DNA of 64,000 nucleotides from Anaerobacillus sp. CMMVII (GTDB lineage Bacteria; Bacillota; Bacilli; Bacillales; Anaerobacillaceae): NCBI RefSeq assembly GCF_025377685.1, contig NZ_JACEHK010000001.1, positions 426,885-490,884 on the forward strand, in the 5' to 3' direction. Positions 1 to 64,000 of the stretch are shown piece by piece. Every line of letters begins with the position of its first letter. The stretch's first letter is position 1. The notes beneath the pieces are model-generated. The model ran no database searches and was not told where the DNA came from. It saw nothing but the letters and a program-made list of their open reading frames with translations. The translations under genes were made by a program, and so were the position numbers.

Positions 1-404
1 CAAAAATTCATCCGGTTAATGTTAGAATTGAATACGATGGCAGGCTTTTTGAAGGTGAAATTATGCTTTTCCTCGTTTCCAATACAAACTCAGTTGGAGG
101 TTTTGAAAAGCTAGCACCTAAAGCATTATTAAACGACGGTATGTTTGATTTAATTATTCTAAAGAAGATAAACTTAGCAGACTTCGTCAGAGTTGCTAGT
201 CATGCAGTTCGGGGTGAACATATGAATGACCCTTCGATTATCTACGCTCAAGCAACCAGGATCAAAGTGTATGTAGACGAAGTTGTCCATTTAAATTTAG
301 ATGGAGAATATGGCGGCATGCTTCCAGGCGAGTTTGTTAATTTAAGACATCATTTACAGATGCTTGTTCCCCAAAAACAAATGATGAAATACCTAGATAT
401 CTAA
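1..404 (+). CDS. dgkB: Diacylglycerol kinase (DgkB/YegS-like), C-terminal part
   Basis: This is the 3' part of a lipid kinase gene cut by the left window edge; the frame is open from base 3 and the ATG at 63 is internal. Visible motifs are the mid-domain NTNSVGGFEKLAP, the segment LNDGMFDLIIL and the C-terminal LDGEYGG...PGEFVNLR, which are characteristic of the DAGK_cat/YegS family C-terminal beta-sandwich. The family phosphorylates diacylglycerol to phosphatidate at the membrane, recycling lipid released by lipoteichoic acid synthesis. A REP palindrome starts 8 nt after the stop. The family assignment is firm; the substrate is inferred. Confidence 0.85.
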   Translation, partial: KIHPVNVRIEYDGRLFEGEIMLFLVSNTNSVGGFEKLAPKALLNDGMFDLIILKKINLADFVRVASHAVRGEHMNDPSIIYAQATRIKVYVDEVVHLNLDGEYGGMLPGEFVNLRHHLQMLVPQKQMMKYLDI

Positions 405-412
405 CTTTCAGT

Positions 413-463
413 GGGGTCTGACCCCCAGCACGGTAAAGCTTTACTGCGCTGGGGGTCAGACCC
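413..463. repeat. REP-1 palindrome copy 1
   Basis: An imperfect palindrome with GGGGTCTGACCCC at one end, GGGGGTCAGACCC at the other and a TAAAGCTTTA core. It is one of five copies in the window and lies just after the dgkB stop, where it could fold as an RNA hairpin. Confidence 0.9.
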
Positions 464-632
464 TCTTTAATACTCTTTAATATTTGAGACCCTTTAACAA
501 TACATCCAATTGCAATTACGCTATAATTACAAATGGTAGTTGTGATACGTAGCGAAGTTGCGTCAAAACTCATATTTTCTAAATTGATAGAAGAAGTAGA
601 GAGAATAAAAACCAATAAAGGAGTTTGATTTT

Positions 633-1709
633 GTGCCATTAATGATCATTGTTTTTCTTTTAATATATATCCTTCTTTGTTTTTATGTGGCTTTCAATGG
701 ATGGGTTTGGCTTAAAAAGTCTTATGGTTTTAAGTATAAAAAAACATATTTCATTTTTATGTTTTTCATTTCAATTTCTTTTTTCTTAAGTCACTTGTAT
801 CATATACAAATCGTTACGTGGATAGGGTTTATCTGGCTTATAGTATTTGGGTATAGTTTGGTTCTACTCCCTATAATAAATTTGGTTTATTACTTAAGTA
901 AAAAAAGAGGCGTGAAATGGTTTGGTTATTCGGTCATTATCTTTTTCTTAATTTTCCTAGTCTATGGCTCTTATAATATGTGGTATCCAGTCGTCGTTAG
1001 TTACGATGTTGAAATCCAAAAAGAGACTGAAATGGATGAGTTGAAAATTCTGCTGGTATCAGATATTCATATAAGTGAAACGATCAAAAATAGTTTTATC
1101 GATCGCCTGATTAAACTTTCGAGAGAGGTTGAGCCTGATATTATTTTCATAGCGGGCGATGTATTAGACAATAGTATTGATCCTTATTTAAAGCATAACA
1201 TTGGAGAAATTTTATCTGGCTTAACAGCTCCTATGGGTGTCTATGCTGTTCTAGGTAATCATGAATATTATGGTCGAGACATTCCGTTATTTATCGAGGA
1301 AATGAATGAGATTAATGTACAAGTCCTAGTAGATGACGTTATTAATTTAGACGATCTCTTTTATATCATAGGGAGAAAAGATTATTCAGATCGAGAGAGG
1401 GAAAGCATTGATATACTCACAGCTTCCTTAAATAAAGATAAGCCAATATTCTTAATCGATCATCAGCCAAGAGAGTTTGATGAAATAAGTGCTGCTGGAG
1501 TTGACCTAATGGTCTCCGGCCACACACATAAAGGTCAGGTGTTTCCTGGGAATTTAATTACACAAGCCATTTATGAAAATCATTATGGTCACTATCAAAA
1601 AGAAAATCTTCATACCGTAGTCTCATCAGGCTTCGGAATCTGGGGACCTCCATTTCGAGTCGGCAGTAGATCAGAAGTGGTTGAGATAAACGTGAAATTC
1701 GTTAATTAA
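633..1709 (+). CDS. Membrane-anchored metallophosphoesterase (YkuE-like)
   Basis: A 358-residue protein starting at GTG with AAGGAG about nine bases upstream. The first ~115 residues hold about four hydrophobic segments. The rest is a calcineurin-type metallophosphoesterase domain with the metal-site motifs in order: SDIHIS, IAGDVLDN, LGNHEYYG, a single-His IDHQP, and GHTHKGQ. Such proteins hydrolyse phosphoesters with a dinuclear metal centre; YkuE relatives act at the outer membrane face, possibly on cell wall or lipid substrates. Substrate unknown. It appears monocistronic and is followed by a REP-1 copy. An in-frame ATG at 642 is an alternative start. Confidence 0.85.
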   Translation: MPLMIIVFLLIYILLCFYVAFNGWVWLKKSYGFKYKKTYFIFMFFISISFFLSHLYHIQIVTWIGFIWLIVFGYSLVLLPIINLVYYLSKKRGVKWFGYSVIIFFLIFLVYGSYNMWYPVVVSYDVEIQKETEMDELKILLVSDIHISETIKNSFIDRLIKLSREVEPDIIFIAGDVLDNSIDPYLKHNIGEILSGLTAPMGVYAVLGNHEYYGRDIPLFIEEMNEINVQVLVDDVINLDDLFYIIGRKDYSDRERESIDILTASLNKDKPIFLIDHQPREFDEISAAGVDLMVSGHTHKGQVFPGNLITQAIYENHYGHYQKENLHTVVSSGFGIWGPPFRVGSRSEVVEINVKFVN

Positions 1710-1735
1710 AAAAGGAAAAAAGAGGTCTTAAAAAA

Positions 1736-1787
1736 GGGGTCTGACCCCCAGCGCTGTAAAGCTTTAACGCGCCGGGGGTCAGACCCC
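1736..1787. repeat. REP-1 palindrome copy 2
   Basis: A 52-nt palindrome with GGGGTCTGACCCC ends and the core GTAAAGCTTTAAC, 26 nt after the metallophosphoesterase stop. A pyrimidine-rich tract follows, so it may also act as a terminator. Confidence 0.9.
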
Positions 1788-1818
1788 TTCTTTTTCCTTC
1801 TTTTTTTTCTTCTTTTTT

Positions 1819-2378
1819 CTATTTAGGTAACCCGGGTGGATAGTAATATGGGGGTACTTTTATCCAGCCTCGTTTTCGAAGTAGTGTTTTTGTAGTAGCT
1901 CCAAAGGTTAACATTTCGGTATAAAATTCTAACCACATTAGTCCTACATCAGTTCTTATTGATTGTGAATTAGCCATTGCGCACTCCACAGCAGCCATTG
2001 CAATTTTCAAAGATACTCCATTTGCAATTTCATTATCGGTTAATTTAGCACCGAGTGGGATTTCGTCTGGTTCTGATAAAGGTTTTTTATCAGGGACGGG
2101 TGGTAACGGAACTCCCTCTTTTATCATGAAATCAGATTCATGAAATCAGATAATCTTTGCGACTGACTTTCACATATTTTTTTGGCATCTATCAGTAATT
2201 CTTTAACTTCATTGTCAGTAGTTGTGTTAAGGCCCACTTCTTCATATCTTATCGCCTCATCGATCATTGCAAGGTAAGTCCAAATACTCATCACTTCTCC
2301 AACATGTAAGGGAGATTTAGGTTCTTTATCAACTAATGTTTTTAAAGTATTCCATACAGCTTCAAAAGGATTAGACAT
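1819..2378 (-). pseudogene. DUF3231 protein disrupted by a 14-bp tandem duplication
   Basis: Two overlapping minus-strand frames (2378-2124, 84 residues; 2127-1819, 102 residues) together make one single-domain DUF3231 protein. The sequence tcatgaaatcagat is present twice in direct tandem at 2124-2137 and 2138-2151. Removing one copy joins RLSDFM directly to IKEGVPLPP and gives one ~181-residue frame. The duplication adds 14 nt and so shifts the frame; it also creates an ATGA stop/start overlap that could couple translation of the two halves. DUF3231 proteins are common in spore formers and have no established biochemical role. A two-domain paralogue is encoded at 39777-40793. Confidence 0.85.
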
Positions 2379-2556
2379 TTTCTTTCACCTCCTACCTCTC
2401 TTAGCATTTCAAAAGTGTGTAAAATTTAATCCTATTTAAGTAAAAAATATCCAAAAGTTAAATCATAATATTAAAAATATCAGATATTTAGTTGGTATTT
2501 TATGTTAATATATTAGAATGAAGTAGTAATTTGTTCTAATAAGATCTGGAGGTATT

Positions 2557-3096
2557 ATGTTGCTAAGAAAATTTACTTTTATAGGTTTAAGGTTGCTTGC
2601 AGTTTATATATTTTTACAGGCGTTACTGCACTTAGCGAGAGTTATTAATTTTTACGTGCTACCTGTTTTTTACGAGAATTTAGTTACAGAGCAAGAAGCT
2701 TGGATTAATGTTCTTCTTAATATTGCCCCGTTTCTGGTCTTGCTAGTGTTTAGTATTGTTCTCTGGTTATTTGCTGATAGATTTACTAGTTTCTTTATAT
2801 TAGACGAGGATCAGGATTATGATGTAAAGAAATTACAAATGGACACCAACGCATTTCAAGTAATTGCTTTTTCTGTAATTGGACTTTTTATGATTGTACA
2901 TACACTCCCACAATTTTTTATGTTGATTCCGACCTGGCTACAATTAAACGAGGTCGGTGAACATATACATCCTAGTTATAAATATGAATTGTGGTTTGGA
3001 GTTACTGAGAAAGTAGTTCGGTTAATGTTAGGGGTGGGATTACTGTTAGGTAGCAGAGGGCTTGCAGGATTATTGAGAAAAATTAGGGAGATTTAG
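2557..3096 (+). CDS. Hypothetical four-helix membrane protein
   Basis: A 179-residue protein with CTGGAGG about five bases before the ATG. Four hydrophobic segments are visible (about residues 7-27, 46-70, 99-123 and 148-168). I recognise no motif or family. It is the first gene of a run of small plus-strand membrane or exported genes reaching 4294, so it may be part of one transcript. Function not inferred. Confidence 0.75.
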   Translation: MLLRKFTFIGLRLLAVYIFLQALLHLARVINFYVLPVFYENLVTEQEAWINVLLNIAPFLVLLVFSIVLWLFADRFTSFFILDEDQDYDVKKLQMDTNAFQVIAFSVIGLFMIVHTLPQFFMLIPTWLQLNEVGEHIHPSYKYELWFGVTEKVVRLMLGVGLLLGSRGLAGLLRKIREI

Positions 3097-3134
3097 GTAT
3101 TAAACCTGAATTGAAACATAGCAGGGAGGATAAC

Positions 3135-3644
3135 ATGAAGCAAGCCATTGGCATTATCGTTTGTTTATTGCTGCTCGTTGTATCTGGGTGTACGGACAAA
3201 GAGGCAGACGGGTCATCAAAAGAAGTAATTGCAAAGCCATTGACACTTGAACAAAAGATGGTGGCATCTGAACAAACTGAACTGTCTGAGATCCACAAAG
3301 ATTTACTATTAAAAATTGAGGAGATTGGCATTTCTCAAATAAGCATTTATAAATCAGTTGCACATGGAATGATTGGACAAACACTGCTAAATGAAATTAC
3401 TAACAGCCAGGATCACTTGAAGGTGATCGAGGCCTTGAAAACTTCAGAGCTAATACCTGGTATTTTAAATACATCAACACCTCACTATGATTTTATATTT
3501 CTGTTAAATAACAATGAGACTTATGCTTTTCATTTTTGGTTGACATCCGGAGAAAAAGTCATGTACATGGATGTTAAGGATACAAGTACTGGTTACACAA
3601 TCTCCATAGAATTTGCAGAGTTTCTTCTTACATTGACTAATTAA
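3135..3644 (+). CDS. Hypothetical lipoprotein
   Basis: A 169-residue protein. The ATG at 3135 is preferred over 3111 because AGGGAGG lies just before it and because MKQAIGIIVCLLLLVVSGC is then a complete lipoprotein signal peptide with lipobox VSGC. The mature part has no recognised domain; it is mixed alpha/beta with the terminal segment YTISIEFAEFLLTLTN. It lies downstream of a four-helix membrane protein and upstream of two very small membrane proteins. Membrane-anchored extracytoplasmic location is inferred. Confidence 0.75.
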   Translation: MKQAIGIIVCLLLLVVSGCTDKEADGSSKEVIAKPLTLEQKMVASEQTELSEIHKDLLLKIEEIGISQISIYKSVAHGMIGQTLLNEITNSQDHLKVIEALKTSELIPGILNTSTPHYDFIFLLNNNETYAFHFWLTSGEKVMYMDVKDTSTGYTISIEFAEFLLTLTN

Positions 3645-3667
3645 ATCTAAATATTGGAGGTGTAATA

Positions 3668-3835
3668 ATGATCACTATTTTTTCATTGCTTCCGATAATT
3701 TTGTTTTTTGGAGCGTTGTGTTTTGTAATTTTTGTATTCGTTATGTTCACTAATTTGCTGAAACAAAGAAATCAATATTTGAAGGAAATACGCGACGAGC
3801 TAAGAAATATCAATAGTAGAGAAACGATCAAATAA
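3668..3835 (+). CDS. Small single-pass membrane protein (55 aa)
   Basis: A short frame with TGGAGG eight bases upstream of the ATG. The first ~30 residues are one hydrophobic helix (ITIFSLLPIILFFGALCFV onward), followed by a charged tail (KQRNQYLKEIRDELRNI) that looks like a short coiled coil. It sits tightly between a lipoprotein gene and another small membrane gene. Unknown function; it resembles the many small membrane proteins of Bacillus. Confidence 0.6.
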   Translation: MITIFSLLPIILFFGALCFVIFVFVMFTNLLKQRNQYLKEIRDELRNINSRETIK

Positions 3836-3852
3836 CATCCAAGGAGGAAAAA

Positions 3853-3960
3853 ATGAGTTTGCCAATTTGGATTGCCATTTTTTTAGCTTTATTTTCTGTT
3901 AGTTTTAATAAAACTGTTAGAGAAACATTTACAAAGTTGGTAGGAAGAAAGAATAGGTAA
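3853..3960 (+). CDS. Small membrane peptide (35 aa)
   Basis: A 35-residue frame directly after a near-consensus AAGGAGG. An N-terminal hydrophobic segment (PIWIAIFLALFSVSF) is followed by a basic tail ending in GRKNR. The strong ribosome site and the placement 17 nt after one gene and 13 nt before the next support it as a real small gene. Function unknown. Confidence 0.5.
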   Translation: MSLPIWIAIFLALFSVSFNKTVRETFTKLVGRKNR

Positions 3961-3973
3961 TTGGGGTGAAATC

Positions 3974-4294
3974 ATGAACTGGTTACTACTGATATTAGGT
4001 GTAGTATTCTTGCTAATAGTAGTTAAAATCATAGCTGAATTGGAGAAGGTTAAACCAGCAACTATGGCAAATGAAATAAAGAAAAATACGATTATGCTTC
4101 CATTCGGAATCATACTTTTGCTTTTAATAATCTTTATCCCATATCAAGTTTGGATCTTATTCGGAAGCCCGGTCGGTTGGGAAATTCTTTATATTTTCGG
4201 TATTTCTATTTTCTTAACTTTATGTCTTTGTTTCGGGTACTACTATCGAATAAAAACACGACATCAAAGTGAATCTCATAGAATAATAAACTGA
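3974..4294 (+). CDS. Hypothetical membrane protein
   Basis: A 106-residue protein with three probable membrane segments: residues 3-19, 44-62 and 72-90. A short charged linker (ELEKVKPATMANEIKKN) follows the first helix. GGGGTGA precedes the ATG. It is the last gene of the small membrane gene cluster and its stop overlaps the terminator hairpin. No family recognised. Confidence 0.65.
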   Translation: MNWLLLILGVVFLLIVVKIIAELEKVKPATMANEIKKNTIMLPFGIILLLLIIFIPYQVWILFGSPVGWEILYIFGISIFLTLCLCFGYYYRIKTRHQSESHRIIN

Positions 4295-4326
4295 GACTAG
4301 AATTTGGGATATTCTCAGTTTTATTT
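4287..4326 (+). terminator. Rho-independent terminator
   Basis: Inverted repeat aaactgaga (4288-4296) and tctcagttt (4313-4321) followed by a T-rich tract; it closes the 2557-4294 cluster. Confidence 0.6.
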
Positions 4327-4507
4327 AGTGTTGGAACACTAAACCAAGGAACTATCATCATCGCAACTAAGAATAACTTCCACCTACTTCAATCCACACC
4401 CCTTTTTCCACAGTCTTGGTAATCACAAAAAAAAATTAATTTACTAGTCAGGTTTTTGGATATTTACGTTAAAATTTTAATCAGTACCAGCAGGAAGGGG
4501 GATATGA

Positions 4508-4768
4508 ATGCCTTACTTTGAACGGATATTAAAGCTATCAAAACAGCTATTTGGATTAGCAGGATTTTTATTCATACTGACGTTTGTTTCATTTATAAGG
4601 AGCAATTTTGATGAAGTCCTTATTTATAACTACACAAATGACATCTGGGGAACAATCATGACAGTTTCATTTTTTCTTTTAGCACTAGTTTCAATCGTTT
4701 TGGGTATTGCTTTGCGATATGTTGCTCAGGATGTGAGAGATTATCTTAAATATGAAAAAAATAATTAG
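4508..4768 (+). CDS. Hypothetical two-helix membrane protein
   Basis: An 86-residue protein. AGGAAGGGGGAT precedes the ATG. Two hydrophobic segments (about residues 13-29 and 48-70) are followed by a charged C-terminus (RYVAQDVRDYLKYEKNN). It stands alone between a terminator and the ECF sigma operon. No recognised family. Confidence 0.65.
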   Translation: MPYFERILKLSKQLFGLAGFLFILTFVSFIRSNFDEVLIYNYTNDIWGTIMTVSFFLLALVSIVLGIALRYVAQDVRDYLKYEKNN

Positions 4769-4798
4769 TCTGAGCCAATATTCAGCGTATAACGAACG

Positions 4799-4832
4799 TC
4801 AAAGAGTGTATTTATGTAATACTCTCTTTTTG
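4799..4832 (+). terminator. Probable terminator
   Basis: A short hairpin built on agagt...actct followed by ctttttg, about 30 nt after the stop at 4768. Confidence 0.45.
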
Positions 4833-4908
4833 CATTTGAGTAATATCATAATTACCTTATCCGAGCTATATCAATCTAAACTTAGTTGGAAATGGTCTTA
4901 ACGGAACT

Positions 4909-4942
4909 ACATCTAAAAATAATTAAAAAAATTTTTAGATGT
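4909..4942. promoter_or_regulatory. Perfect inverted repeat upstream of the ECF sigma gene
   Basis: acatctaaaaat (4909-4920) and its exact complement atttttagatgt (4931-4942) are separated by ten bases and lie 73 nt before the sigma start. It could be an operator or a leader hairpin; the A after the right arm makes a simple terminator less likely. Confidence 0.5.
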
Positions 4943-5014
4943 AAAAACTTTTTCGTAGTTACGCAGGTATATAGAGTGAATGAAGCGATTGGAAAAAAGA
5001 AAGGGGTGGAAGTC

Positions 5015-5536
5015 TTGAACGATCAAGAAATTATTAAACAAATTCAGAATGGCAGTAAAAGTGCCTTTCGAGAGTTATATGATCTGTATTTTGATTATGC
5101 AATGCGTTCAGCAACGGTTGTGATGAACAGAAATGCGGCTCACGCTGGGGATGCGGTTCAAGAAACGTTTATCCGTGTTTATCAAAACATCCATTTATAT
5201 CAATCAGACCGTCCGTTTAAACCGTGGTTTTATAAAATACTTCTTAATGAATGTAATCGTATCTTGAAAAAGAACTCGAAGGTAATTAGTGTTGCTGAGA
5301 TCATTGAACAAACACATAATGATCAACAACTTGAAGAATATGAAGATTTGTATCAAGCGATTCAGGCTCTAGAACCACATAACCGGACACCAATTGTCTT
5401 GAAATATCTAAATGGCTTTAAAGAACAAGAGATCGCCGATATTTTAGAGGAAAATCTCAACACGATTAAATCAAGACTCTTCAAGGGAAGGCAGAAACTC
5501 AAAACTTTTTTAGAGGCAAAAGAGGAGGCGAACTAG
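5015..5536 (+). CDS. ECF-type RNA polymerase sigma factor
   Basis: A 173-residue sigma-70 family protein of the extracytoplasmic function class. The TTG at 5015 is chosen because AAAGGGGTGGA lies just upstream and the protein then begins at the normal region 2 position; the frame is open further upstream to 4886. Region 2 (residues ~15-85) contains FRELYDLYFDYAMR and the DAVQETFIRVYQ segment; region 4 (~115-165) contains the helix-turn-helix FKEQEIADILEENLNTIKSRL. The stop abuts the start of a membrane anti-sigma gene, so the pair forms a signalling unit. It probably controls its own operon; the signal is unknown. Confidence 0.9.
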   Translation: MNDQEIIKQIQNGSKSAFRELYDLYFDYAMRSATVVMNRNAAHAGDAVQETFIRVYQNIHLYQSDRPFKPWFYKILLNECNRILKKNSKVISVAEIIEQTHNDQQLEEYEDLYQAIQALEPHNRTPIVLKYLNGFKEQEIADILEENLNTIKSRLFKGRQKLKTFLEAKEEAN

Positions 5537-6322
5537 ATGGAAGACAAAAATGTGGATAGAGAAATTACAGCAAGTTTGCTAAACAATACAGATGGTGTTT
5601 CTAGGGAGAAAGAAGATATTTGGAACCAAATTGAGACGAAATTAGCACTAAAAACGGTGGAAAAGGAAATGAAAGTAACACCAATGAATAGCAGAAAAAC
5701 ACCTAAACAAAGGAAATCAAAAGGTTGGTTAACAGGAACGATTGCTGCGGCAGTTTTATTAGGGGTTTTCGGAACAACAACAGATACAGGTCAAGCATTC
5801 GTTTCTAACCTTCGTGAATACTTTGCGCCAGAAAAGCAAGTAGTCGAAGAGATTGAAGGGATGCCAGAAGAAAAAGAAGTCGTATTAAAAGAAGGAACAG
5901 CAGGCTACATCATTTATATTGATGAAGAAAATTATCGCATGATCCAAGAGAATGGCCTCGATAAAATCGTCTTTAACCAGGAATTAGATGAACGTTATCC
6001 AGATGTATCGATGACAATCAAGCAAGTAGCAGACAAGGCACCAGAAGAAATAGCTGCGGAATATCATCGAGAACTGCAAGAAACTTTTGCGACAGTTGAA
6101 GAGATTACTAAGGTCACTGAACCAGTTGATGGGCTTTTAGTTTCAGCAATTGATGGTCATGAATGGAACAGTCTAGTCACTAAGGTTTACATTGTTTCAA
6201 ATGAAAAAGAAGGTAGCTTCGTCATCCAACAAAACTATTTTCTTGAAGCTTCCGAGGGCCACGGAGCTAGATTTCAGCATATGTTAAAAGAGTTTCAAAT
6301 TGTTGAAATAGACGCTGAATAA
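5537..6322 (+). CDS. Membrane-spanning anti-sigma factor
   Basis: A 261-residue protein starting immediately after the sigma stop codon. The ~60 N-terminal residues are charged and cytoplasmic (sigma-binding, by analogy), with one membrane helix at about residues 64-82 (GWLTGTIAAAVLLGVFG), then a ~175-residue acidic extracytoplasmic domain rich in E and K. No zinc-binding HxxxCxxC motif is seen, so it is not a classical ZAS anti-sigma. The role is inferred from topology and coupling with the sigma gene. A terminator follows. Confidence 0.75.
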   Translation: MEDKNVDREITASLLNNTDGVSREKEDIWNQIETKLALKTVEKEMKVTPMNSRKTPKQRKSKGWLTGTIAAAVLLGVFGTTTDTGQAFVSNLREYFAPEKQVVEEIEGMPEEKEVVLKEGTAGYIIYIDEENYRMIQENGLDKIVFNQELDERYPDVSMTIKQVADKAPEEIAAEYHRELQETFATVEEITKVTEPVDGLLVSAIDGHEWNSLVTKVYIVSNEKEGSFVIQQNYFLEASEGHGARFQHMLKEFQIVEIDAE

Positions 6323-6335
6323 CTGAAATTAACAT

Positions 6336-6362
6336 GAGATCCATTTAGGGTCTCTTTTTTTT
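6336..6362 (+). terminator. Rho-independent terminator of sigma/anti-sigma operon
   Basis: gagatcc and gggtctc stem followed by eight T residues, 14 nt after the anti-sigma stop. Confidence 0.75.
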
Positions 6363-6506
6363 GTGGGTTGCAAAGGAATAAGATATTTAATAGCGAAATC
6401 TAAATTAAAGGGATAGGAGAAAATGGATGGAAACGAACCAACCAAGAAGTTAACAAGGATCAACCTTTGAAAGGTTATCTTCAAAGGCAAACAGTTCTGA
6501 GGAAAA

Positions 6507-6526
6507 TTAATCAAATGTTTGATTAA
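6507..6526. repeat. 20-bp palindrome family, copy 1 (one mismatch)
   Basis: ttaatcaaatgtttgattaa, a one-base variant of TTAATCAAACGTTTGATTAA. It lies in the leader region of the DUF1835 gene. Confidence 0.75.
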
Positions 6527-6602
6527 AAGTTGACCGAAACCTTTAGGAACGTTGATATATAACATTTTTATCACCAAAAATAAATCCTAAGGAGTAATTA
6601 AA

Positions 6603-7430
6603 ATGATTCATATCCTGTTTGGTAAATCCCCTTCGGGAGGGTTGAAATACGCGTTAGAGCATTTAGGGAGTGATGGAGAAGATACGATCATTTCTTTTGA
6701 TGACATGTTCTCCATCGGACCGATCTGGAAGTTGCATGATGGAGAAGGAGAAGTACGTAGGTTTGATTGGTTAAAAAATAGCAAGACGAACGACAATTAC
6801 CAAGAATATAAATCAGAATTTCAAGAGACGTCCAATCAAATAAAGCTAATTCCGGATGGAACACTGGTTACCATCTGGACAGCTGATAACGCTCATGAGC
6901 AAACGGGTCTCCGTTACGTACTTCGTCTTTTAAAAGATAAGGATGTTGAGCTTATTATAATCAATACGACAGATGCACATAACGAATTTTTTCAGAAAAA
7001 GAATAGCAAGCAGACGATACTACATACAGGTGAAGTATCCCCTGAGAAGCTGCATGTTCTATATAAACAAATGAAGCAAGCATCACCTCTTTCTCAGCAA
7101 GAACGTGAGGATCTTGAAGAAGAATGGCTGGCACTTTCAGAGTCAAAGGAAAATCTACGAATTTGGAGAAATGGTAGGATAGTAAGTGTATCTGAAAGCC
7201 ATTTTGACGAATTAATCATATACAGGGCAAAAAAGTTACGTAGTAAACAAAAGGTGAATGAATATACGAATTCAGTGCGACTTATCGGCGAAGTGTTCGG
7301 ACATTTAGATCAATATGTTGGTGATGCTTTCTTAGAGTATCGTCTTAGAAAATTGATCGAGGCAGGGATATTTGATGTCGAAGGTAGTCTGAAGTCAATG
7401 AGATACTATAGTGTAAAGCTGAAGCAATAG
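6603..7430 (+). CDS. DUF1835/DUF3658 domain protein
   Basis: A 275-residue soluble protein starting MIHILFGKSPSGGLKYAL, the typical DUF1835 opening, with the acidic FDDMFSIGPI segment and, near residue 90, the WTADNAHEQTGLRYVLRLL motif. The C-terminal half (DUF3658-like) contains WRNGRIVSV and YYSVKLKQ. The biochemical function of this family is not established. AAGGAG precedes the ATG. The next gene starts 21 nt downstream and probably shares the transcript. Confidence 0.8.
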   Translation: MIHILFGKSPSGGLKYALEHLGSDGEDTIISFDDMFSIGPIWKLHDGEGEVRRFDWLKNSKTNDNYQEYKSEFQETSNQIKLIPDGTLVTIWTADNAHEQTGLRYVLRLLKDKDVELIIINTTDAHNEFFQKKNSKQTILHTGEVSPEKLHVLYKQMKQASPLSQQEREDLEEEWLALSESKENLRIWRNGRIVSVSESHFDELIIYRAKKLRSKQKVNEYTNSVRLIGEVFGHLDQYVGDAFLEYRLRKLIEAGIFDVEGSLKSMRYYSVKLKQ

Positions 7431-7451
7431 TCGGCTAGGGAGGCGATTTAT

Positions 7452-7904
7452 TTGAAAAGTAAGTTTGTAGTTGAAATTCCAACCTATTCAGAAGGAGACT
7501 CGTCATTTCCAAAGCCAGTAACTGGTAACTACGATTATTGGGTACCGATACTTAGCTACTTTTTAGAAGAGTCGGACATGATAGAAATTCATTGTTGGAA
7601 CGAGGAGGCTGAGACCATTAAAGAAGTAAAATCGCTTCATAAAGGATTGGAACTAGCTTCAAAGGGGCACCTGACTATTATAAAGGGAAGTAAAACAGAT
7701 GCCATCACTGATTATTTGTTAAATAACCATTTATCTAATCGTGGAGATTTCAAATGGTTCACCGTAAATCTAATAAAGGAATATCAGCCTCTATTTCATT
7801 CAGGCCACTGGGGAACGCAATTTTTTGCAGAGGCGGTAACGGAAGAAGAGATCGCTTTTATTACAAGTGTTTTGCCAGAGGAGTCAAACCTACTCCAATA
7901 CTAG
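7452..7904 (+). CDS. Hypothetical protein
   Basis: A 150-residue soluble, acidic protein starting at TTG, supported by GGGAGGCG at correct spacing. It is W- and E-rich (for example YDYWVPILSYF and IHCWNEEAE) and ends in a helix (EEEIAFITSVLPEE). I recognise no domain. Its position 21 nt after a DUF1835 gene suggests co-transcription and perhaps a shared role. Confidence 0.65.
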   Translation: MKSKFVVEIPTYSEGDSSFPKPVTGNYDYWVPILSYFLEESDMIEIHCWNEEAETIKEVKSLHKGLELASKGHLTIIKGSKTDAITDYLLNNHLSNRGDFKWFTVNLIKEYQPLFHSGHWGTQFFAEAVTEEEIAFITSVLPEESNLLQY

Positions 7905-7987
7905 ATGAATTGTTTCAAAGTACAAATGCTAGGGTAAAGACCTGAACAAGCCTTTATAATAGAAACTACTATAAGGAGTTGTTACTA

Positions 7988-8140
7988 GTGCTTTGGACAA
8001 TCTTTTGTATCCTTTTAATTATGTGGATTTTAGGTTTCGTATCAGGAAACGTATTGGGTGGCTTTTTACACCTTCTCCTAATTATTGCAGTAGCATTGGT
8101 CTTAATTAGAGTGATCCAGGGGCGGAGACCTTTTGATTAG
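7988..8140 (+). CDS. lmo0937-family small membrane protein
   Basis: A 50-residue protein with GTG start and AAGGAG nine bases upstream. Two short hydrophobic segments flank a SGNVLGGFLHLLLIIA motif, and the protein ends in basic RVIQGRRPFD. This is the layout of the lmo0937/DUF5670 family of tiny membrane proteins, often stress-induced. The specific role is unknown. Confidence 0.7.
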   Translation: MLWTIFCILLIMWILGFVSGNVLGGFLHLLLIIAVALVLIRVIQGRRPFD

Positions 8141-8170
8141 AAAAAAATTATAAAATTTCAACGTAATAAC

Positions 8171-8348
8171 TGTCTAGCGCAAGCAGCCCAGCCCCTCGAG
8201 GTCAAATAAGCTTGTTCATTAAATGCTACCTCTTTGGTACAGTGGACCCTCGAGGCAAAGCTGCATGTAGTAACTCTTGAAGTAACACATGTTGTGAACG
8301 AGGTCAGTACTTTTGTCGGGGCTTAAATGTGCGCTTGCGCTTTTCTTA
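8171..8348. repeat. Bacillaceae intergenic element (GTCTAGC...GCGCTTGCGC), copy 1
   Basis: Begins TGTCTAGCG, contains AGCCCCTCGAGGTCAA and GTCGGGGCTT, and ends GCGCTTGCGCTTTTCTTA. A second copy at 49283-49434 shares both ends but has a different centre. No coding potential is seen. The stretch 8141-8820 holds only repeats and no supported gene. Confidence 0.75.
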
Positions 8349-8359
8349 ATAGAAAAGAA

Positions 8360-8379
8360 TTAATCAAACGTTTGATTAA
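8360..8379. repeat. 20-bp palindrome family, copy 2
   Basis: Exact TTAATCAAACGTTTGATTAA. About 28 bases later comes gttgatatagagcg, a motif also found after the copy at 8645. Confidence 0.85.
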
Positions 8380-8442
8380 AAATATCGGACATAGGTGAAA
8401 AAGGGTTGATATAGAGCGGTTTTATAAGTGTTTCTATTTATG

Positions 8443-8610
8443 AAAGGCTCTTTTCGTAACATTGTGGCTTTTTAACGTAAAATAATTGGAAAAATTCGTT
8501 AGATGGAGATATCACTCAATAAATTGAGTAAGAAAAGAGCACTACTTACTAAATAAGTAGTGAAATCTTAGTATTTTTACGAAAGCAACAAACTTTGCGA
8601 AAATAGCCTT
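8443..8610. mobile_element. MITE-like long inverted repeat
   Basis: The left end aaggctcttttcgtaac matches, as reverse complement, the right end gcgaaaatagcctt; subterminal tttttacgaaagcaac mirrors gtggctttttaacgtaaa. No ORF is present. Related elements occur at 43200, 36675 and 47854. It is flanked by two 20-bp palindromes. Confidence 0.65.
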
Positions 8611-8644
8611 ATGAAAACACTTATGAAAATAGAAGCATTGAGAA

Positions 8645-8664
8645 TTAATCAAACGTTTAATTAA
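8645..8664. repeat. 20-bp palindrome family, copy 3
   Basis: ttaatcaaacgtttaattaa, one mismatch from the consensus. Confidence 0.8.
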
Positions 8665-8820
8665 ATCTCGTGGTAAATGTTAAAAAACTTGATATAGAGC
8701 GCTTTTTCCAGCAATTAAATTATGAAAACTTTTATGAAAATAAGATCCTAAACATGTTTATTTAAATTTAGTTGATACCTTTTCCATAGAAGGTACGTCT
8801 AAATAAGTGGGGGCGATACC

Positions 8821-9273
8821 GTGAAAAAACTATGGATGATAATTTTAGTAACGATGACATTAGCTGCTTGTAACTCAGGAGAAGCCATTGAAGGGGTTTC
8901 TTATGAAGATAAGATTGTAATTGAAATTACATTGCATCAAAATTGGCAATCTAACCTTTTTTTTAGATTTAATAATACGAAGTTTATTTCTTATTTAAGA
9001 ACGAAAAGTAGTGTTAATGATCGTGAGTCAATGACTTTAATTATTGATGTAATAAAGAAAACCGAAGACACAACTTCCTTTGAATTTGTTCTTATCAATT
9101 CTGATTATGATGTTGTTCTAGCATTTGATGATGAGACAACAAAGAAGTACGCTTTGACTTTAAACAGTGAAGGTGAAGAAGGCGTGCTTGTTGTACACGG
9201 TGGTTCTGCTTTTCGGATACCCGTGGAGGAAACAAATGTCCTGAGGGAGCTTATCGGTAGCATTGATGATTAG
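8821..9273 (+). CDS. Hypothetical lipoprotein
   Basis: A 150-residue protein from a GTG start with GTGGGGGCG upstream. The signal peptide is KKLWMIILVTMTLAAC with lipobox LAAC. The mature part is beta-rich with no recognised domain (FEFVLINSDYDVVLAF, EGVLVVHGGSAFRI). It is followed by its own terminator and the second ECF sigma operon. Membrane-anchored extracytoplasmic protein of unknown function. Confidence 0.7.
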   Translation: MKKLWMIILVTMTLAACNSGEAIEGVSYEDKIVIEITLHQNWQSNLFFRFNNTKFISYLRTKSSVNDRESMTLIIDVIKKTEDTTSFEFVLINSDYDVVLAFDDETTKKYALTLNSEGEEGVLVVHGGSAFRIPVEETNVLRELIGSIDD

Positions 9274-9314
9274 GGTTATGTTCAACTTAAAAGCTAAGCT
9301 TTTTTAGCCAATCA

Positions 9315-9342
9315 GCCTATTCCTATGAATAGGTCTTTTTTT
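9315..9342 (+). terminator. Rho-independent terminator
   Basis: cctattc/gaatagg stem with a T-rich tail, after the lipoprotein gene. Confidence 0.75.
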
Positions 9343-9370
9343 CTTCCTAAAAAATATTTTTCTCGCAAAA

Positions 9371-9401
9371 TGAACTTTTTTCCTACCATAATACTCTTAT
9401 A
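9371..9401 (+). promoter_or_regulatory. Candidate ECF-type promoter
   Basis: TGAACTTTTTT (-35-like, 9371) and, about 17 bases on, ATACTCTTATAG, immediately before the sigma ribosome site. A TGAAC-type -35 element fits autoregulation by the encoded ECF sigma factor; this is inference. Confidence 0.4.
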
Positions 9402-9419
9402 GGGGAGAGAGGTGAGGTT

Positions 9420-9950
9420 ATGGATGTTGGTCAAATAGTGAAAAAAGCAAAAAAGGGTAACAAGGAAGCGTTACTGCAATTAGTAATGAATCAAAAAGAT
9501 GAGTATTATCGACTTGCATACACCTATATGGAAAATCAGCATGACGCCATGGATGCGATGGAAGAGATGATCCTGCGATTATATGAAAACATTGGCCAGC
9601 TTAAGAAAGAGGATGCCTTTTATAGCTGGAGCAAAACAATCCTCGTGAATAGCTGTAAATCGTTGTTGAGAAAGCGAAAAAAGCTAGTGCTCGTTGAGGA
9701 TTTCAACCAGTATATCGAGGCGGATATTCCTGATCCGTATCTTCATAGCGAGCAACAAATTGATATTCAACAGCTATTAATGAAGGTAAATCCACATCAA
9801 GCTGAAACGATTAAACTAAAGTACTTTCATGACCTCGATTACGAAACGATTGCACAAATAACCAATGTCTCAGTCGGAACAGTCAAATCACGGATTTTTG
9901 AAGGGTTGAAAAAGCTTAGACGTTTTTCCGGAGGTGGTAAAGATGAATAA
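9420..9950 (+). CDS. ECF-type RNA polymerase sigma factor
   Basis: A 176-residue sigma factor with GAGAGGTGAGG just upstream of the ATG. Region 2 (about residues 10-80) includes YYRLAYTYMENQHDAMDAMEEM and FYSWSKTILVNSCKSLLRKRKK; region 4 (about 115-170) includes LDYETIAQITNVSVGTVKSRIFEGLKKLR. The gene overlaps the next by 8 nt, the usual arrangement for ECF sigma/DUF4179-type anti-sigma pairs that respond to envelope stress. Confidence 0.9.
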   Translation: MDVGQIVKKAKKGNKEALLQLVMNQKDEYYRLAYTYMENQHDAMDAMEEMILRLYENIGQLKKEDAFYSWSKTILVNSCKSLLRKRKKLVLVEDFNQYIEADIPDPYLHSEQQIDIQQLLMKVNPHQAETIKLKYFHDLDYETIAQITNVSVGTVKSRIFEGLKKLRRFSGGGKDE

Positions 9951-11214
9951 CATAGAAAAGCAGTTAGAAAGAGAAAAACAACGGATTGATGCAATGTCAG
10001 CTCCACCAGAATTAGAGGGGCGCTTACGCAACACACTGAACACAAAGTCACAAAAACCAAGACGTTTCACTTCTCTATGGAAAATGGTAGCGGCGGCGCT
10101 CGTCCTTTTCACAATTGTCGGTTATCATTACAATGGTTTTGCTTATTATGGAAAAAAATTATTTGGCTTCGATGAGTTAGTGAACGGAACTCTACAGCAA
10201 CTAAACGAGGCCGGAATGGGCCAGGTTATTGACAAAACAATCTCTCTTGAGAACGGGACGGAACTCACGATCGATGGGATTATGACAGATGCAAATCGAA
10301 CCATTCTTTACTACACACTGACAAATCCTAATGGGGTTGAATACGGTGACGATTTTAGCCCTTCTGAAATCACTGGTTTTTTGACGAAAGCTTATGTGTC
10401 AAGTGGGACCGGACTTCTAAATGAAGAAGGAACTGAGCTAAAAGGAATGATGGATTTTGACGCCGTAAGTCCATTTGCTAAAAAACTAACGCTTCACTTC
10501 CGGCACCAATTAGAGAACGGACAGATGCTTCAAAAAGATCTTACCTTTCCATATAATCCAAACAAGGCATTACAAGCTGAGATCAAACAAACGATTAACA
10601 AGAAAATTCAATTCGATAAAGGAACGGCTACATTCAAAACACTTTCAGCTACGCCAACGATGACAGTCATTAAAGGGACCTTGAATGTCGAAAATTTTGA
10701 TCGGTTACCACTTGGATTACATGGGATTGACCTGATTGCCAATGGCAAACCCGTTGAAATTCTCGGCAGTAGCAGTAGTTCTTCGCTACGTGGAACTAAG
10801 TTCGAGATCAGATATGACGCACTGCCAGAACAATTAAATTCTCTAGAACTGCACATCAAGGAGTTTATCGGTTATGCCACTCTGCAAGAAACATATTCCA
10901 TACAGCAATCGATAGCATTGATGGGGGAATATGAACTCTTGATTAAAGATGTCAAAGTCACTCCAGAGCGGGTTGAATTGACAATTGCGACAGATGAATT
11001 TGTGCTACTCGATGGCGTCTCAATCGGAACTGACACTACTAAAACGCCATTACTAACAACGATTGGGCAAATAGATACGAAACAAGCAGATGGACGGATG
11101 TTAAAGGAACGAACTCTTTTATTTGAAACGACGACAATGCCAGACACACTCTTTATTGAGGGGATCCATTATTTAAAACAATACGATGAGCGAATTGCCA
11201 TTCCAATTAACTAG
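9943..11214 (+). CDS. DUF4179-type anti-sigma factor
   Basis: A 423-residue protein; the ATG at 9943 is used because GGAGGTGG precedes it. A cytoplasmic N-terminus of about 48 residues, one membrane helix (about 49-66, [19 protein letters not shown]), and a large extracytoplasmic region with a DUF4179-like part ([20 protein letters not shown]) and beta-rich repeats. Such proteins hold the partner sigma factor until an envelope signal arrives. Overlap with the sigma gene supports the pairing; the signal is unknown. Confidence 0.8.
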
Positions 11215-11287
11215 CAGCATTCGCAACAGCGGGTTGGTTGTGATAAAATCAACACTAGTAAAATTGATCGAAAAGGAAGTAGAACGA

Positions 11288-12664
11288 ATGGCTAAAGGAA
11301 GTACACCAGTTACAAAAAATGAAATTGTTGAAGTGATGATTGAGGATTTAACCCATGAAGGAGCAGGGGTAGCGAAAATAGATGGTTATGCCTTGTTTAT
11401 ACCAAAAGCGTTGCCAGGTGAGAAGGCATTGGTGAAGGTAATTAAAGTGAATAAAGGCTACGGTTTTGCAAGACTCTTAGAAGTCACAAAGAAAAGCGAG
11501 GACCGTGTTGACGATCCTGCTTGCCCAATTTTTGATCAATGCGGAGGGTGCCAGCTACAGCATTTAAGTTATGAAGGTCAGCTTAAGCAAAAACAAAAGC
11601 AGGTAAAGGATGTCCTAGAGCGAATTGGCAAAATTAAGGACATTGTCATTCATCCAACCTTAGGAATGAACGACCCGTGGCGCTACCGTAATAAAGCCCA
11701 AGTTCCATTTGCTGATCGTGAAGGTGGGTTAATTGCGGGCTTTTATAAAGAAAGAAGTCATGAAATTATTGATATGAATAGTTGTTTAATACAGCATGAA
11801 GAAAACGATAAAATTGTTCAGGCTGTCCGAGAAGTGGCTACAAGATTAGGCATCAAAGGCTACAACGAAGAAAAACATCAAGGAACATTGCGTCATGTTG
11901 TCGCTCGCTATGGGGTTAACACAGGTCAGCTCATGGTTGTCTTGGTGACCAGATCTCGTGAACTTCCTCATAAAAAAGAGCTAATTGAAGCTATTCAGGC
12001 GAAAATCCCGCATGTGACATCGATAGTACAAAACATCAATTCCAAGAAAACGAATGTAATTTTTGGAGAGGAAACGGTTGTTTTGGCAGGTGAAGAGTAC
12101 ATTTACGACACGATTGGTGACGTAAAATTTGCGATCTCAGCGCGGTCATTCTACCAAGTAAACCCTGAGCAGACCAAGGTACTCTATGACCAAGCACTTA
12201 AATATGCCCAACTAACAGGGGCAGAAACAGTAATTGACGCCTATTGTGGGATAGGAACGATCTCATTATTTTTAGCGCAGCGTGCAAAGCATGTGTACGG
12301 TGTTGAAATAGTTCCAGAAGCTATTGATGATGCAAAACGAAACGCAAAGCTAAACCATATGGAAAACGTAGACTTTGCAGTCGGTGAAGCAGAAAAAGTC
12401 ATTCCATGGTGGTACGCTCAGGGCATTCGTGCTGATGTCATCGTCGTTGATCCGCCAAGAAAAGGCTGTGACGAAGCGTTGCTCGATACCATTGTAAAAA
12501 TGAAACCAAAGCGAGTCGTTTACGTTTCATGTAATCCGGCGACCTTAGCTAGGGACCTACGAGTTTTAGAGGATGGTGGATTTAAGACAGTCGAAGTCCA
12601 ACCAGTCGATATGTTCCCTCATACAAATCATGTAGAGGTCGTTACCTATCTTGATTTAGTGTAA
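11288..12664 (+). CDS. rlmCD: 23S rRNA (uracil-C5)-methyltransferase RlmCD
   Basis: A 458-residue protein when started at the ATG at 11288, preceded by AAGGAAG; that matches the usual family length, and the open frame upstream to 11186 overlaps the anti-sigma gene. Domains: TRAM (about 10-65), the iron-sulfur motif [11 protein letters not shown] (C-x5-C-x2-C), a SAM site [16 protein letters not shown], the DPPRKGC motif and the catalytic [12 protein letters not shown]. It methylates 23S rRNA uridines (747 and 1939 in E. coli numbering). A terminator follows directly. Confidence 0.93.
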
Positions 12665-12677
12665 CGGTTAACAATGG

Positions 12678-12710
12678 AGAGGAGGCTAACTTTGTGTTAG
12701 TCTCTTTTTT
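12678..12710 (+). terminator. Rho-independent terminator of rlmCD
   Basis: gaggctaac/gttagtctc stem with a four-base loop and a T run. Confidence 0.8.
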
Positions 12711-12910
12711 ACTATTTTCGTATACTTTTTTTCATACTCCTCAGGTAACAAGTTAGAAAAGAAGCTCGCCGGACTTAGTGTTATGCCTAATGCAGCATAG
12801 TTGAATAGCAACAATCTATGCAAAAACAGCTTTATACAAAGAAGATTTTTGGTCCTTTATGTTAAAATTTAAATAAAGCCTTGTAGCTTTTTAGGAAAAG
12901 GGGAATTTGA

Positions 12911-13177
12911 ATGGTTGAAAAAGAAAATCAAAATAGAAAAGCAGTGATTGCATTAACTCTAGGTATTCTATCAATATTCGTACCAGGATTCGGAATTGTA
13001 ATTGGCGTAATTGGTATTATCATCTCAATAGCTGCCAAAAGAGAAATTGAAAGGACAAACGAAGAAGGTATCAGTTATGCAAATGCAGGTTTGATTTGCA
13101 GTGTGATTGGAATTGTAGCCCAACTTTTCTTGGTCCTAATTGGAATTATTTCTTTTCTTAATGTGCCTGCAGCTTAG
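12911..13177 (+). CDS. DUF4190-type small membrane protein
   Basis: An 88-residue protein with two hydrophobic segments joined by a short charged loop (AKREIERTNEEG). The AVIALTLGILSIFVPGFGIVIG start and the YANAGLICSVIGI second helix match the DUF4190 layout. AAAAGGGGAA precedes the ATG. Function unknown. It opens a series of small membrane genes to 14471. Confidence 0.7.
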   Translation: MVEKENQNRKAVIALTLGILSIFVPGFGIVIGVIGIIISIAAKREIERTNEEGISYANAGLICSVIGIVAQLFLVLIGIISFLNVPAA

Positions 13178-13224
13178 CGATCGTATTTATCTTAGTGAGT
13201 CATCATAAAATTGAGGTGATAGTC

Positions 13225-13401
13225 ATGTTTGATCAAATTAGTATCATTAACGCGTTGTATCAAGTAGTTATTTTTGCAGCGTTATTTGGAATTATCTATT
13301 TCGCTATTTCGTTGGTACGAGGCCTTAGTGACAATAAAAAAAGGTTAAAAAGACTAGAGGAACAGACTGAATACTTAATGAATAAAATTGAAGAAAAATA
13401 A
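13225..13401 (+). CDS. Small membrane protein with charged tail
   Basis: A 58-residue protein. The ATG at 13225 has TTGAGGTGAT at good spacing, whereas the open frame from 13195 does not. One membrane helix (about residues 8-32) and a coiled-coil-like tail KKRLKRLEEQTEYLMNKIEEK. Similar in design to the 55-residue protein at 3668. Function unknown. Confidence 0.65.
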   Translation: MFDQISIINALYQVVIFAALFGIIYFAISLVRGLSDNKKRLKRLEEQTEYLMNKIEEK

Positions 13402-13422
13402 GTAAAGTCAAAGGAGAAAGTC

Positions 13423-13718
13423 ATAAAACTGCCTAGGTGCTGGTCGTGTGAATATTCGTTTAAATGCCGTGAACTATATTATGGTCTAGGTCCAAAAAAT
13501 GTCCTAACTGTGGTTCAGACCAATATGTTACGGCTCAAAAAAGACGCCAAGGAGCATGGGGAGGGCCAATAACTGCATTGTTTATGTTCTTCCTTTTACA
13601 AGTATTCAATCTATCTTTTACGGTCAGTCTAATCCTTGGTATTACCTTAATAATCATTGTTCTGTTACTAAACCCATTTTTGTTAGAATTTACGTATAAA
13701 GACGAAGGGATTTTTTGA
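13423..13718 (+). pseudogene. CXXC zinc-ribbon membrane protein (TIGR04104-like), frameshifted, no ATG
   Basis: The reading KLPRCWSCEYSFKC...GLGP in one frame continues as KKCPNCGSDQYVTAQKRR in another, followed by two membrane helices and the end EFTYKDEGIF. The break is at the A6 run 13494-13499; one extra A restores a single zinc-ribbon protein with two CxxC pairs. The codon at the expected start position, six bases after AAGGAG, is ATA instead of ATG. The family (two CxxC knuckles then two TM helices) is widespread in Bacillus and of unknown function. Confidence 0.7.
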
Positions 13719-13817
13719 TTTATTGCTGCGTAAGGGAATGTAGTTCCAAGTATATGTTTATGAATGGTAAGGAAAATAAGCGGTGATGCTAAAGCTATCT
13801 AGTCAAGAGGTTGGTGA

Positions 13818-14471
13818 ACGAATATTAAACCTTGGATAAGAGTTCTTTTAATTGTAAGTGTTATTACATGCAGTATAGCGGTTGTCCAAAGACTCGGCGT
13901 ATTTACTTTATTGCTTCAAGGAGATCTGGATGCGATCCAGTTGCTCTTGAATGAAAATTTAGCAACCGTACTTTTTATTATGTTAGTTATGATGGTTATT
14001 CAGAATTCGTTTACAATCATTCCACTTATAGTTTTGATTACCGTTAATATTATGTTATTTGGTTTTTTCTACGGTGTAATTTGGAGTTGGATTACAAGTA
14101 TTATTGCTGCGGCTATCATCTTTATCGGTGTACGGTACTATTTTCAAGATTTTTTACTAAAAAGAATTAACACTGGTTTTAAAGAGAAAATAGAAGAAAA
14201 CGGATTGCTATTTGTGTTTGTAGGCAGAGTTTTTCCGTTCATACCTACCAGTATGGTTAATATAGCAGCGGGCGTAAGTTCTATCCATTTTAAAGACTTT
14301 CTGATAGCAACTAGTGCAGGTAATCTGTTGTTTTTCTTTGTTTTAGGACTAATTCCCTTGGGAATCGTTACATTAGAAGTCGATTATTACATTTTAGGGA
14401 TATTCTCGGTTATCATCCTGGTTGTTTATTTTAGTTATAAATTTATCTCCAAAAGAAGAACAGCTAGTTGA
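13818..14471 (+). CDS. TVP38/TMEM64 (VTT-domain) membrane protein, start uncertain
   Basis: The conserved region starts after the first recognisable start codon TTG at 13911 (186 residues), but the frame is open back to 13818 and encodes a plausible extra N-terminal helix (IKPWIRVLLIVSVITCSIA). At 13818 the codon is ACG, not ATG. A GTG at 13814 would work if one base is missing in the following gaata. Motifs: FVGRVFPFIPTSMVNIAAGVS and FKDFLIATSAGNL, the VTT/SNARE-associated signature; about six membrane segments. The family is linked to lipid scrambling or DedA-like transport; substrate unknown. Confidence 0.7.
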   Translation, partial: TNIKPWIRVLLIVSVITCSIAVVQRLGVFTLLLQGDLDAIQLLLNENLATVLFIMLVMMVIQNSFTIIPLIVLITVNIMLFGFFYGVIWSWITSIIAAAIIFIGVRYYFQDFLLKRINTGFKEKIEENGLLFVFVGRVFPFIPTSMVNIAAGVSSIHFKDFLIATSAGNLLFFFVLGLIPLGIVTLEVDYYILGIFSVIILVVYFSYKFISKRRTAS

Positions 14472-14636
14472 TGATTTTTCAATCAACTTAGGTGGAAGGA
14501 TTTGGGTTTAGGTTCGTAGAATTTAACTTAAATATCTAGTTGTGCGAATGGTTTCAACGCGTTTAAAATCTAGTGCGAAAAAAATGAATGCTGAAATTCA
14601 TTAAAGCGAGTAAAATTGTGAGATGGAGGAATTTAA

Positions 14637-15010
14637 GTGGGGATTTGGATGGATTGATGGGTAATGCTTCTGAAGTTAATATTCAAGATGTAAGAAAAGA
14701 ATTTGCTAAAGTATTAACGAAGGATGAGACGGTAGACAAAGCTTATAAACTAATAAGAGATCTTTTCATATTTACCAATAAACGATTGTTGCTAGTAGAT
14801 AAGCAAGGGTTAACAGGGAGAAAAGTGGAACTACATTCGATTCCATATAAAAGTATCACTCACTTTAGTATTGAAACCGCTGGCAACTTTGACTTAGATG
14901 CTGAACTTAAAATTTGGATTTCGGGAAGTGCAGCACCTATTCAAAAGCAATTTAATAAAAGCTTAAATATTTATGAACTTCAAAGCGTTTTAGCAGAATA
15001 CGTATTATAG
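14637..15010 (+). pseudogene. Bacterial PH-domain protein (bPH_1), frameshift near start
   Basis: The body NASEV...AEYVL with FIFTNKRLLLVDKQG and YKSITHFSIETAG is a bacterial pleckstrin-homology protein of ~124 residues. The only in-frame ATG upstream (14588) lacks a ribosome site. GGAGGA at 14625 points to GTG at 14637, which is out of frame unless one T is added to ttt at 14644-14646; the N-terminus then reads MGILDGLMGNASEV. Either a one-base deletion has broken the start or the base is missing from the assembly. If intact, a TTG at 14645 is the nearest alternative. Function of the family is unknown. Confidence 0.65.
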
Positions 15011-15013
15011 TAG

Positions 15014-15049
15014 AAAAAACTGGCGATCATTGATCGTCAGTTTTTTTTA
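15014..15049 (+). terminator. Rho-independent terminator
   Basis: ctggcgatc/gatcgtcag stem followed by eight T residues. The A-rich upstream side means it could also serve the convergent minus-strand gene at 15085. Confidence 0.8.
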
Positions 15050-15084
15050 GTGCTGCTTTGGAACTAAATAGGTAGAGGTGAGTG

Positions 15085-15378
15085 TTATTTTCTGGCAAGT
15101 TCTCTGCCGTTAAATAAAATGATAATTTCATTTTGTGTTTCTTTCGGAATTTTCTCCTCCGTTTTTATGCGAAGTTTTTCGTAGAAAAAGAAAATAGAAA
15201 AATTATAGATAAGAGCAACTCCAACGAACAGCAAACGTAATTGTAACAATCTTAAGGGCGATAGAAAAAAACCGAAAATAAGAGTAAGTAAAATGAGACC
15301 GATAAATAGAATAGCTCCATATAAATAAAGTTTTCTTTCAGTGGCCGTTAACTGGTCTTTCTGTTCATGTTCTACCAT
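15085..15378 (-). CDS. Hypothetical two-helix membrane protein
   Basis: A 97-residue protein. On the minus strand the ATG at 15378 follows AAGGAGTGACGCTT; the upstream GTG at 15387 would lie in the ribosome site. Two membrane helices (about residues 18-38 and 47-65) separated by SPLRLLQLR, then a charged tail with EKIPKETQNEIIILFNGRE. The family is not recognised with confidence. Confidence 0.6.
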   Translation of the reverse strand: MVEHEQKDQLTATERKLYLYGAILFIGLILLTLIFGFFLSPLRLLQLRLLFVGVALIYNFSIFFFYEKLRIKTEEKIPKETQNEIIILFNGRELARK

Positions 15379-15645
15379 AAGCGTCACTCCTTGTGTCTAC
15401 CCTGTTAATAGATTTCAATCTGAAACTTTCATAGGTGGTCCTAGAAGAGAGAGACCTATTATTCCTAATATATGTAGATTTATTTTGGGACAGAACGTAG
15501 AAAGTGATCATTGAGTACTTAACTATTTATTAACCATATTTGTCGGAGGGGTTCTACAAAAAATATAATGAAACTTGTCCCCCTTTTTCAAACTTTTTTG
15601 TATTTATAGAGTAGAAGGAAAAAAAGTATGGGAAGGGGAAACGTT

Positions 15646-16113
15646 ATGTTTGAAACAAATGTAAAATATGCACTGAATGTAGCACCTAGCATTATTGAAG
15701 AGGGGTTAACTCGTAAGGAAAGTGAATGGCTCTTAGATGGCCATTTTCTCTTTGAGGACCAAGAGGGAAATGACTTGTTTGTCGTCGTCAAAGAAAACGT
15801 CGACCATCGTGATGTTGGTGAACTATTTCGATATGAAGCACTATCAAATAATCCGAAAACAAGATATATGCTAATAGGCAAAACAATCTCAGACCTAATA
15901 AAAGAAGGATTAATCAAATGGGATTTTGAGTACAGAGAATTAGCAAGTTCAAAAACTAAAGTAATGCTGCAGCTATTGGTTTCAGAAATGATCGAAGAGG
16001 TTGTGCAATTGCAGAACTTTCAATATCAAATGGAGCAGTGCATCGACTTACTTACGATCGAATTAGATATGCTGCATTGTAGGGGTCTGACCCCCGCCGC
16101 GTTAAAGCTTTAA
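15646..16113 (+). CDS. Hypothetical protein with REP-derived C-terminus
   Basis: A 155-residue soluble protein; the ATG at 15646 follows GGAAGGGGAAACGTT. The body has alpha/beta character (RYEALSNNPKTRYMLIG, WDFEYRELASSKTKVMLQLLVSE) with no confident family. The last ten residues, RGLTPAALKL, are encoded by a REP-1 palindrome, which also provides the stop. The original C-terminus has therefore been replaced or truncated by the repeat. Confidence 0.65.
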   Translation: MFETNVKYALNVAPSIIEEGLTRKESEWLLDGHFLFEDQEGNDLFVVVKENVDHRDVGELFRYEALSNNPKTRYMLIGKTISDLIKEGLIKWDFEYRELASSKTKVMLQLLVSEMIEEVVQLQNFQYQMEQCIDLLTIELDMLHCRGLTPAALKL

Positions 16114-16133
16114 CGCAGTGGGGGTCAGACCCC
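16082..16133. repeat. REP-1 palindrome copy 3 (inside a gene end)
   Basis: 52-nt palindrome with GGGGTCTGACCCC ends; its TAAAGCTTTAA core supplies the stop codon of the upstream gene. It is followed by TTTTTT and may act as the terminator. Confidence 0.9.
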
Positions 16134-16240
16134 ATTTTTTCCTTTTTATTAGTACTATTTTCTATATTGTCGAATTTTTACCTACTTAATTGGGATACTA
16201 ACTTCTAAATCATCTAAATGTTAGAAAGGGTAGGGGCATC

Positions 16241-17341
16241 ATGAATTTTAAACCATATGAAGACGATTCTTTGTTGTTTTCAAAGAAGTCTGCTCGCAAT
16301 GTGTTTATTGTGTTAGTGTTGGTCTTTTTTTCTATCTATATTGGGTCTGAGCAGCTCGGGTATGTAGATATGGCGCTTTATGGCTATTTATGGGCGACAA
16401 TCGTTTGCTTTGTTTTGTTGACGATTAGAATTACGTCTTGGACGCTTCGTCCTCCAACGAGAAGGTTATGGAAACAAGGAATAAAAATGATGGCGAGTCC
16501 TAAAGGACTGAAGTTTGCTTTTAAAACCTTATACTCCAATTTTGGAGAACAGAAGTTTATTAGAAACCGTTCGTTTTTTCGTTGGGTTCAGCATATGTTC
16601 ATTTCTTGGGGAGTTTTAATTTCTTTTGCTATTACATTCGCGCTTGTATTGAATTGGATGCATTTTGAGTTAATTGAACCAAAAACATATGTCGTGGTCT
16701 TTTTCGGTCTACCGATGTTTCAGATGGAGGCTGATTCATTTTTGGCTTTCATGCTTTATCATGGCTTAAATTGGACCGGCATTGCGGTCATTATTGGATG
16801 TGGCATGGCCTTATACAGAAGGGTAACGGATCAAAAGAAGATTGTTGAGCAATCGAAGGAGTATGACTTTTTTCCACTCGTTCTTTTAATAGCTATCTCA
16901 ATCACTGGTTCTCTTTTAACTGTCTCTGCAATTTGGATGGAGGGCTTCTCGTATTTAGGAATTGCTTTAGCTCATCAAGTTACAGTTATTGTTTTTCTAC
17001 TGTATTTTCCATTTAGTAAGTTTTGGCATTTACCACTTCGTTTTTTGGCAATTGTAGTTCCTATGTATCATGCGATGGCAGAACAAAAGCCGTGTGCGAA
17101 ATGTGGACGAGAGTATGCAACTGCTACTCAAATTAAAGATGTTCAGATTGGGTTAGAAAAAAGGCAGTTGTCTGTTCCGATAGACAAAACGTCTCTTCAT
17201 TTTTCGGATCTGTGTTCAGAGTGCCGAAGAGTAAGCCATCGCTTGGGTGGATATGGTGCGAAAGTCCACTTAGGGCAGGCAAATATAGTACTAGAAAGTA
17301 ATGGCCGAAACGGTCTTCAAGCAGCGAAAGGAGAGGAATGA
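16241..17341 (+). CDS. NarI/DsrM-like membrane cytochrome b subunit with CXXC tail
   Basis: A 366-residue integral membrane protein, first gene of a six-gene redox operon. About seven hydrophobic segments; candidate haem-ligand histidines lie in WVQHMF, MLYHGLN, ALAHQV and KFWHLPLR, and the FSKFWH motif recalls the NarI/DsrM/HmeC family that oxidises menaquinol. After the last helix, a cytoplasmic tail carries two Cys pairs (CAKC and CSEC), likely a zinc or iron-sulfur knuckle. Inferred role: electron transfer between the quinone pool and the molybdoenzyme encoded 3 nt downstream. GAAAGGGTAGGGG precedes the ATG. Confidence 0.7.
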   Translation: MNFKPYEDDSLLFSKKSARNVFIVLVLVFFSIYIGSEQLGYVDMALYGYLWATIVCFVLLTIRITSWTLRPPTRRLWKQGIKMMASPKGLKFAFKTLYSNFGEQKFIRNRSFFRWVQHMFISWGVLISFAITFALVLNWMHFELIEPKTYVVVFFGLPMFQMEADSFLAFMLYHGLNWTGIAVIIGCGMALYRRVTDQKKIVEQSKEYDFFPLVLLIAISITGSLLTVSAIWMEGFSYLGIALAHQVTVIVFLLYFPFSKFWHLPLRFLAIVVPMYHAMAEQKPCAKCGREYATATQIKDVQIGLEKRQLSVPIDKTSLHFSDLCSECRRVSHRLGGYGAKVHLGQANIVLESNGRNGLQAAKGEE

Positions 17342-17344
17342 TAC

Positions 17345-19504
17345 ATGGGTCATTCTCAAAATAGGGAATATGTCCAACGTGAATATGATGCGATCGAAAG
17401 AGATGGGGAGGAATTAATCTCAACTCATTGCTGCTTTTGCGGTATGCAGTGTGGAATGAACATCCGTGTGAAAACGGACTCAAAGGAAGTTCTCGGAGTT
17501 GAACCTCGCTATGATTTTCCAATGAATGGTGGAAGACTTTGTCCAAAAGGTGTTGCGGCTTACCGACAGGCAGAGCATGGTGAAAGACTTCTACATCCAC
17601 TGATCCGGAAAAATGGGAAGTTAGTGGAGTCTACTTGGGACGAAGCGATGGAGCTTATCGTTTCAAAGATTAAGGGAATCCAAGCGGAGTACGGTAAGGA
17701 CGCGATTGGGATCTATAGTGGTTCATCGATGACAAATGAAAAATGTTATCTAATGGGCAAATTTGCACGGATTGGCCTTGGTACAAAAAATATCGATTAC
17801 AACGGAAGATATTGTATGTCCTCTGCTTCATTTGGGTTTAATCAAAGTGTCGGAATAGATCGCGGTTCAACCAATCCGTGGTCTGACATTAAATCTGCAG
17901 ATGTATTGCTATTAGCGGGTTCAAACACTGCTGAGTGTCATCCGTTATCAATGCCGTATATATGGGGAGCGCGAGATAATGGCGCCAAAATCATTGTTGT
18001 TGATCCAAGGCAAACGAAGACAGCGTTAGTTGCGGATATTCATTTGGATATTCGTCCAGGAACTGATGTGGCGTTAGCGAATGGACTACTACATGTCATG
18101 ATAGAAGATGATTTAGTAGACCATGACTTTATTGAAAATCATACAACAGGCTTTGAAAAATTGAAGGAATTGGTGAAAAAATATACACCAGCGCATGTGT
18201 CAGAGATTACAGGTGTTGCACCAGAAAAAATTGTGAGCGCAGGAAGAATGTTCGGACAAGCAAAGAATGGCATGGCGATGTTTGCTCGTGGTGTTGAACA
18301 GCATGCTACTGGAACAGATGCAGTTTCAACTTATGTAAATCTTTGCTTAGTCACTGGGAAAATTGGTCGAAAAGGATCAGGATTCGCTACCTTTACTGGA
18401 CAAGGAAATGGACAAGGTGGGAGGGAACATGGTCAAAAAACAGATCAATTACCAGGGTTTCGAAAGATCACCGATCCTAAAGCGCGTGAGTATATTGCCA
18501 GCGTTTGGGGTGTAGATGAATCCGAAATCCCAGGGCCTGGTTTATCAGCTTATGAATTACTACAAGCGTTAGGGAAAGAGATTAAGTGTTTAATCTTGGC
18601 CTGCAGTAATCCAATCGTCTCTTCTCCATCCATTGCTCATGTTGGTGAATATCTTAAAAGCTTAGACTTCTTTGTGGCAATCGATATGTTTTTATCAGAA
18701 TCTGCAGAGTTAGCTGATGTTGTTTTACCGTCAACCGTTTGGGTGGAGGATGATGGAACAACGACGAATGTCGAAGGTCGTGTTCTTAGACTCAAAGGGA
18801 TTGATCGAACTCCTGGGGAGTCAAGACGTGATTGGGAGATAATTTGTGACTTAGCAGAGCGCCTAGGTAGAGGAAAGTATTTTAAGTACGATAGTCCGGA
18901 AGAGATTTTTAACGAGCTTCGAGTAGCGAGTAAAGGTGGCATCGCTGACTACTACGGAATTACTTATGAAAAGCTAGATAAGATGCAAGGGGTATTTTGG
19001 CCTTGCCCGACAGAAGAGTCGGAGGGCATGCCGAGGCTATTTGAGGATCTGAAATTTAATTTTCCAGATGGAAAAGCAAGGATATTAGCGTTTGAACATA
19101 AAGGGCCAAATGAAAATATTAGTAAAGAGTACCCAATTATCCTATCAACTGGTCGTGTCGTCTATCACTATTTAAGTGGCAATCAAACACGACGAATTGA
19201 ATCACTGCTAAATTTTTGTCCGGATCCCTACGTCGAAATTCACCCGAAATTAGCAGTAAAGCATAACATCGGGGATGGAGAATTGGTTAAAATTTCGAGC
19301 GCAAGAGGTAGCATGGAGGTTGTCGCAAAGATTACCAAGATTATCAGGGAAGACATGGTATTTGTACCGTATCATTGGGGGAAATCGTTAGCAATTAACA
19401 ATTTAACGAACCCAGCCTTAGATCCCAACTCGAAAATTCCTGAGTTTAAGGTTTGTGCGGTAAAGATTGAAAAAGCCGAGAGTATGGGGGTAAAACATGG
19501 GTAA
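17345..19504 (+). CDS. Molybdopterin oxidoreductase, Nas/Nap-like nitrate reductase type
   Basis: A 719-residue bis-MGD enzyme. The N-terminal [4Fe-4S] motif is CCFCGMQCGMN...GGRLCPKG; the molybdenum ligand region NGRYCMSSASFGF has a cysteine, as in NasA/NapA; TGQGNGQGGREHGQKTDQLPG is strongly reminiscent of assimilatory nitrate reductases; the C-terminal MGD-binding domain includes LSTGRVVYHYLSGNQTRR. No Tat signal is present, so it is cytoplasmic. It overlaps the iron-sulfur gene by 8 nt. Nitrate is the likeliest substrate, but formate or another oxyanion cannot be excluded. Confidence 0.85.
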   Translation: MGHSQNREYVQREYDAIERDGEELISTHCCFCGMQCGMNIRVKTDSKEVLGVEPRYDFPMNGGRLCPKGVAAYRQAEHGERLLHPLIRKNGKLVESTWDEAMELIVSKIKGIQAEYGKDAIGIYSGSSMTNEKCYLMGKFARIGLGTKNIDYNGRYCMSSASFGFNQSVGIDRGSTNPWSDIKSADVLLLAGSNTAECHPLSMPYIWGARDNGAKIIVVDPRQTKTALVADIHLDIRPGTDVALANGLLHVMIEDDLVDHDFIENHTTGFEKLKELVKKYTPAHVSEITGVAPEKIVSAGRMFGQAKNGMAMFARGVEQHATGTDAVSTYVNLCLVTGKIGRKGSGFATFTGQGNGQGGREHGQKTDQLPGFRKITDPKAREYIASVWGVDESEIPGPGLSAYELLQALGKEIKCLILACSNPIVSSPSIAHVGEYLKSLDFFVAIDMFLSESAELADVVLPSTVWVEDDGTTTNVEGRVLRLKGIDRTPGESRRDWEIICDLAERLGRGKYFKYDSPEEIFNELRVASKGGIADYYGITYEKLDKMQGVFWPCPTEESEGMPRLFEDLKFNFPDGKARILAFEHKGPNENISKEYPIILSTGRVVYHYLSGNQTRRIESLLNFCPDPYVEIHPKLAVKHNIGDGELVKISSARGSMEVVAKITKIIREDMVFVPYHWGKSLAINNLTNPALDPNSKIPEFKVCAVKIEKAESMGVKHG

Positions 19505-20066
19505 AGTCTTATATATCGATTACGAACGATGTATAGGGTGTAGGGCATGTATCGTTGGGTGCGAAGAATGTAGTGGACATGATCACATGTCAAGGATGTT
19601 TGTCGACGAGTTAAATCCCGGGGAAACAGTTGCGACTTCACCTACACCATGTATGCACTGTGTGACACCAGCATGTGCGGAAAGCTGTCCAGTACAAGCG
19701 ATTTCTATTACAGCTGATGGGTTTGTCCTCTCAGCTTCAATGGAGAAGTGCATTGGTTGTAAAAACTGTACCTATGCGTGTCCGTTCGGAATCCCTAGAG
19801 TAGATGACGTCAAAAAAATGATGTACAAATGTGATATGTGTTATGACCGTACATCCAAAGGTACACCGCCAATGTGTGCGAGTGTTTGTCCGACGGATAC
19901 AATTCAATTCCTTGATGAGCAGGAGTTGAAAAATCATTCACCAAAAGAAGTTCAATACCAGTGGGACTTTGGTGGTACAACCATTGAGACAAAAACCGTA
20001 ATTGGTTTACCAGATACGAGAAGCAATAACTTTGGTTATTATGATGGTGAAGGGGTGCAATCATGA
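19497..20066 (+). CDS. Four-cluster [4Fe-4S] electron transfer subunit
   Basis: A 189-residue ferredoxin-type protein of the NrfC/HycB/DmsB group. Sixteen cysteines lie in four sets: CIGCRACIVGCE, CMHCVTPACAESCP, CIGCKNCTYACP and CDMCYDR...CASVCP. It overlaps the molybdoenzyme gene by 8 nt and the Rieske gene by 4 nt, so translation is probably coupled. No signal peptide, so it likely carries electrons to the molybdoenzyme on the cytoplasmic side. Confidence 0.88.
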   Translation: MGKVLYIDYERCIGCRACIVGCEECSGHDHMSRMFVDELNPGETVATSPTPCMHCVTPACAESCPVQAISITADGFVLSASMEKCIGCKNCTYACPFGIPRVDDVKKMMYKCDMCYDRTSKGTPPMCASVCPTDTIQFLDEQELKNHSPKEVQYQWDFGGTTIETKTVIGLPDTRSNNFGYYDGEGVQS

Positions 20067-20560
20067 AGAAAATTGAAGAATTTCTTCGTTCACTTACTTT
20101 TAACGTTAGAAGAGACCGAGAACTAGATTTAAACAGAAGAGGCTTCGTTGCCTCAACTCTAGCACTAATGGGTGTCATGTTTCTAAGCTCGACTCCCTTA
20201 GTGGTTTTATCAAAAAGGAAAGAAGCCACTGATTTAGAAATGTTTATTGCCAATCAAGGCGATTTAGAGGTTGGTGATAGTGTCACCTTTGGATATCCCA
20301 AAGAAAGTGACCCAGCTTTACTAATCCGCATTTCTGAAGAGGAGTACCGTGCCTATCACATTAAGTGCACTCATTTAATGTGTCCTGTCTACTGGGATAA
20401 AGATGATGGGAGACTGATTTGCCCTTGTCATCATGGCTTCTTCAATGTTGAGGACGGGTCAGTTATTGCTGGGCCTCCACCACGTGGTCTACCTTCAATT
20501 ACCTTGTCATTTAAAAACAACGGCATATATGCAGTTGGGGTTACCCAAGCACAACACTAG
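20063..20560 (+). CDS. Tat-dependent Rieske [2Fe-2S] protein
   Basis: A 165-residue protein. The N-terminus has a twin-arginine motif (NRRGFVAS) followed by a hydrophobic helix, as in QcrA-type Rieske proteins that stay membrane-anchored with the domain outside. Cluster motifs are CTHLMC and CPCHHG (C-x-H...C-x2-H) followed by GPPPRGLPSI. Finding it next to a cytoplasmic Nas-type enzyme and a NarI-like subunit, rather than in a bc complex, is unusual and suggests quinol oxidation on the outer side of the membrane. Confidence 0.85.
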   Translation: MKKIEEFLRSLTFNVRRDRELDLNRRGFVASTLALMGVMFLSSTPLVVLSKRKEATDLEMFIANQGDLEVGDSVTFGYPKESDPALLIRISEEEYRAYHIKCTHLMCPVYWDKDDGRLICPCHHGFFNVEDGSVIAGPPPRGLPSITLSFKNNGIYAVGVTQAQH

Positions 20561-20572
20561 GAGGTGTATCAA

Positions 20573-20767
20573 ATGAGAATGGCGTGGTGGATATTTATTA
20601 GTTTAATCACGATACAGATCATTTTAGTTCAATATATGGTTGAAGAATACTTAGCAGGGCACTATGATACACTATTTTACTATTTTCTTGCACTAGGATT
20701 TATGTTTGTATTCACGATCATTACGTACATTTTCTTTAGAAAAGTAGACCGAGTAATGGATCAATAA
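20573..20767 (+). CDS. Small two-helix membrane protein of redox operon
   Basis: A 64-residue protein; the ATG at 20573 follows GGAGGTG. Two hydrophobic segments (AWWIFISLITIQIILVQYM and a YFLALGFMFVFTIITYIFF-like second helix) are separated by an acidic loop. Position between the Rieske and globin genes suggests an accessory membrane subunit. No family recognised. Confidence 0.65.
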   Translation: MRMAWWIFISLITIQIILVQYMVEEYLAGHYDTLFYYFLALGFMFVFTIITYIFFRKVDRVMDQ

Positions 20768-20784
20768 CTAAGGGGTGGAATACT

Positions 20785-21123
20785 TTGGGAAAAAATAACG
20801 ATTATCAGGCTTTATCCAAAGAGTTTTTTAGTAAAGTTCAAGGAGATCCAAAATTACAGGAGCTGCTTCAGAACTACGCACAAGAACGAATCCAGCACCA
20901 TCCAGAAACTTTTCATTCTCATGCATTCGGTGAAGGGAATTATTCAAGTGAACAAATTAAGGAAGCGCACAAAAATGTCACAATAGATGACCACCATTTT
21001 GAATCAATGGTTGATCATTTCGTACAAGCACTAAATGTTCATGGATATAGTGATGAGGACAAGAAGAAAGCACTGGAAATGTTAAAAGGGTATAAGGATA
21101 TGGTGTTAAGCGAGCAACTGTAA
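20785..21123 (+). CDS. Truncated haemoglobin (group I-like)
   Basis: A 112-residue protein from TTG with AAGGGGTGG upstream. It aligns by eye with the 2-on-2 globin core: SKEFFSKVQGDPKL (B/C-helix area), FHSHAFGEGNYSS (E-F region) and EAHKNVTIDDHHFESMVDHFVQAL, in which the His of EAHKN is the expected proximal haem ligand. It lacks part of helix A. Truncated globins bind O2 and NO; last in a nitrate-reductase-like operon, it may detoxify NO or deliver O2. Family call made from motifs only. Confidence 0.65.
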   Translation: MGKNNDYQALSKEFFSKVQGDPKLQELLQNYAQERIQHHPETFHSHAFGEGNYSSEQIKEAHKNVTIDDHHFESMVDHFVQALNVHGYSDEDKKKALEMLKGYKDMVLSEQL

Positions 21124-21209
21124 TGATTTTATTACAAATAAATACGTGTAGACGTTATAACGAAAGGCTGTTTTCGAAAACTTTGTTGCTATTAGAAAAG
21201 AGCGTAATG

Positions 21210-21243
21210 AAAAGAGGTTGGAAATCGGTCCAACCTCTTTTCG
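21210..21243. terminator. Bidirectional terminator
   Basis: aaaagaggttgga/tccaacctctttt perfect stem between the plus-strand redox operon and the minus-strand Mrp gene; A and T runs on both sides allow use in both directions. Confidence 0.85.
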
Positions 21244-21255
21244 TTGCCTATAAAA

Positions 21256-22005
21256 TTATTCCTTCTCTGGGCTACTCGTTAATTTTACAACCTTCTGCGC
21301 AAGCTCCATATACATATCAAATAGAATTCCTTCACGGTAAATAGATGGTTCAAAATCGCCTTCCTTAGGTGCTATGATTGGTAATTTCGCGAGCACCTCT
21401 GTACCTAAAGAAGAAGCAAGTTGTTCGGATCCACCTTTGCCAAAAATATAGTATTTTTCCTCGGAATCTGGTGGCTGAAAAAATGACATATTCTCAACGA
21501 TCCCAATGAGTTCATGATTGTTGTTAGCTGCCATTTTACCAGCTCTTTCTGCAACATGAGAAGCAGTTGGGTGAGGGGTTGTCACTAGGATTTGGTGTGA
21601 AGAAGGGATCAGTCGATTGACATCCAAAGCAACATCTCCAGTCCCAGGAGGCATGTCAATGACGACATAATCTAACTTGCCCCAAAGAACATCATTAATA
21701 AACTGTTCGATCACTTTGCCTAGCATTGGTCCGCGCCAAACAACGGGGTCATTGTTTTTGACGATAAATCCCATCGACATGATGGACACCCCATGTGACT
21801 CGACGGGAACAATTTTATTATTCATTGATTTAGGTCCAAAGCCTATATTCATCATTTTTGGAATGCTACTACCATAAATATCAAAATCGATTAGCGCTAC
21901 AGCTTTTCCTTGCTTTGCTAATGACACGGCAAGATTGGCAGAGACAGTAGACTTTCCAACTCCACCCTTACCAGAAATAACAGAAATAATTTCACCAGAT
22001 AACAT
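21256..22005 (-). CDS. Mrp/SalA-like P-loop ATPase without DUF59 domain
   Basis: A 249-residue protein of the Mrp/NBP35 family. The deviant Walker [10 protein letters not shown], the [11 protein letters not shown] segment and [12 protein letters not shown] are all present. The usual N-terminal DUF59 (MIP18) domain is absent, and the CPxC iron-sulfur motif expected after GIVENMSFF is replaced by [10 protein letters not shown], as in B. subtilis SalA. A cluster-carrier role is therefore doubtful; a regulatory or other ATPase role is possible. It is 33 nt downstream of a hypothetical gene on the same strand. Confidence 0.85.
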
Positions 22006-22038
22006 GTAAACCTCCCAATTTTCTCTCAGGTTTTAAAC

Positions 22039-22362
22039 TTAAAAGTATGAAGCATTATCTTTACAATTTTTCATAGAACTATAGATATAACTAACCCACT
22101 TATCCCAATTCTTTGTAATATAAACAGATTCTCCGTCTGGCAAATAGCCTAAAAAACTATTTGAATCGTCGACTTTCCCATTCAATGAATGTTGAAGCTC
22201 TACAATGATATCATGAATGAGTAGATATTCAGGTAGCGTTAATTCTCCAGAATACTGAAGATTAATTTGACCTTCAGAAATAAACAAATCCCCAAGCGCT
22301 TTATTAACTGTCGATGGATGAATTTGATAGTGAGTAGTACTAATTCTATTTATGTTGTTCAT
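22039..22362 (-). CDS. Hypothetical protein, possible CTG start upstream
   Basis: A 107-residue soluble protein from the ATG at 22362; no ribosome site precedes that codon. The frame is open further to a CTG at 22416, eight bases after GGGAGG, which would add 18 residues (LLSTTITFQGDLDETILH). No domain recognised. It is upstream of and probably co-transcribed with the Mrp-like ATPase. Confidence 0.6.
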   Translation of the reverse strand: MNNINRISTTHYQIHPSTVNKALGDLFISEGQINLQYSGELTLPEYLLIHDIIVELQHSLNGKVDDSNSFLGYLPDGESVYITKNWDKWVSYIYSSMKNCKDNASYF

Positions 22363-22523
22363 GTGAAGAATTGTTTCATCTAGATCACCTTGAAATGTAA
22401 TAGTTGTCGATAACAGTGTGCAAACCTCCCTACATCTTTACATTAAGTATGGACAACAGCTACCATATAATAAACGTCTATTAATTTATTTGAATTATAT
22501 TAATTATTGGGGGTCAATTATTG

Positions 22524-22575
22524 GGGGTCTGACCCCCGGTGCTTTAAAGCTTTACAGTGGTGGGGGTCAGACCCC
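22524..22575. repeat. REP-1 palindrome copy 4
   Basis: 52-nt palindrome with a GCTTTAAAGC core, ending 18 nt before the DUF123 gene start. A partial ggggtcaattattgg duplication precedes it. Confidence 0.9.
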
Positions 22576-22593
22576 AGATGCACAGAAAGGATA

Positions 22594-22989
22594 ATGAAAA
22601 ACATGAAACCGGTAAACTATGATTTGAATGATACGTTATATGCGATAAAGGCTGTGATGACTGAAGATAAGCCGGAGATTACAATAGGAAAGCTTGGTAC
22701 GTTCTCTTTTCAAAAGGGTTTTTATGTCTATGTTGGTAGTGCTAAGCGAAATATTCAGCATAGAATTAATCGTCACATTAGAATAGAGAAAAAGCAGCGC
22801 TGGCATTTCGATTATTTACGTCCTTTCGTTGAAGTACTGGAAGTTGAAACGTTTCCAGGAAATGAGGGAGAATGTCTGCTTTTCCAAAGATTAATGAAAG
22901 AAAGCAGAGGAAGTACACCCGTGAAAGGATTCGGTTCGTCCGACTGTAGATGTACCTCTCATTTGTTTTATACTGCTGTCCAACTTTGA
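22594..22989 (+). CDS. DUF123 / Uri-type GIY-YIG nuclease-like protein
   Basis: A 131-residue protein; the ATG at 22594 (GAAAGG upstream) is preferred because frame further 5' runs through the REP. Conserved elements: FYVYVGSAKRNIQHRINRH (the YVGSA form of GIY-YIG), RWHFDYL, a glutamate in NEGECLLF, and the C-terminal FGSSDCRCTSHLF. The family is a predicted endonuclease, possibly acting in DNA repair; activity is not established here. Confidence 0.8.
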   Translation: MKNMKPVNYDLNDTLYAIKAVMTEDKPEITIGKLGTFSFQKGFYVYVGSAKRNIQHRINRHIRIEKKQRWHFDYLRPFVEVLEVETFPGNEGECLLFQRLMKESRGSTPVKGFGSSDCRCTSHLFYTAVQL

Positions 22990-23149
22990 TTTGCAATTTG
23001 ATAGGGCTGATTTAAGTAGAATTCTACATATCAAACAAATAAGAGGTGCACGTTTGCACCTCATTACAATATTTTTTGCAGCTTGTTTACATACTGTTTC
23101 GTCAAAGTAAGTCACACGTTCTATAATAATGTTTCATCTTATTTCTTTA

Positions 23150-23235
23150 CTAAGGCTCTTTTCATAGAAAGAATATGGCGTAGCTATGTCAAAACAGCTA
23201 ATAATAACAATCTATTAGATAAGATCCTTAGGTTA
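23150..23235. repeat. MITE-family fragment
   Basis: Begins aaggctcttttcat and ends agataagatcct, matching the termini of the hairpin elements at 36675 and 47854, but with a divergent centre. The stretch 22990-23245 holds no gene. Confidence 0.4.
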
Positions 23236-23245
23236 AAACACAATG

Positions 23246-23917
23246 TTACTTTTTAATAAACATGGCTTTCAAAATTGTTTTTAATGCAGAGTCTGTCTCG
23301 ATATGTGTGCTGACTTTATCTAAAAAGGGAAAATCGGTTGGAGTTACCGAGAGTTTCGCAACTGGCGCCACATCATGTTCACATACCCACTCGTCCGAAA
23401 TTCCACCTCGTTTAAAAGAGTTCTTCGGCAAGATATATATGGTACCATTTGTCCAAGTGTCATGAGCATCTTCATTATTAATAGAAAAATAATAATAACG
23501 CTTTATTCCTTTCTTTGTTGGAACAGTAATGCAAAGATTTCTAAGTGAACCTATATATCCTTCTCGTTTTTTAACGGCAAAAAATAATGACCATACGCCA
23601 TCGCTCGCAGCAAAAACAGCTTTAATTGGTCTACCATTAAAGAGGGAGCTTTCTTTTGGCTCGAAACTACTAATCAAGGAGTTATTAGAGCCATGTACTA
23701 ATACGTTTTTATTTTCAATAATATAATTTAGAAACTGGTATTTTGGGTAGCTGCTTTTATAAGTAATAGAATTACCTTCAGCAGTTAGTACATTATGATA
23801 AATGTCCTCAAATTCATTGATTGCATGGTCAGGCAAGTCTAACTCTTCTACTCTAAGTAAATGAAGTTTATCTAAAATATATTGTTTTAAGCGGTTTTGT
23901 ATTTTTGTCGTTCTCAT
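23246..23917 (-). CDS. Hypothetical protein with HGSN motif
   Basis: A 223-residue protein with a clear AGGAGG site before the ATG on the minus strand. The central stretch has VLVHGSNNSLISSFEPKE and, ~20 residues on, VFAASDGVWSLFFAV. The spacing (HGS ... E/P ... FA-S-D ... F) recalls a family of bacterial proteins that I suspect have an ADP-ribosyltransferase-like fold. That is speculative; no function should be assigned. It is a lone gene between repeat fragments. Confidence 0.6.
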   Translation of the reverse strand: MRTTKIQNRLKQYILDKLHLLRVEELDLPDHAINEFEDIYHNVLTAEGNSITYKSSYPKYQFLNYIIENKNVLVHGSNNSLISSFEPKESSLFNGRPIKAVFAASDGVWSLFFAVKKREGYIGSLRNLCITVPTKKGIKRYYYFSINNEDAHDTWTNGTIYILPKNSFKRGGISDEWVCEHDVAPVAKLSVTPTDFPFLDKVSTHIETDSALKTILKAMFIKK

Positions 23918-24024
23918 AAATCCTCCTAATATACCATAAAGAATAACTTCTTTACTTCCAGCATACTTAATAATATTCTTTAGCCGAAGTTCACATTCCT
24001 TTTATTAATACTAAAGGTCTTTTT

Positions 24025-24076
24025 GGGGTCTGACCCCCGGCGCTTTAAAGCTGTACAGCGCCGGGGGTCAGACCCC
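24025..24076. repeat. REP-1 palindrome copy 5
   Basis: 52-nt palindrome with GGGGTCTGACCCC ends and a GGCGC...GCGCC inner stem. The interval 23918-24196 holds nothing else recognisable. Confidence 0.9.
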
Positions 24077-24196
24077 AAAAAGGAAACGAACTAATTCTTT
24101 AGTCAAAGTGTTAGATGAATAATTGCTGTTCTAACCTTAACTTATAACATTCTCTAGTCGGGACACCCTAAGATAAAACGATTGGAGGCTATGAAA

Positions 24197-24622
24197 ATGA
24201 AAGTCTTATCGATGATACAACCTTGGGCAAGTCTGTTTGTTCTAAGAGAAGCTCAATATGAAACAAGGACGTGGAAAACGAATTATCGTGGCCCGCTAGC
24301 AATACATACTAGCAAAAAAATTAATAAGGCTGTTTGTAGCCATGTAGCAATTCAATCGTTGCTAGGAAAGCATGGCTACACAACTGAGACACTGCCAACG
24401 GGAGAGATCATAGCGGTCTGTAATCTTGAGCATTGTTTAAAGGTAATAGAAAAAGATGATACGTGGGCAATTCTTGAAGATGGACGAAAGGTATCTGGCA
24501 ATGACTTTTTCTTAGGTGATTATGATGTTGGTAACTATGCTTGGGTAATATCCGACATGAAAGTTCTAGAGACTTTTATCCCGGCAAAAGGCCAGCTAGG
24601 GCTTTGGGAATTTGATTTATAA
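24197..24622 (+). CDS. ASCH-domain protein
   Basis: A 141-residue protein; the ATG at 24197 has ideal spacing from GGAGG. The start KVLSMIQPWASLFVL, the YETRTWKTNYRGPLAIHTSK segment (E/R/W pattern) and the end GQLGLWEFDL are typical of ASCH domains, a PUA-like RNA-binding fold. The role is uncertain; some relatives hydrolyse N4-acetylcytidine. The gene appears monocistronic. Confidence 0.8.
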   Translation: MKVLSMIQPWASLFVLREAQYETRTWKTNYRGPLAIHTSKKINKAVCSHVAIQSLLGKHGYTTETLPTGEIIAVCNLEHCLKVIEKDDTWAILEDGRKVSGNDFFLGDYDVGNYAWVISDMKVLETFIPAKGQLGLWEFDL

Positions 24623-24838
24623 AGAATGAGATAGTGCTAAAAAAATTAGTCATTAGAACCTAAAAGGTTTTTACTTCTAACATAACGAATAGTTAATCTT
24701 AAAAACAAATCTATATAACATATTAAATTACACGCATGCCGAGATTTTGACATGTGTATTTTATACTGTGGCAGGTTATTGCTATTTTACAGGTGAAACT
24801 AACAAAAATTTTTTAGTGGTGGAACTGAGGGTGATTGA

Positions 24839-26107
24839 GTGGATTTAGAAATAAGTAGTTTTGGGACGTTAGTGGGACTCTTTTTAACAGTTGCTTTAAT
24901 CCTAAGGAAGGTAAACCCAGCGTATGCAATGATGCTTGGGGCGTTAACAGGAGGACTTGTTGGTGGTTTAGCGATAGGAGAGACTGTTCAAGTTATGGTA
25001 CGTGGGGCAGAAGGGATGACAGGAGTTGTGCTCCGCGTTTTAGCTGCTGGCGTACTTGCAGGAGTCTTAATTGAATCGGGGGCAGCAAAGAAAATTGCGG
25101 AAACAATCTTACATAAGCTTGGTGAAACAAAAGCGTTACTAGCGATAACTGGTGCAACGATGATTTTGACAGGTGTAGGAGTTTTTATCGGAGTAGCCAT
25201 TTTAACTGTAGCCCCGATAGCATTATCGATTGCAAAACGTGCAAACATCTCCAAGTTTGCTATTTTACTAGCGATATCTGGAGGTGGGAAAGCTGGTAAT
25301 ATTATCTCACCGAATCCAAATACAATTGCAGCAGCTGAAGCCTTCCAGGTGCCACTTACTTCGGTGATGTTTGCTGGACTCTTACCAGCTATAGGTGGAG
25401 TTTTGATTACTTACCTTTTTTCGAAGCGTCTAGTTAATCGAGGGAGTCTTGTAAAAGATATTGATCTTCAAGAACAGCATAATGAAAAGCTACCATCATT
25501 GTTAAGTGCTTTAAGTGGTCCGTTGGTCGCTATTATGTTATTACTTTTGCAACCTTTATTCAATATAAAAATTGACCCACTAATTGCACTTCCATTTGGT
25601 GGTGTTGTTGGGGCTCTTATTATGAAAAAGGGTACACAACTAAATTCATTTTTGACATCAGGGATTTCCAAAATGACAGGTATTGCAATTTTGCTCCTTG
25701 GGACAGGGACATTAGCAGGCATTATTACTCATTCAGCTATAATTCCCTTAACTTTAGACGTTATAGAGTACCTAGGAATTGCCCCATACTGGATTGCTCC
25801 AATTGCAGGTGTCACTATGTCAGCGGCAACTGGTTCTACTGCAGCGGCGACTGCTGTTGCAGGTACTGTCTTTGCCCCAACGATCATGCAGTTGGGCGTG
25901 CAAGCATTAGCGGGAGCAGCGATGGTTCATGCCGGGGCAACCGTCCTAGACCACCTACCGCATGGTACATATTTTCATATCACTCGTGGTAGTGTAAACA
26001 TGGACTTAAAGGAACGCTTCAAACTCTTACCATATGAAACGTTGATTGGCCTAGGAATCGTTATGTTGTCGACGCTGATATATGGTGTAATTGGTTCTAC
26101 TTTATAA
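24839..26107 (+). CDS. GntP-family gluconate/organic acid permease
   Basis: A 422-residue membrane protein starting at GTG. It has at least ten hydrophobic segments and GntP-type features: ISGGGKAGNIISPNPNTIAAAE, a GVTMSAATGSTAAATAVAG stretch and the C-terminal HLPHGTYFH. GntP proteins are proton symporters for gluconate or related hydroxy acids; no sugar-acid catabolic genes lie nearby, so substrate is open. The interval 24623-24838 shows no gene. Confidence 0.85.
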   Translation: MDLEISSFGTLVGLFLTVALILRKVNPAYAMMLGALTGGLVGGLAIGETVQVMVRGAEGMTGVVLRVLAAGVLAGVLIESGAAKKIAETILHKLGETKALLAITGATMILTGVGVFIGVAILTVAPIALSIAKRANISKFAILLAISGGGKAGNIISPNPNTIAAAEAFQVPLTSVMFAGLLPAIGGVLITYLFSKRLVNRGSLVKDIDLQEQHNEKLPSLLSALSGPLVAIMLLLLQPLFNIKIDPLIALPFGGVVGALIMKKGTQLNSFLTSGISKMTGIAILLLGTGTLAGIITHSAIIPLTLDVIEYLGIAPYWIAPIAGVTMSAATGSTAAATAVAGTVFAPTIMQLGVQALAGAAMVHAGATVLDHLPHGTYFHITRGSVNMDLKERFKLLPYETLIGLGIVMLSTLIYGVIGSTL

Positions 26108-26113
26108 AAGTTC

Positions 26114-26189
26114 GGAAGTTCACTTTCACCAACACGAAGCAAATTGTAGTAGAGAATTTTTTAAAAAAAGAATAGAGAGTGAACTTTCC
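26114..26189. repeat. Inverted repeat built on GGAAGTTCACTTTC
   Basis: ggaagttcactttc and gagagtgaactttcc flank an AT-rich centre. A similar element occurs at 39397-39471 and the motif recurs inside the element at 49283. Confidence 0.55.
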
Positions 26190-26249
26190 TGTGAGAGGCT
26201 ATTTTTTGGGTAAAGCCCCGGACCTAATTTTCACTAATTTGTAGGTTTT

Positions 26250-26333
26250 TTACTTCTTCTTTAAGTACTTCAAGTATAGTGCCATGCTTAAGTAGGTAGA
26301 AAGTAAAAGGACAATAAATAGTGGTGTAGACAT
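26250..26333 (-). CDS. Candidate small membrane peptide (27 aa)
   Basis: A 27-residue frame (MSTPLFIVLLLSTYLSMALYLKYLKKK) with one hydrophobic helix and a basic end, starting 14 nt after the CBO0543 gene stop on the same strand. The ribosome site is weak. Likely co-transcribed if real. Confidence 0.35.
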   Translation of the reverse strand: MSTPLFIVLLLSTYLSMALYLKYLKKK

Positions 26334-26347
26334 CTGGTATCATTCCC

Positions 26348-26860
26348 TTATTTTAAGTCATGAAGAGCAGGGTGAAAGAACATTAGTAGGACCGCGATGG
26401 TTGGAATCGATATCGTCAGTGCTAAAAGTGGTTTTTTGTAATGTATCCTTATTAAAATGAATGTAATAACGTTAAATAAAGTTGACCAACCAAGGTGCCA
26501 GCCATTATCAAATAAGAATAATCCCTTTTTAACAAACAAATATTCAAGGAATGAAAAATACGCTACCCATGCTGCAAGATAAACAATTTGCTTTTTTCCC
26601 TTTGGGTAGTACTGTAGAAAAATCATTAATACAACTGGGACAATAAAGAACGTAAATGTTAGTTCAATAAGTGTGTGATTTAACCAATCAAATGTAACTG
26701 CATGGTATGCCCATAATGTGTGGTTGTAAAATAAAAAGTTGTATAGTAGATTGCAAACAATGTAATAGAGGATGGTTGGATAATATTCCTGCCATCTTTT
26801 CCAATCAATAAAGATCTTTGCTAAAACAATATATACCACGACTACTAGTATTAAGTACAT
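26348..26860 (-). CDS. CBO0543-family membrane protein
   Basis: A 170-residue membrane protein with five or six helices and the family features FIDWKRWQEYYPTILYY near the N-terminus and GWHLGWSTLFNVITF in the second half. AGGAGC precedes the ATG on the minus strand. The family is common in Bacillus and clostridia and has no known function. A second member is at 32151-32597. Confidence 0.75.
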   Translation of the reverse strand: MYLILVVVVYIVLAKIFIDWKRWQEYYPTILYYIVCNLLYNFLFYNHTLWAYHAVTFDWLNHTLIELTFTFFIVPVVLMIFLQYYPKGKKQIVYLAAWVAYFSFLEYLFVKKGLFLFDNGWHLGWSTLFNVITFILIRIHYKKPLLALTISIPTIAVLLMFFHPALHDLK

Positions 26861-27017
26861 TCAGCTCTTGCTCCTAAGAATTATTTTTTAAATAGTATGC
26901 CCATTTTAATAGAAGAGTAGACAAAACAAGGTTTCCGAAAAAATATGACACCAAACTAGCAACAGCCTCGTCTAACTTATAGAAAGACAATTAAATACAT
27001 ATTATTAGGAGGACAAC

Positions 27018-27547
27018 ATGAAAAAGTTTAGTAGTTTAGTAGTTTTTGTACTAGTTTTATTGGTAGCGGTAGGGTGTGCGAGTGGTGAAGTAGACAACAA
27101 GAGTGAAATTTCATTTGAGGAAATTGTAACTGACATTAAAGCACAAATGTCAGAGGATTTAAAGGAGCAAACCAACGGTGATGTTACGGATGTTTCACAG
27201 GTTTATTTGAAATGGATTTGATGGATGAAAGTGGCGCCTTCTTTATGGAGAACCAAAATATCAGTAAAGAACAGCTTGCAAATGGTGTTGTAATAGCAGC
27301 AATGATGAATATAAACTCTGATCTAATCATTCTCTTTGAAGCTGCTGACGAAAAAAGCGCGGAGTCGTTAAAAGAAGTGTTAGAAAGAGAAAAGGAAGCT
27401 CAGGTTCAAACTTGGTCGCAATATTTACCAGACCAATACGAAAAGGTAAAAAATAATGTGATAACTACTGATGGAAACTTCTTATTGTATGTCACGTATA
27501 GTGACCCAGAAAAAATCGTCGATGTCTTTAATAGCAGCAATAAATAA
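27018..27547 (+). pseudogene. DUF4358 lipoprotein, single-base frameshift
   Basis: The frame at 27018 encodes a lipoprotein signal (VLVLLVAVGC) and the first third of a DUF4358 protein, then hits a stop at 27221. The frame at 27212 continues with FEMDLMDESG to NSSNK. Adding one T to ttt at 27202-27204 joins them as DVSQVLFEMDL, giving a normal-length protein of ~175 residues. Upstream AGGAGG and a downstream terminator are intact. The protein would be exported and lipid-anchored; function unknown. Confidence 0.75.
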
Positions 27548-27552
27548 TAATG

Positions 27553-27580
27553 AAAAAGGCACTTTTTGTGCCTTTTTTTC
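27553..27580 (+). terminator. Rho-independent terminator
   Basis: aaaaggcac/gtgcctttt stem with T run, directly after the DUF4358 gene. Confidence 0.85.
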
Positions 27581-27619
27581 AACATTGCATAATAACGTTG
27601 GTTTTCAAGATCTCAGGTC

Positions 27620-27669
27620 ATCTTTTCTAAACTTATATCAGTGTTACATGATATAAGTTTAGAAAAGAT
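27620..27669. repeat. Perfect 21-bp inverted repeat with 8-nt loop
   Basis: Arms 27620-27640 and 27649-27669 are exact complements; the right arm ends gtttagaaaagatcc, the terminal motif of the long hairpin elements at 36675 and 47854. It lies 35 nt before the MBOAT start, so it would be in that gene's 5' leader or upstream DNA. Confidence 0.7.
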
Positions 27670-27703
27670 CCTTTATTTATGATACTGTACTGGAAGTGGG
27701 AAC

Positions 27704-29113
27704 ATGGTATTTAGTAGCTTAACCTTCTTGTTTTTCTTTTTACCGCTCGCTCTTCTTATCTATTACATGAGTCCTGGCAAAGGAAAAAATCTCGTATTAC
27801 TGCTCGTGAGTCTCATCTTTTATGCTTGGGGAGAGCCTGTATATATAGTTTTAATGATCTTTTCAGCATGCTCTGATTATCTTCATGGGCTGTTGATTGT
27901 TAGATATCGTCTGAATGAACGTGTGAAAGCGAAAATGATTTTGCTCTCCTCGATACTCATCAACGTAGGAGTCCTTAGCTTCTTTAAATATGCAGACTTC
28001 TTAATTGAGAATATTAATTCAGTTTTAGGAACAGATATAGCGCTTTTGCAATTACCACTCCCTATCGGCATCTCCTTTTATACGTTTCAAACGATGTCCT
28101 ACACGATAGATGTATATCGTGGTCAGGTCCAGCCGCAAAAAAATCCGATTGCCTTAGCAATGTATGTGTCATTATTTCCACAGCTGATTGCAGGACCAAT
28201 CGTCCGCTATAAGTCAATTGTTGATGACCTCCACAATCGTAAATGGGATACGGCACAATTTGCGGATGGTGTTAGGCTCTTTATCATAGGGCTAGGTAAA
28301 AAGGTGTTGCTAGCAAATAATATTGGCATGCTCTGGAGTGATATTTCTAGTCAGACTCCAAGTGAAATATCGATGATGACAGCGTGGATTGGGGTTATTG
28401 CATTTGGATTTCAAATTTATTTTGATTTTAGTGGCTACTCCGATATGGCTATCGGGTTAGGGAAGATGTTTGGATTTAACTTCCCAAGAAACTTTCATTA
28501 TCCGTTTATCGCTAAAAGCGTAACCGAGTTTTGGCGAAGATGGCATATCTCACTTGGAGCTTGGTTTCGCGATTACGTCTTTATTCCGCTTGGTGGAAGT
28601 AAACATGGGAAATTTGCTACATTTAGAAATCTCATACTGGTTTGGGGGCTAACTGGCTTATGGCATGGTGCGAGCTGGAATTATGCTTTGTGGGGGTTAT
28701 ATTTTGGACTGATTATTGTGGTTGAAAAAGCAGGGTTACTACGAATGCTCAGTAAGCAACACCCATTTTTTCAGCATCTGTATTTGCTCTTTATCATCAG
28801 CTTTAGTTGGGTTTTATTTGTGTTTGAGGAATTGGCCACAGCAACTGTCTATGCAAAATCAATGTTCTGGTTATCAGGAAACACTTTATACGATACACAG
28901 TTCTTGTATTATTTTTACACAAATATCATTCTACTGCTTATTTTGATCATTGCAGCGACACCTGCTCTTAGCTATGTTTCCAGTAAGACTAATCAGAAAA
29001 GGGTAAGATTAATCACAATAATTCCTGCTGTTTATTACACTAGTATCCTATTAGTAGCAACTGCCTATTTAGTTGATGAATCCTACAATCCGTTTCTCTA
29101 TTTTCGGTTTTAG
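27704..29113 (+). CDS. MBOAT-family membrane O-acyltransferase (AlgI/DltB type)
   Basis: A 469-residue polytopic protein. Diagnostic motifs are FFFLPLALLIYYM at the start, PIGISFYTFQTMSYTID, FPQLIAGPIVRY, FWRRWHISLGAWFRDYVFIPLGG and the catalytic-His motif WHGASWNYALWG. These proteins move acyl groups across the membrane to surface polysaccharides. The DHHW gene nine bases downstream encodes the expected extracytoplasmic partner, so the pair likely O-acetylates an exopolysaccharide. Confidence 0.9.
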   Translation: MVFSSLTFLFFFLPLALLIYYMSPGKGKNLVLLLVSLIFYAWGEPVYIVLMIFSACSDYLHGLLIVRYRLNERVKAKMILLSSILINVGVLSFFKYADFLIENINSVLGTDIALLQLPLPIGISFYTFQTMSYTIDVYRGQVQPQKNPIALAMYVSLFPQLIAGPIVRYKSIVDDLHNRKWDTAQFADGVRLFIIGLGKKVLLANNIGMLWSDISSQTPSEISMMTAWIGVIAFGFQIYFDFSGYSDMAIGLGKMFGFNFPRNFHYPFIAKSVTEFWRRWHISLGAWFRDYVFIPLGGSKHGKFATFRNLILVWGLTGLWHGASWNYALWGLYFGLIIVVEKAGLLRMLSKQHPFFQHLYLLFIISFSWVLFVFEELATATVYAKSMFWLSGNTLYDTQFLYYFYTNIILLLILIIAATPALSYVSSKTNQKRVRLITIIPAVYYTSILLVATAYLVDESYNPFLYFRF

Positions 29114-29121
29114 GAGGGGGG

Positions 29122-30245
29122 ATGGTTGACATGAATAAACTAGTAATCGGGATATTTCTTGGGTTTATAGGATTAATTGGACTATTTAATGTAGTAGAAG
29201 CGGATCGTAATTTTTCCGAGCAGGAAAATCGGGTTCTCTCACAAATGCCAGTGTTTTCTTGGAAAAGCTTTCTATCCGGAGATTTTACAAATGATTTTGA
29301 GGTGTACATGAGTGATCAATTCGTCTGGAAAGAGTTTTGGACAGGGTTAAAGGCAGATGCAAACCAAGCGCTATTAAAACAAGAAAATAATGGGGTGTTA
29401 TTTGGTCGTGAAGGCTATTTGTTTGAGCGTTTTGTGGAACCAGGAGAACAGCTCCAACGTAATCTCGAAAGCCTTCGCTCTTTTTCAAAAACAGAGTGGG
29501 AACCACTGTTTACTTTTTACTCGCACCAACATCGATTGCGATATATGAAGATATGTTGCCAATGTATGCTGAAACGTACAGTCAGAAAGAAACGCTGGAG
29601 AATATTGAAAAAGAGTTGGCGGATACGCTTGTCTATCTTGATGTCTACGAAAGCCTCAACAGAAAAAAGGACGATTCGATTTATTTTCGAACCGATCACC
29701 ATTGGACAATGAGAGGCGCTTTTTATGCTTATGAAACAGCTGCAAAGGCGTTGGCGGTTACACCATTTCGTAGCGAAGATTTTCACCATACGATTGTTTC
29801 AGATAATTTTTACGGTACGTATCATTCTAAGGCAAAACCACGCCGGATTACACCAGATACGATCGAAGTATTTGAACCCAAATTTGAAATTAGCTATCGT
29901 GTGGAATACGAAGGTGGTCAATCAATTACCGACACCCTATTTGAATGGAACTTTTTAAACCGAAAGGACCAATATGCATTGTTTTTAAATGGAAACCATA
30001 GTCACGTAAAAATAACTTCTAGCATTCAAAATGGTCGCAAACTTGCAGTAATGAAAGATTCATATGCCCATGCATTTCTCCCATTCTTAGCGAACCACTT
30101 TGAAGAACTACATGTGATTGATCTCCGCTATTACCGGTTAAGTATTGATACTTATCTGAGTGAACATGATATATCTGAAGTGTTGTTTCTGTATAACATA
30201 GCTAATTTTACAAATGATTCGAATCTGATTTGGTTGCAGAGGTAG
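29122..30245 (+). pseudogene. DHHW/AlgX-like acetylation partner, single-base frameshift
   Basis: Two overlapping frames (29122-29712 and 29496-30245) make one ~373-residue DHHW protein. The first has the signal anchor and FSEQENRVLSQMP; the second has FRTDHHWTMRGAFYAYE, the family signature with catalytic-type histidines, and a late VMKDSYAHAFLPFLA block. One missing base in the T5 or A5 run at 29481-29491 restores the join ...FKNRVGTTVYFLLAPTS. The protein is exported and works with the MBOAT gene just upstream. Confidence 0.8.
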
Positions 30246-30269
30246 GGGTTAACCAATGTCATTTCATTA

Positions 30270-30289
30270 TTAATTAAACGTTTGATTAA
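30270..30289. repeat. 20-bp palindrome family, copy 4
   Basis: ttaattaaacgtttgattaa, one mismatch from consensus. Confidence 0.8.
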
Positions 30290-30334
30290 TTTTGGATCCT
30301 CGAAAAATTGACTCAAACAAAGCTGTTTCAAGTT

Positions 30335-30354
30335 TTAATCAAACGTTTGATTAA
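30335..30354. repeat. 20-bp palindrome family, copy 5
   Basis: Exact TTAATCAAACGTTTGATTAA. Confidence 0.85.
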
Positions 30355-30412
30355 GAAATCAAAATGATTATGAAAGTCTTCTGTTTCAAGGGATTGGACT
30401 TGATTAACAAAG

Positions 30413-30432
30413 TTAATTAAACGTTTGATTAA
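30413..30432. repeat. 20-bp palindrome family, copy 6
   Basis: ttaattaaacgtttgattaa. It is the third copy within 165 bp, in the upstream region of the methyltransferase gene. Confidence 0.8.
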
Positions 30433-30516
30433 TTTAACTCTAGATAAAAATGGATGGGTTAATTAGAGAGAACCAACGAAGTAAAACACTCGTTTCTTAA
30501 AAAGTGAGGAAGATGC

Positions 30517-31107
30517 ATGGGAAAAGTATTTGCGAGGTATTATGATGCGTTCATGAAACCAGTGGAAGATAAATTTATAACGTCGTGGCGTAAAGAGTTA
30601 CTTACCCACGCACGTGGAAAAGTGTTAGAAATTGGCGCTGGTACGGGGATTAATTTTCGTCACTATCAACATTGTGATAAAGTAATTGCACTTGAACCTA
30701 ATACCTATATGATTGAGAAGGCTGAGGAAAAAGGCAAACAAGCAAGTGTGCCGATAACGATCATCGAAGGTCGAGCTGAGAAGCTACCATTTGCTAATGA
30801 ACAATTTGATACGGTTGTTGTCACACTGGTTCTTTGTTCAGTTGACAATCCAACACAAGCGGTAGCGGAAATGAAGCGAGTGCTGAAACCGTCTGGAAGG
30901 ATATTGATAATTGAACATGTAAAAATGCAGCAACCGTTATTTGCTATTTTACAAAACATGATAACGCCCCTTTGGAAACGATTGTGCGACGGTTGTCACC
31001 TTAATCGAAACACAGAGCAAACCGTTAAAGATGCTGGTTTTGAAATCATTTCAATGATATCACATTTGTCTAGTTTCGCAGTAACAATAATTGCGAAAAA
31101 AAGCTAG
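30517..31107 (+). CDS. Class I SAM-dependent methyltransferase
   Basis: A 196-residue UbiE/phospholipid-methyltransferase-like protein with GTGAGGAAG upstream. Motif I is VLEIGAGTGINF, motif II region FANEQFDTVVVTLVLCSV, and post-motif LKPSGRILIIEHVKM. The C-terminal HLNRNTEQTVKDAGFEI block is typical of phosphatidylethanolamine or small-molecule methyltransferases. Three copies of a 20-bp palindrome lie upstream and may regulate it. Substrate unknown. Confidence 0.8.
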   Translation: MGKVFARYYDAFMKPVEDKFITSWRKELLTHARGKVLEIGAGTGINFRHYQHCDKVIALEPNTYMIEKAEEKGKQASVPITIIEGRAEKLPFANEQFDTVVVTLVLCSVDNPTQAVAEMKRVLKPSGRILIIEHVKMQQPLFAILQNMITPLWKRLCDGCHLNRNTEQTVKDAGFEIISMISHLSSFAVTIIAKKS

Positions 31108-31231
31108 GGCAATCGAAACAAGCTCCGGAACTTCGTATTACTACTAAGTTTTGGGGTTTATTAAGTTCCAATATTTGTATACTCAACCTGCTAAAACATT
31201 TAAATGAGATCACAACTAGAGGAGGCAGCGG

Positions 31232-31370
31232 ATGGCAAAGGCAACGAAGATATTTGTTGGTAATTAGACGACGAGTATTTATCAGATTGCACTACATTTA
31301 GTAGAGAGGGAAAAAAGTACTTCTCATTGATTTTATGATGCTATCAAACGAAATATCCAAGCTCGTATGA
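31232..31370 (+). pseudogene. ParA/Soj-like ATPase relic
   Basis: After a strong GAGGAGG site, the ATG frame reads MAKATKIFVGN and stops. Past the stop, in the same frame, comes TTSIYQIALHLVEREK, then, one frame off, KVLLIDF...SNEISKLV. These fit the N-terminal ParA core (FVGN-P-loop-TTSxxxxALHLxxxxKKVLLIDFDPQ), with the Walker A glycines deleted and a frameshift at A6 near 31312. The rest of the gene is gone; a hairpin follows. Assignment is by motif memory. Confidence 0.45.
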
Positions 31371-31386
31371 GAGGCGAGTTTTTTAT
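31362..31386 (+). terminator. Weak terminator-like hairpin
   Basis: ctcg...cgag hairpin followed by a T6 run, at the end of the ParA relic. Confidence 0.4.
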
Positions 31387-31432
31387 GAAAAAAACGGTGA
31401 AAATTAGAAAAAACCTGTCGTTAGTTTGCGAA

Positions 31433-32020
31433 TTACATGGTTTTTAAGACCTTTTGGAATTGAGGGTAGATGAGATAGCCCAGCAAAACACCAAGAACAT
31501 TTAGAATGAGATCGTCAATATCTAAGCTCCCTCTTCTAGTCAGAAATTGTAGAATCTCAATCAAGCAAACTGAGAAGATGGCAATAACCAGTAGTTGTTT
31601 CAATCTCGATCTGCCTTTGATGTATCCGTAATACAATCCAAAAGGAATAAATAGGCCGATATTTGCGCTTAAATTGTATAGTGCAATTAAATAATCCACT
31701 TGTCCTGATAAATAAAAAACAATTGTTTCAAAGGGAATAAGATTGATTGTTCCGTAGTTTTGATTTTGGGGTCTAAAAAACAATAGCACAAAAAGTCCAA
31801 ACGCATATAGCAAGGTAATAATATGAAGGACTATTGGTGGAATGGTTACGGTCTCTTTTTTGATCCAGCAGACAATAAAGAAAACAAACGTTGTAATACA
31901 AAACCATATAACACCGATTACTAGTGTATGTAAGTACTTTGTTATTTCAAGCCATACGGGTAAGAACAGGAAAAAGACAATTTGAGAATAGACGAAACTT
32001 AGTGTTACTGTATTTTTCAT
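31433..32020 (-). CDS. VanZ-family membrane protein
   Basis: A 195-residue protein with five or so helices and the VanZ-type signature IGLFIPFGLYYGYIKGRSRLKQLLVIAIFSVCLIE split around a conserved loop, then FLTRRGSLDIDDLILNVLGVLLGYL. VanZ proteins can confer low-level teicoplanin resistance, but most chromosomal members are of unknown role. A GGAGTGG site precedes the ATG. Confidence 0.85.
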   Translation of the reverse strand: MKNTVTLSFVYSQIVFFLFLPVWLEITKYLHTLVIGVIWFCITTFVFFIVCWIKKETVTIPPIVLHIITLLYAFGLFVLLFFRPQNQNYGTINLIPFETIVFYLSGQVDYLIALYNLSANIGLFIPFGLYYGYIKGRSRLKQLLVIAIFSVCLIEILQFLTRRGSLDIDDLILNVLGVLLGYLIYPQFQKVLKTM

Positions 32021-32073
32021 TTTTCTGCGCCACTCCGTTCAACGATAATGGATAACCTTTAGGTTATTATAAC

Positions 32074-32152
32074 AGAGAAACACCTCACGTAAATGAACTG
32101 CAATCCTAAACAATAATGGGGTGCAGTTCATTCTGAAGTGAGGTGTTTCTCT
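32074..32152. terminator. Large hairpin between minus-strand genes
   Basis: Perfect 15-bp arms agagaaacacctcac (32074-32088) and gtgaggtgtttctct (32138-32152), with a nested tgaactgca/tgcagttca pair. The CBO0543 stop codon lies in the arm. It likely terminates that gene. Confidence 0.7.
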
Positions 32153-32597
32153 AAAAAACCTGGAGTTTCTTTAATTGCTTATTGTACCAATAACAAAGTC
32201 CACCAGCTATGAGATATGAAACAAATGTCCAATAAATGTTCCAACCGTTTTGATATCGAACTCGTTTGAGTTTTACTGAGACTAGTTCAAATAAAGTAAG
32301 TATGAAACTAAAAATGGCAATGACTAGTACACTATTTAGGTTCCTCTTACGTAAAAAATAGGTCAGGTACCCTGCTGAGATAGGGTAAACGCCTAAATGT
32401 ACAGGAATTGATGAGACTAATTTTGTTTTATAAATCGGTTTGGTCCTCCAGAACTTTGCTTGACCAATGACATCAAAAGTAAAAGCAACAACAGAAGCGA
32501 ATGGACCTATGAGTAAGAGCGATTTTTTATCTTTGTCGTATAACTTCAATCCAAAGATCCAAGGAATTATAAACCCAAAGAGAATATTTAAGAACAT
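32151..32597 (-). CDS. CBO0543-family membrane protein
   Basis: A 148-residue protein with four or five helices. The HLGVYPISAGYLTYFLRKR and VRYQNGWNIYWTFVSYLIAGG segments match the CBO0543 pattern, as in the paralogue at 26348. GGAGGTTGATGC precedes the ATG. It is followed by a large hairpin and VanZ. Function unknown. Confidence 0.7.
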   Translation of the reverse strand: MFLNILFGFIIPWIFGLKLYDKDKKSLLLIGPFASVVAFTFDVIGQAKFWRTKPIYKTKLVSSIPVHLGVYPISAGYLTYFLRKRNLNSVLVIAIFSFILTLFELVSVKLKRVRYQNGWNIYWTFVSYLIAGGLCYWYNKQLKKLQVF

Positions 32598-32702
32598 TAA
32601 GCATCAACCTCCATTCCTATTATTTGGTATATAAAAGTATTTATACGAGTGATTTCATAACTACATGAATAGCTAAAATGAAAAAAATATGAAATTGGTG
32701 CA

Positions 32703-32733
32703 AAACAAAAAGGCACAGATTTTCTGTACCTTC
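32703..32733 (-). terminator. Terminator of the SMR operon
   Basis: On the minus strand, aaggtacag/ctgtgcctt stem followed by TTTTTG, about 45 nt after the second SMR gene. Confidence 0.75.
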
Positions 32734-32778
32734 TAACAGATTTTATACCCCATGGGGATGCTCGTTTTGTTTTGTTAT

Positions 32779-33093
32779 TTAAGATATGAGCTTCAAACTG
32801 ATCGCTGCCCCTAGCACCATACCGATAAATACGATTCGTTTCCAGTCCTTAGGCTCATTGTATAAAATCATTCCTAAGATCGCTCCCCCTGACGCACCAA
32901 TTCCCGTCCAGATCGCATAGGCGGTACCCATTGGTAATGTTTTCATAGCATGAGCAAGAAATAGAAAGCTTGCTCCAAAACCTATCAGTAAGAGAAGGAA
33001 AGACTGCCAATTTTTGTCTCTATGTAGCTTGTTGATCATTAATACACCAAACATCTCAAATATTCCTGCAATAATCAAAGAACCCCAAGCCAT
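32779..33093 (-). CDS. SMR transporter subunit (YkkD-like)
   Basis: A 104-residue four-helix small multidrug resistance protein. The family glutamate is in the first helix (AGIFEMFGV), with LPMGTAYAIWTGIGASGGAILGM later. It overlaps the upstream SMR gene by one base (TAATG). The guanidine-I riboswitch in front of the operon predicts that the pair exports guanidinium, possibly as a heterodimer. Confidence 0.88.
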   Translation of the reverse strand: MAWGSLIIAGIFEMFGVLMINKLHRDKNWQSFLLLLIGFGASFLFLAHAMKTLPMGTAYAIWTGIGASGGAILGMILYNEPKDWKRIVFIGMVLGAAISLKLIS

Positions 33094-33434
33094 TATGCAT
33101 CAGCTCCTTCTTTAACATCTTCTTTTGTCACTAGCTTCAAACCAATGACACCGGATAATAAAATGAGAATGAGCAATATTTTTTCAACTTTAAATGGTTC
33201 ACCAAAAAACATAATATCCGAAAAAACGGTCCCGGCAGTCCCAAGGCCTACAAAAACAGCATAAACGGTTCCAACCGGTAGCTTTCTGGCTGCCATGATC
33301 ATTAAATAAAAGCTGACTATGATTGAAATAACCGTCACACTCCAACTCCAAAAACCAGTGGCATACTTTAAGCCGATGACCCAAAAGACCTCAAAAAAAG
33401 CAGCAATGAATACTTTAAGCCAATCTCTATTCAT
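33093..33434 (-). CDS. SMR transporter subunit (YkkC-like)
   Basis: A 113-residue SMR protein with the membrane glutamate in [11 protein letters not shown], the [19 protein letters not shown] signature and a soluble acidic tail ([11 protein letters not shown]). First gene after the guanidine riboswitch; translation coupled to the second SMR gene. Guanidinium/proton antiport is the likely role, from riboswitch context. Confidence 0.88.
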
Positions 33435-33471
33435 TAAAAAAACCCCCTAATGATATTCTTATCAAAAAATA

Positions 33472-33600
33472 CAAAAAAAACGAGAGACCTGTAAAAGATC
33501 TCCCGGGCTTTTTTCCCTCCGTGCCACAGCTAAGCTGTGGGTTTTCTCTCGGACCAGACCAATAGTATATTGCGGAACCCTAGAAAACCTTTCATTAGAA
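33472..33600 (-). promoter_or_regulatory. Guanidine-I (ykkC-yxkD) riboswitch with terminator
   Basis: On the minus strand the conserved aptamer blocks appear in order: CTAGGGTTCCG, CTGGTCCGAGAG, ACC...ACGGAGGG, AAAAAAGCCCGGGAGA. The last block overlaps a terminator stem (gagatc...gtctc) with a T8 run, the standard arrangement for guanidine-induced antitermination. It lies directly upstream of the two SMR genes. A TATAAT sits at 33605-33600. Confidence 0.92.
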
Positions 33601-33638
33601 TTATACAAGAAGGAAGGACAAAGCGAAAGAGTGTGGAC

Positions 33639-34309
33639 ACTATGCGAGACTGGGTGTTACTTATTTTAGGGGGAGGGCTTATAGATCGATTCTACGTGAC
33701 TGGATATCACATATTTTAGGGGGGTGGCTCGTAAGACGATTTTGTGAGACTGAATTTTACATATTTTAGGAAGTTCCGGCGCGTAAAACGATTTTGCAAG
33801 ACTAGATTTTACATATTTTAGGAGGTTTTGGCACATAAAACGATTTTGTGAGACTGAATTTTACATATTTTAGGAAGTTCCGGCGCGTAAAACGATTTTG
33901 CAAGACTAGATTTTACATATTTTAGGAGGCTTTGGCACATAAAACGATTTTGTGAGACTAAATTTTACATATTTTAGGGAGTTGTGGCACATAAAATGAT
34001 TTTGCAAGACTAGATTTTACATATTTTAGGAGGTTTCGGCACATAAAACGATTTTGCGAGACTGAATTTTACATATTTTAGGAAGTTCCGGCGCGTAAAA
34101 CGATTTTGCAAGACTAGATTTTACATATTTTAGGAGGTTTTGGCACATAAAACGATTTTGTGAGACTGGATTTTACATATTTTAGGAAGTTGCGGCACAT
34201 AAAACGATTTTGTGAGACTGGATTTTACATATTTGGGGAGATTGCGGCACATAGGACCGTTCTACGTGACTGAATTTTATATTTTTCAGGAGGTTGCGGT
34301 CCGTAGGAA
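33639..34309. repeat. 52-bp tandem repeat array, about 12 units
   Basis: Twelve anchors of the form cGATTTTGyrAGACT lie at 52-base spacing from 33738 to 34206, with slightly degenerate outer units. Two unit types alternate (aagttccggcgcg... and aggttttggcaca...), so the higher-order period is 104 bp. Each unit has TTTTACATATTTTAGG. The period is not divisible by three and no frame is open across it, so the array is non-coding. Confidence 0.92.
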
Positions 34310-34333
34310 CTTATAAATGTAAATTTCTATAGG

Positions 34334-34370
34334 CAAAAAGGCTGACTATACCAAAGTCAGCCTCTTTCTT
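34334..34370 (-). terminator. Terminator of the icd gene
   Basis: aggctgact/agtcagcct stem; on the minus strand it is followed by TTTTTGCC. Confidence 0.75.
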
Positions 34371-35834
34371 ATTGTCCTTGCCCTAATGAATATCCTAACT
34401 CGCCGTTAAAGCGGTAGAGGTTTTCGATTTTAATGAAATCTAAGCCTGCTTGTTGAACACGGCTTAAAAGTTTCAAGATATCCTCGTTTGTGATTGATTT
34501 TTGCTCGGGATTGATTTGAAAGCGGCAGCGCCAGTGGTCGGTAGTGAAGGTTTCTGGGAAACCACCTGGATATACTTTAACGCCGCGATTTGTAATGACA
34601 GCGAGAGAAAACTCCGGTCCAGCTACTGCTTCTAGTTTTTCCCCGATCTCATCGGAAACAAGTTCGTTGTTAAATAAGAATACATCAACACCATCTAGTT
34701 CGCGAACGACTTCTGCTTTAGGTCGATCTTTCACTAATGGAGCAAGTTTAAATCGATCCTCGTCTGCTGAAGCTTCCACTTTTTATATTCGACTGGGTTA
34801 AATGTTGATGGAAGCTGCCCTAGTCTTGCGATGACAGCATCGGCAAATTCTTTTGTACCGACAGCAAAGCGACCTTTGGCAATATCTCCTGTAAAGACCT
34901 CGTCTTCAATAGTCTTCAACCAGGCGTTATGTATTCGTGCCGCCACATCTGTTTGACCTATATGCACTAACATCATAATTGCACCGTGTATTAACCCAGA
35001 CGGATTTGCGATTCCTTTGCCGGCTATATCTGGTGCACTCCCGTGAATTGCCTCGAACATCGCTACCTGATCACCGATGTTTGCTGATCCAGCAAGTCCA
35101 ACACTACCAGTAACTTGTGCTGCAACATCTGAAGCAATGTCTCCATATAAATTTGGAATTACAATGACATCAAATTCTTGTGGCGTATCAGCGATTTTGG
35201 CCATACCGATGTCTATAATCCAATGCTCGGTTTCAATGTCGGGGTATTCAACAGCAATCTCGCGGAATACTTTATGAAAAAGACCATCAGTTAATTTCAT
35301 AATGTTATCTTTGGTAAAGCAGGTAACTTTTTTACGATTATTTTTACGGGCATATTCAAACGCATAACGGACGATTTTTTCTGTGCCAGGACGGGTTATT
35401 AGCTTTAAGCATTGGACAACCTCTGGTGTTTGCTGATGCTCAATGCCAGCATATAGATCTTCTTCGTTTTCACGAATGATGACCATATTCATGTCTGGAT
35501 GTTTGGTTTGTACGAATGGGGCATAGGATACATTAGGTCGTACATTTGCATATAGGCCTAGCGTTTTACGGATCGTTACATTTAAGCTTTTATATCCACC
35601 ACCCTGTGGTGTGGTAATCGGGCTTTTTAAGAAAACCTTTGTACGTCTCAGGGACTCCCAAGCGTCATCTGAAATTCCTGATGTTTGTCCACTTAAGTAT
35701 ACTTTCTCACCAATATCAATAAACTCAGGTTCGATCATTGCCCCAGCATGGTCTAAAATTCTTAGCGTAGCATCCATAATCTCCGGGCCAATTCCATCTC
35801 CACGAGCAACGGTAATCGCGCGTTTTTCTGTCAT
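34369..35834 (-). pseudogene. icd: NADP-type isocitrate dehydrogenase (Thermus/Rickettsia type), single-base frameshift
   Basis: The first frame (35834-34734) has the full catalytic domain: RGDGIGPEI, NVTIRKTLGLYANVRP, IRENEEDLYAGIEH and PNLYGDIASDVAAQVTGSVG. The frame then shifts; the second frame (from 34779) encodes the extra C-terminal domain (KLAPLVKDRPKAEVV...NELVSDEIGEKLEAVAG) typical of the ~480-residue Thermus/Rickettsia-like enzymes. Adding one base in the T5 run (plus strand 34780-34784) restores EYKKVEASADED. The enzyme converts isocitrate to 2-oxoglutarate. The broken form would lack the C-terminal domain. Confidence 0.85.
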
Positions 35835-35853
35835 AACGATCTCCCTTTCATAG

Positions 35854-35869
35854 TTAGTTTACAAACTAA
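35854..35869. promoter_or_regulatory. Palindrome TTAGTTTACAAACTAA upstream of icd
   Basis: Seven-base arms ttagttt/aaactaa around AC, 20 nt upstream of the icd start codon. Its size fits a dimeric repressor operator of the TetR or MarR kind; the regulator is unknown. Confidence 0.45.
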
Positions 35870-35922
35870 GTTGTATTTTACCATATTTTAACTTAATAAC
35901 GCTATTAAGGTGATTTACCTCG

Positions 35923-35948
35923 CAAAAAAACCTCCAGCCAATGGAGGT
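35923..35948 (-). terminator. Terminator of the tetR-type gene
   Basis: acctcca/tggaggt stem followed on the minus strand by a T7 run. Confidence 0.8.
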
Positions 35949-35961
35949 CAGCATGTAGTAT

Positions 35962-36555
35962 TTATTCTTCCCGTTTTCCCATCATTCCATAAAAGAAGAT
36001 GTTTGTAATGTCCTCAGTCAACGGCAGGACTTTTTGATAGACCTCTTCCTTTTGCATATAATCCTTTAACATGTTGATGTAAAAGAGGATGGCTTCATTT
36101 GAAAGGTTTGGGTCAATATAGCCTTTTTCCTTACCCTCTAGGAATAACTGGTTAAAATAAGGAATCGCCTTCTCGGCATAGATCTTTTCAATGTAGTTAC
36201 CTTCAGAATATTCCTTCATCAAGTATTGATAAAATTCTTCGTTGATTTGAGTAGCCACTTCTTTTTTATTAAAAATAAGTTTCTGTATCTTTTCGGGAAA
36301 AGTGATATTTGCATGAATAACCTTTTCAAAATCCTCAACAGCTTTATCTACATAATAGATGAAAATTTCATGAATTAGATTATGTTTGCTTTCAAAATAA
36401 TTATAGATCGTCACCTGCGATACCTTTGCTTCTTTGGCAATTTCGGCAATAGAGACTTTTTGGACGCCGTGCTTCATAAAAAGATCTAAAGCGGCCTCAA
36501 GGATATTTCGTTTCTTTTGTTCACGTCGTCGTTGGAAACCGTCCATGTTTTTCAC
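35962..36555 (-). CDS. TetR-family transcriptional regulator
   Basis: A 197-residue protein with the N-terminal TetR helix-turn-helix: ILEAALDLFMKHGVQKVSI, then EIAKEAKVSQVTIYNYFESKHNL. The C-terminal ligand domain is divergent. It is transcribed away from the ABC exporter operon that starts at 36878, so it probably represses that operon and itself in response to an exported compound. GAGGTG lies upstream. Confidence 0.88.
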   Translation of the reverse strand: MKNMDGFQRRREQKKRNILEAALDLFMKHGVQKVSIAEIAKEAKVSQVTIYNYFESKHNLIHEIFIYYVDKAVEDFEKVIHANITFPEKIQKLIFNKKEVATQINEEFYQYLMKEYSEGNYIEKIYAEKAIPYFNQLFLEGKEKGYIDPNLSNEAILFYINMLKDYMQKEEVYQKVLPLTEDITNIFFYGMMGKREE

Positions 36556-36600
36556 CTCACTCTTAGTGTAATAAAAATTATGTAATAAAACAATGAAAAG

Positions 36601-36647
36601 AGTTCATAAACTATTGTCAGGAGTATTGTTTTTGTATATTATGAACT
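36601..36647. promoter_or_regulatory. Candidate regulator site between tetR gene and ABC operon
   Basis: agttcata (36601-36608) and tatgaact (36640-36647) form an inverted pair in the divergent intergenic region. The long spacing makes operator function uncertain. Confidence 0.3.
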
Positions 36648-36674
36648 ATATAAGTAAAAATATTTCATTTTTTT

Positions 36675-36860
36675 AAAAGGCTGTTTTTGTAAACTTTGTT
36701 TCTTTTAGGTCGTCTTTTGAGAATATATAAGCTTTTTGGGACAAATATATTTGTCCGAATGGCTTTTTATTCTCAAAAGCTTCACGCAAAGCGTGAAGAA
36801 CCAAGCATTCGCTTGGTTACGACAACAATCTTTTAGAAAAGAGCGTTTAAAAAAGATCCT
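36675..36860. repeat. Long hairpin element (type A), copy 1
   Basis: Starts aaaaggctgtttttgtaaac and ends tttaaaaaagatcct. The centre has three stems: a long one (ttttgagaat.../...attctcaaaa), CTTCACGC/GCGTGAAG and AACCAAGC/GCTTGGTT. A second copy at 47854-48057 has the same architecture. It ends seven bases before the ABC gene ribosome site, so it may be the leader of that mRNA. Confidence 0.75.
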
Positions 36861-36877
36861 ATAGAGGAGGATTTACG

Positions 36878-37780
36878 ATGACCATATTAAAAACAGTCAA
36901 TGTCTCAAAACGGTTTGGTAAGTTCGCAGCATTAGATGGTGTAAACATGGAAGTGAAGAGTGGCGAAGTATTTGGTTTTATCGGTCCAAATGGGGCGGGG
37001 AAATCAACAACGATTCGAATTTTACTCGGCATCTTAAAAGCGAGCGAAGGAGATGCAACGATTTTTGGTATGGATGCTTGGAAAAATGCAGTTGAAATTC
37101 ACAAGCGATTATCGTATGTACCAGGAGATGTGAACCTCTGGCCCAATTTAACTGGTGGTGAAGTAATTGACTTATTTATGATGATGCGTGGGTCATCGAA
37201 CCAAAAACGTCGTGAGGAGTTAATTGAAAAATTTGATTTAGATCCTTCAAAAAAATGTCGCACCTACTCAAAAGGAAACCGACAAAAGGTAGCTTTAGTG
37301 GCTGCATTTTCATCCGATGCCGATTTATTTATCTTAGATGAGCCGACATCTGGGCTTGATCCACTCATGGAAAAGGTGTTCCAGGATTGTATCATCGATG
37401 CGAAACGGGCCGGGAAAAGTGTCCTGCTCTCAAGTCATATTCTATCTGAGGTCGAACGGTTATGTGACAGGGTCGGAATTATTCGCCAAGGGAAGATCAT
37501 TGAAACGGGAACACTTCAAGAGCTACGTCACTTAACAAGAACGAATTTGTTGGTGGAGACGAAGCAACCTGTGACCGCTTTACATGAGTTAAAAGGGGTG
37601 CATGATCTAACGACGAAAGACCAAGCCTTATCCTTCCAAGTCGATCCAGAGGAATTGGATGCGGTCATGAAGTACGTAAGTCAGTTCGGCTTACTCAGAT
37701 TAGAAAGCTCACCACCGAAGTTAGAGGATTTATTTATGCGCCACTACGAAACAGATACAGGAGCGGGAGGTGCATCCTAA
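36878..37780 (+). CDS. ABC exporter ATP-binding protein
   Basis: A 300-residue ATPase with Walker A GPNGAGKST, the YSKGNRQKVALVAAF signature, Walker B LFILDEPTSGLDP and H-loop LSSHILSEVERL. The ~90-residue C-terminal extension fits drug/lantibiotic or polyketide exporters. TAGAGGAGG precedes the ATG; the stop overlaps the permease start. It likely exports a hydrophobic compound under the divergent TetR-type regulator. Confidence 0.9.
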   Translation: MTILKTVNVSKRFGKFAALDGVNMEVKSGEVFGFIGPNGAGKSTTIRILLGILKASEGDATIFGMDAWKNAVEIHKRLSYVPGDVNLWPNLTGGEVIDLFMMMRGSSNQKRREELIEKFDLDPSKKCRTYSKGNRQKVALVAAFSSDADLFILDEPTSGLDPLMEKVFQDCIIDAKRAGKSVLLSSHILSEVERLCDRVGIIRQGKIIETGTLQELRHLTRTNLLVETKQPVTALHELKGVHDLTTKDQALSFQVDPEELDAVMKYVSQFGLLRLESSPPKLEDLFMRHYETDTGAGGAS

Positions 37781-39382
37781 TGTGGAAGCAGCTGTACAAT
37801 CAGACAGGGAGACTGTCAAGATTTATTGTCAGGCGTGATCGCATCCGTCTTCCAATTTGGTTATTTTCAATAACAGCCATTACGCTCCTGACGGCCAATG
37901 CCTTTACGGGATTATACCAAAGTGACTTAGAACGTCAGGCAATTGCTGAAACTATGAAAAATCCGGCGATGACAGCAATGGTTGGTCCTGGGTTTGGATT
38001 AGATAATTATACATTCGGAGCAATGATGGCTCATCAAATGCTGTTATTTACTGCAATCGCAGTTGCAATCATGAGTATTTTATTAGTTACTCGCCATACA
38101 CGTGCCGATGAGGAAGAAGGACGAATTGAATTAATTCGTTCGTTTCCAGTTGGAAGGCTGTCTAACTTAAGTGCCACTGTGCTTGTCCTGTTTGGTGCCA
38201 ATCTGCTATTAGCATTGCTAGTTGGTTTTGGACTGTTTGCTTTAGGCATTGAAAGTTTCGACTTAAATGGCTCGCTTCTTTACGGAGCAGGGTTAGGCGC
38301 AACGGGGATGTTCTTTACAGCTATTACTGCTTTGTTTGCCCAAGCATCAGGAAATACCCGCGGCACGATTGGGTTTTCTTTTGCAATTTTGTTAGGGCGT
38401 ACCTCGTTCGAGCAGTTGGAGATGTCAGTAATGAGCTCCTTTCCTGGTTTTCACCGCTAGGTTGGATTTTAGGAACAGAAGTGTATGTCAATAACTACTG
38501 GTGGCCAATTCTTCTAACGGTTGTGGCTTCAGTTGTAGTGGTAGCGATCGCCTTGTACTTAAATGCAATTCGTGATTTAGGTGCGGGATTGCTCCCGGCA
38601 AAGCCAGGTAAAAAACACGCGTCACGTTTTTTGAAAAGCACGATTGGACTACCATTTAGACTACAACGAACAGGAATTATTGCGTGGGCGATTGGGATGT
38701 TCATATTAGGAACGTCCTATGGCTCGGTGTTAGGTGACTTAGAAGCCTTTTTAGAAAGCTCTGAAATGATGCGAGAAATGTTACAAGCTACTGAAGGGCT
38801 TACGCTAACGGAACAATATTTAACGATGCTAATGTCCGTGATATCAATGATTTGTACGATCCCTGCCCTAATGCTGATCTCAAAGCTTAGAGGCGAGGAG
38901 AAGCGAAATCACCTTGAACATATTCTAGCTCGTGCAGTTTCACGCACAAGGTTAATGGCGAGTTACGTATTCCTATCTGTGTTTTTGGATTTATCATGCT
39001 ATTTTTAGCTGTTATTGGCTTGTGGTCGGCAGCGGCCGCTGTGATGGATGATCCAATTTCTTTCACAACGATCTTTCAGGCAGCGATGGCTTATTTACCA
39101 GCTATGTGGATTTTGATTGGTGTAGCGGTGGTGCTCATTGGTTTTTATCCAACGATGACAAGCTTCACATGGCTATACCTAGGCTATTCCTTCTTTATTG
39201 TTTATTTAGGAGGCTTGCTGCAATTCCCAGAATGGCTTGGAAAACTTTCACCATTTGGGCAAACCCCTAAGCTTCCAGTTGAAGATTTAGACGTATTTAA
39301 GATTTCGGTGCTGACAGGTGTGGCTGTCGTTCTGATCGTCATTGGCTTCATCGGCTTTAAAAAACGGGATCTAACCCTGTAA
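37780..39382 (+). pseudogene. ABC-2 exporter permease, two single-base frameshifts
   Basis: Three consecutive frames (37780-38460, 38481-39008, 38996-39382) make one ~534-residue, twelve-helix permease. Adding one G to ggg at 38395-38397 restores ...LLGAYLVRAVGDVSNELLSW, and adding one T to the T5 run at 38982-38986 restores ...LSVFFGFIMLFLAV. Two-half permeases of this kind (TnrB-like) export polyketide or ionophore antibiotics with a single ATPase. The partner ATPase overlaps by one base upstream. Confidence 0.8.
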
Positions 39383-39396
39383 ATAGTTCAGTCTTA

Positions 39397-39471
39397 GAAA
39401 GTTCACTTTCTCTTATCAAGTACAGGTAGAGTAAATCAAATTTACATCCCTAATGGTGAAAGTGACCTTTC
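39397..39471. repeat. Inverted repeat with GAAAGTTCACTTTC
   Basis: gaaagttcactttc (39397-39410) and ggtgaaagtgacctttc form a loose hairpin like the element at 26114. Confidence 0.5.
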
Positions 39472-39500
39472 ATTGGGATCTAACCATATAGAAATAATGT

Positions 39501-39531
39501 AAACGGTCATCACGTTGAGATGACCGTTTTG
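39501..39531 (+). terminator. Terminator of the ABC operon
   Basis: aaacggtcat/atgaccgttt stem with a following TTTTGTCTTT. Confidence 0.7.
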
Positions 39532-39548
39532 TCTTTAAAAACTAACAT

Positions 39549-39580
39549 AAAAAACTAGCTCTCCCTGAATGGAAGAGCCA
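39549..39580 (-). terminator. Terminator on the minus strand
   Basis: gctcttcc...gggagagc hairpin followed on the minus strand by TAGTTTTTT; it closes the DUF3231/small ORF unit. Confidence 0.6.
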
Positions 39581-39597
39581 GTATATTCAGACTTATC

Positions 39598-39729
39598 CTA
39601 ACGGAAAATTAGGTTGTGGTTAAGTCTGAGGAGGTATAAAAAGCTTAATAAGTTTAAACGCATTTGATGAAGCATTCGCATCACATTTGGAAAGAGTGCC
39701 TTAACCAGAAACGTTATGATTATTAGCAT
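39598..39729 (-). CDS. Small protein (43 aa) downstream of DUF3231 gene
   Basis: A 43-residue frame with an excellent TTAAGGAGGCG site. It is hydrophobic and basic (MLIIITFLVKALFPNVMRML, then HQMRLNLLSFLYLLRLNHNL), possibly membrane-associated. It lies 48 nt after the DUF3231 stop on the same strand, and its 3' end overlaps a hairpin (cagactta/taagtctg). Function unknown. Confidence 0.5.
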   Translation of the reverse strand: MLIIITFLVKALFPNVMRMLHQMRLNLLSFLYLLRLNHNLIFR

Positions 39730-39776
39730 TTGTCTCGCCTCCTTAAGATAAGTTTTTACACTTGGTAGGATAATTA

Positions 39777-40793
39777 TTAGGAGTTTTTATGATAAGCTAG
39801 TTTTTCTTTATCAGTAGTGCCAGGTGGTTGTTCAAGCCAATTATTCTCAATCATAATATTTGCGCCAGTTTTCGCATATTGACCAATTTCTATGGAGAGT
39901 CGTTCGTAATTTAGAACGATATCACTTCGTTGGCTTGCCGAGGCTGCTAACGCGTAATTTCCAGTCCCCGTAGCACTCAATAACGACATATGGAACATCA
40001 TTAGTTTATCTGAGAAAGGCGGTATCGTTGAATCGGTTATACAGACGTCAGAGCTAATAGGTGATGGAATATGATTATCAAGGAGTGTTCCTGAAAAAAC
40101 CTTAACATGTTTTTGAGATATCTCACTACCTCTTATCATAAATTCCTGGACGGCTTTAAGGGGAGAGGTTTGTGCAAAGCTTAAGGCAAGTTTCATCCCG
40201 ATTAAATTTGTTTGGATGTTCATAAATAAATGAGAAATTTCGATAGAGTTTAGTGGTCGTTGTTTGTTTAAAAAACTAAATCCACTAAAATAATTTTTCT
40301 TGTCGATAAAATCAATCTTTTGCGGAACTGGAATATAAGGAGAACGGACGTATACCCCTTTCTCAAGTGCAATCTTTGTCCCTTGATTATACAATTTAGT
40401 TGTTTCTACAAGCGCCGAAGTATAGAAATCAATGAGATCCTCTCGTGCACTCATTGATAAAAATCCACTATTTCCTAGCATGCCGACCTTTGCCATGTGG
40501 TTAATATAGGTCAAACAGAATGTATCTGTATAAAGACTTGGAGCATTTGGATTGAGATCACTTTCAGTAAAACCAGTGGGAATCGCATAGTTTTCTGCTT
40601 GAAACAGTAGTGTCAACTTTTCTAAATGAGCCTTTGTTAGGGTAAGTGCTTGTTCAATGACAGGATAAATATCTTCATCATGAACATGCTTGATCATAAA
40701 GCTTAATACGCATTTTGACATACTATCATTCATATAAGAGGTCCATAACGAACCAATTTCAGAAGAAGTAAGGGATATATTTTCTTTAGGCAT
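39777..40793 (-). CDS. Two-domain DUF3231 protein
   Basis: A 338-residue protein made of two similar ~165-residue helical domains. The first starts LTSSEIGSLWTSYMNDSMSKCVLSFM and the second NSIEISHLFMNIQTNLIGMKLALSFA; both carry the family EI-x-LW/F-x-x-Y/I pattern. CTGCGGAGG precedes the ATG. Distributed mainly in spore formers; no established function. Paralogous to the broken single-domain gene at 1819-2378. Confidence 0.85.
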   Translation of the reverse strand: MPKENISLTSSEIGSLWTSYMNDSMSKCVLSFMIKHVHDEDIYPVIEQALTLTKAHLEKLTLLFQAENYAIPTGFTESDLNPNAPSLYTDTFCLTYINHMAKVGMLGNSGFLSMSAREDLIDFYTSALVETTKLYNQGTKIALEKGVYVRSPYIPVPQKIDFIDKKNYFSGFSFLNKQRPLNSIEISHLFMNIQTNLIGMKLALSFAQTSPLKAVQEFMIRGSEISQKHVKVFSGTLLDNHIPSPISSDVCITDSTIPPFSDKLMMFHMSLLSATGTGNYALAASASQRSDIVLNYERLSIEIGQYAKTGANIMIENNWLEQPPGTTDKEKLAYHKNS

Positions 40794-41082
40794 GTTGAAA
40801 ACCTCCGCAGAATAGTGTTCTTAGGAATAGTTTTAGATAGAAACTACTTTTTATTCAAGGACACTTCCGTAAACGATATGGTTTTATGCTAATATGTTAC
40901 GTTTACAACCTTCAAATATTAGCTTAGATATATCTTGTTATTACTGCTTATATAAGCAAAATTTTCCCTTATTCAAAGTGCATTGAAATTCAATTTAAAA
41001 CCGAACTGTAGTTGCGAATGGTTTTTACGTGAAATTCCTTAAGGTCTTTAATTTTTCATGCTTCGTTAAAAAACCTTTCTTA

Positions 41083-41103
41083 CTTTGGTCATAATTTGAT
41101 CAC
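41083..41103 (+). promoter_or_regulatory. Direct-repeat motif upstream of lipoprotein gene
   Basis: TTTGGTCATAA and TTTGATCACA lie in tandem with an 11-base period. A near-identical motif is at 42307-42326, upstream of the exported protein at 42396. This spacing fits an OmpR/PhoP-type response regulator site. Confidence 0.5.
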
Positions 41104-41173
41104 ATTTTTCCTGTAAATTGTAATTAGATCCAAAAGCGATCAAATTTCTGACATACGAGAGGGGTATTTTAAA

Positions 41174-41367
41174 ATGAAAAAGAAACTTTTATTAGTGTTA
41201 TCAAGTATATTATTATCAATCGTTTTACTAGTAGGTTGTACGGATGGCGAACCAGGTTTGAGGATGAGCAACCAACAGAAAACTTTGATCCAACTGAAGC
41301 TGATGTAGAGTTTAACGAAGATGAAGAATTTGATGAAACAGAAGAAGATGAAGAGACTACTAACTAG
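41174..41367 (+). pseudogene. Small acidic lipoprotein, single-base frameshift
   Basis: MKKKLLLVLSSILLSIVLLV plus GC is a lipoprotein signal peptide. After GEPG the frame runs into unrelated residues; one extra T in ttt at 41257-41259 restores an extremely acidic tail (EDEQPTENFDPTEADVEF, then NEDEEFDETEEDEETTN). The intact product would be ~64 residues. It has its own terminator and a shared upstream motif with the 42396 gene. Function unknown. Confidence 0.65.
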
Positions 41368-41381
41368 GTAGTATCATAAAG

Positions 41382-41413
41382 AAAACACTAGGAGGCTTCC
41401 TAGTGTTTTTTTC
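41382..41413 (+). terminator. Rho-independent terminator
   Basis: aaaacactagga/tcctagtgtttt stem with T run after the acidic lipoprotein gene. Confidence 0.85.
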
Positions 41414-41484
41414 TCTTAAAAATTGGAGAATGTAGAAGGTTAAAAGAGTGTTGATCGGAATAAAAAATAGTAATACAAAAATAC

Positions 41485-41706
41485 CTAAACTCCCAAACAA
41501 CCCAGAAGTCTGTTATGAAAGGTTTGGACATCAAATATAAAAAGGAGGACTATTACGATTGATAAAAAAGGAGTATTGGTGAAAAAAGCAACAAATAAAG
41601 CAAACCACTTGTTATTGTTCTTTTTATTAATCAATAGGCTGACCGTAGTAGAAACGAGCAGAGAAAATACGATTAAACCTAATAGTAAAATATTCAGTAA
41701 AATCAA
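41485..41706 (-). CDS. Hypothetical two-helix membrane protein
   Basis: A 73-residue protein from a TTG at 41706, seven bases after the upstream lipoprotein stop; the longer frame to 41781 would overlap that gene. Two hydrophobic segments (ILLNILLLGLIVFSLLVSTT and a FLSIVIVLLFIF second helix) flank a KKNNNKWF loop. Co-transcribed with the lipoprotein. No family recognised. Confidence 0.5.
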   Translation of the reverse strand: MILLNILLLGLIVFSLLVSTTVSLLINKKNNNKWFALFVAFFTNTPFLSIVIVLLFIFDVQTFHNRLLGCLGV

Positions 41707-41713
41707 TCCGTCT

Positions 41714-42124
41714 TTACCTACCCATGTAATATCCGGTACCGAAAAACTCTTCTTGATTTTCATCAAGAACATAGAAGGCACCCTTTATTTCATCAAGTCC
41801 TACGACAATATACGAATTTTTATAGTCAGTCCGATCGTCTGTTTTTTTAATTGTTATCACCGTATCTTTACTTGATGATTGCACCTCAACTAAATCTAGT
41901 CGTGTTCCTGGCTTTCCTAGAGAAATAACTACCGCTTTTTTACCTTCTGAAATCGTGAACACTTTATAGCCCTTATACATAACTCTTTCAGTTTGTAATT
42001 CGTTCACATAGCTTTCGATCTCAGATAACTCCCCTAAGCGATGGTCCTCTAAAACCCAAGAGTTGTTTCCACACGCTGTAAGGAAAACCAAAGCAAGTAG
42101 TAATAAGAAACTTAATTTTTTCAT
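41714..42124 (-). CDS. Hypothetical lipoprotein
   Basis: A 136-residue protein; the ATG at 42124 follows AAGGAGTTGAATACT. Signal peptide KKLSFLLLLALVFLTAC with lipobox LTAC. The mature domain is beta-rich (KGYKVFTISEGKKAVVISLG, YIVVGLDEIKGAFYVLDE). No recognised family. Expressed with a small membrane protein downstream. Confidence 0.7.
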   Translation of the reverse strand: MKKLSFLLLLALVFLTACGNNSWVLEDHRLGELSEIESYVNELQTERVMYKGYKVFTISEGKKAVVISLGKPGTRLDLVEVQSSSKDTVITIKKTDDRTDYKNSYIVVGLDEIKGAFYVLDENQEEFFGTGYYMGR

Positions 42125-42306
42125 AGTATTCAACTCCTTTAGCATTCTTTTTTACCTTAACATAAAATTCAAATATTTAGCTTTTTTATTTTAGTGAACT
42201 TCATAATTACCTTAATCGAGCTATCATCTATAATTAGTTGCGAAAATAATGAATTAGAAAATCATCAAAAAAATTGTTAATAGTTCCTTTAAAAATGTTC
42301 TTATTA

Positions 42307-42326
42307 CGGTCATAGTTTGATCATAA
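42307..42326 (+). promoter_or_regulatory. Direct-repeat motif upstream of exported protein gene
   Basis: cggtcatagtttgatcataa, matching the element at 41083; about 70 bases before the 42396 gene and 1.2 kb from a two-component system. Confidence 0.5.
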
Positions 42327-42395
42327 TTTTCTTCTATAGTTAAACCTAAGCAGCATAGAGCCAGCATACTTAGAGCAAAAAATGAGGAGGAAAAA

Positions 42396-43079
42396 ATGAT
42401 GAACATAAATCCAAAGCATGGAACAGAAAAAAACACGAGAACACCAATCGTAAAAAAAATGTTACCAGCCTTATTGTCAACGACACTAATAGTTGGAAGC
42501 TTAGTAGCTGGTGGATATTCAGCTTCTGCCAATGGTTTGCCTCTTGGAAAAACAGATGTAACTCAATCGCTTGAATCCTCAATGAAACATGGTTCACCTG
42601 ATACACATTCGGGAGGACTAAAAGCAACGCAGGCAATCTCTACTGGTACTGAGACGGCAGTTTCTGCAGACGTAAAAATCAGCGAACAGCCTTGGCTTAT
42701 GGCCAAATTCCATAGTTTCATAGGTTTATTTACACTGCTTGTTAATAAAGTAGTAACAACAGAAATCGAAGCAGAAAAGAAAGTAACAGCTGATGCGGAT
42801 ACGACATATAGTGAACAAAAGTCAGAAACGACTACTGAAAAAGTAGAGAAAGAAAACAAAGCGCAAACTAAACAAACAAGCGGAAGTATCAAGCTCCAAA
42901 ATGAAGCTTCGGCAAACATACAAACTGGAACCACCAAACAGAGCGAGTACTACAAGAGACGGTTGAAAATACGAAGGACGTAACCTTACCAATCCTTGAA
43001 AAGACAACAGAATATCGTCCTTTAAGTAATCTTGAGGCTGAGCTCACTCTAAGTGTCAAACAAGAAAATTCAACACGGT
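42396..43079 (+). pseudogene. Exported Glu/Lys/Thr-rich protein, single-base frameshift
   Basis: Starts after GAGGAGGAAAAA. A signal peptide (MLPALLSTTLIVGSLVAGGY, cleavage after SASA) is followed by a hydrophobic patch and a low-complexity region rich in T, E, K and Q (SEQKSETTTEKVEKENKAQT). The frame breaks at aaa 42936-42938; one extra A continues it as TTKTERVLQETVENTKDVTL to VKQENSTR, stop 43077-43079. A wall-associated or structural role is possible. No domain recognised. Confidence 0.6.
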
Positions 43080-43159
43080 AAGAGGAAACAGTAGAGATAA
43101 AGATCCTCTCCCGTTTTATATAGATTTCCTTCCTGATTTACAACAGCCCATTTGCATGT

Positions 43160-43190
43160 AGAACCCAGATTAAGGGTTCTTTTTTTTGTT
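43160..43190 (+). terminator. Rho-independent terminator
   Basis: gaaccc/gggttc stem followed by a T8 run. Confidence 0.75.
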
Positions 43191-43199
43191 TTTTTTTAC

Positions 43200-43423
43200 T
43201 AGGCTGTTTTCACAAAGTTTGTTGCTTTCGTAAAAATCCCAAAAGCCGGATTTTTACACAAAATACTAAGAATTCACCACTAATTTAGTAAGTATTGCTC
43301 TTTTCTTACTTTTTATTGGTGATATCTTCATCTAAGGTATTTTTCCGATTATTTTAGAGTAAAAAAGCAACAAGTTTTTTTGTGTGACGAGTAACCGCAA
43401 GAGCAATGTTTACGAAAAGAGCC
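43200..43423. mobile_element. MITE-like long inverted repeat
   Basis: Left end aggctgttttcacaaagttt and right end gtttacgaaaagagcctt are imperfect complements; subterminal gttgctttcgtaaaaat pairs with agtaaaaaagcaac. Same family as 8443-8610. The interval 43080-43544 has no gene apart from this element and a terminator. Confidence 0.65.
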
Positions 43424-43544
43424 TTTTACTAAAAAAACAATGATTATAGTAGAAACTTTTTTGTCCCCCCTAAAAATGAAGTTCCCACCGTAAAGATATA
43501 ATAGGTATTATTTTTTTGCGAAATTGTTGGGAGGAGTGAAAATC

Positions 43545-44237
43545 ATGCAACGGTATAAGGCCTTAGTAATTGATGATGATTCCAATGTTCGTGAGATTAT
43601 CCGAATTTACTTTAAGCAGCAACAAATCGACTTAGTGGAGGCCGATAACGGGCTGGTCGCACTTGATTTAGTTGAAAAGGAATTACCCGATATTATTCTT
43701 TTAGATGTGATGATGCCCCAAATGGATGGGTTTGAGGTCTGTCGTGAACTTCGAAAGAAATTCGATATCCCGATTATTATGTTAACAGCTAAGACAGAAG
43801 AGTTTGACCGTGTCCTAGGCTTAGAGCTAGGTGCGGATGATTATGTTAGCAAACCGTTTAGTCCGAGGGAATTAGTTGCTCGGATCAAAGCTATTTTTCG
43901 CCGAATGCAACCTAAAGAACAACCTAACAGTGAGAATCAGGCTCTCAAATTTGAGGATCTTATTATTAATATTGATCGTCGTGAAGTACTTGTTAATGGT
44001 GAAAAAGTGACGCTTCGGCCGAAGGAATTTGATCTATTAGTTCATCTGGCCAAATCTACAGGCAATGTATTTACAAGAGAACAGCTCCTTGAGCAAGTGT
44101 GGGGCTATGACTTTATTGGAGATATCCGAACTGTCGATGTTCATATAAAGAAGCTACGACAAAAGCTCCAACTTTTACAAAAAGAATGCCTACAAACCGT
44201 CTGGGGAGTCGGCTATAAATTTGAGGTTGAAGCCTAA
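43545..44237 (+). CDS. OmpR-family response regulator
   Basis: A 230-residue protein; the ATG at 43545 follows GGGAGGAG. Receiver domain with acidic pocket DDD (about residues 9-11), phospho-acceptor Asp in ILLDVMMPQMDG and the Lys of SKPFSP; winged-helix output domain with VTLRPKEFDLLVHLAKS and RTVDVHIKKLRQKL. Overlaps the kinase gene by one base. Closest in design to ResD/PhoP-like regulators. Confidence 0.92.
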   Translation: MQRYKALVIDDDSNVREIIRIYFKQQQIDLVEADNGLVALDLVEKELPDIILLDVMMPQMDGFEVCRELRKKFDIPIIMLTAKTEEFDRVLGLELGADDYVSKPFSPRELVARIKAIFRRMQPKEQPNSENQALKFEDLIINIDRREVLVNGEKVTLRPKEFDLLVHLAKSTGNVFTREQLLEQVWGYDFIGDIRTVDVHIKKLRQKLQLLQKECLQTVWGVGYKFEVEA

Positions 44238-45670
44238 TGCTAGGCATGAAAAAAAGTATCTTCCGCCGTCTCATCCTAAGCTATATGTTTACGATTGTTC
44301 TGGGGATTGGGATTGTCGGAATCCTGATGTTCTACTTTGGTAATAATTATATTTATAGTGCCAAGCAGGAGGAGCTACTCCGTCAAAGCAGGACTGTAAA
44401 TTCAAATATTCAAGATACGAGATGGATTAATGAAGAAAAGCAAGAAATCTTAGAGTTCTTAAATCAGACGTTTGGCTCACAAATTTGGATTTTTAACGAA
44501 AAGGGTGAGATCATTGCCACCTCGACACAGGATGAGGTGTCGATTGGAAAATCTGTGGCAGTATCAATCGTTGAAAAAACACTTCAAGGCGAGAATGTTG
44601 TCAGTCGCCTAAAATTCGAGGGATTATCGGAGCCGATGTTGTCTGTTGTGGTTCCCTGGGGCAAGCAGGATAATGTTTATGGTGGAATTGTTCTGCATTC
44701 ACCGCTACGAGGCTTAAACGATATTGTCGGGAAAATCAGGGAGACTATCCTGTGGGCAACCTTGTTTGGGATTTTATTTTCGACAGCTATGGTTTCGTAC
44801 CATTCCTGGACAATTTCCCGTCCCTTGCAAAAAATTGATCGTGCCACCTCTAGGATGGCAATGGGAGATTTTCGAGAACGGATCGAGATTAAATCTGAAG
44901 ATGAAATTGGGGATCTCGCCAATACGATTAATATGATGGCTGAAAAGCTAGAAAAAATTGAGGTCGAACGCCACCGACTTGATAATATCCGAAGTGATTT
45001 TTTGGCGAATATCTCACATGAATTACGAACCCCTTTAACAACCATGCAGGGGTTTTTAGAGGCCCTTCAGGATGGTCTTATAGAGGACGAAGGCAGGAAA
45101 AGGTATTATGATGTGATGTACGATGAAACGATTCATATGAACCGTCTCGTCGATGATCTATTAGATTTAATTAAGCTAGAAAATAATGAAATTACCCTAT
45201 CAAAGTATCATGTTGATACGAAATCGATTCTTGAAAAACAAAAGTTTAAGTTTGAAAGAGAGGCTGCTGAAAAAGGTGTTGCGTTAACTCTAACCTTAGG
45301 GGAATCACTACCAAATGCGTATACTGATCCTGTACGATTTGAACAAATTATTAATAATATTTTGAAGAACGCAGTCAAGTTTACTGAAACAGGTGAAATA
45401 TCAATAACAGCAGAAAAAGATGGCCCGTTCTTACTACTGGTAATTACTGATACAGGAATTGGTATTTCAGAAGTAGATCAAGAATTCATCTGGGAACGCT
45501 TCTATAAAGTCGATCGTGGCCGTTCTAAACAAAATAAAGGAACCGGTCTAGGGCTGGCGATTGTAAAAAAATTAGTTGAATTACACGACGGGAAAATCAC
45601 CGTCCAAAGCCAAATTGGCCAGGGCACTACATTTAAAATCTGGATGCCATCAGAAGAAAAACTTAAATAG
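44237..45670 (+). CDS. Sensor histidine kinase
   Basis: A 477-residue kinase: TM1 (about 9-32), an extracytoplasmic sensor of ~130 residues, TM2 (about 165-187), HAMP (SRPLQKIDRATSRMAMGDF), HisKA with the phospho-acceptor in ISHELRTPLTTMQGFLEAL, then HATPase_c with N-box NNILKNAVKFTE, DTGIGI and GTGLGLAIVKKLVELH. Co-translated with the response regulator. The signal is unknown. Confidence 0.92.
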   Translation: MLGMKKSIFRRLILSYMFTIVLGIGIVGILMFYFGNNYIYSAKQEELLRQSRTVNSNIQDTRWINEEKQEILEFLNQTFGSQIWIFNEKGEIIATSTQDEVSIGKSVAVSIVEKTLQGENVVSRLKFEGLSEPMLSVVVPWGKQDNVYGGIVLHSPLRGLNDIVGKIRETILWATLFGILFSTAMVSYHSWTISRPLQKIDRATSRMAMGDFRERIEIKSEDEIGDLANTINMMAEKLEKIEVERHRLDNIRSDFLANISHELRTPLTTMQGFLEALQDGLIEDEGRKRYYDVMYDETIHMNRLVDDLLDLIKLENNEITLSKYHVDTKSILEKQKFKFEREAAEKGVALTLTLGESLPNAYTDPVRFEQIINNILKNAVKFTETGEISITAEKDGPFLLLVITDTGIGISEVDQEFIWERFYKVDRGRSKQNKGTGLGLAIVKKLVELHDGKITVQSQIGQGTTFKIWMPSEEKLK

Positions 45671-45701
45671 AAATATATTCTAATAATTATTCTACAAGGC
45701 T

Positions 45702-45816
45702 CTTTTCGTCAACTAGGGTTGCTGCTTGGTTCGTATAATTCCTGTATGTCTTAGCATAGATGTTACAGGTATAGACGAACTAGTCGTAAAACAAAAATCG
45801 ATGCGAGAACAGCCTT
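45702..45816. repeat. MITE-family fragment
   Basis: aaggctcttttcgtcaac at the left and gatgcgagaacagcctt at the right resemble the ends of the elements at 8443 and 43200; the centre differs. Confidence 0.4.
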
Positions 45817-45888
45817 ATTCAAGACTAGAGAACAGAAACTTCTATTTGATCCTAAATATCTTACACTTATCAAAGGGAGTTGTGTATT

Positions 45889-46041
45889 ATGACATTAAAA
45901 CAATTTGTATTAGAAACTATCAATAAAATTCATGATTTCGATGCGAAAAATAGAAAAAGTATCAAGAAGCTAATTAGATTAGCAATTGAAGATCTTCAAT
46001 TCAGAACCGTTGCAAAAGTAGAGGGGAGTCGAGGTGTTTGA
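45889..46041 (+). CDS. Small basic protein (50 aa)
   Basis: A 50-residue frame with AAAGGGAG eight bases upstream. Helical and basic: MTLKQFVLETINKIHDFDAK and NRKSIKKLIRLAIEDLQF. The gene overlaps the next short frame by 8 nt. No family recognised. Confidence 0.5.
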   Translation: MTLKQFVLETINKIHDFDAKNRKSIKKLIRLAIEDLQFRTVAKVEGSRGV

Positions 46042-46168
46042 GGTCTTATACTTAGCATCAGGCGTAGAAGAGAAGCTGCTTGCAAAAATCACTGAGTTCG
46101 CGATAGGTAACGAAGAAGAGGCAAGTATTGATTCCGTCTATGACGGCTATGTAGTTCGTAATTATTAG
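46034..46168 (+). CDS. Small acidic protein (44 aa)
   Basis: A 44-residue frame from GTG with GAGGGGAG upstream. Acidic: FEVLYLASGVEEKLLAKITE, then GNEEEASIDSVYDGYVVRNY. It overlaps the basic 50-residue frame, so a paired or coupled product is possible. A terminator follows. Unknown function. Confidence 0.45.
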   Translation: MFEVLYLASGVEEKLLAKITEFAIGNEEEASIDSVYDGYVVRNY

Positions 46169-46188
46169 ATTGATAGAGTTACTCAAAA

Positions 46189-46222
46189 AAACCTGAGCGC
46201 ATTGTGCCCTCAGGTTCTTTGC
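46189..46222 (+). terminator. Rho-independent terminator
   Basis: acctgag/ctcaggt stem followed by TCTTTGCTTTT. Confidence 0.7.
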
Positions 46223-46306
46223 TTTTATTCAAGCTAGAAACTCGACTTTGAACTATCGCTCTGAATACGGACTGTTTTACCGTACCAATTGTCCATTAAT
46301 GTATTC

Positions 46307-46336
46307 TTTACAATAGTGTATAACACACAGTATAAT
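46307..46336 (+). promoter_or_regulatory. Sigma-A-type promoter with PadR-like operator
   Basis: TTTACA (46307-46312) and TATAAT (46331-46336) with an 18-base spacer that contains GTGTATAACAC (46316-46326), a dyad of the kind bound by PadR regulators. It is directly upstream of the PadR gene and implies autoregulation. Confidence 0.65.
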
Positions 46337-46355
46337 GAGAATAGGAGTTGATACC

Positions 46356-46718
46356 ATGAGCGATGTTAATGAAATAGTTGAAAAAATGCTACAGGAATTA
46401 CGGCGTGGAACAATTTCAATTGGTGTGCTGAGTTTGCTTACCAAGCCTCAGTATGGCTATTCACTTGTTACAATGCTTGCTGATAAGGGCATTCAGGTTG
46501 AAGCAGGGACGTTGTATCCACTGTTAAGACGACTAGAGAAGCAAGGGTTATTGGAAAGTGAATGGGATACAAATGAAGCTAGACCGCGCAAATACTATTT
46601 GCTTAGTCCAATAGGTAAAGAGGTGTACCAACGCATATGCATCGAGTGGAGAGCAATTGTTAAGAGTTTAGACGGCTTATTAAATGATGAGGGAGGGGTA
46701 CGTAATGGAGTTGATTAA
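46356..46718 (+). CDS. PadR-family transcriptional regulator
   Basis: A 120-residue protein; the ATG at 46356 follows AGGAGTTGATACC. The winged-helix has SIGVLSLLTKPQYGYSLVTML, AGTLYPLLRRLEKQGLLESEW and RKYYLLSPIGKEVY, the full PadR signature. Overlaps the HAAS-domain gene, the usual partner arrangement in Bacillaceae. Confidence 0.92.
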   Translation: MSDVNEIVEKMLQELRRGTISIGVLSLLTKPQYGYSLVTMLADKGIQVEAGTLYPLLRRLEKQGLLESEWDTNEARPRKYYLLSPIGKEVYQRICIEWRAIVKSLDGLLNDEGGVRNGVD

Positions 46719-47702
46719 TCGCTATATTTATGCTGTAACCGAACGACTTCCAGAAGCGCAGCGAGCGGATATCGCTAAAGAGCTAAGGGGCTTAATTGAA
46801 GATATGCTAGAGGAGCGAGTCGGTGGGGGTGACCCTGCAAAAGGTGATATTGAAGAGGTTCTACTTGAACTCGGTGATCCTGTTTCCTTTGCAGATAAAT
46901 ACCGTGGTACAAAAAGATATTTAATAGGACCGGATTTATTTACTCCTTATTACACAATTTTAAAGATTGTCCTGTTTGCTATAGCAGTAGCGATGAGTGT
47001 TGTGTTAGTGATTGAAGTCATCTTTGAACCAACCACTGTTCCAACGCATATATTCAGTTTGTTACCTCGCTCATTAATGCTAGTGCGATGGCTTTTGCCT
47101 GGGTCACAGCCGGATTTGCCATTGCAGAATATAAGGGAGTTATTCCAAAAGATCTATCGAATGAACTTGATGACTGGAAGCCTTCTGAGCTTCCGCCAGT
47201 TCCTGAACAGCAAAAGCAAATAAAGCGCGGGGAAGTTATAGCGGGTATCGTTTTTACGGTTATCGCGCTAGGGTTTGTCTCCATTTCCAGCCACCTAATT
47301 GGGATTCCGATTGTATTGAACAATGAATTTGTGACAATTATTCCGATTTTTAACCGTGAGGCTTTTGTAAGCATACTTCCACTTATTTACCTATTTTTTG
47401 GAATTGGTCTTCTCAAGGAATGCTTGAAACTAATCTCTGGCCAGTGGACAAATAAATTAGCCTTCTCGACTCTTATACTCAATGCCATCACAATAGGATT
47501 AGTCTTCATTGTTTTTAAAAATGATGCGATTTGGAATCCGAACTTTATGGCTGAAATGAGTCGTCTAACTGGAGTTCAAGGGGAAGCATATCTGACCATC
47601 GATCAAATTTGGCAACGTACAACTTTATCGATCTATATTCTTTTTACGATAATTTTGATAGCTGATACAATTACTGCTTTTTATAAGTCCTATAAACGGT
47701 AA
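46705..47702 (+). pseudogene. HAAS/DUF1700-type membrane protein, single-base frameshift
   Basis: Begins at the ATG 46705 after GAGGGAGGGG. The N-terminal ~70 residues form the HAAS-type helical domain (RLPEAQRADIAKELRGLIED, EEVLLELGDPVSFADKYRG), followed by membrane helices. The frame breaks at ttt 47058-47060; one extra T gives FSFVTSLINASAMAFAWVTA and a full ~332-residue protein ending AFYKSYKR. PadR/HAAS pairs are thought to sense or remodel the envelope; the role here is unknown. Confidence 0.8.
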
Positions 47703-47704
47703 CC

Positions 47705-47740
47705 AAAAAATCACATGGTAAATACCCATGTGATTTTTTT
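47705..47740 (+). terminator. Rho-independent terminator
   Basis: aaaaaatcacatgg/ccatgtgatttttt near-perfect stem with T run after the HAAS gene. Confidence 0.85.
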
Positions 47741-47853
47741 GATATGCATTGTTAATAATTGGACTGGATATATATGTTAATATGTTAATGAGGAATTCGT
47801 GTTTTATTCGTAAGCAATCTTTCATTACTAGATATTTTAAAAGCATCAATGTT

Positions 47854-48057
47854 TTAGAAAGGCATTTTTCGTAAACTTTGTTGCTTTTGGGTCGTCTTTT
47901 GAATAAATAAGCTATTTGGGTCAAATTTATTTGTCACAATGGCTTATTTATTCTTAAAAGCTTCACGCAAAGCGTGAAGAACCAAGCATTCGCTTGGTTA
48001 CGACCTAAAAGCTTATAGCAACAATATTTAAGAAAAGAGCGTTTAGAAAAGATCCTT
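47854..48057. repeat. Long hairpin element (type A), copy 2
   Basis: Starts gaaaggcatttttcgtaaac and ends cgtttagaaaagatcct. The same three stems as at 36675-36860: CTTCACGC/GCGTGAAG and AACCAAGC/GCTTGGTT are identical, and the long stem differs but still pairs (gaataaataagc/gcttatttattc). It ends just before the lipoprotein gene ribosome site. Confidence 0.75.
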
Positions 48058-48076
48058 GAGAAAAAACGGAGGTATA

Positions 48077-48580
48077 ATGTTGAAAAAGTTAATGGTTCAC
48101 TTAATGGTACTAAGCGTAATTTTTTTTGGAGTAGTCGGTTGTGGGACGGGTAGTAATACGGAAAATAATAGCGGTGAAGAACCAAAAGGATCTGTAGCAA
48201 CTAAGCTGGTGGATGATTTCGAGGTATCCATCAATGTGGACGATCGTGAAAATGACCCTATTGTTTATGCGACTATCACTTACCTAGGAGAAGATGCAGA
48301 AACAGATATTTATCATGGTGGAAGTATTTTTTTCTTTAATATCTATCAGATAGATGGTGACTTTGAGTACATGGGAGCGATGGACCTACCACTTATTACA
48401 ACGAGTTTAAAGCGGAATGAGCCACACAATGTACAACTCATGGATAAGTCACTTAAAGCACTAGAAACAGGAACATATGAATTTGAAGCGATTGCAGATT
48501 TCTCCTTAGATATCGATGATATGGTTAATACAAGAATGAAGATAGAAGTTTCAACTATACATGAAATTGGCGGGAAGTAA
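48077..48580 (+). CDS. Hypothetical lipoprotein
   Basis: A 167-residue protein; the ATG at 48077 follows CGGAGG. Signal peptide LMVLSVIFFGVVGC with lipobox VVGC. The mature part is beta-rich and acidic (FEVSINVDDRENDPIVYATI, GTYEFEAIADFSLDIDDM), compatible with an immunoglobulin-like fold. The gene is directly downstream of a type A hairpin element. Function unknown. Confidence 0.7.
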   Translation: MLKKLMVHLMVLSVIFFGVVGCGTGSNTENNSGEEPKGSVATKLVDDFEVSINVDDRENDPIVYATITYLGEDAETDIYHGGSIFFFNIYQIDGDFEYMGAMDLPLITTSLKRNEPHNVQLMDKSLKALETGTYEFEAIADFSLDIDDMVNTRMKIEVSTIHEIGGK

Positions 48581-48756
48581 ATTTGGTCGCCTAATTGCTA
48601 GCGTGTGGAATATTGAGATTTCATTCGAGAAACGATAAAAATTTGAAACTTCAAAAAAAAAATGACGTAGATATAGCATACGCATAAACGGTCCTAAAGA
48701 GTTCGCAAGTATAAGTAAGTATCTTCCTTGATTGATAACAAGGTTGACGGAAAACA

Positions 48757-48784
48757 AAAAAGGACTTTACGAAGTCCTTTCTTA
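48757..48784 (-). terminator. Terminator of DUF2512 gene
   Basis: aaggactt/aagtcctt stem, followed on the minus strand by TTTTTGTTTT. Confidence 0.75.
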
Positions 48785-48794
48785 TTAAATCTCT

Positions 48795-49229
48795 CTACTT
48801 TTCTTTTGTTGGGTCCGGATCTTTTTCTTCAGCGAATTCAAATGCGAAACTTTGGTTGAAGGTTCGCTGTTTTTCTCGGACGAGAGGTTTTACATTTTTT
48901 AAGATATAGGAATGAACAAACACTTCTGAACCTGCAATAAGGGTTGCCGAAATAATACTTCCCCAAGCAATTTGTAGGTAGCTATGTAAGAAAATCGCGC
49001 CAAATACCCAGACGATTATGTAGGTTAAGAAAAAGTCAGCGACAACTGAGTTCATTTTTCCGATTCGTGGAAGAAGAATTTGGTCGCCAATAAAATATGA
49101 AACAATGGTAACTAGTAAACTAAATGAAATAATTACCGCAAGGCTTGCTTCGAAGAATAAGCCTAAGCTAATCCAGAATACAATAACTGAAGTAACAAAC
49201 TTAATTAATAGGATATTTAAATGCTTCAT
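48795..49229 (-). CDS. YndM-family (DUF2512) membrane protein
   Basis: A 144-residue protein with four membrane helices and the signature YFIGDQILLPRIGKMNSVVADFFLTY split over a loop, followed by a charged tail (EEKDPDPTKEK). AAAAGGAG precedes the ATG. YndM homologues are conserved in Bacillus; function unknown. Confidence 0.85.
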   Translation of the reverse strand: MKHLNILLIKFVTSVIVFWISLGLFFEASLAVIISFSLLVTIVSYFIGDQILLPRIGKMNSVVADFFLTYIIVWVFGAIFLHSYLQIAWGSIISATLIAGSEVFVHSYILKNVKPLVREKQRTFNQSFAFEFAEEKDPDPTKEK

Positions 49230-49282
49230 GTGTGAATCTCCTTTTTTAAAAGATTAGAAACTATAAATGTTTTAGTACTTGA

Positions 49283-49434
49283 TGTCTAGCTCCATCACCC
49301 AGCCCCTCGAGGTCAATTAACCTTCGAGAGAAAAAGTGAACTTCCTTTTTCCTAGAATAAAAGTGAAAGAGCACACTTTTTTCTCGAAGAACATTTGCTT
49401 GTCGGGGCTAAAATGGGCGCTTGCGCTTTTCTTA
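49283..49434. repeat. Bacillaceae intergenic element (GTCTAGC...GCGCTTGCGC), copy 2
   Basis: Same ends as the copy at 8171 (TGTCTAGC, AGCCCCTCGAGGTCAA, GTCGGGGCT, GCGCTTGCGCTTTTCTTA). The centre contains a separate hairpin (cttcgagagaaaaagtg/cacttttttctcgaag), so the element appears composite. Confidence 0.75.
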
Positions 49435-49484
49435 TTAGTTTGTGCAAATTGATGAAAAACCATACCTTCAAAGGAGAAGAAAAT

Positions 49485-49568
49485 ATGAAACATGATAATA
49501 GTGGAAGTCTTTATCTACATATAACTTTTGGTTCAGTAGGTATCATTCTGATCTATGGGTATTTTTGA
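49485..49568 (+). CDS. Small membrane peptide (27 aa)
   Basis: A 27-residue frame with AAAGGAGAAGA before the ATG: a polar start, then a hydrophobic stretch (TFGSVGIILIYGYF). The next gene starts inside it at 49555, so it could act as a leader for translational coupling. Confidence 0.4.
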   Translation: MKHDNSGSLYLHITFGSVGIILIYGYF

Positions 49569-49743
49569 GTTTCTTAAAACAGTAGAGAGTACATCGGGCT
49601 ATGTTTTGACATTAGTAGGTTTTGTGATAACGGTTCATTATATATACCATTTGGAAAGGAAAGTCGGGCTTAGTAACAAGGTAATTTGGATTAAAGCAAT
49701 AATTCTTATTTTAATTTTGGGTAGTATTTATTATTTCCCTTAA
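49555..49743 (+). CDS. Small two-helix membrane protein
   Basis: A 62-residue protein: GYVLTLVGFVITVHYIYHLE and VIWIKAIILILILGSIYYF helices around a basic loop (RKVGLSNK). It has no ribosome site of its own, and overlaps the 27-residue frame upstream by 14 nt, suggesting coupled translation. Unknown function. Confidence 0.5.
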   Translation: MGIFEFLKTVESTSGYVLTLVGFVITVHYIYHLERKVGLSNKVIWIKAIILILILGSIYYFP

Positions 49744-49830
49744 GAGTTAAATATTGAATCTAGCAAATAAAATACTAATAACAAATAAAAAAGTAAAGGC
49801 GAAACGTCTTTAAAAAATGGAGGTTTTCGG

Positions 49831-50160
49831 ATGTCAAAGCAGATCGTTTACTGTGACAAGTGTTCGCGAGAAATTACGGATAGAGAAGATTTAGTAACAG
49901 CAGTATTCCTCTTTTCAGTTGTTCCGTATCATGACAATTGCTACTCGAAGGATTTGAAGGGAGCCAAAACACTGTTCTTAGATAATCAACCGCTCAACGG
50001 CTTTTCTGGTAATTTTATCTTTATCATTTCTATCATCATGGCGATTCTTTGGTTCCTTTTTGCTGATGCTAAAATCTATTCATTTCTTGCAATCCTACCA
50101 ATTGGATACAGATTATATTCTTATTTTATGTATGAAAGACATACGGAAAAATATTATTGA
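49831..50160 (+). CDS. Zinc-binding small membrane protein
   Basis: A 109-residue protein with a GGAGG site. The N-terminus has a Cys/His knuckle, CDKCSREI...HDNCY, which looks like a zinc-binding treble-clef or LIM-like half, followed by two membrane helices (about residues 59-95). No family recognised by name. Confidence 0.65.
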   Translation: MSKQIVYCDKCSREITDREDLVTAVFLFSVVPYHDNCYSKDLKGAKTLFLDNQPLNGFSGNFIFIISIIMAILWFLFADAKIYSFLAILPIGYRLYSYFMYERHTEKYY

Positions 50161-50316
50161 AAAGCTGCTTTCTCAAGGTTGTTAAAAGTAATAAAGTAAA
50201 AGTTACTAGCAGGATAATTGATCCTTCAGCTAATTTTCAACAAAAAATAAAGGGACTTTTCAGAGAAGTGAGGACTAAATGTATTCATTACTAAAAAATT
50301 TGAAAGGATGTCAAAA

Positions 50317-50832
50317 ATGGGACAAAAAAACTTTATTCCTGAGCAACACGTAAAAGCACGATCATTTTTCAGATTACTAGGTCCTGTCCTTCTTCTCATA
50401 GGAGGTGCGTGTATGCTTGTGGCCTTAGTCGACTTTTTTACAATTCAAGGTTTTGAAGAACCAAAGTTTTTCTGGTTATTTTTTGTAGCCATTCCATTCA
50501 TCTTTAGTGGTTTTGTTGTTTCGGGACTTGGGTATGGTGGGACCGTTGCCAAATATCAAAGTAGAGAATATGCACCTGTAGCAAAAGATACCTTCAATTA
50601 CTTGGCAAAGGAAACGACTTCAGGAGTAAAAGACATTACGAATGCTATTCAGCAGGGCGTTGGCTCAAAACAAGAGTTAACCTGCCATAGCTGTCAACAC
50701 CCAAATGCTAGTCATGCTAAATTTTGCAGTGAATGCGGCGAAAAGTTGGCGCAAGTTTGTGGTCAGTGTGAACAAGTCAATTCACAAGAGGCCAAGTATT
50801 GTAACAGCTGTGGGAACACACTAGAAAAATAA
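50317..50832 (+). CDS. Double zinc-ribbon membrane protein
   Basis: A 171-residue protein; the ATG at 50317 follows GAAAGGATG at correct spacing. Two membrane helices (about 17-40 and 53-75), a helical linker, then two zinc ribbons: CHSCQHPNASHAKFCSECG and CGQCEQVNSQEAKYCNSCG. The domain is a general protein or nucleic acid binding module; function unknown. Confidence 0.75.
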   Translation: MGQKNFIPEQHVKARSFFRLLGPVLLLIGGACMLVALVDFFTIQGFEEPKFFWLFFVAIPFIFSGFVVSGLGYGGTVAKYQSREYAPVAKDTFNYLAKETTSGVKDITNAIQQGVGSKQELTCHSCQHPNASHAKFCSECGEKLAQVCGQCEQVNSQEAKYCNSCGNTLEK

Positions 50833-50920
50833 ACATGGAACGGTGCATATTTTCAATTAATAGATACGCTTTTATACTAGTAACAAGGCAAAAACGAATT
50901 GGTCATTAGGAGGGAAAAAA

Positions 50921-51238
50921 ATGGGGAAAGCGGTGAATTTGCTACGAAGTTTGTTTATATTATTCGCTTTCATATTTTTTGGTAGTCTACTAGTATTTTA
51001 TATAGCCCAAATCTATCTATTAGCTGGCTTTAATGTAGATAGTTTCTTGTGGCTAATAAATGTAGGGATTTATATTCTCTGTTTTGTTTTTTATCGGAAT
51101 AAAGTACAGTTTGCTAGAAAGAAACTAACCAAGAACACATCGAATTCTCTTCTTTTGCTCTCTCTCCTGTTAATGCTATCACCCCTGCTATTAAATTTTT
51201 TTCTAGTACATCAGTTAGCGAATAATTTGGAACACTAA
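50921..51238 (+). CDS. Hypothetical three-helix membrane protein
   Basis: A 105-residue protein after a good AGGAGGGAAA site. Three hydrophobic segments (about 8-33, 41-60 and 73-95) are separated by short charged loops. The stop is 15 nt before the next gene start, so the two are probably co-expressed. No family recognised. Confidence 0.65.
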   Translation: MGKAVNLLRSLFILFAFIFFGSLLVFYIAQIYLLAGFNVDSFLWLINVGIYILCFVFYRNKVQFARKKLTKNTSNSLLLLSLLLMLSPLLLNFFLVHQLANNLEH

Positions 51239-51253
51239 ATTGAGGTGTTTCTT

Positions 51254-51952
51254 ATGAAGAAATATATGATTGTAGCAATCGCCATTCTTTTGTTTGTAGT
51301 CCCGACTAGAACGGATGCAACAATTGAAGGGCACAAAATTGTTGCAAGGGTAAATAATGAGGATATCACGTTATATGCTAAGGAAGTGAATGGGTACTTC
51401 CAGGACTTTAAAATTGAGTTCAAAGGTGGAATACTCTCAAGATCATTTTGGGTAAACGAAGGAAATCCTACCTGGGCTCCAGAGATGATGTATGAAGATA
51501 TTAACCAGGACGGCATGAAGGAGTTAACAATTATCTTGACCAGAGGGCATGGCACAGGGGTGTTAGAACAAGAGGCTTATATTTTTCACATCGAAACAAA
51601 AGAATTAGGAGAGGCTCTTGTTGAAGTACCAGTTGAGGTGCTTATTGACAATCCAATGGCAATTATATTAAAAAATGTGAGGACAACTTTAACCCCTGAA
51701 ATTGCGACGATAAAAGTTGGTGACAAGCCTTATTCAATTGAACTTCAGCGTTTAAACATTCAACCTGAACACTTATTTCATGATGTTTCCTTTGGTAATA
51801 TCACGAAATTTGAAGTAACCGATAACCAGTTGAAAGCTAAAATTGCAGCGCAAATTTCTCCTACAGGCTTTATTGGTGAGGTAGTCATCAAATATGAATT
51901 TCGAGATAAAATGTACCAAGCAAAATCAATTGAATTTAGTGAATACCATTGA
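51254..51952 (+). CDS. Hypothetical exported protein
   Basis: A 232-residue protein; the ATG at 51254 follows GAGGTG. Signal peptide KKYMIVAIAILLFVVPTRTDA with an alanine cleavage region. The mature part has the NEGNPTWAPEMMYEDINQDG segment followed by ELTIILTRGHGTGVLEQEAY, resembling the VCBS/FG-GAP-like calcium-type loop of Bacillus secreted proteins. No enzyme motif is visible. A terminator follows. Confidence 0.65.
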   Translation: MKKYMIVAIAILLFVVPTRTDATIEGHKIVARVNNEDITLYAKEVNGYFQDFKIEFKGGILSRSFWVNEGNPTWAPEMMYEDINQDGMKELTIILTRGHGTGVLEQEAYIFHIETKELGEALVEVPVEVLIDNPMAIILKNVRTTLTPEIATIKVGDKPYSIELQRLNIQPEHLFHDVSFGNITKFEVTDNQLKAKIAAQISPTGFIGEVVIKYEFRDKMYQAKSIEFSEYH

Positions 51953-51960
51953 AGAACATA

Positions 51961-51999
51961 AGAAAGCATTGCTGCACCTACAACAGCAATGCTTTTCTC
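51961..51999. terminator. Bidirectional terminator
   Basis: aagcattgctg/cagcaatgctt stem between two convergent genes. Confidence 0.75.
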
Positions 52000-52044
52000 C
52001 TATGAGTAACAAAAAGCCATACTTCGAAGCACTACTAAAGCATT

Positions 52045-53496
52045 CTACACTTCACTCTCTAACCGTAAGAACTTTTGAATTAGTTTGACATAATCGTCTT
52101 TTGGATAGGTTTTAGATAATAAGCTTGAAATACGGATCGGGTCGCCAAAAAAGTAACGTTCATAGTGGGTTTGTCTCGTTCCAAACGAACTCATGGTCAG
52201 GTCCCAGGCCAAGCGAAATAGTTTGACTCGATCTGCTGCTGATTTATTTGCTCCTTGAAGGTAATGGGTCAGGTCTGTTTGAATAACCGATGAAAAAGCT
52301 TTTTCGGTAGGTAGGGTTACCATGCCACTAGCTCCAATTAACTGAATAATTTCGCTGAAGCGAGGGTAAATTTTGGGGGAAATGTTACTAGCAACCTGAA
52401 GTGGAATAAGACTCGGGCGCATATAGCCCCATTCATCGACTTTTGCATCATTCTCCGATTTCTCCAACAGCGCTTTCTTCGTTTCAAGCCCGATTATAAT
52501 CTCTGATAGTTTTTCTTGGATATGCTGGTATTCACCAACGTTAATCGTTTCGATCAGTAACTCCGCTACACCTAAGAAAAATTCCGTTTTGGCAATTTGC
52601 CTTGTCAACACTTGGTGAGTTGCGAAATGATGAAAGGAGCTTTGGATTAAAAAATCACGAGCTGCTTCGACATTGTCATAAAAGAATACCCGATTCCATG
52701 GAACTAAGACATTGTCAAAGACGATCAACGAATCCATTTCTTCATAGCGTGAACTAAGTGGATGATTAAAATGAGACTCTCCTCCGACAAAGCTTTCCCT
52801 GCATATAAATTTAACACCTTTTGTATTCGATGGAATAGCAAATGCGAAAGCTTCATCTTTGTCAAAGAACATACTAGGAGCACTGAATACTAGTACTTCA
52901 TCCGTTAAACCGCCTTGAGTAGCGAGGAGACGTGCCCCCTTAATGACCAGTCCATCTTTCGTTCGTTCAATAACTTTTGCGGAAATAGGCTCTTTAGAAT
53001 ATTCAAAATAGACCTGGGAACGATTTACTTGAGGCGTAATAAATGTATGAGTAAACGAAAGGTCTTTTTCCCTAGCTTCTTCATAAAGTGCTTGGATATT
53101 TTCAGGAAAACAATTGTCTTTATCTTTCAACATTTTTTGTGAGGAGGCAAAGCTCATTAGAACAGTATTAAGATAGTCAGGGCTTCTTCCTAGCATGCCA
53201 TTCGTATGTTTCGCCCATCGATCAATCATTTTTCTCCTTCTTACTAAATCGTCCTTCGTCTTCGGTTGGAGGTAGGACAGGCCAATCGGTTCGTTTGTTT
53301 TTGGTGATGAGAACGTCATCTCGGATTTTAATTCCGGTTTGCATTGCAAATCGTAAAGAGATGCTTTTGTTTGAAGTAGGCCCTTAAATGTGGGGTGTTC
53401 AGAGATTTTTCCCTCAACTTTTTCCCCGTCTAACCAAATCTTATTATTCAATCGGTCTAAGCGGTTGAGAAAATCCTCTCCGTTAATTGCTCCCAT
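52045..53496 (-). CDS. HpaB-type 4-hydroxyphenylacetate 3-monooxygenase (oxygenase component)
   Basis: A 483-residue protein of the HpaB/PvcC/4-hydroxybutyryl-CoA-dehydratase-like flavoprotein family. Features are GEDFLNRLDRLNNKIWLDGE at the start, the RSPDYLNTVLMSF block, ARLLATQGGLTDEVLVF, FDNVLVPWNRVFFYDN and the ending YERYFFGDPIRISS. FADH2-dependent hydroxylation of a phenol is expected, with a separate flavin reductase that is not in this window. Single gene; no catabolic neighbours. Confidence 0.88.
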   Translation of the reverse strand: MGAINGEDFLNRLDRLNNKIWLDGEKVEGKISEHPTFKGLLQTKASLYDLQCKPELKSEMTFSSPKTNEPIGLSYLQPKTKDDLVRRRKMIDRWAKHTNGMLGRSPDYLNTVLMSFASSQKMLKDKDNCFPENIQALYEEAREKDLSFTHTFITPQVNRSQVYFEYSKEPISAKVIERTKDGLVIKGARLLATQGGLTDEVLVFSAPSMFFDKDEAFAFAIPSNTKGVKFICRESFVGGESHFNHPLSSRYEEMDSLIVFDNVLVPWNRVFFYDNVEAARDFLIQSSFHHFATHQVLTRQIAKTEFFLGVAELLIETINVGEYQHIQEKLSEIIIGLETKKALLEKSENDAKVDEWGYMRPSLIPLQVASNISPKIYPRFSEIIQLIGASGMVTLPTEKAFSSVIQTDLTHYLQGANKSAADRVKLFRLAWDLTMSSFGTRQTHYERYFFGDPIRISSLLSKTYPKDDYVKLIQKFLRLESEV

Positions 53497-53652
53497 GTTA
53501 CCACTCCCATGCGGATAAATAGCTGTATTTTTCTAGATGTTTCATTTTATTAGGGACTAAGTTAACTTGTTCCACATTTATAGAGCGGGCTAAGCCTAAA
53601 CTAAGGAAAGCAGCCTCTATTTGAAAGGCTCTTTTCAAATAATTAGCTTAGT

Positions 53653-53687
53653 GTTATAGTGTATATATTGATATACACACTATAACA
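53653..53687. promoter_or_regulatory. GntR/YtrA-type operator with promoter
   Basis: A 35-base dyad, gttatagtgtatata...atacacactataac, with inner AGTGTA/TACACT halves like YtrA sites. It contains TATATATTGATAT and lies 17 nt before the first gene of a four-gene operon that encodes a YtrA-like GntR regulator. Confidence 0.7.
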
Positions 53688-53703
53688 TCTGGAGGGATAC
53701 TAA

Positions 53704-54201
53704 ATGAGCTTTTTCGAATTATTATGGGCCTATGCTCTTGTATTTTTATTATCGGCAATTCCATTTTTTGAAGCTTACGCGACTATACCACTTGGGATCA
53801 TTGCGGGATTATCAGTCATACCAGCGTTAGTTATCGGTTTGGCAGGAAACATACTGACGGTAATACTTTTAATTATTTTTATAAATAAAATAAAGGACTG
53901 GCGCAAAAAACGTAAAAATGAAACGGAAGAGAATCAGCCGAGTAAACGGTCGCTTAGAGCACAAAAGCTATGGAAAAAGTACGGTTTACCCGGGCTAGCA
54001 ATGATTGGACCACTATTTGTCGGAAGCCATTTAACGGCTTTTATGAGTGTCACCTTAGGTGGAACGAAAAAACGAACGGTGTATTGGATGATCACTAGTA
54101 TCACGATCTGGAGTCTACTATTTTCAATCCTAGCTCATTTTGGAATTGACCTTTTTGGAGACAGAGATCATAGTTTTCTAGAGGATTTTATGAATAGATA
54201 G
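53704..54201 (+). CDS. Putative small multidrug export protein (PF06695-like)
   Basis: A 165-residue membrane protein with four helices and the features AIPFFEAYATIPLGIIAGL, KYGLPGLAMIGPLFVGSHLTAF and a charged central loop (KDWRKKRKNETEENQPSKRS). CTGGAGG precedes the ATG. First gene of the GntR-regulated operon. A role in drug or ion export is only suggested by family name. Confidence 0.75.
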   Translation: MSFFELLWAYALVFLLSAIPFFEAYATIPLGIIAGLSVIPALVIGLAGNILTVILLIIFINKIKDWRKKRKNETEENQPSKRSLRAQKLWKKYGLPGLAMIGPLFVGSHLTAFMSVTLGGTKKRTVYWMITSITIWSLLFSILAHFGIDLFGDRDHSFLEDFMNR

Positions 54202-54227
54202 TTATTGAAGGGGAGGAGAAGTAAACA

Positions 54228-54968
54228 ATGCTCAAGCAAGCTTTTTGGTTAGCGAAAAGGGAATTAAAAAACAATTGGATAGCATTTTTTTTCACAATGA
54301 TCGCAACCGTTTTATTTGCGGGCTTCACAACCTTGCTTCTTGATCAATTAGCTAGATCGCTTTTTGGAACGGAAGCAATTCTTTACAACGATCTTCTGCT
54401 CGATATTATGTTTGTCGCGATCACACCATCATTAGCAGCAATTTTTATGTCTGGTCCATATTTGAGCTTTAGGACAGTTACCGAAGACCCTTTTAACAAA
54501 CGAATGGCCTTACTTCGTTCATTACCAATTCCATTAAAAACATTAGCGTTAAGTCGGACGTTGATGATGTTATTGACTTTGTTGGTCATGTCGACAGTTT
54601 TTTATACTACCATAGTTTTCGCTTTACCTACTCATTTTTACGAATTGATCACGCGTAGTGAGCTACTCATCTTTATTCTCTTCTGGTTTGGCTATACATT
54701 AGCCTTAGGAGGAATCAATCCATTCATTGAGTATGGGACAAACGGGAAAATTTTGCATCTAACTCCATTTATATTACTGGTAGTAATTTTCATTACGATG
54801 GTCATTTATCGTAGCATCTTCGAGTACAGCATTGTTGAAATGAGTTTTCTGTTCGTGAAAGACTACAGGTGGAATCTCGTGACCATTTCGTTAATCGTTG
54901 GAGTAGTTGGCTGTTGGACTTGGAACCGATTGTTGGCGATGCGACTTCAGAAGAAAGACTTTATGTGA
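54228..54968 (+). CDS. ABC transporter permease
   Basis: A 246-residue, six-helix protein of the kind encoded in YtrA-type operons. The N-terminus FWLAKRELKNNWIAFFFTMI is followed by RTVTEDPFNKRMALLRSLPI, a cytoplasmic loop that likely contacts the ATPase, and five further helices. GGGGAGGAG precedes the ATG. It probably works with the ATPase at 55382. Confidence 0.8.
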   Translation: MLKQAFWLAKRELKNNWIAFFFTMIATVLFAGFTTLLLDQLARSLFGTEAILYNDLLLDIMFVAITPSLAAIFMSGPYLSFRTVTEDPFNKRMALLRSLPIPLKTLALSRTLMMLLTLLVMSTVFYTTIVFALPTHFYELITRSELLIFILFWFGYTLALGGINPFIEYGTNGKILHLTPFILLVVIFITMVIYRSIFEYSIVEMSFLFVKDYRWNLVTISLIVGVVGCWTWNRLLAMRLQKKDFM

Positions 54969-54983
54969 TGGGGGGAAGGAACT

Positions 54984-55370
54984 ATGAGGTTACCAATCCG
55001 TGTCTCTGAAGATAGTAGAGAACCGATTTATCATCAAATAGAAACGCAAGTGAAGTCGCTCATAGTCAGTGGTCAATTGCCACCAGGGACTCCGCTTCCT
55101 TCCATCCGTGCCCTTTCTATTGATTTAGCCTGTAGTGTGATCACGACAAGAAGGGCTTACCAAAACCTTGAAAGCAATGGTTTAATCAAAACAGTTCAGG
55201 GTAAAGGTACGTTTGTGAAGGAGATTGAGACCATAAGGAAAACAGAAACAAAGCACAAGGTAGCGTATGACTCGTTGATAAAGGCGATCGAACAAGCGGA
55301 GCGAATCGGCTGTACCGAAGAGGAAATCCGCATAATTTTTGATGAAATTTTCACACAACGAAAGCAATAA
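54984..55370 (+). CDS. GntR-family regulator (YtrA subfamily)
   Basis: A 128-residue protein: wHTH with PIYHQIETQVKSLIVSGQLP, PSIRALSIDLACSVITTRRAYQ and GLIKTVQGKGTFV, then a short helical tail instead of a large effector domain, as in YtrA. It probably binds the dyad at 53653 and controls its own four-gene operon, which YtrA relatives link to cell wall antibiotics. Confidence 0.9.
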   Translation: MRLPIRVSEDSREPIYHQIETQVKSLIVSGQLPPGTPLPSIRALSIDLACSVITTRRAYQNLESNGLIKTVQGKGTFVKEIETIRKTETKHKVAYDSLIKAIEQAERIGCTEEEIRIIFDEIFTQRKQ

Positions 55371-55381
55371 GGAGGATGAGC

Positions 55382-56269
55382 ATGAACATGAACACCTCAA
55401 TGGCAACAATAAAGAGTTTAACAAAACAATATAAAAAGTTTACGCTTGGTCCACTTGATTTTCAGATAGAAAAAGGGACTGCAATCGCCTTAGTCGGTCC
55501 AAATGGTTCTGGTAAAAGTACGTTTTTTCGATTGCTATTAAATATCATTCAGCATGATGGCGGAACGATTCAATTGTTTGGTAAAGATATAGTTGAAAAT
55601 GAGACGGAAATTAAACAGAAGGTAGGTTATGTCGGTGACCTTTTAGAACCTTTCGCTCATGTCACCATTAAAGAACTTGCTACTCTAATCTCTTATTGGT
55701 ATCCAAGTTGGAATCAGAAACAATATGTTCACTTTCTTCAAAGGTATAACATTGATGAAACAGCCAAATATGGAAAGTGCTCAAAAGGAACGAAGAAGAA
55801 AGTAGAATTTATTTTTTCTTTGTGTCACAGTCCAGAGTTGTTACTGCTCGACGAACCGACGGCTGGTGTCGATATTGGTTCGCAGCGAAAAATAAAGGAA
55901 GACTTACTTAATTTTATGGAGGACGGAGACAAAAGCCTAATCTTAGCCACGCATTCAGTAGATGAGATCAAGCAGCTTTGTGATTACATTACCATTTTGC
56001 ACGAAGGAAAAATCATCCATTCTCTAAATAAGGATGAGATCTATGAACGCTGGTCAAGGGTGTGGGTATCAGAGGTAACTGATCCAATTAGAAGCCATCC
56101 GAATGTCTTAGATATCGACGGACCTCCGTTGCAAATCGTCACCAATGATCGTACAACATTAGAAGTAGCGCTAAAAAACGAGTTGATTTCAATCACCCAT
56201 ACGCAGCGCTTATCATTAGAAGAAGTCATCGAACATCTTATAGAAACGAATAAATCATCAACTGAATAG
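55382..56269 (+). CDS. ABC transporter ATP-binding protein
   Basis: A 295-residue ATPase; the ATG at 55382 has GGAGG at seven-base spacing, while the one at 55376 is too close. Walker A GPNGSGKST, signature CSKGTKKKVEFIFSL (variant), Walker B LLLLDEPTAGVDIG and H-loop LATHSVDEIKQL. Last gene of the operon with the permease at 54228. Confidence 0.88.
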   Translation: MNMNTSMATIKSLTKQYKKFTLGPLDFQIEKGTAIALVGPNGSGKSTFFRLLLNIIQHDGGTIQLFGKDIVENETEIKQKVGYVGDLLEPFAHVTIKELATLISYWYPSWNQKQYVHFLQRYNIDETAKYGKCSKGTKKKVEFIFSLCHSPELLLLDEPTAGVDIGSQRKIKEDLLNFMEDGDKSLILATHSVDEIKQLCDYITILHEGKIIHSLNKDEIYERWSRVWVSEVTDPIRSHPNVLDIDGPPLQIVTNDRTTLEVALKNELISITHTQRLSLEEVIEHLIETNKSSTE

Positions 56270-56357
56270 TTTTTGACATGTTTTGTAGATTTTTTAGGAG
56301 AAATGTCTTACTATGGAACCATGTAATAAATGAGTACAGGAAAAATCGGAGGAAGCC

Positions 56358-56555
56358 ATGAAACAAAATCATCGTCAAAATAAATTTTATCAAGAGCTTT
56401 GGTTTGCTTGGGCAGGTTTGTTATTAATGCCACCTGTTGGGATATATGCATTATGGAAGTTTGGCCATTATCCAAAAGGTCTCCGAATTGCCTTAACGCT
56501 TGTTTTCGGTTTATTTTTCTTATATGTCATTACAGGCGACGAACTAAGGTTTTAA
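56358..56555 (+). CDS. Small membrane protein (65 aa)
   Basis: A 65-residue protein with a GGAGG site. Two hydrophobic stretches (LWFAWAGLLLMPPVGIYALW and RIALTLVFGLFFLYVITG) flank the loop KFGHYPKG. It resembles short two-helix Bacillus proteins with an ALWKFGH/YPK loop. Function unknown. Confidence 0.6.
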   Translation: MKQNHRQNKFYQELWFAWAGLLLMPPVGIYALWKFGHYPKGLRIALTLVFGLFFLYVITGDELRF

Positions 56556-56571
56556 GTTTAGATAAGCAAGA

Positions 56572-56606
56572 TAAAACGCATGGATCAATGATCATGCGTT
56601 TTTTTG
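56572..56606 (+). terminator. Rho-independent terminator
   Basis: aaaacgcatg/catgcgtttt stem with T run. Confidence 0.85.
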
Positions 56607-56774
56607 TTACCTACCATTCAGCTAAATATTTGGTTTTATCTAATTGCCCATAAATTACCTCTTCCTCCGCCTGTAGGCTGAGGAGAAAATCAATCTATGG
56701 CTGGTTTTGGTGGAGGGAGTCTGATTTTATAATGAACGTATAGGATGGGAATATAACGAAGGAAGGTAATAGAT

Positions 56775-58106
56775 ATGTATAATAAAAGTTTTAAAATGTT
56801 TGTATTGATTTGGGTGGGGCAATTCGTTTCGGTTATTGGTACGAGTTTAACTTCGTTTGCTTTAGGATTTTGGGTGTTAACGGAAACTGGCTCGGTTACG
56901 CAGTTTTCGATGATCATTCTTTCTTTAGTTCTGCCAACGGTTATTGTTTCTCCTTTTGCTGGAGTGATTATTGATCGATTTTCAAGAAAAAAATTAATGA
57001 TCCTAAGTAACTGTGTTGCAGCCTTTTCGACATTGATCATCCTTTTATTAGTGCTGACGAACAGTTTAGAAATTTGGCATATCTATGTAACTACGGCGTT
57101 CGCCTCGGCCTTTAATACGTTCCTTATGCCTGCTTATCAGTCTGTTATTTCGCTCTTAGTCCCGAATAAGCAGTTGGGACGCGCCAATGGAATGATCCAA
57201 GTAGGGGAGTCTGCCTCGATTATTATTGCCCCAACTGTTGCAGGTTTTCTCCTTCATTCAAATGGGTTACAAGCAGTCATTTTTGTTGATTTACTAGCTT
57301 TCACGGTTGCCCTTACAACCTTAATTTTTGCAAAAATACCAGAGCTACCAGTCAAGCAAACAACGAAACTAAACACGAAACAGTTTTTCGCTGATGCAAG
57401 AGAGGGCTGGAATTATCTCATGAGGCAACCTGCATTTAAATGGCTATTAATCTTCTTTGCCATTATCAATTTGTTACTTGGCTTCGTAAATGTGTTGCTT
57501 CAACCATTGATCATCTCGTTGTCTTCTGAACAGACTCTTGGTATGGTTTTATCTGTGACAGGATTTGGAATGTTGCTAGGTGGAATTTTGATTAGTGCCT
57601 GGGGTGGGCCAAAAAATAGAATAAACGGGATCTTTCTCAGCTGTGGGTTCGCAGGTCTTTTAATTGCTCTAGCTGGTTTCACGACATCGATTGTTTTCAT
57701 TACCGCTTGTTTTTTCTTGTTCCTTTTCTTTATACCGATTGTAAATTCGTGCAGTCAAGCGCTATGGCAAAGTAAAGTAGAGCCGACGATTCAAGGTCGA
57801 GTGTTTACCATAAGGAGAATGCTTGGAGTTTCCTTATATCCACTCGCGATCATTATCGCTGGTCCGTTAGTAGATCAGGTATTTAATCCAATGATGGAGT
57901 CGAATGGAGTCCTAGCAGGAAGTATTGGACAAATGATTGGAGTGGGAGAAGGACGGGGAATCGGATTATTGTTTATAATTATTGGTTTATTATTTATGGT
58001 TGTCACTGCTGCCATCTACCTACAGCCTAAAGTACGAAATATGGAAAAAGAAATTCCTGATGCCTTAGTGGAGAGGAAGCATGGGGACGGTTCTAGTGCT
58101 TCCTGA
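56775..58106 (+). CDS. MFS transporter (macrolide-efflux-like), REP-derived C-terminus
   Basis: A 443-residue, twelve-helix major facilitator. MFVLIWVGQFVSVIGTSLTS opens it, GVIIDRFSRKKLMILSN is the loop 2-3 motif, and VPNKQLGRANGMIQVGES is the MefA-like segment. GAAGGTAATAG precedes the ATG. The last seven residues (GDGSSAS) are read from a REP-2 sequence, which also provides the stop. Substrate unknown. Confidence 0.85.
   Translation: MYNKSFKMFVLIWVGQFVSVIGTSLTSFALGFWVLTETGSVTQFSMIILSLVLPTVIVSPFAGVIIDRFSRKKLMILSNCVAAFSTLIILLLVLTNSLEIWHIYVTTAFASAFNTFLMPAYQSVISLLVPNKQLGRANGMIQVGESASIIIAPTVAGFLLHSNGLQAVIFVDLLAFTVALTTLIFAKIPELPVKQTTKLNTKQFFADAREGWNYLMRQPAFKWLLIFFAIINLLLGFVNVLLQPLIISLSSEQTLGMVLSVTGFGMLLGGILISAWGGPKNRINGIFLSCGFAGLLIALAGFTTSIVFITACFFLFLFFIPIVNSCSQALWQSKVEPTIQGRVFTIRRMLGVSLYPLAIIIAGPLVDQVFNPMMESNGVLAGSIGQMIGVGEGRGIGLLFIIIGLLFMVVTAAIYLQPKVRNMEKEIPDALVERKHGDGSSAS
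58075..58104. repeat. REP-2 copy at end of MFS gene
   Basis: ggaagcatggggacggttct...gcttcc, a palindrome-ended REP of the GGGGACGGTTCT family; it includes the last codons and stop of the MFS gene. Confidence 0.75.
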
Positions 58107-58271
58107 AATAGTTGGAACCATGGGGCGCTAGGGAGAAATCTCTTGCGCTTTTGGTGATTAATTAAATTAAGGAATAGGATCGAACTTTTTAATAGAGAAA
58201 AACAAAAGGAGTTTGAATTAAAATTAAAATTAGTTAGTGATTTTTTCACTAGTATCGGCTTCTTGGCCGAA

Positions 58272-58306
58272 GAGCGGGGAAGCAGGAGAACCGCCCCACG
58301 CTTCTT
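58272..58306. repeat. REP-2 copy
   Basis: gcggggaagcaggagaaccg and ccccacgcttctt; it abuts the stop codon of the minus-strand RDD gene. The interval 58107-58305 has no other feature. Confidence 0.7.
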
Positions 58307-58728
58307 TAGTCTGGAGTATGAAATGTAACAATGGTGCCAGCAATAAGATCGTGGATGGCACGCTTATCTTCTCTAAATATCACCATGAAAAAACTAACAA
58401 TAGATCCAATCCCAAATGTTAATGTATAAATAAGTCCTGAGACGAGATTTCGTAGTAGCATCGTACCAATTCCAACTTGGTCACCGTTCATCTTTACGAT
58501 CCTGATCCCCATAATTTTTTTTCCGACAGTGTAGCCCTTCCAAACGACTGGAAGGATGATACCATACAAAAACATTAAGATATCAAAGGGGAGAGTAAGT
58601 TCTCCGGAAATAGTATAACTTAGAATGCCAATTGGAAGAAAAATGATAAGGAAATCTAATATCTGGGCAAAAAATCTTTCCCCAAATCCAGCAGGATTTT
58701 CGTGAGCTGGGGTCTGGTTACTGTGCAT
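58306..58728 (-). CDS. RDD-family membrane protein
   Basis: A 140-residue protein with the RDD pattern: GFGERFFAQILDFLIIFLP (R and D), GYTVGKKIMGIRIVKMNGDQ and the closing REDKRAIHDLIAGTIVTF. Three membrane helices. RDD proteins are poorly characterised and some are linked to ion transport. GGAGG-like TGAGGTGG lies upstream of the ATG on the minus strand. Confidence 0.85.
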   Translation of the reverse strand: MHSNQTPAHENPAGFGERFFAQILDFLIIFLPIGILSYTISGELTLPFDILMFLYGIILPVVWKGYTVGKKIMGIRIVKMNGDQVGIGTMLLRNLVSGLIYTLTFGIGSIVSFFMVIFREDKRAIHDLIAGTIVTFHTPD

Positions 58729-58862
58729 AATACCACCTCATAGGTTTATTTTCATATTTCAGAGTGGTTCTAGTAGGTTGCTAGATCTTCTATGAAATCT
58801 CATAAGTTTACAGACTATTTTATCATAAAATTGGTAAAATGTGAGAACTAACTTTTCATTTA

Positions 58863-58901
58863 GGAAGTGCGGGGAAGCAGGAGAACCGTCCCCACGCTTC
58901 C
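58863..58901. repeat. REP-2 copy
   Basis: ggaagtgcggggaagcagg...accgtccccacgcttcc; the most complete copy, with complementary ggaagtg.gggg/cccc.cgcttcc ends. Confidence 0.75.
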
Positions 58902-58902
58902 A

Positions 58903-58938
58903 AAAGCTAAGGCACAGAGTTTATCTCTGTGCCTTTCG
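58903..58938 (-). terminator. Terminator of the BsuPI-type gene
   Basis: aaggcacagag/ctctgtgcctt perfect 11-bp stem. On the minus strand it is followed by AGCTTTTGG. Confidence 0.6.
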
Positions 58939-58948
58939 CTTCCATTTC

Positions 58949-59442
58949 CTAGTCTACAGTAAAAACGATTGTTTGATTATACGTATTCTCTAGATCTGAA
59001 TCTAACCAAACCTCTAGTTCATAGGTTCCTTTCTCATAACCGTATAGAATAATAGTAGCTGAAATAGATTCCCCGGCAGAGATTACTTGATTAGTTTCAA
59101 TCTCTTGAGTGGCAGCTTTCTCACTTACTTCATTACCTTCCTCATCTCGAACGATATAACTAAATCCACCGTTCTCACTGAAGGGAACTTCGATATTTTC
59201 CTTTGTATTATTTCTAACTTCATAAACAAATGTTTTTTATCTTTATCAGAAGTTGTTTCTGTAAGTGTAGCCGATAAATCTTCTGTGATTACGCCTGTAT
59301 TATTTGAACCTTGTTCATTGCTTTCTGTATTTTTGGTTTCGCTGTTATTAATCGGAGCGTTTTGTACTTCCTCTGTAGCTCCACAAGCAACCAATAAAGC
59401 TAGAAAACTAATAACTAAAAAAGATACGATTCCTTTTTTCAT
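58949..59442 (-). pseudogene. BsuPI-domain lipoprotein, single-base frameshift
   Basis: The first frame (59442 down) encodes a lipoprotein signal (FLVISFLALLVAC), a low-complexity S/N/T/E linker and the start of a domain at TSDKDKK. After the A6 run (plus strand T6 at 59233-59238) the frame is lost; one extra base gives KTFVYEVRNNTKENIEVPFS, then LEVWLDSDLENTYNQTIVFT and stop at 58949. The restored domain looks like the BsuPI intracellular proteinase inhibitor fold, often found in exported Bacillus proteins. Intact length would be ~164 residues. Confidence 0.75.
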
Positions 59443-59628
59443 GTGTACACCTCAAATAGTTTATTTTTAATTTGTTGTTTCTACATTCATTTGACGGCAC
59501 AGGTATGAATTTCGTTTTAGCAATTAGAGAAAAAAATTTCAGGGAATATTAGTAATAGCTTTTATGTTTTCCTGACAAAAGTAGGAAATATTATGGGAAG
59601 GATTTTCGAAGGGAATGATGACAGTCAA

Positions 59629-60861
59629 ATGAAAAAAATACTCTGTTTTCTGCTAATTTTACTTGCTATAGTTCCTTCAATAGCAGTAGCTTCAAAAGAA
59701 CAACCTTTAAAAGCAGCATTTGTAAGAAACGATGATTTATGGGTGAAAATCGGTGAGGATGAGAAACAAATTACGAATGGAGATTATATCAGATATCCGA
59801 AGTGGTCTTATGATGGAAGTTGGATTGCCTATTTAAAAGGGGAAAAAAGTGACTTTCCATTTTATGAAGGTGAACTTTGGCTTTACAACCTCTCTCTAGA
59901 AAAACATATAAGACTTTCTGAAACTATAAACCGAAATTTCCAATGGTCTCCTAATAAAAATGCCATTGCCTTTCAATCTAGGCATTTCTTATATAAAAGT
60001 GATGAACCGTCATTTAATCTGATTTATCCCATCGGCTCTGGTATAAACAACTTTTCATGGTTGCCTAGTGGAGAAGGAGTTTTAACTTCAACAAAAACAG
60101 GATCCCAGCTAGATGCTGATATCCTGCTATCAAAAGTATTTTTTGATGGGTCACTAAATGAGAAAATCACGCAACCACTCTATACAATCCCAGTCTCAAA
60201 AGAAGAGTACTTCATCACGACAAGTTCTTTTCAATGGTCAGATGATCAGCAGTGGCTTGCTTTTTTGTTAACCCCAACTGCATCAGCGTCGGCGGACTCA
60301 AATACGCTCAGTATTCTTTCTGCTGATGGAAAAACATTTATGAAAATGGATGAAATGTTAAATTATGAAGAGTGGCTTCAATGGGCACCAAGTAAATCGC
60401 TCCTTGGCTATATTGGTGGTGGTGTTCGGGAGGCAACTAGAAATAAGAAAGTAAAGGTTTTGAACGTACTTGAACAATCATCTAAGGTTTACACTCCAAA
60501 AGGCTTTGTTGATCGAGATTTTACCTGGCTTACTGAACATCTCATGATTACTTCAAGGGCATTAGAAAGCGAGTGGGTAGAAGTTAATCAGAGACCATTA
60601 CCAGCCTTATATAAAATTAATCTGCTGACAAATGAGCAAACAAAGGTAACCTTTCCTTTACAAAAGCAAGGCGACTTTTACCCGCAATATAGTGACGGTC
60701 AGCTGATCTGGATTAGGACCGATCGTCGTGCTGCTGATGTTTGGATAGCAAACCCAGATGGATCGAACTCTAAAAAGTGGATCCAAAATCTCGATGTTGG
60801 AAGTGGCTATTATGAAAAGTGGGATTGGGGTGGAGTTTTCGAAGCATGGGGACGGTTCTAG
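59629..60861 (+). CDS. Exported beta-propeller (TolB/PD40-like) protein, REP-derived end
   Basis: A 410-residue protein with signal peptide KKILCFLLILLAIVPSIAVA from the ATG at 59629; a start at 59593 (AGGAA upstream) is possible but would put acidic residues before the signal. Repeated blade motifs YPKWSYDGSWIAYLKG, FQWSPNKNAIAFQS, FQWSDDQQWLAFLL and LQWAPSKSLLGYI indicate a PD40/WD40-like propeller. The last residues (EAWGRF) come from a REP-2 sequence. Extracellular binding role is inferred. Confidence 0.75.
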   Translation: MKKILCFLLILLAIVPSIAVASKEQPLKAAFVRNDDLWVKIGEDEKQITNGDYIRYPKWSYDGSWIAYLKGEKSDFPFYEGELWLYNLSLEKHIRLSETINRNFQWSPNKNAIAFQSRHFLYKSDEPSFNLIYPIGSGINNFSWLPSGEGVLTSTKTGSQLDADILLSKVFFDGSLNEKITQPLYTIPVSKEEYFITTSSFQWSDDQQWLAFLLTPTASASADSNTLSILSADGKTFMKMDEMLNYEEWLQWAPSKSLLGYIGGGVREATRNKKVKVLNVLEQSSKVYTPKGFVDRDFTWLTEHLMITSRALESEWVEVNQRPLPALYKINLLTNEQTKVTFPLQKQGDFYPQYSDGQLIWIRTDRRAADVWIANPDGSNSKKWIQNLDVGSGYYEKWDWGGVFEAWGRF

Positions 60862-60869
60862 TGCTTCCT
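60841..60869. repeat. REP-2 copy at end of propeller gene
   Basis: gaagcatggggacggttctagtgcttcc; nearly identical to the copy at the MFS gene end, and again it supplies the stop codon. Confidence 0.75.
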
Positions 60870-60909
60870 TAGATTAATCGAGGCGATCTCAATCCAGGTC
60901 TTAGAATGG

Positions 60910-60960
60910 AAAGAGGCTGTCCTAAAATTGTCTGACACTTTGTTTTGGGACAGCCTCTAT
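60910..60960 (+). terminator. Rho-independent terminator-like hairpin
   Basis: agaggctgtcc/ggacagcctct perfect 11-bp stem, ~50 nt after the propeller gene. Confidence 0.6.
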
Positions 60961-61019
60961 TGCATCTTATTTATATTGTTTGCATTTGTTAATATGTAAT
61001 AGAGGTTGCATTGGAAGAA

Positions 61020-61039
61020 TTAATCAAACGTTTGATTAA
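61020..61039. repeat. 20-bp palindrome family, copy 7
   Basis: Exact TTAATCAAACGTTTGATTAA. Confidence 0.85.
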
Positions 61040-61068
61040 TTTTACCTTTTTGGCTTTTAGTGGAATTC

Positions 61069-61149
61069 AGGGGACGGTCCTGCCGCTTCCTCGAGGCTAC
61101 ATACACATTAATGAAGCAGCAGAACCGTCCCCGCGCTTCCCCACGCTTC
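61069..61149. repeat. Composite REP-2 (inverted pair)
   Basis: ggggacggtcctgccgcttcc followed 40 bases later by the inverted gaagcagcagaaccgtcccc, forming a long imperfect hairpin. It ends on the stop codon of a minus-strand short frame at 61148. Confidence 0.7.
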
Positions 61150-61261
61150 ATTTTTTTCTTTTTCTATTTTTGTATAAGTATATGAGGACTGAAACAATAG
61201 TTATCTTAAGTATGAGGTAACAGAAAAAGAATAATAGCTGATCTTTAATGTAATTTATCAA
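61148..61261 (-). CDS. Small membrane protein (37 aa)
   Basis: A 37-residue frame from TTG with a consensus AAGGAGGGG. One membrane helix (LLFFFCYLILKITIVSVLIY) and a strongly basic tail (KNRKRKK). Its stop abuts a REP-2 element. Probably real on the strength of the ribosome site; function unknown. Confidence 0.5.
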   Translation of the reverse strand: MINYIKDQLLFFFCYLILKITIVSVLIYLYKNRKRKK

Positions 61262-61417
61262 GCTATTCCCCTCCTTATCATTATTATTTCGCTATTCGAA
61301 GTGAATTTCCCTTTTATTTTAAAAGTTTTAATTTATCCAAAGAAGAACCGTTACGACACTGCGAGGATTTTTATACTAAAATATGGTATACTAAGGGTAA
61401 TGATAGGAGGTTATGAT

Positions 61418-62812
61418 ATGAGCCAAAATCAATTTTTGCTACATGATCATCAAACACCGATCCGCCTGCAAGCAGAGAGAGTCGCACTGTATCGACAAGG
61501 CGAGATAATTGAAGCTTATAATGAAAAAAATGAGGTTTATTATTTGTTTTTCTATAAATGCAAGTTTCTTACCGCTGCTAAGCCAAACAGACTCAGACGC
61601 AAGTCTTACATTGAGCATGCTTTTAAAAAAGGTATGGTCTTTCAAGCGCCACATCCGTTTATCAGCCAAATACTTTCGACTAATGACTCTTTCCATATCC
61701 TCAGTCTCCAACAATTAGTAAAAAAACTTACTGCTACTTACACCCCACAAGAAAAGGTATTCATCCTAACCTTCTTTGAATCGTTCTTTCCAAAAAAGCA
61801 TTTGTTTACTGAAATGACTTCGACCTTTTATGAATATCGCCGCAACGGGCAGATGTTTTTGGGCTACCAAATTGTTCGCATTTTAATGGATTTTGCTCCG
61901 AAAAATAGTTTGGTGAAACAGCTTGCTAGCGATGTGAATTTTAGTAAATATACTACTCTTTATAACCAAAACTCCAAAGAGATTATTGCAAAAGATCATA
62001 TCTTTGTTGAAAAGACACTTTATGCCCAGATAGAAAACGAGCAATGTTTTCTTCAGCTTGCCGCTCACCTTAAAAAAGAGTTCCGCTGGCTCGATTTGAT
62101 TGCTTTATATCTAACTAAATTAGCAAACACTCCTTCTACTGCTTATTATCAGCCACTAATCAATTTGCTTGAACATCATTTTAATAAACAAGAAATTGAA
62201 TTGATCCTTGAACAGCTTTCCTGCCAACTACCTACGTTTCTCCCATTGCAACAAGATTTATTTAATTACTATGTACAAACGCATAACGTTGAGGCTGTTT
62301 TAAAGATGATGAAAACTCATCACTTTAAGCTAACTAGCACTCAAGCACGGACTCTAGGCGACATACTTGAACAGATAGATGTTGATGCCGAAGTTATACA
62401 TCCAGAATTGCTAACGACGTTGTTGAAAGCAGTACTGAAACACTTTCCGCAAAAAGCTGAGCAGTTACTTACGAAATACGTCATCGCATTACTTAAAACA
62501 CAGGAACTATCCTATATCAAAGATTGGCTCAATTCGTTTAAAGAAGATCATAAAAATCTACAGATCATAAGAAAAATTGATACAATGCAACGTCTAAATG
62601 ACAACCTCGAGGACATGTATTCACTTGGGGAATTATATTATCAATTAAAACAGCATGAAAAAGCGGTTGAATGCTTCAGCTGGGAAATGGAGTTAAATCC
62701 GACTGACCCAAAACCATTACAATGGTTAGCAAAGCTCTATCGGGAAATGGGAATGGAGCATCAATCAGAAGGCTACCGCCAGCTCTGTATCAACATTCAA
62801 AAACGGGCGTAA
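61418..62812 (+). CDS. TPR-containing hypothetical protein
   Basis: A 464-residue soluble protein; the ATG at 61418 follows ATAGGAGG. It is mostly helical; the C-terminus has a clear TPR pair (LEDMYSLGELYYQLKQHEKA, then ECFSWEMELNPTDPKPLQWL). The middle is likely degenerate helical repeats. Such proteins act as scaffolds in protein interactions; partner unknown. Confidence 0.75.
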   Translation: MSQNQFLLHDHQTPIRLQAERVALYRQGEIIEAYNEKNEVYYLFFYKCKFLTAAKPNRLRRKSYIEHAFKKGMVFQAPHPFISQILSTNDSFHILSLQQLVKKLTATYTPQEKVFILTFFESFFPKKHLFTEMTSTFYEYRRNGQMFLGYQIVRILMDFAPKNSLVKQLASDVNFSKYTTLYNQNSKEIIAKDHIFVEKTLYAQIENEQCFLQLAAHLKKEFRWLDLIALYLTKLANTPSTAYYQPLINLLEHHFNKQEIELILEQLSCQLPTFLPLQQDLFNYYVQTHNVEAVLKMMKTHHFKLTSTQARTLGDILEQIDVDAEVIHPELLTTLLKAVLKHFPQKAEQLLTKYVIALLKTQELSYIKDWLNSFKEDHKNLQIIRKIDTMQRLNDNLEDMYSLGELYYQLKQHEKAVECFSWEMELNPTDPKPLQWLAKLYREMGMEHQSEGYRQLCINIQKRA

Positions 62813-62818
62813 TAGTAT

Positions 62819-63025
62819 CTAGCTTGTCTTTTTTTTCATTAGGTTTGTTTTACGATTTAACGCAGCGGCAAGTAAGTCGTCAAATTGCAGCTTGCTGTCT
62901 GCTTTTGATGAAGGGCAAGTGTTGTTTAGTACTTGTAGCCTGTGGCGTTGGTCAGTACTTGCTTGTATTTGACTTGCGCTAGTTATAGATGATTGTCTTC
63001 GGAAATACATTACAGTTGAGTTCAT
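62819..63025 (-). CDS. Candidate small basic protein (68 aa)
   Basis: A 68-residue minus-strand frame with TTAGGAGAAGAAC before the ATG. Composition is polar and basic (MNSTVMYFRRQSSITSASQI, AAALNRKTNLMKKKTS at the end). It fills the gap between two plus-strand genes and has no recognisable domain. Could be a real small gene or chance frame. Confidence 0.35.
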   Translation of the reverse strand: MNSTVMYFRRQSSITSASQIQASTDQRHRLQVLNNTCPSSKADSKLQFDDLLAAALNRKTNLMKKKTS

Positions 63026-63216
63026 GTTCTTCTCCTAAGTTTACGGATTGTCTTCAAATATCTATACGAATGTAACTTATTTTTTAGAGGGGATTCTCTA
63101 GTAAACTAATAGAAGGGAAACCGTAGACCTTTGTTGAATGTAAAGGCTAACGAATCAATTAAGCTATGGTGGGCTTGTATGAAACAAAAGATCAATAGTA
63201 ACTGGAGGAAGAAATA

Positions 63217-63426
63217 TTGTTCAATGGAATTGTCTTTATTATTATCATCGCAATTGTTACGTTTACAGCCAGTAAAGTTAGCTTAGAGTATGGATTTAAT
63301 GCTCTTTTATTGAGTTTTATTTTCTTTAACTTTTATTTGCTACTCCATATTAATAAGATTAAAAAGAAAAAAGCTCGTAACTATAATCAATTAGCCGCCA
63401 TTAACTGGTGGCTATTGTTCATTTAA
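63217..63426 (+). CDS. Small two-helix membrane protein
   Basis: A 69-residue protein from TTG with GGAGGAAG upstream. Two hydrophobic segments, then a basic stretch (KIKKKKARN). The 3' end covers a hairpin (agccgcc...ggtggct), which might attenuate the following sigma gene. Function unknown. Confidence 0.5.
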   Translation: MFNGIVFIIIIAIVTFTASKVSLEYGFNALLLSFIFFNFYLLLHINKIKKKKARNYNQLAAINWWLLFI

Positions 63427-63488
63427 TTTTAATTTTTTGTAACGAAACCTGTTTTTTTCGGATATATAGGGCGAAAGGAGGGGGAAAT

Positions 63489-63977
63489 TTGAGAGATCTT
63501 TCTGAGATTTATCAACAATATGCGAATGATGTACTGAAGTATTTAATGTGTCTCTGTCATGATGCTGACTTGTCAGAGGAACTAACACAAGAGACCTTTT
63601 TTCAAGCGGTGAAATCAATTGAAAGATACAACGGTGAATGTAAGATGTCGGTCTGGTTGTGTCAAATTGCAAAGCACTCCTATTATAAGTATTTGGAAAA
63701 GGATCATAAGCAAAAGAAACAACAATGGAATTCACAAGAAACCATTTCTTTTACGACACCAGAGTCTGAATTGATCCGTTCTGAGGATAAGATGTCTTTG
63801 TACCGTAAAATACACTTACTTAACGACCCTTATAAAGAGGTTTTCCTATTAAGAACTTTAGGTGATCTTAGTTTCAGAGAGATTGGTGAGATCCAAGAGA
63901 AAAATGAAAACTGGGCAAGGGTTACTTTTTATCGAGCGAAATTGAAATTACAAGAAGGGGGTTATGACCGTGCGTAA
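63489..63977 (+). CDS. ECF-type RNA polymerase sigma factor
   Basis: A 162-residue sigma factor. The TTG at 63489 is used because AAAGGAGGGGG lies immediately upstream and residues before it are not sigma-like. Region 2: YQQYANDVLKYLMCLCHDAD and LSEELTQETFFQAVKSIERY; region 4: DPYKEVFLLRTLGDLSFREI and ENWARVTFYRAKLKL. The next gene starts inside its 3' end. Third ECF sigma in the window. Confidence 0.9.
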   Translation: MRDLSEIYQQYANDVLKYLMCLCHDADLSEELTQETFFQAVKSIERYNGECKMSVWLCQIAKHSYYKYLEKDHKQKKQQWNSQETISFTTPESELIRSEDKMSLYRKIHLLNDPYKEVFLLRTLGDLSFREIGEIQEKNENWARVTFYRAKLKLQEGGYDRA

Positions 63978-64000
63978 TCAATGTGGAATTGTTCGTGATT
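63964..64000 (+). CDS. Anti-sigma factor, N-terminus (partial)
   Basis: An ATG overlapping the sigma gene by 14 nt starts MTVRNQCGIVRD and runs off the window. A Cys followed by I-V-x-D near the N-terminus is typical of zinc-finger (zf-HC2) anti-sigma factors that pair with ECF sigma genes. The rest is not visible. Confidence 0.55.
   Translation, partial: MTVRNQCGIVRD

What the first reader, a model, noticed from the sequence alone, without database searches (positions are those of the whole stretch)
16241..21123. Six-gene operon: NarI-like cytochrome b, Nas-type Mo enzyme, 4x[4Fe-4S], Tat Rieske, small membrane protein, truncated globin
The genes are tightly packed with 4-8 nt overlaps in the middle. 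The Mo enzyme has Nas/Nap-type motifs and no export signal, yet it is paired with a quinol-type membrane subunit carrying a CXXC/CXXC tail and a Rieske protein with a Tat motif. That implies a route from an external Rieske centre and quinone to a cytoplasmic nitrate-like reductase. This differs from NarGHI, NapABCD and ferredoxin-dependent Nas systems as I know them. The terminal globin suggests NO or O2 handling. It is the best candidate here for a poorly described respiratory or assimilatory complex.
Basis: partly seen in the sequence, partly recalled or inferred. Interest (0 to 1): 0.85.

Follow-up and report, generated by a model that had tools for sequence, protein, structure and literature searches.

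The report
Unrecognised quinol-linked nitrate reductase in bacilli
This gene cluster most likely builds a membrane-bound enzyme that lets many soil and alkaline-lake bacilli use nitrate in place of oxygen, made from a different set of parts than the two textbook nitrate-respiration enzymes, so standard gene searches miss it.

Summary
Window 16241-21123 has six packed genes: NarI-like cytochrome b (A), Nas-type Mo enzyme (B), four-cluster Fe-S protein (C), Tat-Rieske (D), 64-aa two-helix protein (E), truncated globin (F).

A-B-C-D occur in this order in 80 of 82 Bacillales loci (window included); E follows in 78. Four Deinococcus plasmids carry the NarI-like gene; in the one read, the whole set. 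The globin marks the window's subclade. Subunit distances co-vary (r 0.92-0.95).

B is distinct from canonical assimilatory NasC; none of 28 NasC loci has A, C, D or E nearby. Its active site is Cys-Met (nitrate-reductase type). NarK transporters, Crp/Fnr, Moco genes and, in one clade, an NreA-like nitrate sensor lie alongside. 40 of 49 named genomes lack both NarG and NapA. Bacillus sp. DNRA2 lacks NarG, NapA and canonical NasC, has three copies, and reduces nitrate to nitrite (PMC10653820).

Best reading: a menaquinol:nitrate oxidoreductase with a cytoplasmic active site. A keeps NarI's proximal heme ligands but lacks one distal ligand in all 33 sequences tested, suggesting the outside Rieske centre joins in quinol oxidation; that step is inference. 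No description was found in the papers searched.

The parts
16241..17341 (+). Gene A: NarI-family cytochrome b, 6 TM, N-in/C-in, with cytoplasmic CxxC-x36-CxxC tail
   Evidence: Fold match EtfD Z 11.8, NarI Z ~10; profile match to NarI prob 94.9, E 5e-8; invariant H118, H245, H263, C285, C288, C325, C328 in 33/33; loop charges
17345..19504 (+). Gene B: Nas-type Mo-bisMGD catalytic subunit, no export signal, Cys-Met active site
   Evidence: trees
19497..20066 (+). Gene C: ferredoxin-like subunit with four [4Fe-4S] motifs (DmsB/FdhB-like)
   Evidence: 17 Cys conserved at 99-100%
20063..20560 (+). Gene D: Tat-dependent, membrane-anchored Rieske protein with bc-type disulphide cysteines
   Evidence: Pfam Rieske; NRRxF motif and CTHLxCP...CPCHxG across the family; single N-terminal TM
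20573..20767 (+). Gene E: 64-aa two-helix membrane protein; the same slot holds DUF6755 in Deinococcus
   Evidence: present in 78/82 loci; counterpart DUF6755 PF20540; clade III counterpart
20785..21123 (+). Gene F: truncated globin, accessory of the window's subclade (clade I)
   Evidence: Pfam PF01152; follows E in 13 of 14 clade I loci; proximal His conserved
21210..21241 (.). Inverted repeat AAAAGAGGTTGG-8-CCAACCTCTTTT between the convergent operons, probable two-way terminator
   Evidence: read directly from the sequence
21256..22005 (-). ApbC/Mrp (NUBPL-type) Fe-S carrier ATPase, probable assembly helper; lies inside the operon between C and D in Mesobacillus
   Evidence: Pfam PF10609 272 bits; near the complex in 52/82 loci
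22039..22362 (-). Uncharacterised helper family; full-length members fold as a ferredoxin-like domain plus Sm-like barrel, the window copy has the first domain only
   Evidence: 34 of 35 genomes with the family also carry the complex, Fisher p 3e-27; model pLDDT 95, fold look

Best explanation
The operon encodes a membrane-bound menaquinol:nitrate oxidoreductase with a cytoplasmic active site, used mainly for anaerobic (dissimilatory) nitrate reduction. Proposed electron route: menaquinol is oxidised at the outer face of the A/D module; electrons pass through the heme b of A to the four [4Fe-4S] clusters of C, then to the [4Fe-4S] cluster and Mo-bisMGD of B, where nitrate is reduced to nitrite; NarK exchanges nitrate and nitrite. 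The Rieske protein D, exported by Tat and anchored outside, probably takes the place of the missing distal heme of NarI or takes one electron per quinol. The globin in the window's subclade probably removes NO formed from nitrite. Shown here by computation: one conserved unit, NarI family, nitrate-type active site, Tat-Rieske, inside-facing tail of A, link to nitrate genes, and presence in nitrate reducers that lack NarG and NapA. Inferred: substrate, direction, quinol site, the Rieske step, the globin's role.
For: Conserved unit: A, B, C and D together in 81 of 82 Bacillales loci, E in 78; the whole set on a Deinococcus plasmid and its A gene on three more; distances of A, B, C, D co-vary with Mantel r 0.92-0.95 against a shuffled maximum of 0.29. 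Substrate: Cys-Met at the Mo site as in NasC/NasA/NapA, not Cys/Sec-His as in FDH; NarK-family transporter in 33/82 loci and directly after the complex in Deinococcus; clade III sits beside an NreA-like nitrate sensor, HisKA_3 kinase and LuxR-type regulator; Crp/Fnr in 39 and Moco genes in 11-13 loci. Cytoplasmic side: B has no signal; A is N-in/C-in by loop charge; NarK implies nitrate entry. Quinol link: A is NarI family. Physiology: 28 of 39 complex-bearing relatives and 40 of 49 named genomes lack both NarG and NapA; Bacillus sp. DNRA2 lacks NarG, NapA and canonical NasC, carries three complexes, its other Mo enzymes look DMSO-reductase- or FDH-like or of another family, and it reduces nitrate to nitrite when anoxic (PMC10653820).
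Against: No biochemical or genetic evidence. B passes the cut-off of the formate dehydrogenase alpha model TIGR01591 (672 against 666 bits). Presence of the complex is not anticorrelated with NarG (odds ratio 0.94, p 1). In Anaerobacillus itself NapA is also present, and reported nitrate use varies by species: A. alkalilacustris is listed as nitrate-negative (PMC11944866) although its genome has a clade II complex. The window copy has no NarK beside it. No FNR-type sites above chance in the window. The mapping of H118 to NarI H56 rests on spacing and fold, since the local profile alignment covers only residues 178-270.
Confidence: 0.75

Rival explanations
1. Outward-facing complex: the Tat signal on the Rieske protein D carries B and C across the membrane as hitchhikers, as AioB does for AioA, so nitrate is reduced outside.
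For: D's best NCBIfam relative is the arsenite oxidase Rieske subunit AioB (TIGR02694, 55 bits); B has no signal of its own; the twin-arginine motif is near-invariant.
Against: NarK-type transporters accompany the complex, which an outside enzyme would not need; the conserved Cys tail of A, the likely dock for C-B, faces inside.
Confidence: 0.12
2. Quinol-fed assimilatory nitrate reductase: the same chemistry, but serving nitrogen supply rather than respiration.
For: B's nearest relatives are assimilatory NasC.
Against: Complex-bearing genomes also carry canonical NasC more often than others do (16 of 39, p 2e-4), so the assimilatory job is often already filled; NreA-like, Crp/Fnr and NarK neighbours; DNRA2 reduces nitrate dissimilatorily without other known nitrate reductases; the window genome has three NrfA-type nitrite reductases.
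Confidence: 0.08
3. Different substrate: the enzyme reduces another oxyanion (selenate, chlorate) or oxidises formate.
For: B narrowly passes the Fdh-alpha cut-off; selenate and arsenate respirers carry the complex (Mesobacillus selenatarsenatis, Anaerobacillus arseniciselenatis).
Against: Cys-Met active site; nitrate transporter and nitrate-sensor neighbours; a distribution far wider than selenate respirers.
Confidence: 0.05

Closest known systems
NarGHI respiratory nitrate reductase
   Same: NarI-family cytochrome b, four-cluster Fe-S subunit, cytoplasmic Mo subunit, NarK and Fnr/NreA-type neighbours
   Different: Catalytic subunit is Nas-type (719 aa), not NarG; no NarJ-type chaperone found in the operon; adds a Tat-Rieske and a two-helix protein; A lacks the distal heme's TM3 histidine and has a CxxC/CxxC tail
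Firmicutes assimilatory nitrate reductase NasC
   Same: Closest catalytic relative, about 45-50% identity, same active-site motif
   Different: Separate clade; 28 NasC loci show none of A, C, D, E within about 1.5 kb
Periplasmic nitrate reductase Nap (NapA with NapB/C/GH)
   Same: Cys-Met Mo site, quinol-linked role
   Different: NapA carries its own Tat signal and sits outside; B scores 300 against a cut-off of 931 bits and has no signal
Haloarchaeal pNar (NarGH with Rieske NarB and cytochrome b NarC)
   Same: From general knowledge: a Rieske and a cytochrome b feeding a nitrate reductase
   Different: NarG-type catalytic subunit, outward-facing, bc1-type cytochrome b (general knowledge, not tested here)
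Arsenite oxidase AioAB
   Same: Rieske protein with Tat signal next to a Mo subunit that lacks a signal
   Different: No NarI-like or four-cluster subunit; AioA scores far lower than NasC against B (165 against 935 bits)

Membership tests
NarGHI | NarG catalytic subunit (TIGR01580) | tested here: not met
   B scores 68.8 bits against a cut-off of 1084
NarGHI | NarI-family membrane subunit | tested here: met
   hhalign prob 94.9, E 5e-8; NarI and EtfD are the top fold hits, Z 10-12, above unrelated rows at 7.5; Pfam Nitrate_red_gam is matched just under its gathering score in clade III and Deinococcus
NarGHI | Four heme-ligand histidines of NarI | tested here: not met
   Three invariant His (118, 245, 263); the residue at the H66 spacing is Ser/Ala in 33/33
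NapA systems | NapA family with Tat-exported catalytic subunit | tested here: not met
   300 bits against a cut-off of 931; no signal in B
Assimilatory NasC | NF047855 equivalog score | tested here: not met
   935 against a cut-off of 1100 bits; the intact family members listed score 864-946
Assimilatory NasC | Falls inside the NasC clade | tested here: not met
   Canonical NasC is a clade at 100% without the complex; whether the complex is one sister clade is open (95, 58)
Formate dehydrogenase alpha | Cys/Sec followed by His at the Mo site | tested here: not met
   Cys-Met in all members displayed, although the TIGR01591 cut-off is narrowly passed
AioB / bc-type Rieske proteins | Tat motif and Rieske box with disulphide cysteines | tested here: met
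   the AioB equivalog cut-off itself is not reached (55 against 96 bits)
Quinol:nitrate oxidoreductase (by activity) | Menaquinol-dependent nitrate reduction | not testable with these tools
   needs purified enzyme or mutants

The most novel reading that the evidence does not exclude
A third architecture of dissimilatory nitrate reductase in which an outside Rieske [2Fe-2S] centre replaces the distal heme of a NarI-type cytochrome b, so that quinol oxidation is Rieske-gated (possibly bifurcated) while nitrate is reduced inside by a Nas-type enzyme; assimilatory NasC and this respiratory complex would be two uses of one catalytic lineage.
Probability: 0.4. Interest if true: 0.88.

Novelty: new variant of a known kind. 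Interest (0 to 1): 0.78.

Why it matters
Surveys of nitrate respiration count narG and napA. If this reading is right, tens of bacillus genera (and some Deinococcus) scored as unable to reduce nitrate, or as partial denitrifiers or ammonifiers, carry the missing first step, which changes predictions of nitrate loss and ammonium retention in soils and alkaline waters. It would also be a new pairing of a NarI-type cytochrome b with a Rieske protein, which bears on how quinol oxidation is coupled to proton release.

Tried and rejected
Rejected: NarGHI, NapA, FDH and canonical NasC membership (see Membership tests). Rejected: Rieske and NarI genes belonging to another complex (co-variation; order). 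Tried: mutual exclusion with NarG as evidence for replacement; there is none (odds ratio 0.94), so only the many genomes lacking both NarG and NapA are used. Tried: FNR-type sites, 26 matches in the window against 31 expected; promoter scan not above chance. Tried: phylum-wide search for A in 398 Bacillota, which found only Bacillales plus weak fragments; a search around Deinococcus was not possible. Literature searches found no description of this complex; the nearest are Heylen and Keltjens 2012 (NasC with HCP and a Rieske in B. bataviensis, PMC3475470) and papers on Nap in Anaerobacillus (PMC11944866, PMC10373932). The library lacks most subscription journals, so a published description cannot be excluded. 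Fold search of the helper family gave only common domain arrangements.
Full report
Check of the observation. All six genes are under strong purifying selection against a congener, dN/dS 0.024-0.077.

It is a conserved unit. A homologues occur in 39 of 150 relatives. Counting the window, two further loci of its genus and 79 loci from named genomes, A, B, C and D are together in 81 of 82 and E in 78; the one without is cut by a contig end, and one other has a changed order. Four Deinococcus plasmids carry A; the one read carries A-B-C-D plus a two-helix protein (DUF6755) and a NarK, with A annotated as an MFS transporter. Pairwise distances of the four subunits co-vary at r 0.92-0.95. Three Bacillales clades can be told apart: I (window; globin in 13 of 14 loci), II (widespread, no globin in the operon) and III.

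What the parts are. A: AlphaFold gives six helices and a small outside beta sheet; the best solved relatives are EtfD and NarI, standing above unrelated rows, and a profile comparison with NarI gives probability 94.9 and E 5e-8, aligning H245 and H263 with NarI H187 and H205. H118 fits the place of H56, but the residue ten further on, H66 in NarI, is Ser or Ala in all 33 sequences. So the proximal heme pair is kept and a distal ligand is lost. Loop charges put both ends of A, and so its CxxC/CxxC tail, inside. D: a twin-arginine motif is found in 80 of 81 and the bc-type Rieske box with both disulphide cysteines in 81 of 81, so it should sit outside, as QcrA does in bacilli (general knowledge). 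B: no signal; active site Cys-Met as in Nas and Nap, not Cys/Sec-His as in formate dehydrogenase.

Place in the family tree. Canonical NasC from relatives forms its own clade at 100% (28 rows; 14 rows); the complex's B is outside it, as are NapA and proteobacterial Nas. Whether all complex B's form one clade is supported in one tree (95) and open in another with more members (58). None of the 28 canonical NasC loci has A, C, D or E within about 1.5 kb.

Why nitrate, and why respiration. NarK-family transporters lie by the complex in 33 of 82 loci. Crp/Fnr regulators, Moco genes, YwiC and a heme-synthesis-like radical SAM protein (TIGR04053) are frequent neighbours. Clade III has an NreA-like nitrate sensor (100 bits, below the equivalog cut-off of 175) with a kinase and response regulator. 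Of 39 complex-bearing relatives, 28 lack NarG and NapA, and 16 also lack canonical NasC; of 49 named genomes, 40 lack NarG and NapA. Presence is not anticorrelated with NarG, so this is not exclusion. Bacillus sp. DNRA2 lacks all three known enzymes, has three complexes, its remaining Mo enzymes being DMSO-reductase-like, FDH-like or of another family, and reduces nitrate to nitrite in anoxic culture (PMC10653820). This is the strongest link to a phenotype. Draft genomes may miss genes, so absence counts carry that caveat.

Helpers. An ApbC/Mrp Fe-S carrier is near the complex in 52 of 82 loci, inside the operon in Mesobacillus. An unnamed family (window 22039-22362) is found in 35 relatives, 34 of which carry the complex; its full-length form folds with high confidence as a ferredoxin-like domain and an Sm-like barrel. 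I take both as assembly factors; that is inference.

Mechanism and limits. The route menaquinol to A to C to B to nitrate follows from the families involved. The Rieske step is the open question: loss of the distal heme ligand together with an obligatory outside Rieske suggests that the Rieske centre takes part in quinol oxidation, but nothing here shows where it docks, and the distance to the proximal heme may be too long without another centre. In the window's own genome a second, clade II copy is frameshifted in B, NapA is present, NarG is absent and three NrfA-type nitrite reductases are present. Phenotypes in the genus are mixed (PMC11944866), which counts against a simple presence-equals-phenotype rule.

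Noticed in passing
window 410-465, 1733-1788, 16079-16134, 22521-22576, 24022-24077: Five copies of a 56-nt element built from GGGGTCTGACCCC and GGGGTCAGACCCC 26 nt apart; none expected by chance. One copy lies directly upstream of gene A and another inside the start of a DUF123 ORF.
   Followed up: partly
L039:6838-8960 (window genome, contig C18): The clade II copy of the Mo gene in the window's genome is split by a frameshift, while relatives carry intact copies; a pseudogene or an assembly error.
   Followed up: partly
window 22039-22362; L097:18217-18759: Protein family without Pfam or NCBIfam name that tracks the complex almost perfectly; predicted ferredoxin-like plus Sm-like fold; the window copy lacks the second domain.
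   Followed up: yes
L164:6681-7793 and three other Deinococcus plasmids: The NarI-like subunit of the Deinococcus complex is annotated as an MFS transporter in public records.
   Followed up: yes
L220:8500-8844, L224:9571-9891: Clade III clusters carry two further small conserved proteins of unknown family between E and NarK.
   Followed up: no
G000 contigs C1, C2, C10: Several Mo-enzyme genes of the window's genome, formate dehydrogenase-like by score and length, have one in-frame TGA, as expected for selenocysteine.
   Followed up: no
L042:10644-12152 and L044:1604-3139: NarK-family transporter with a C-terminal PAS-type sensory domain next to the complex.
   Followed up: no
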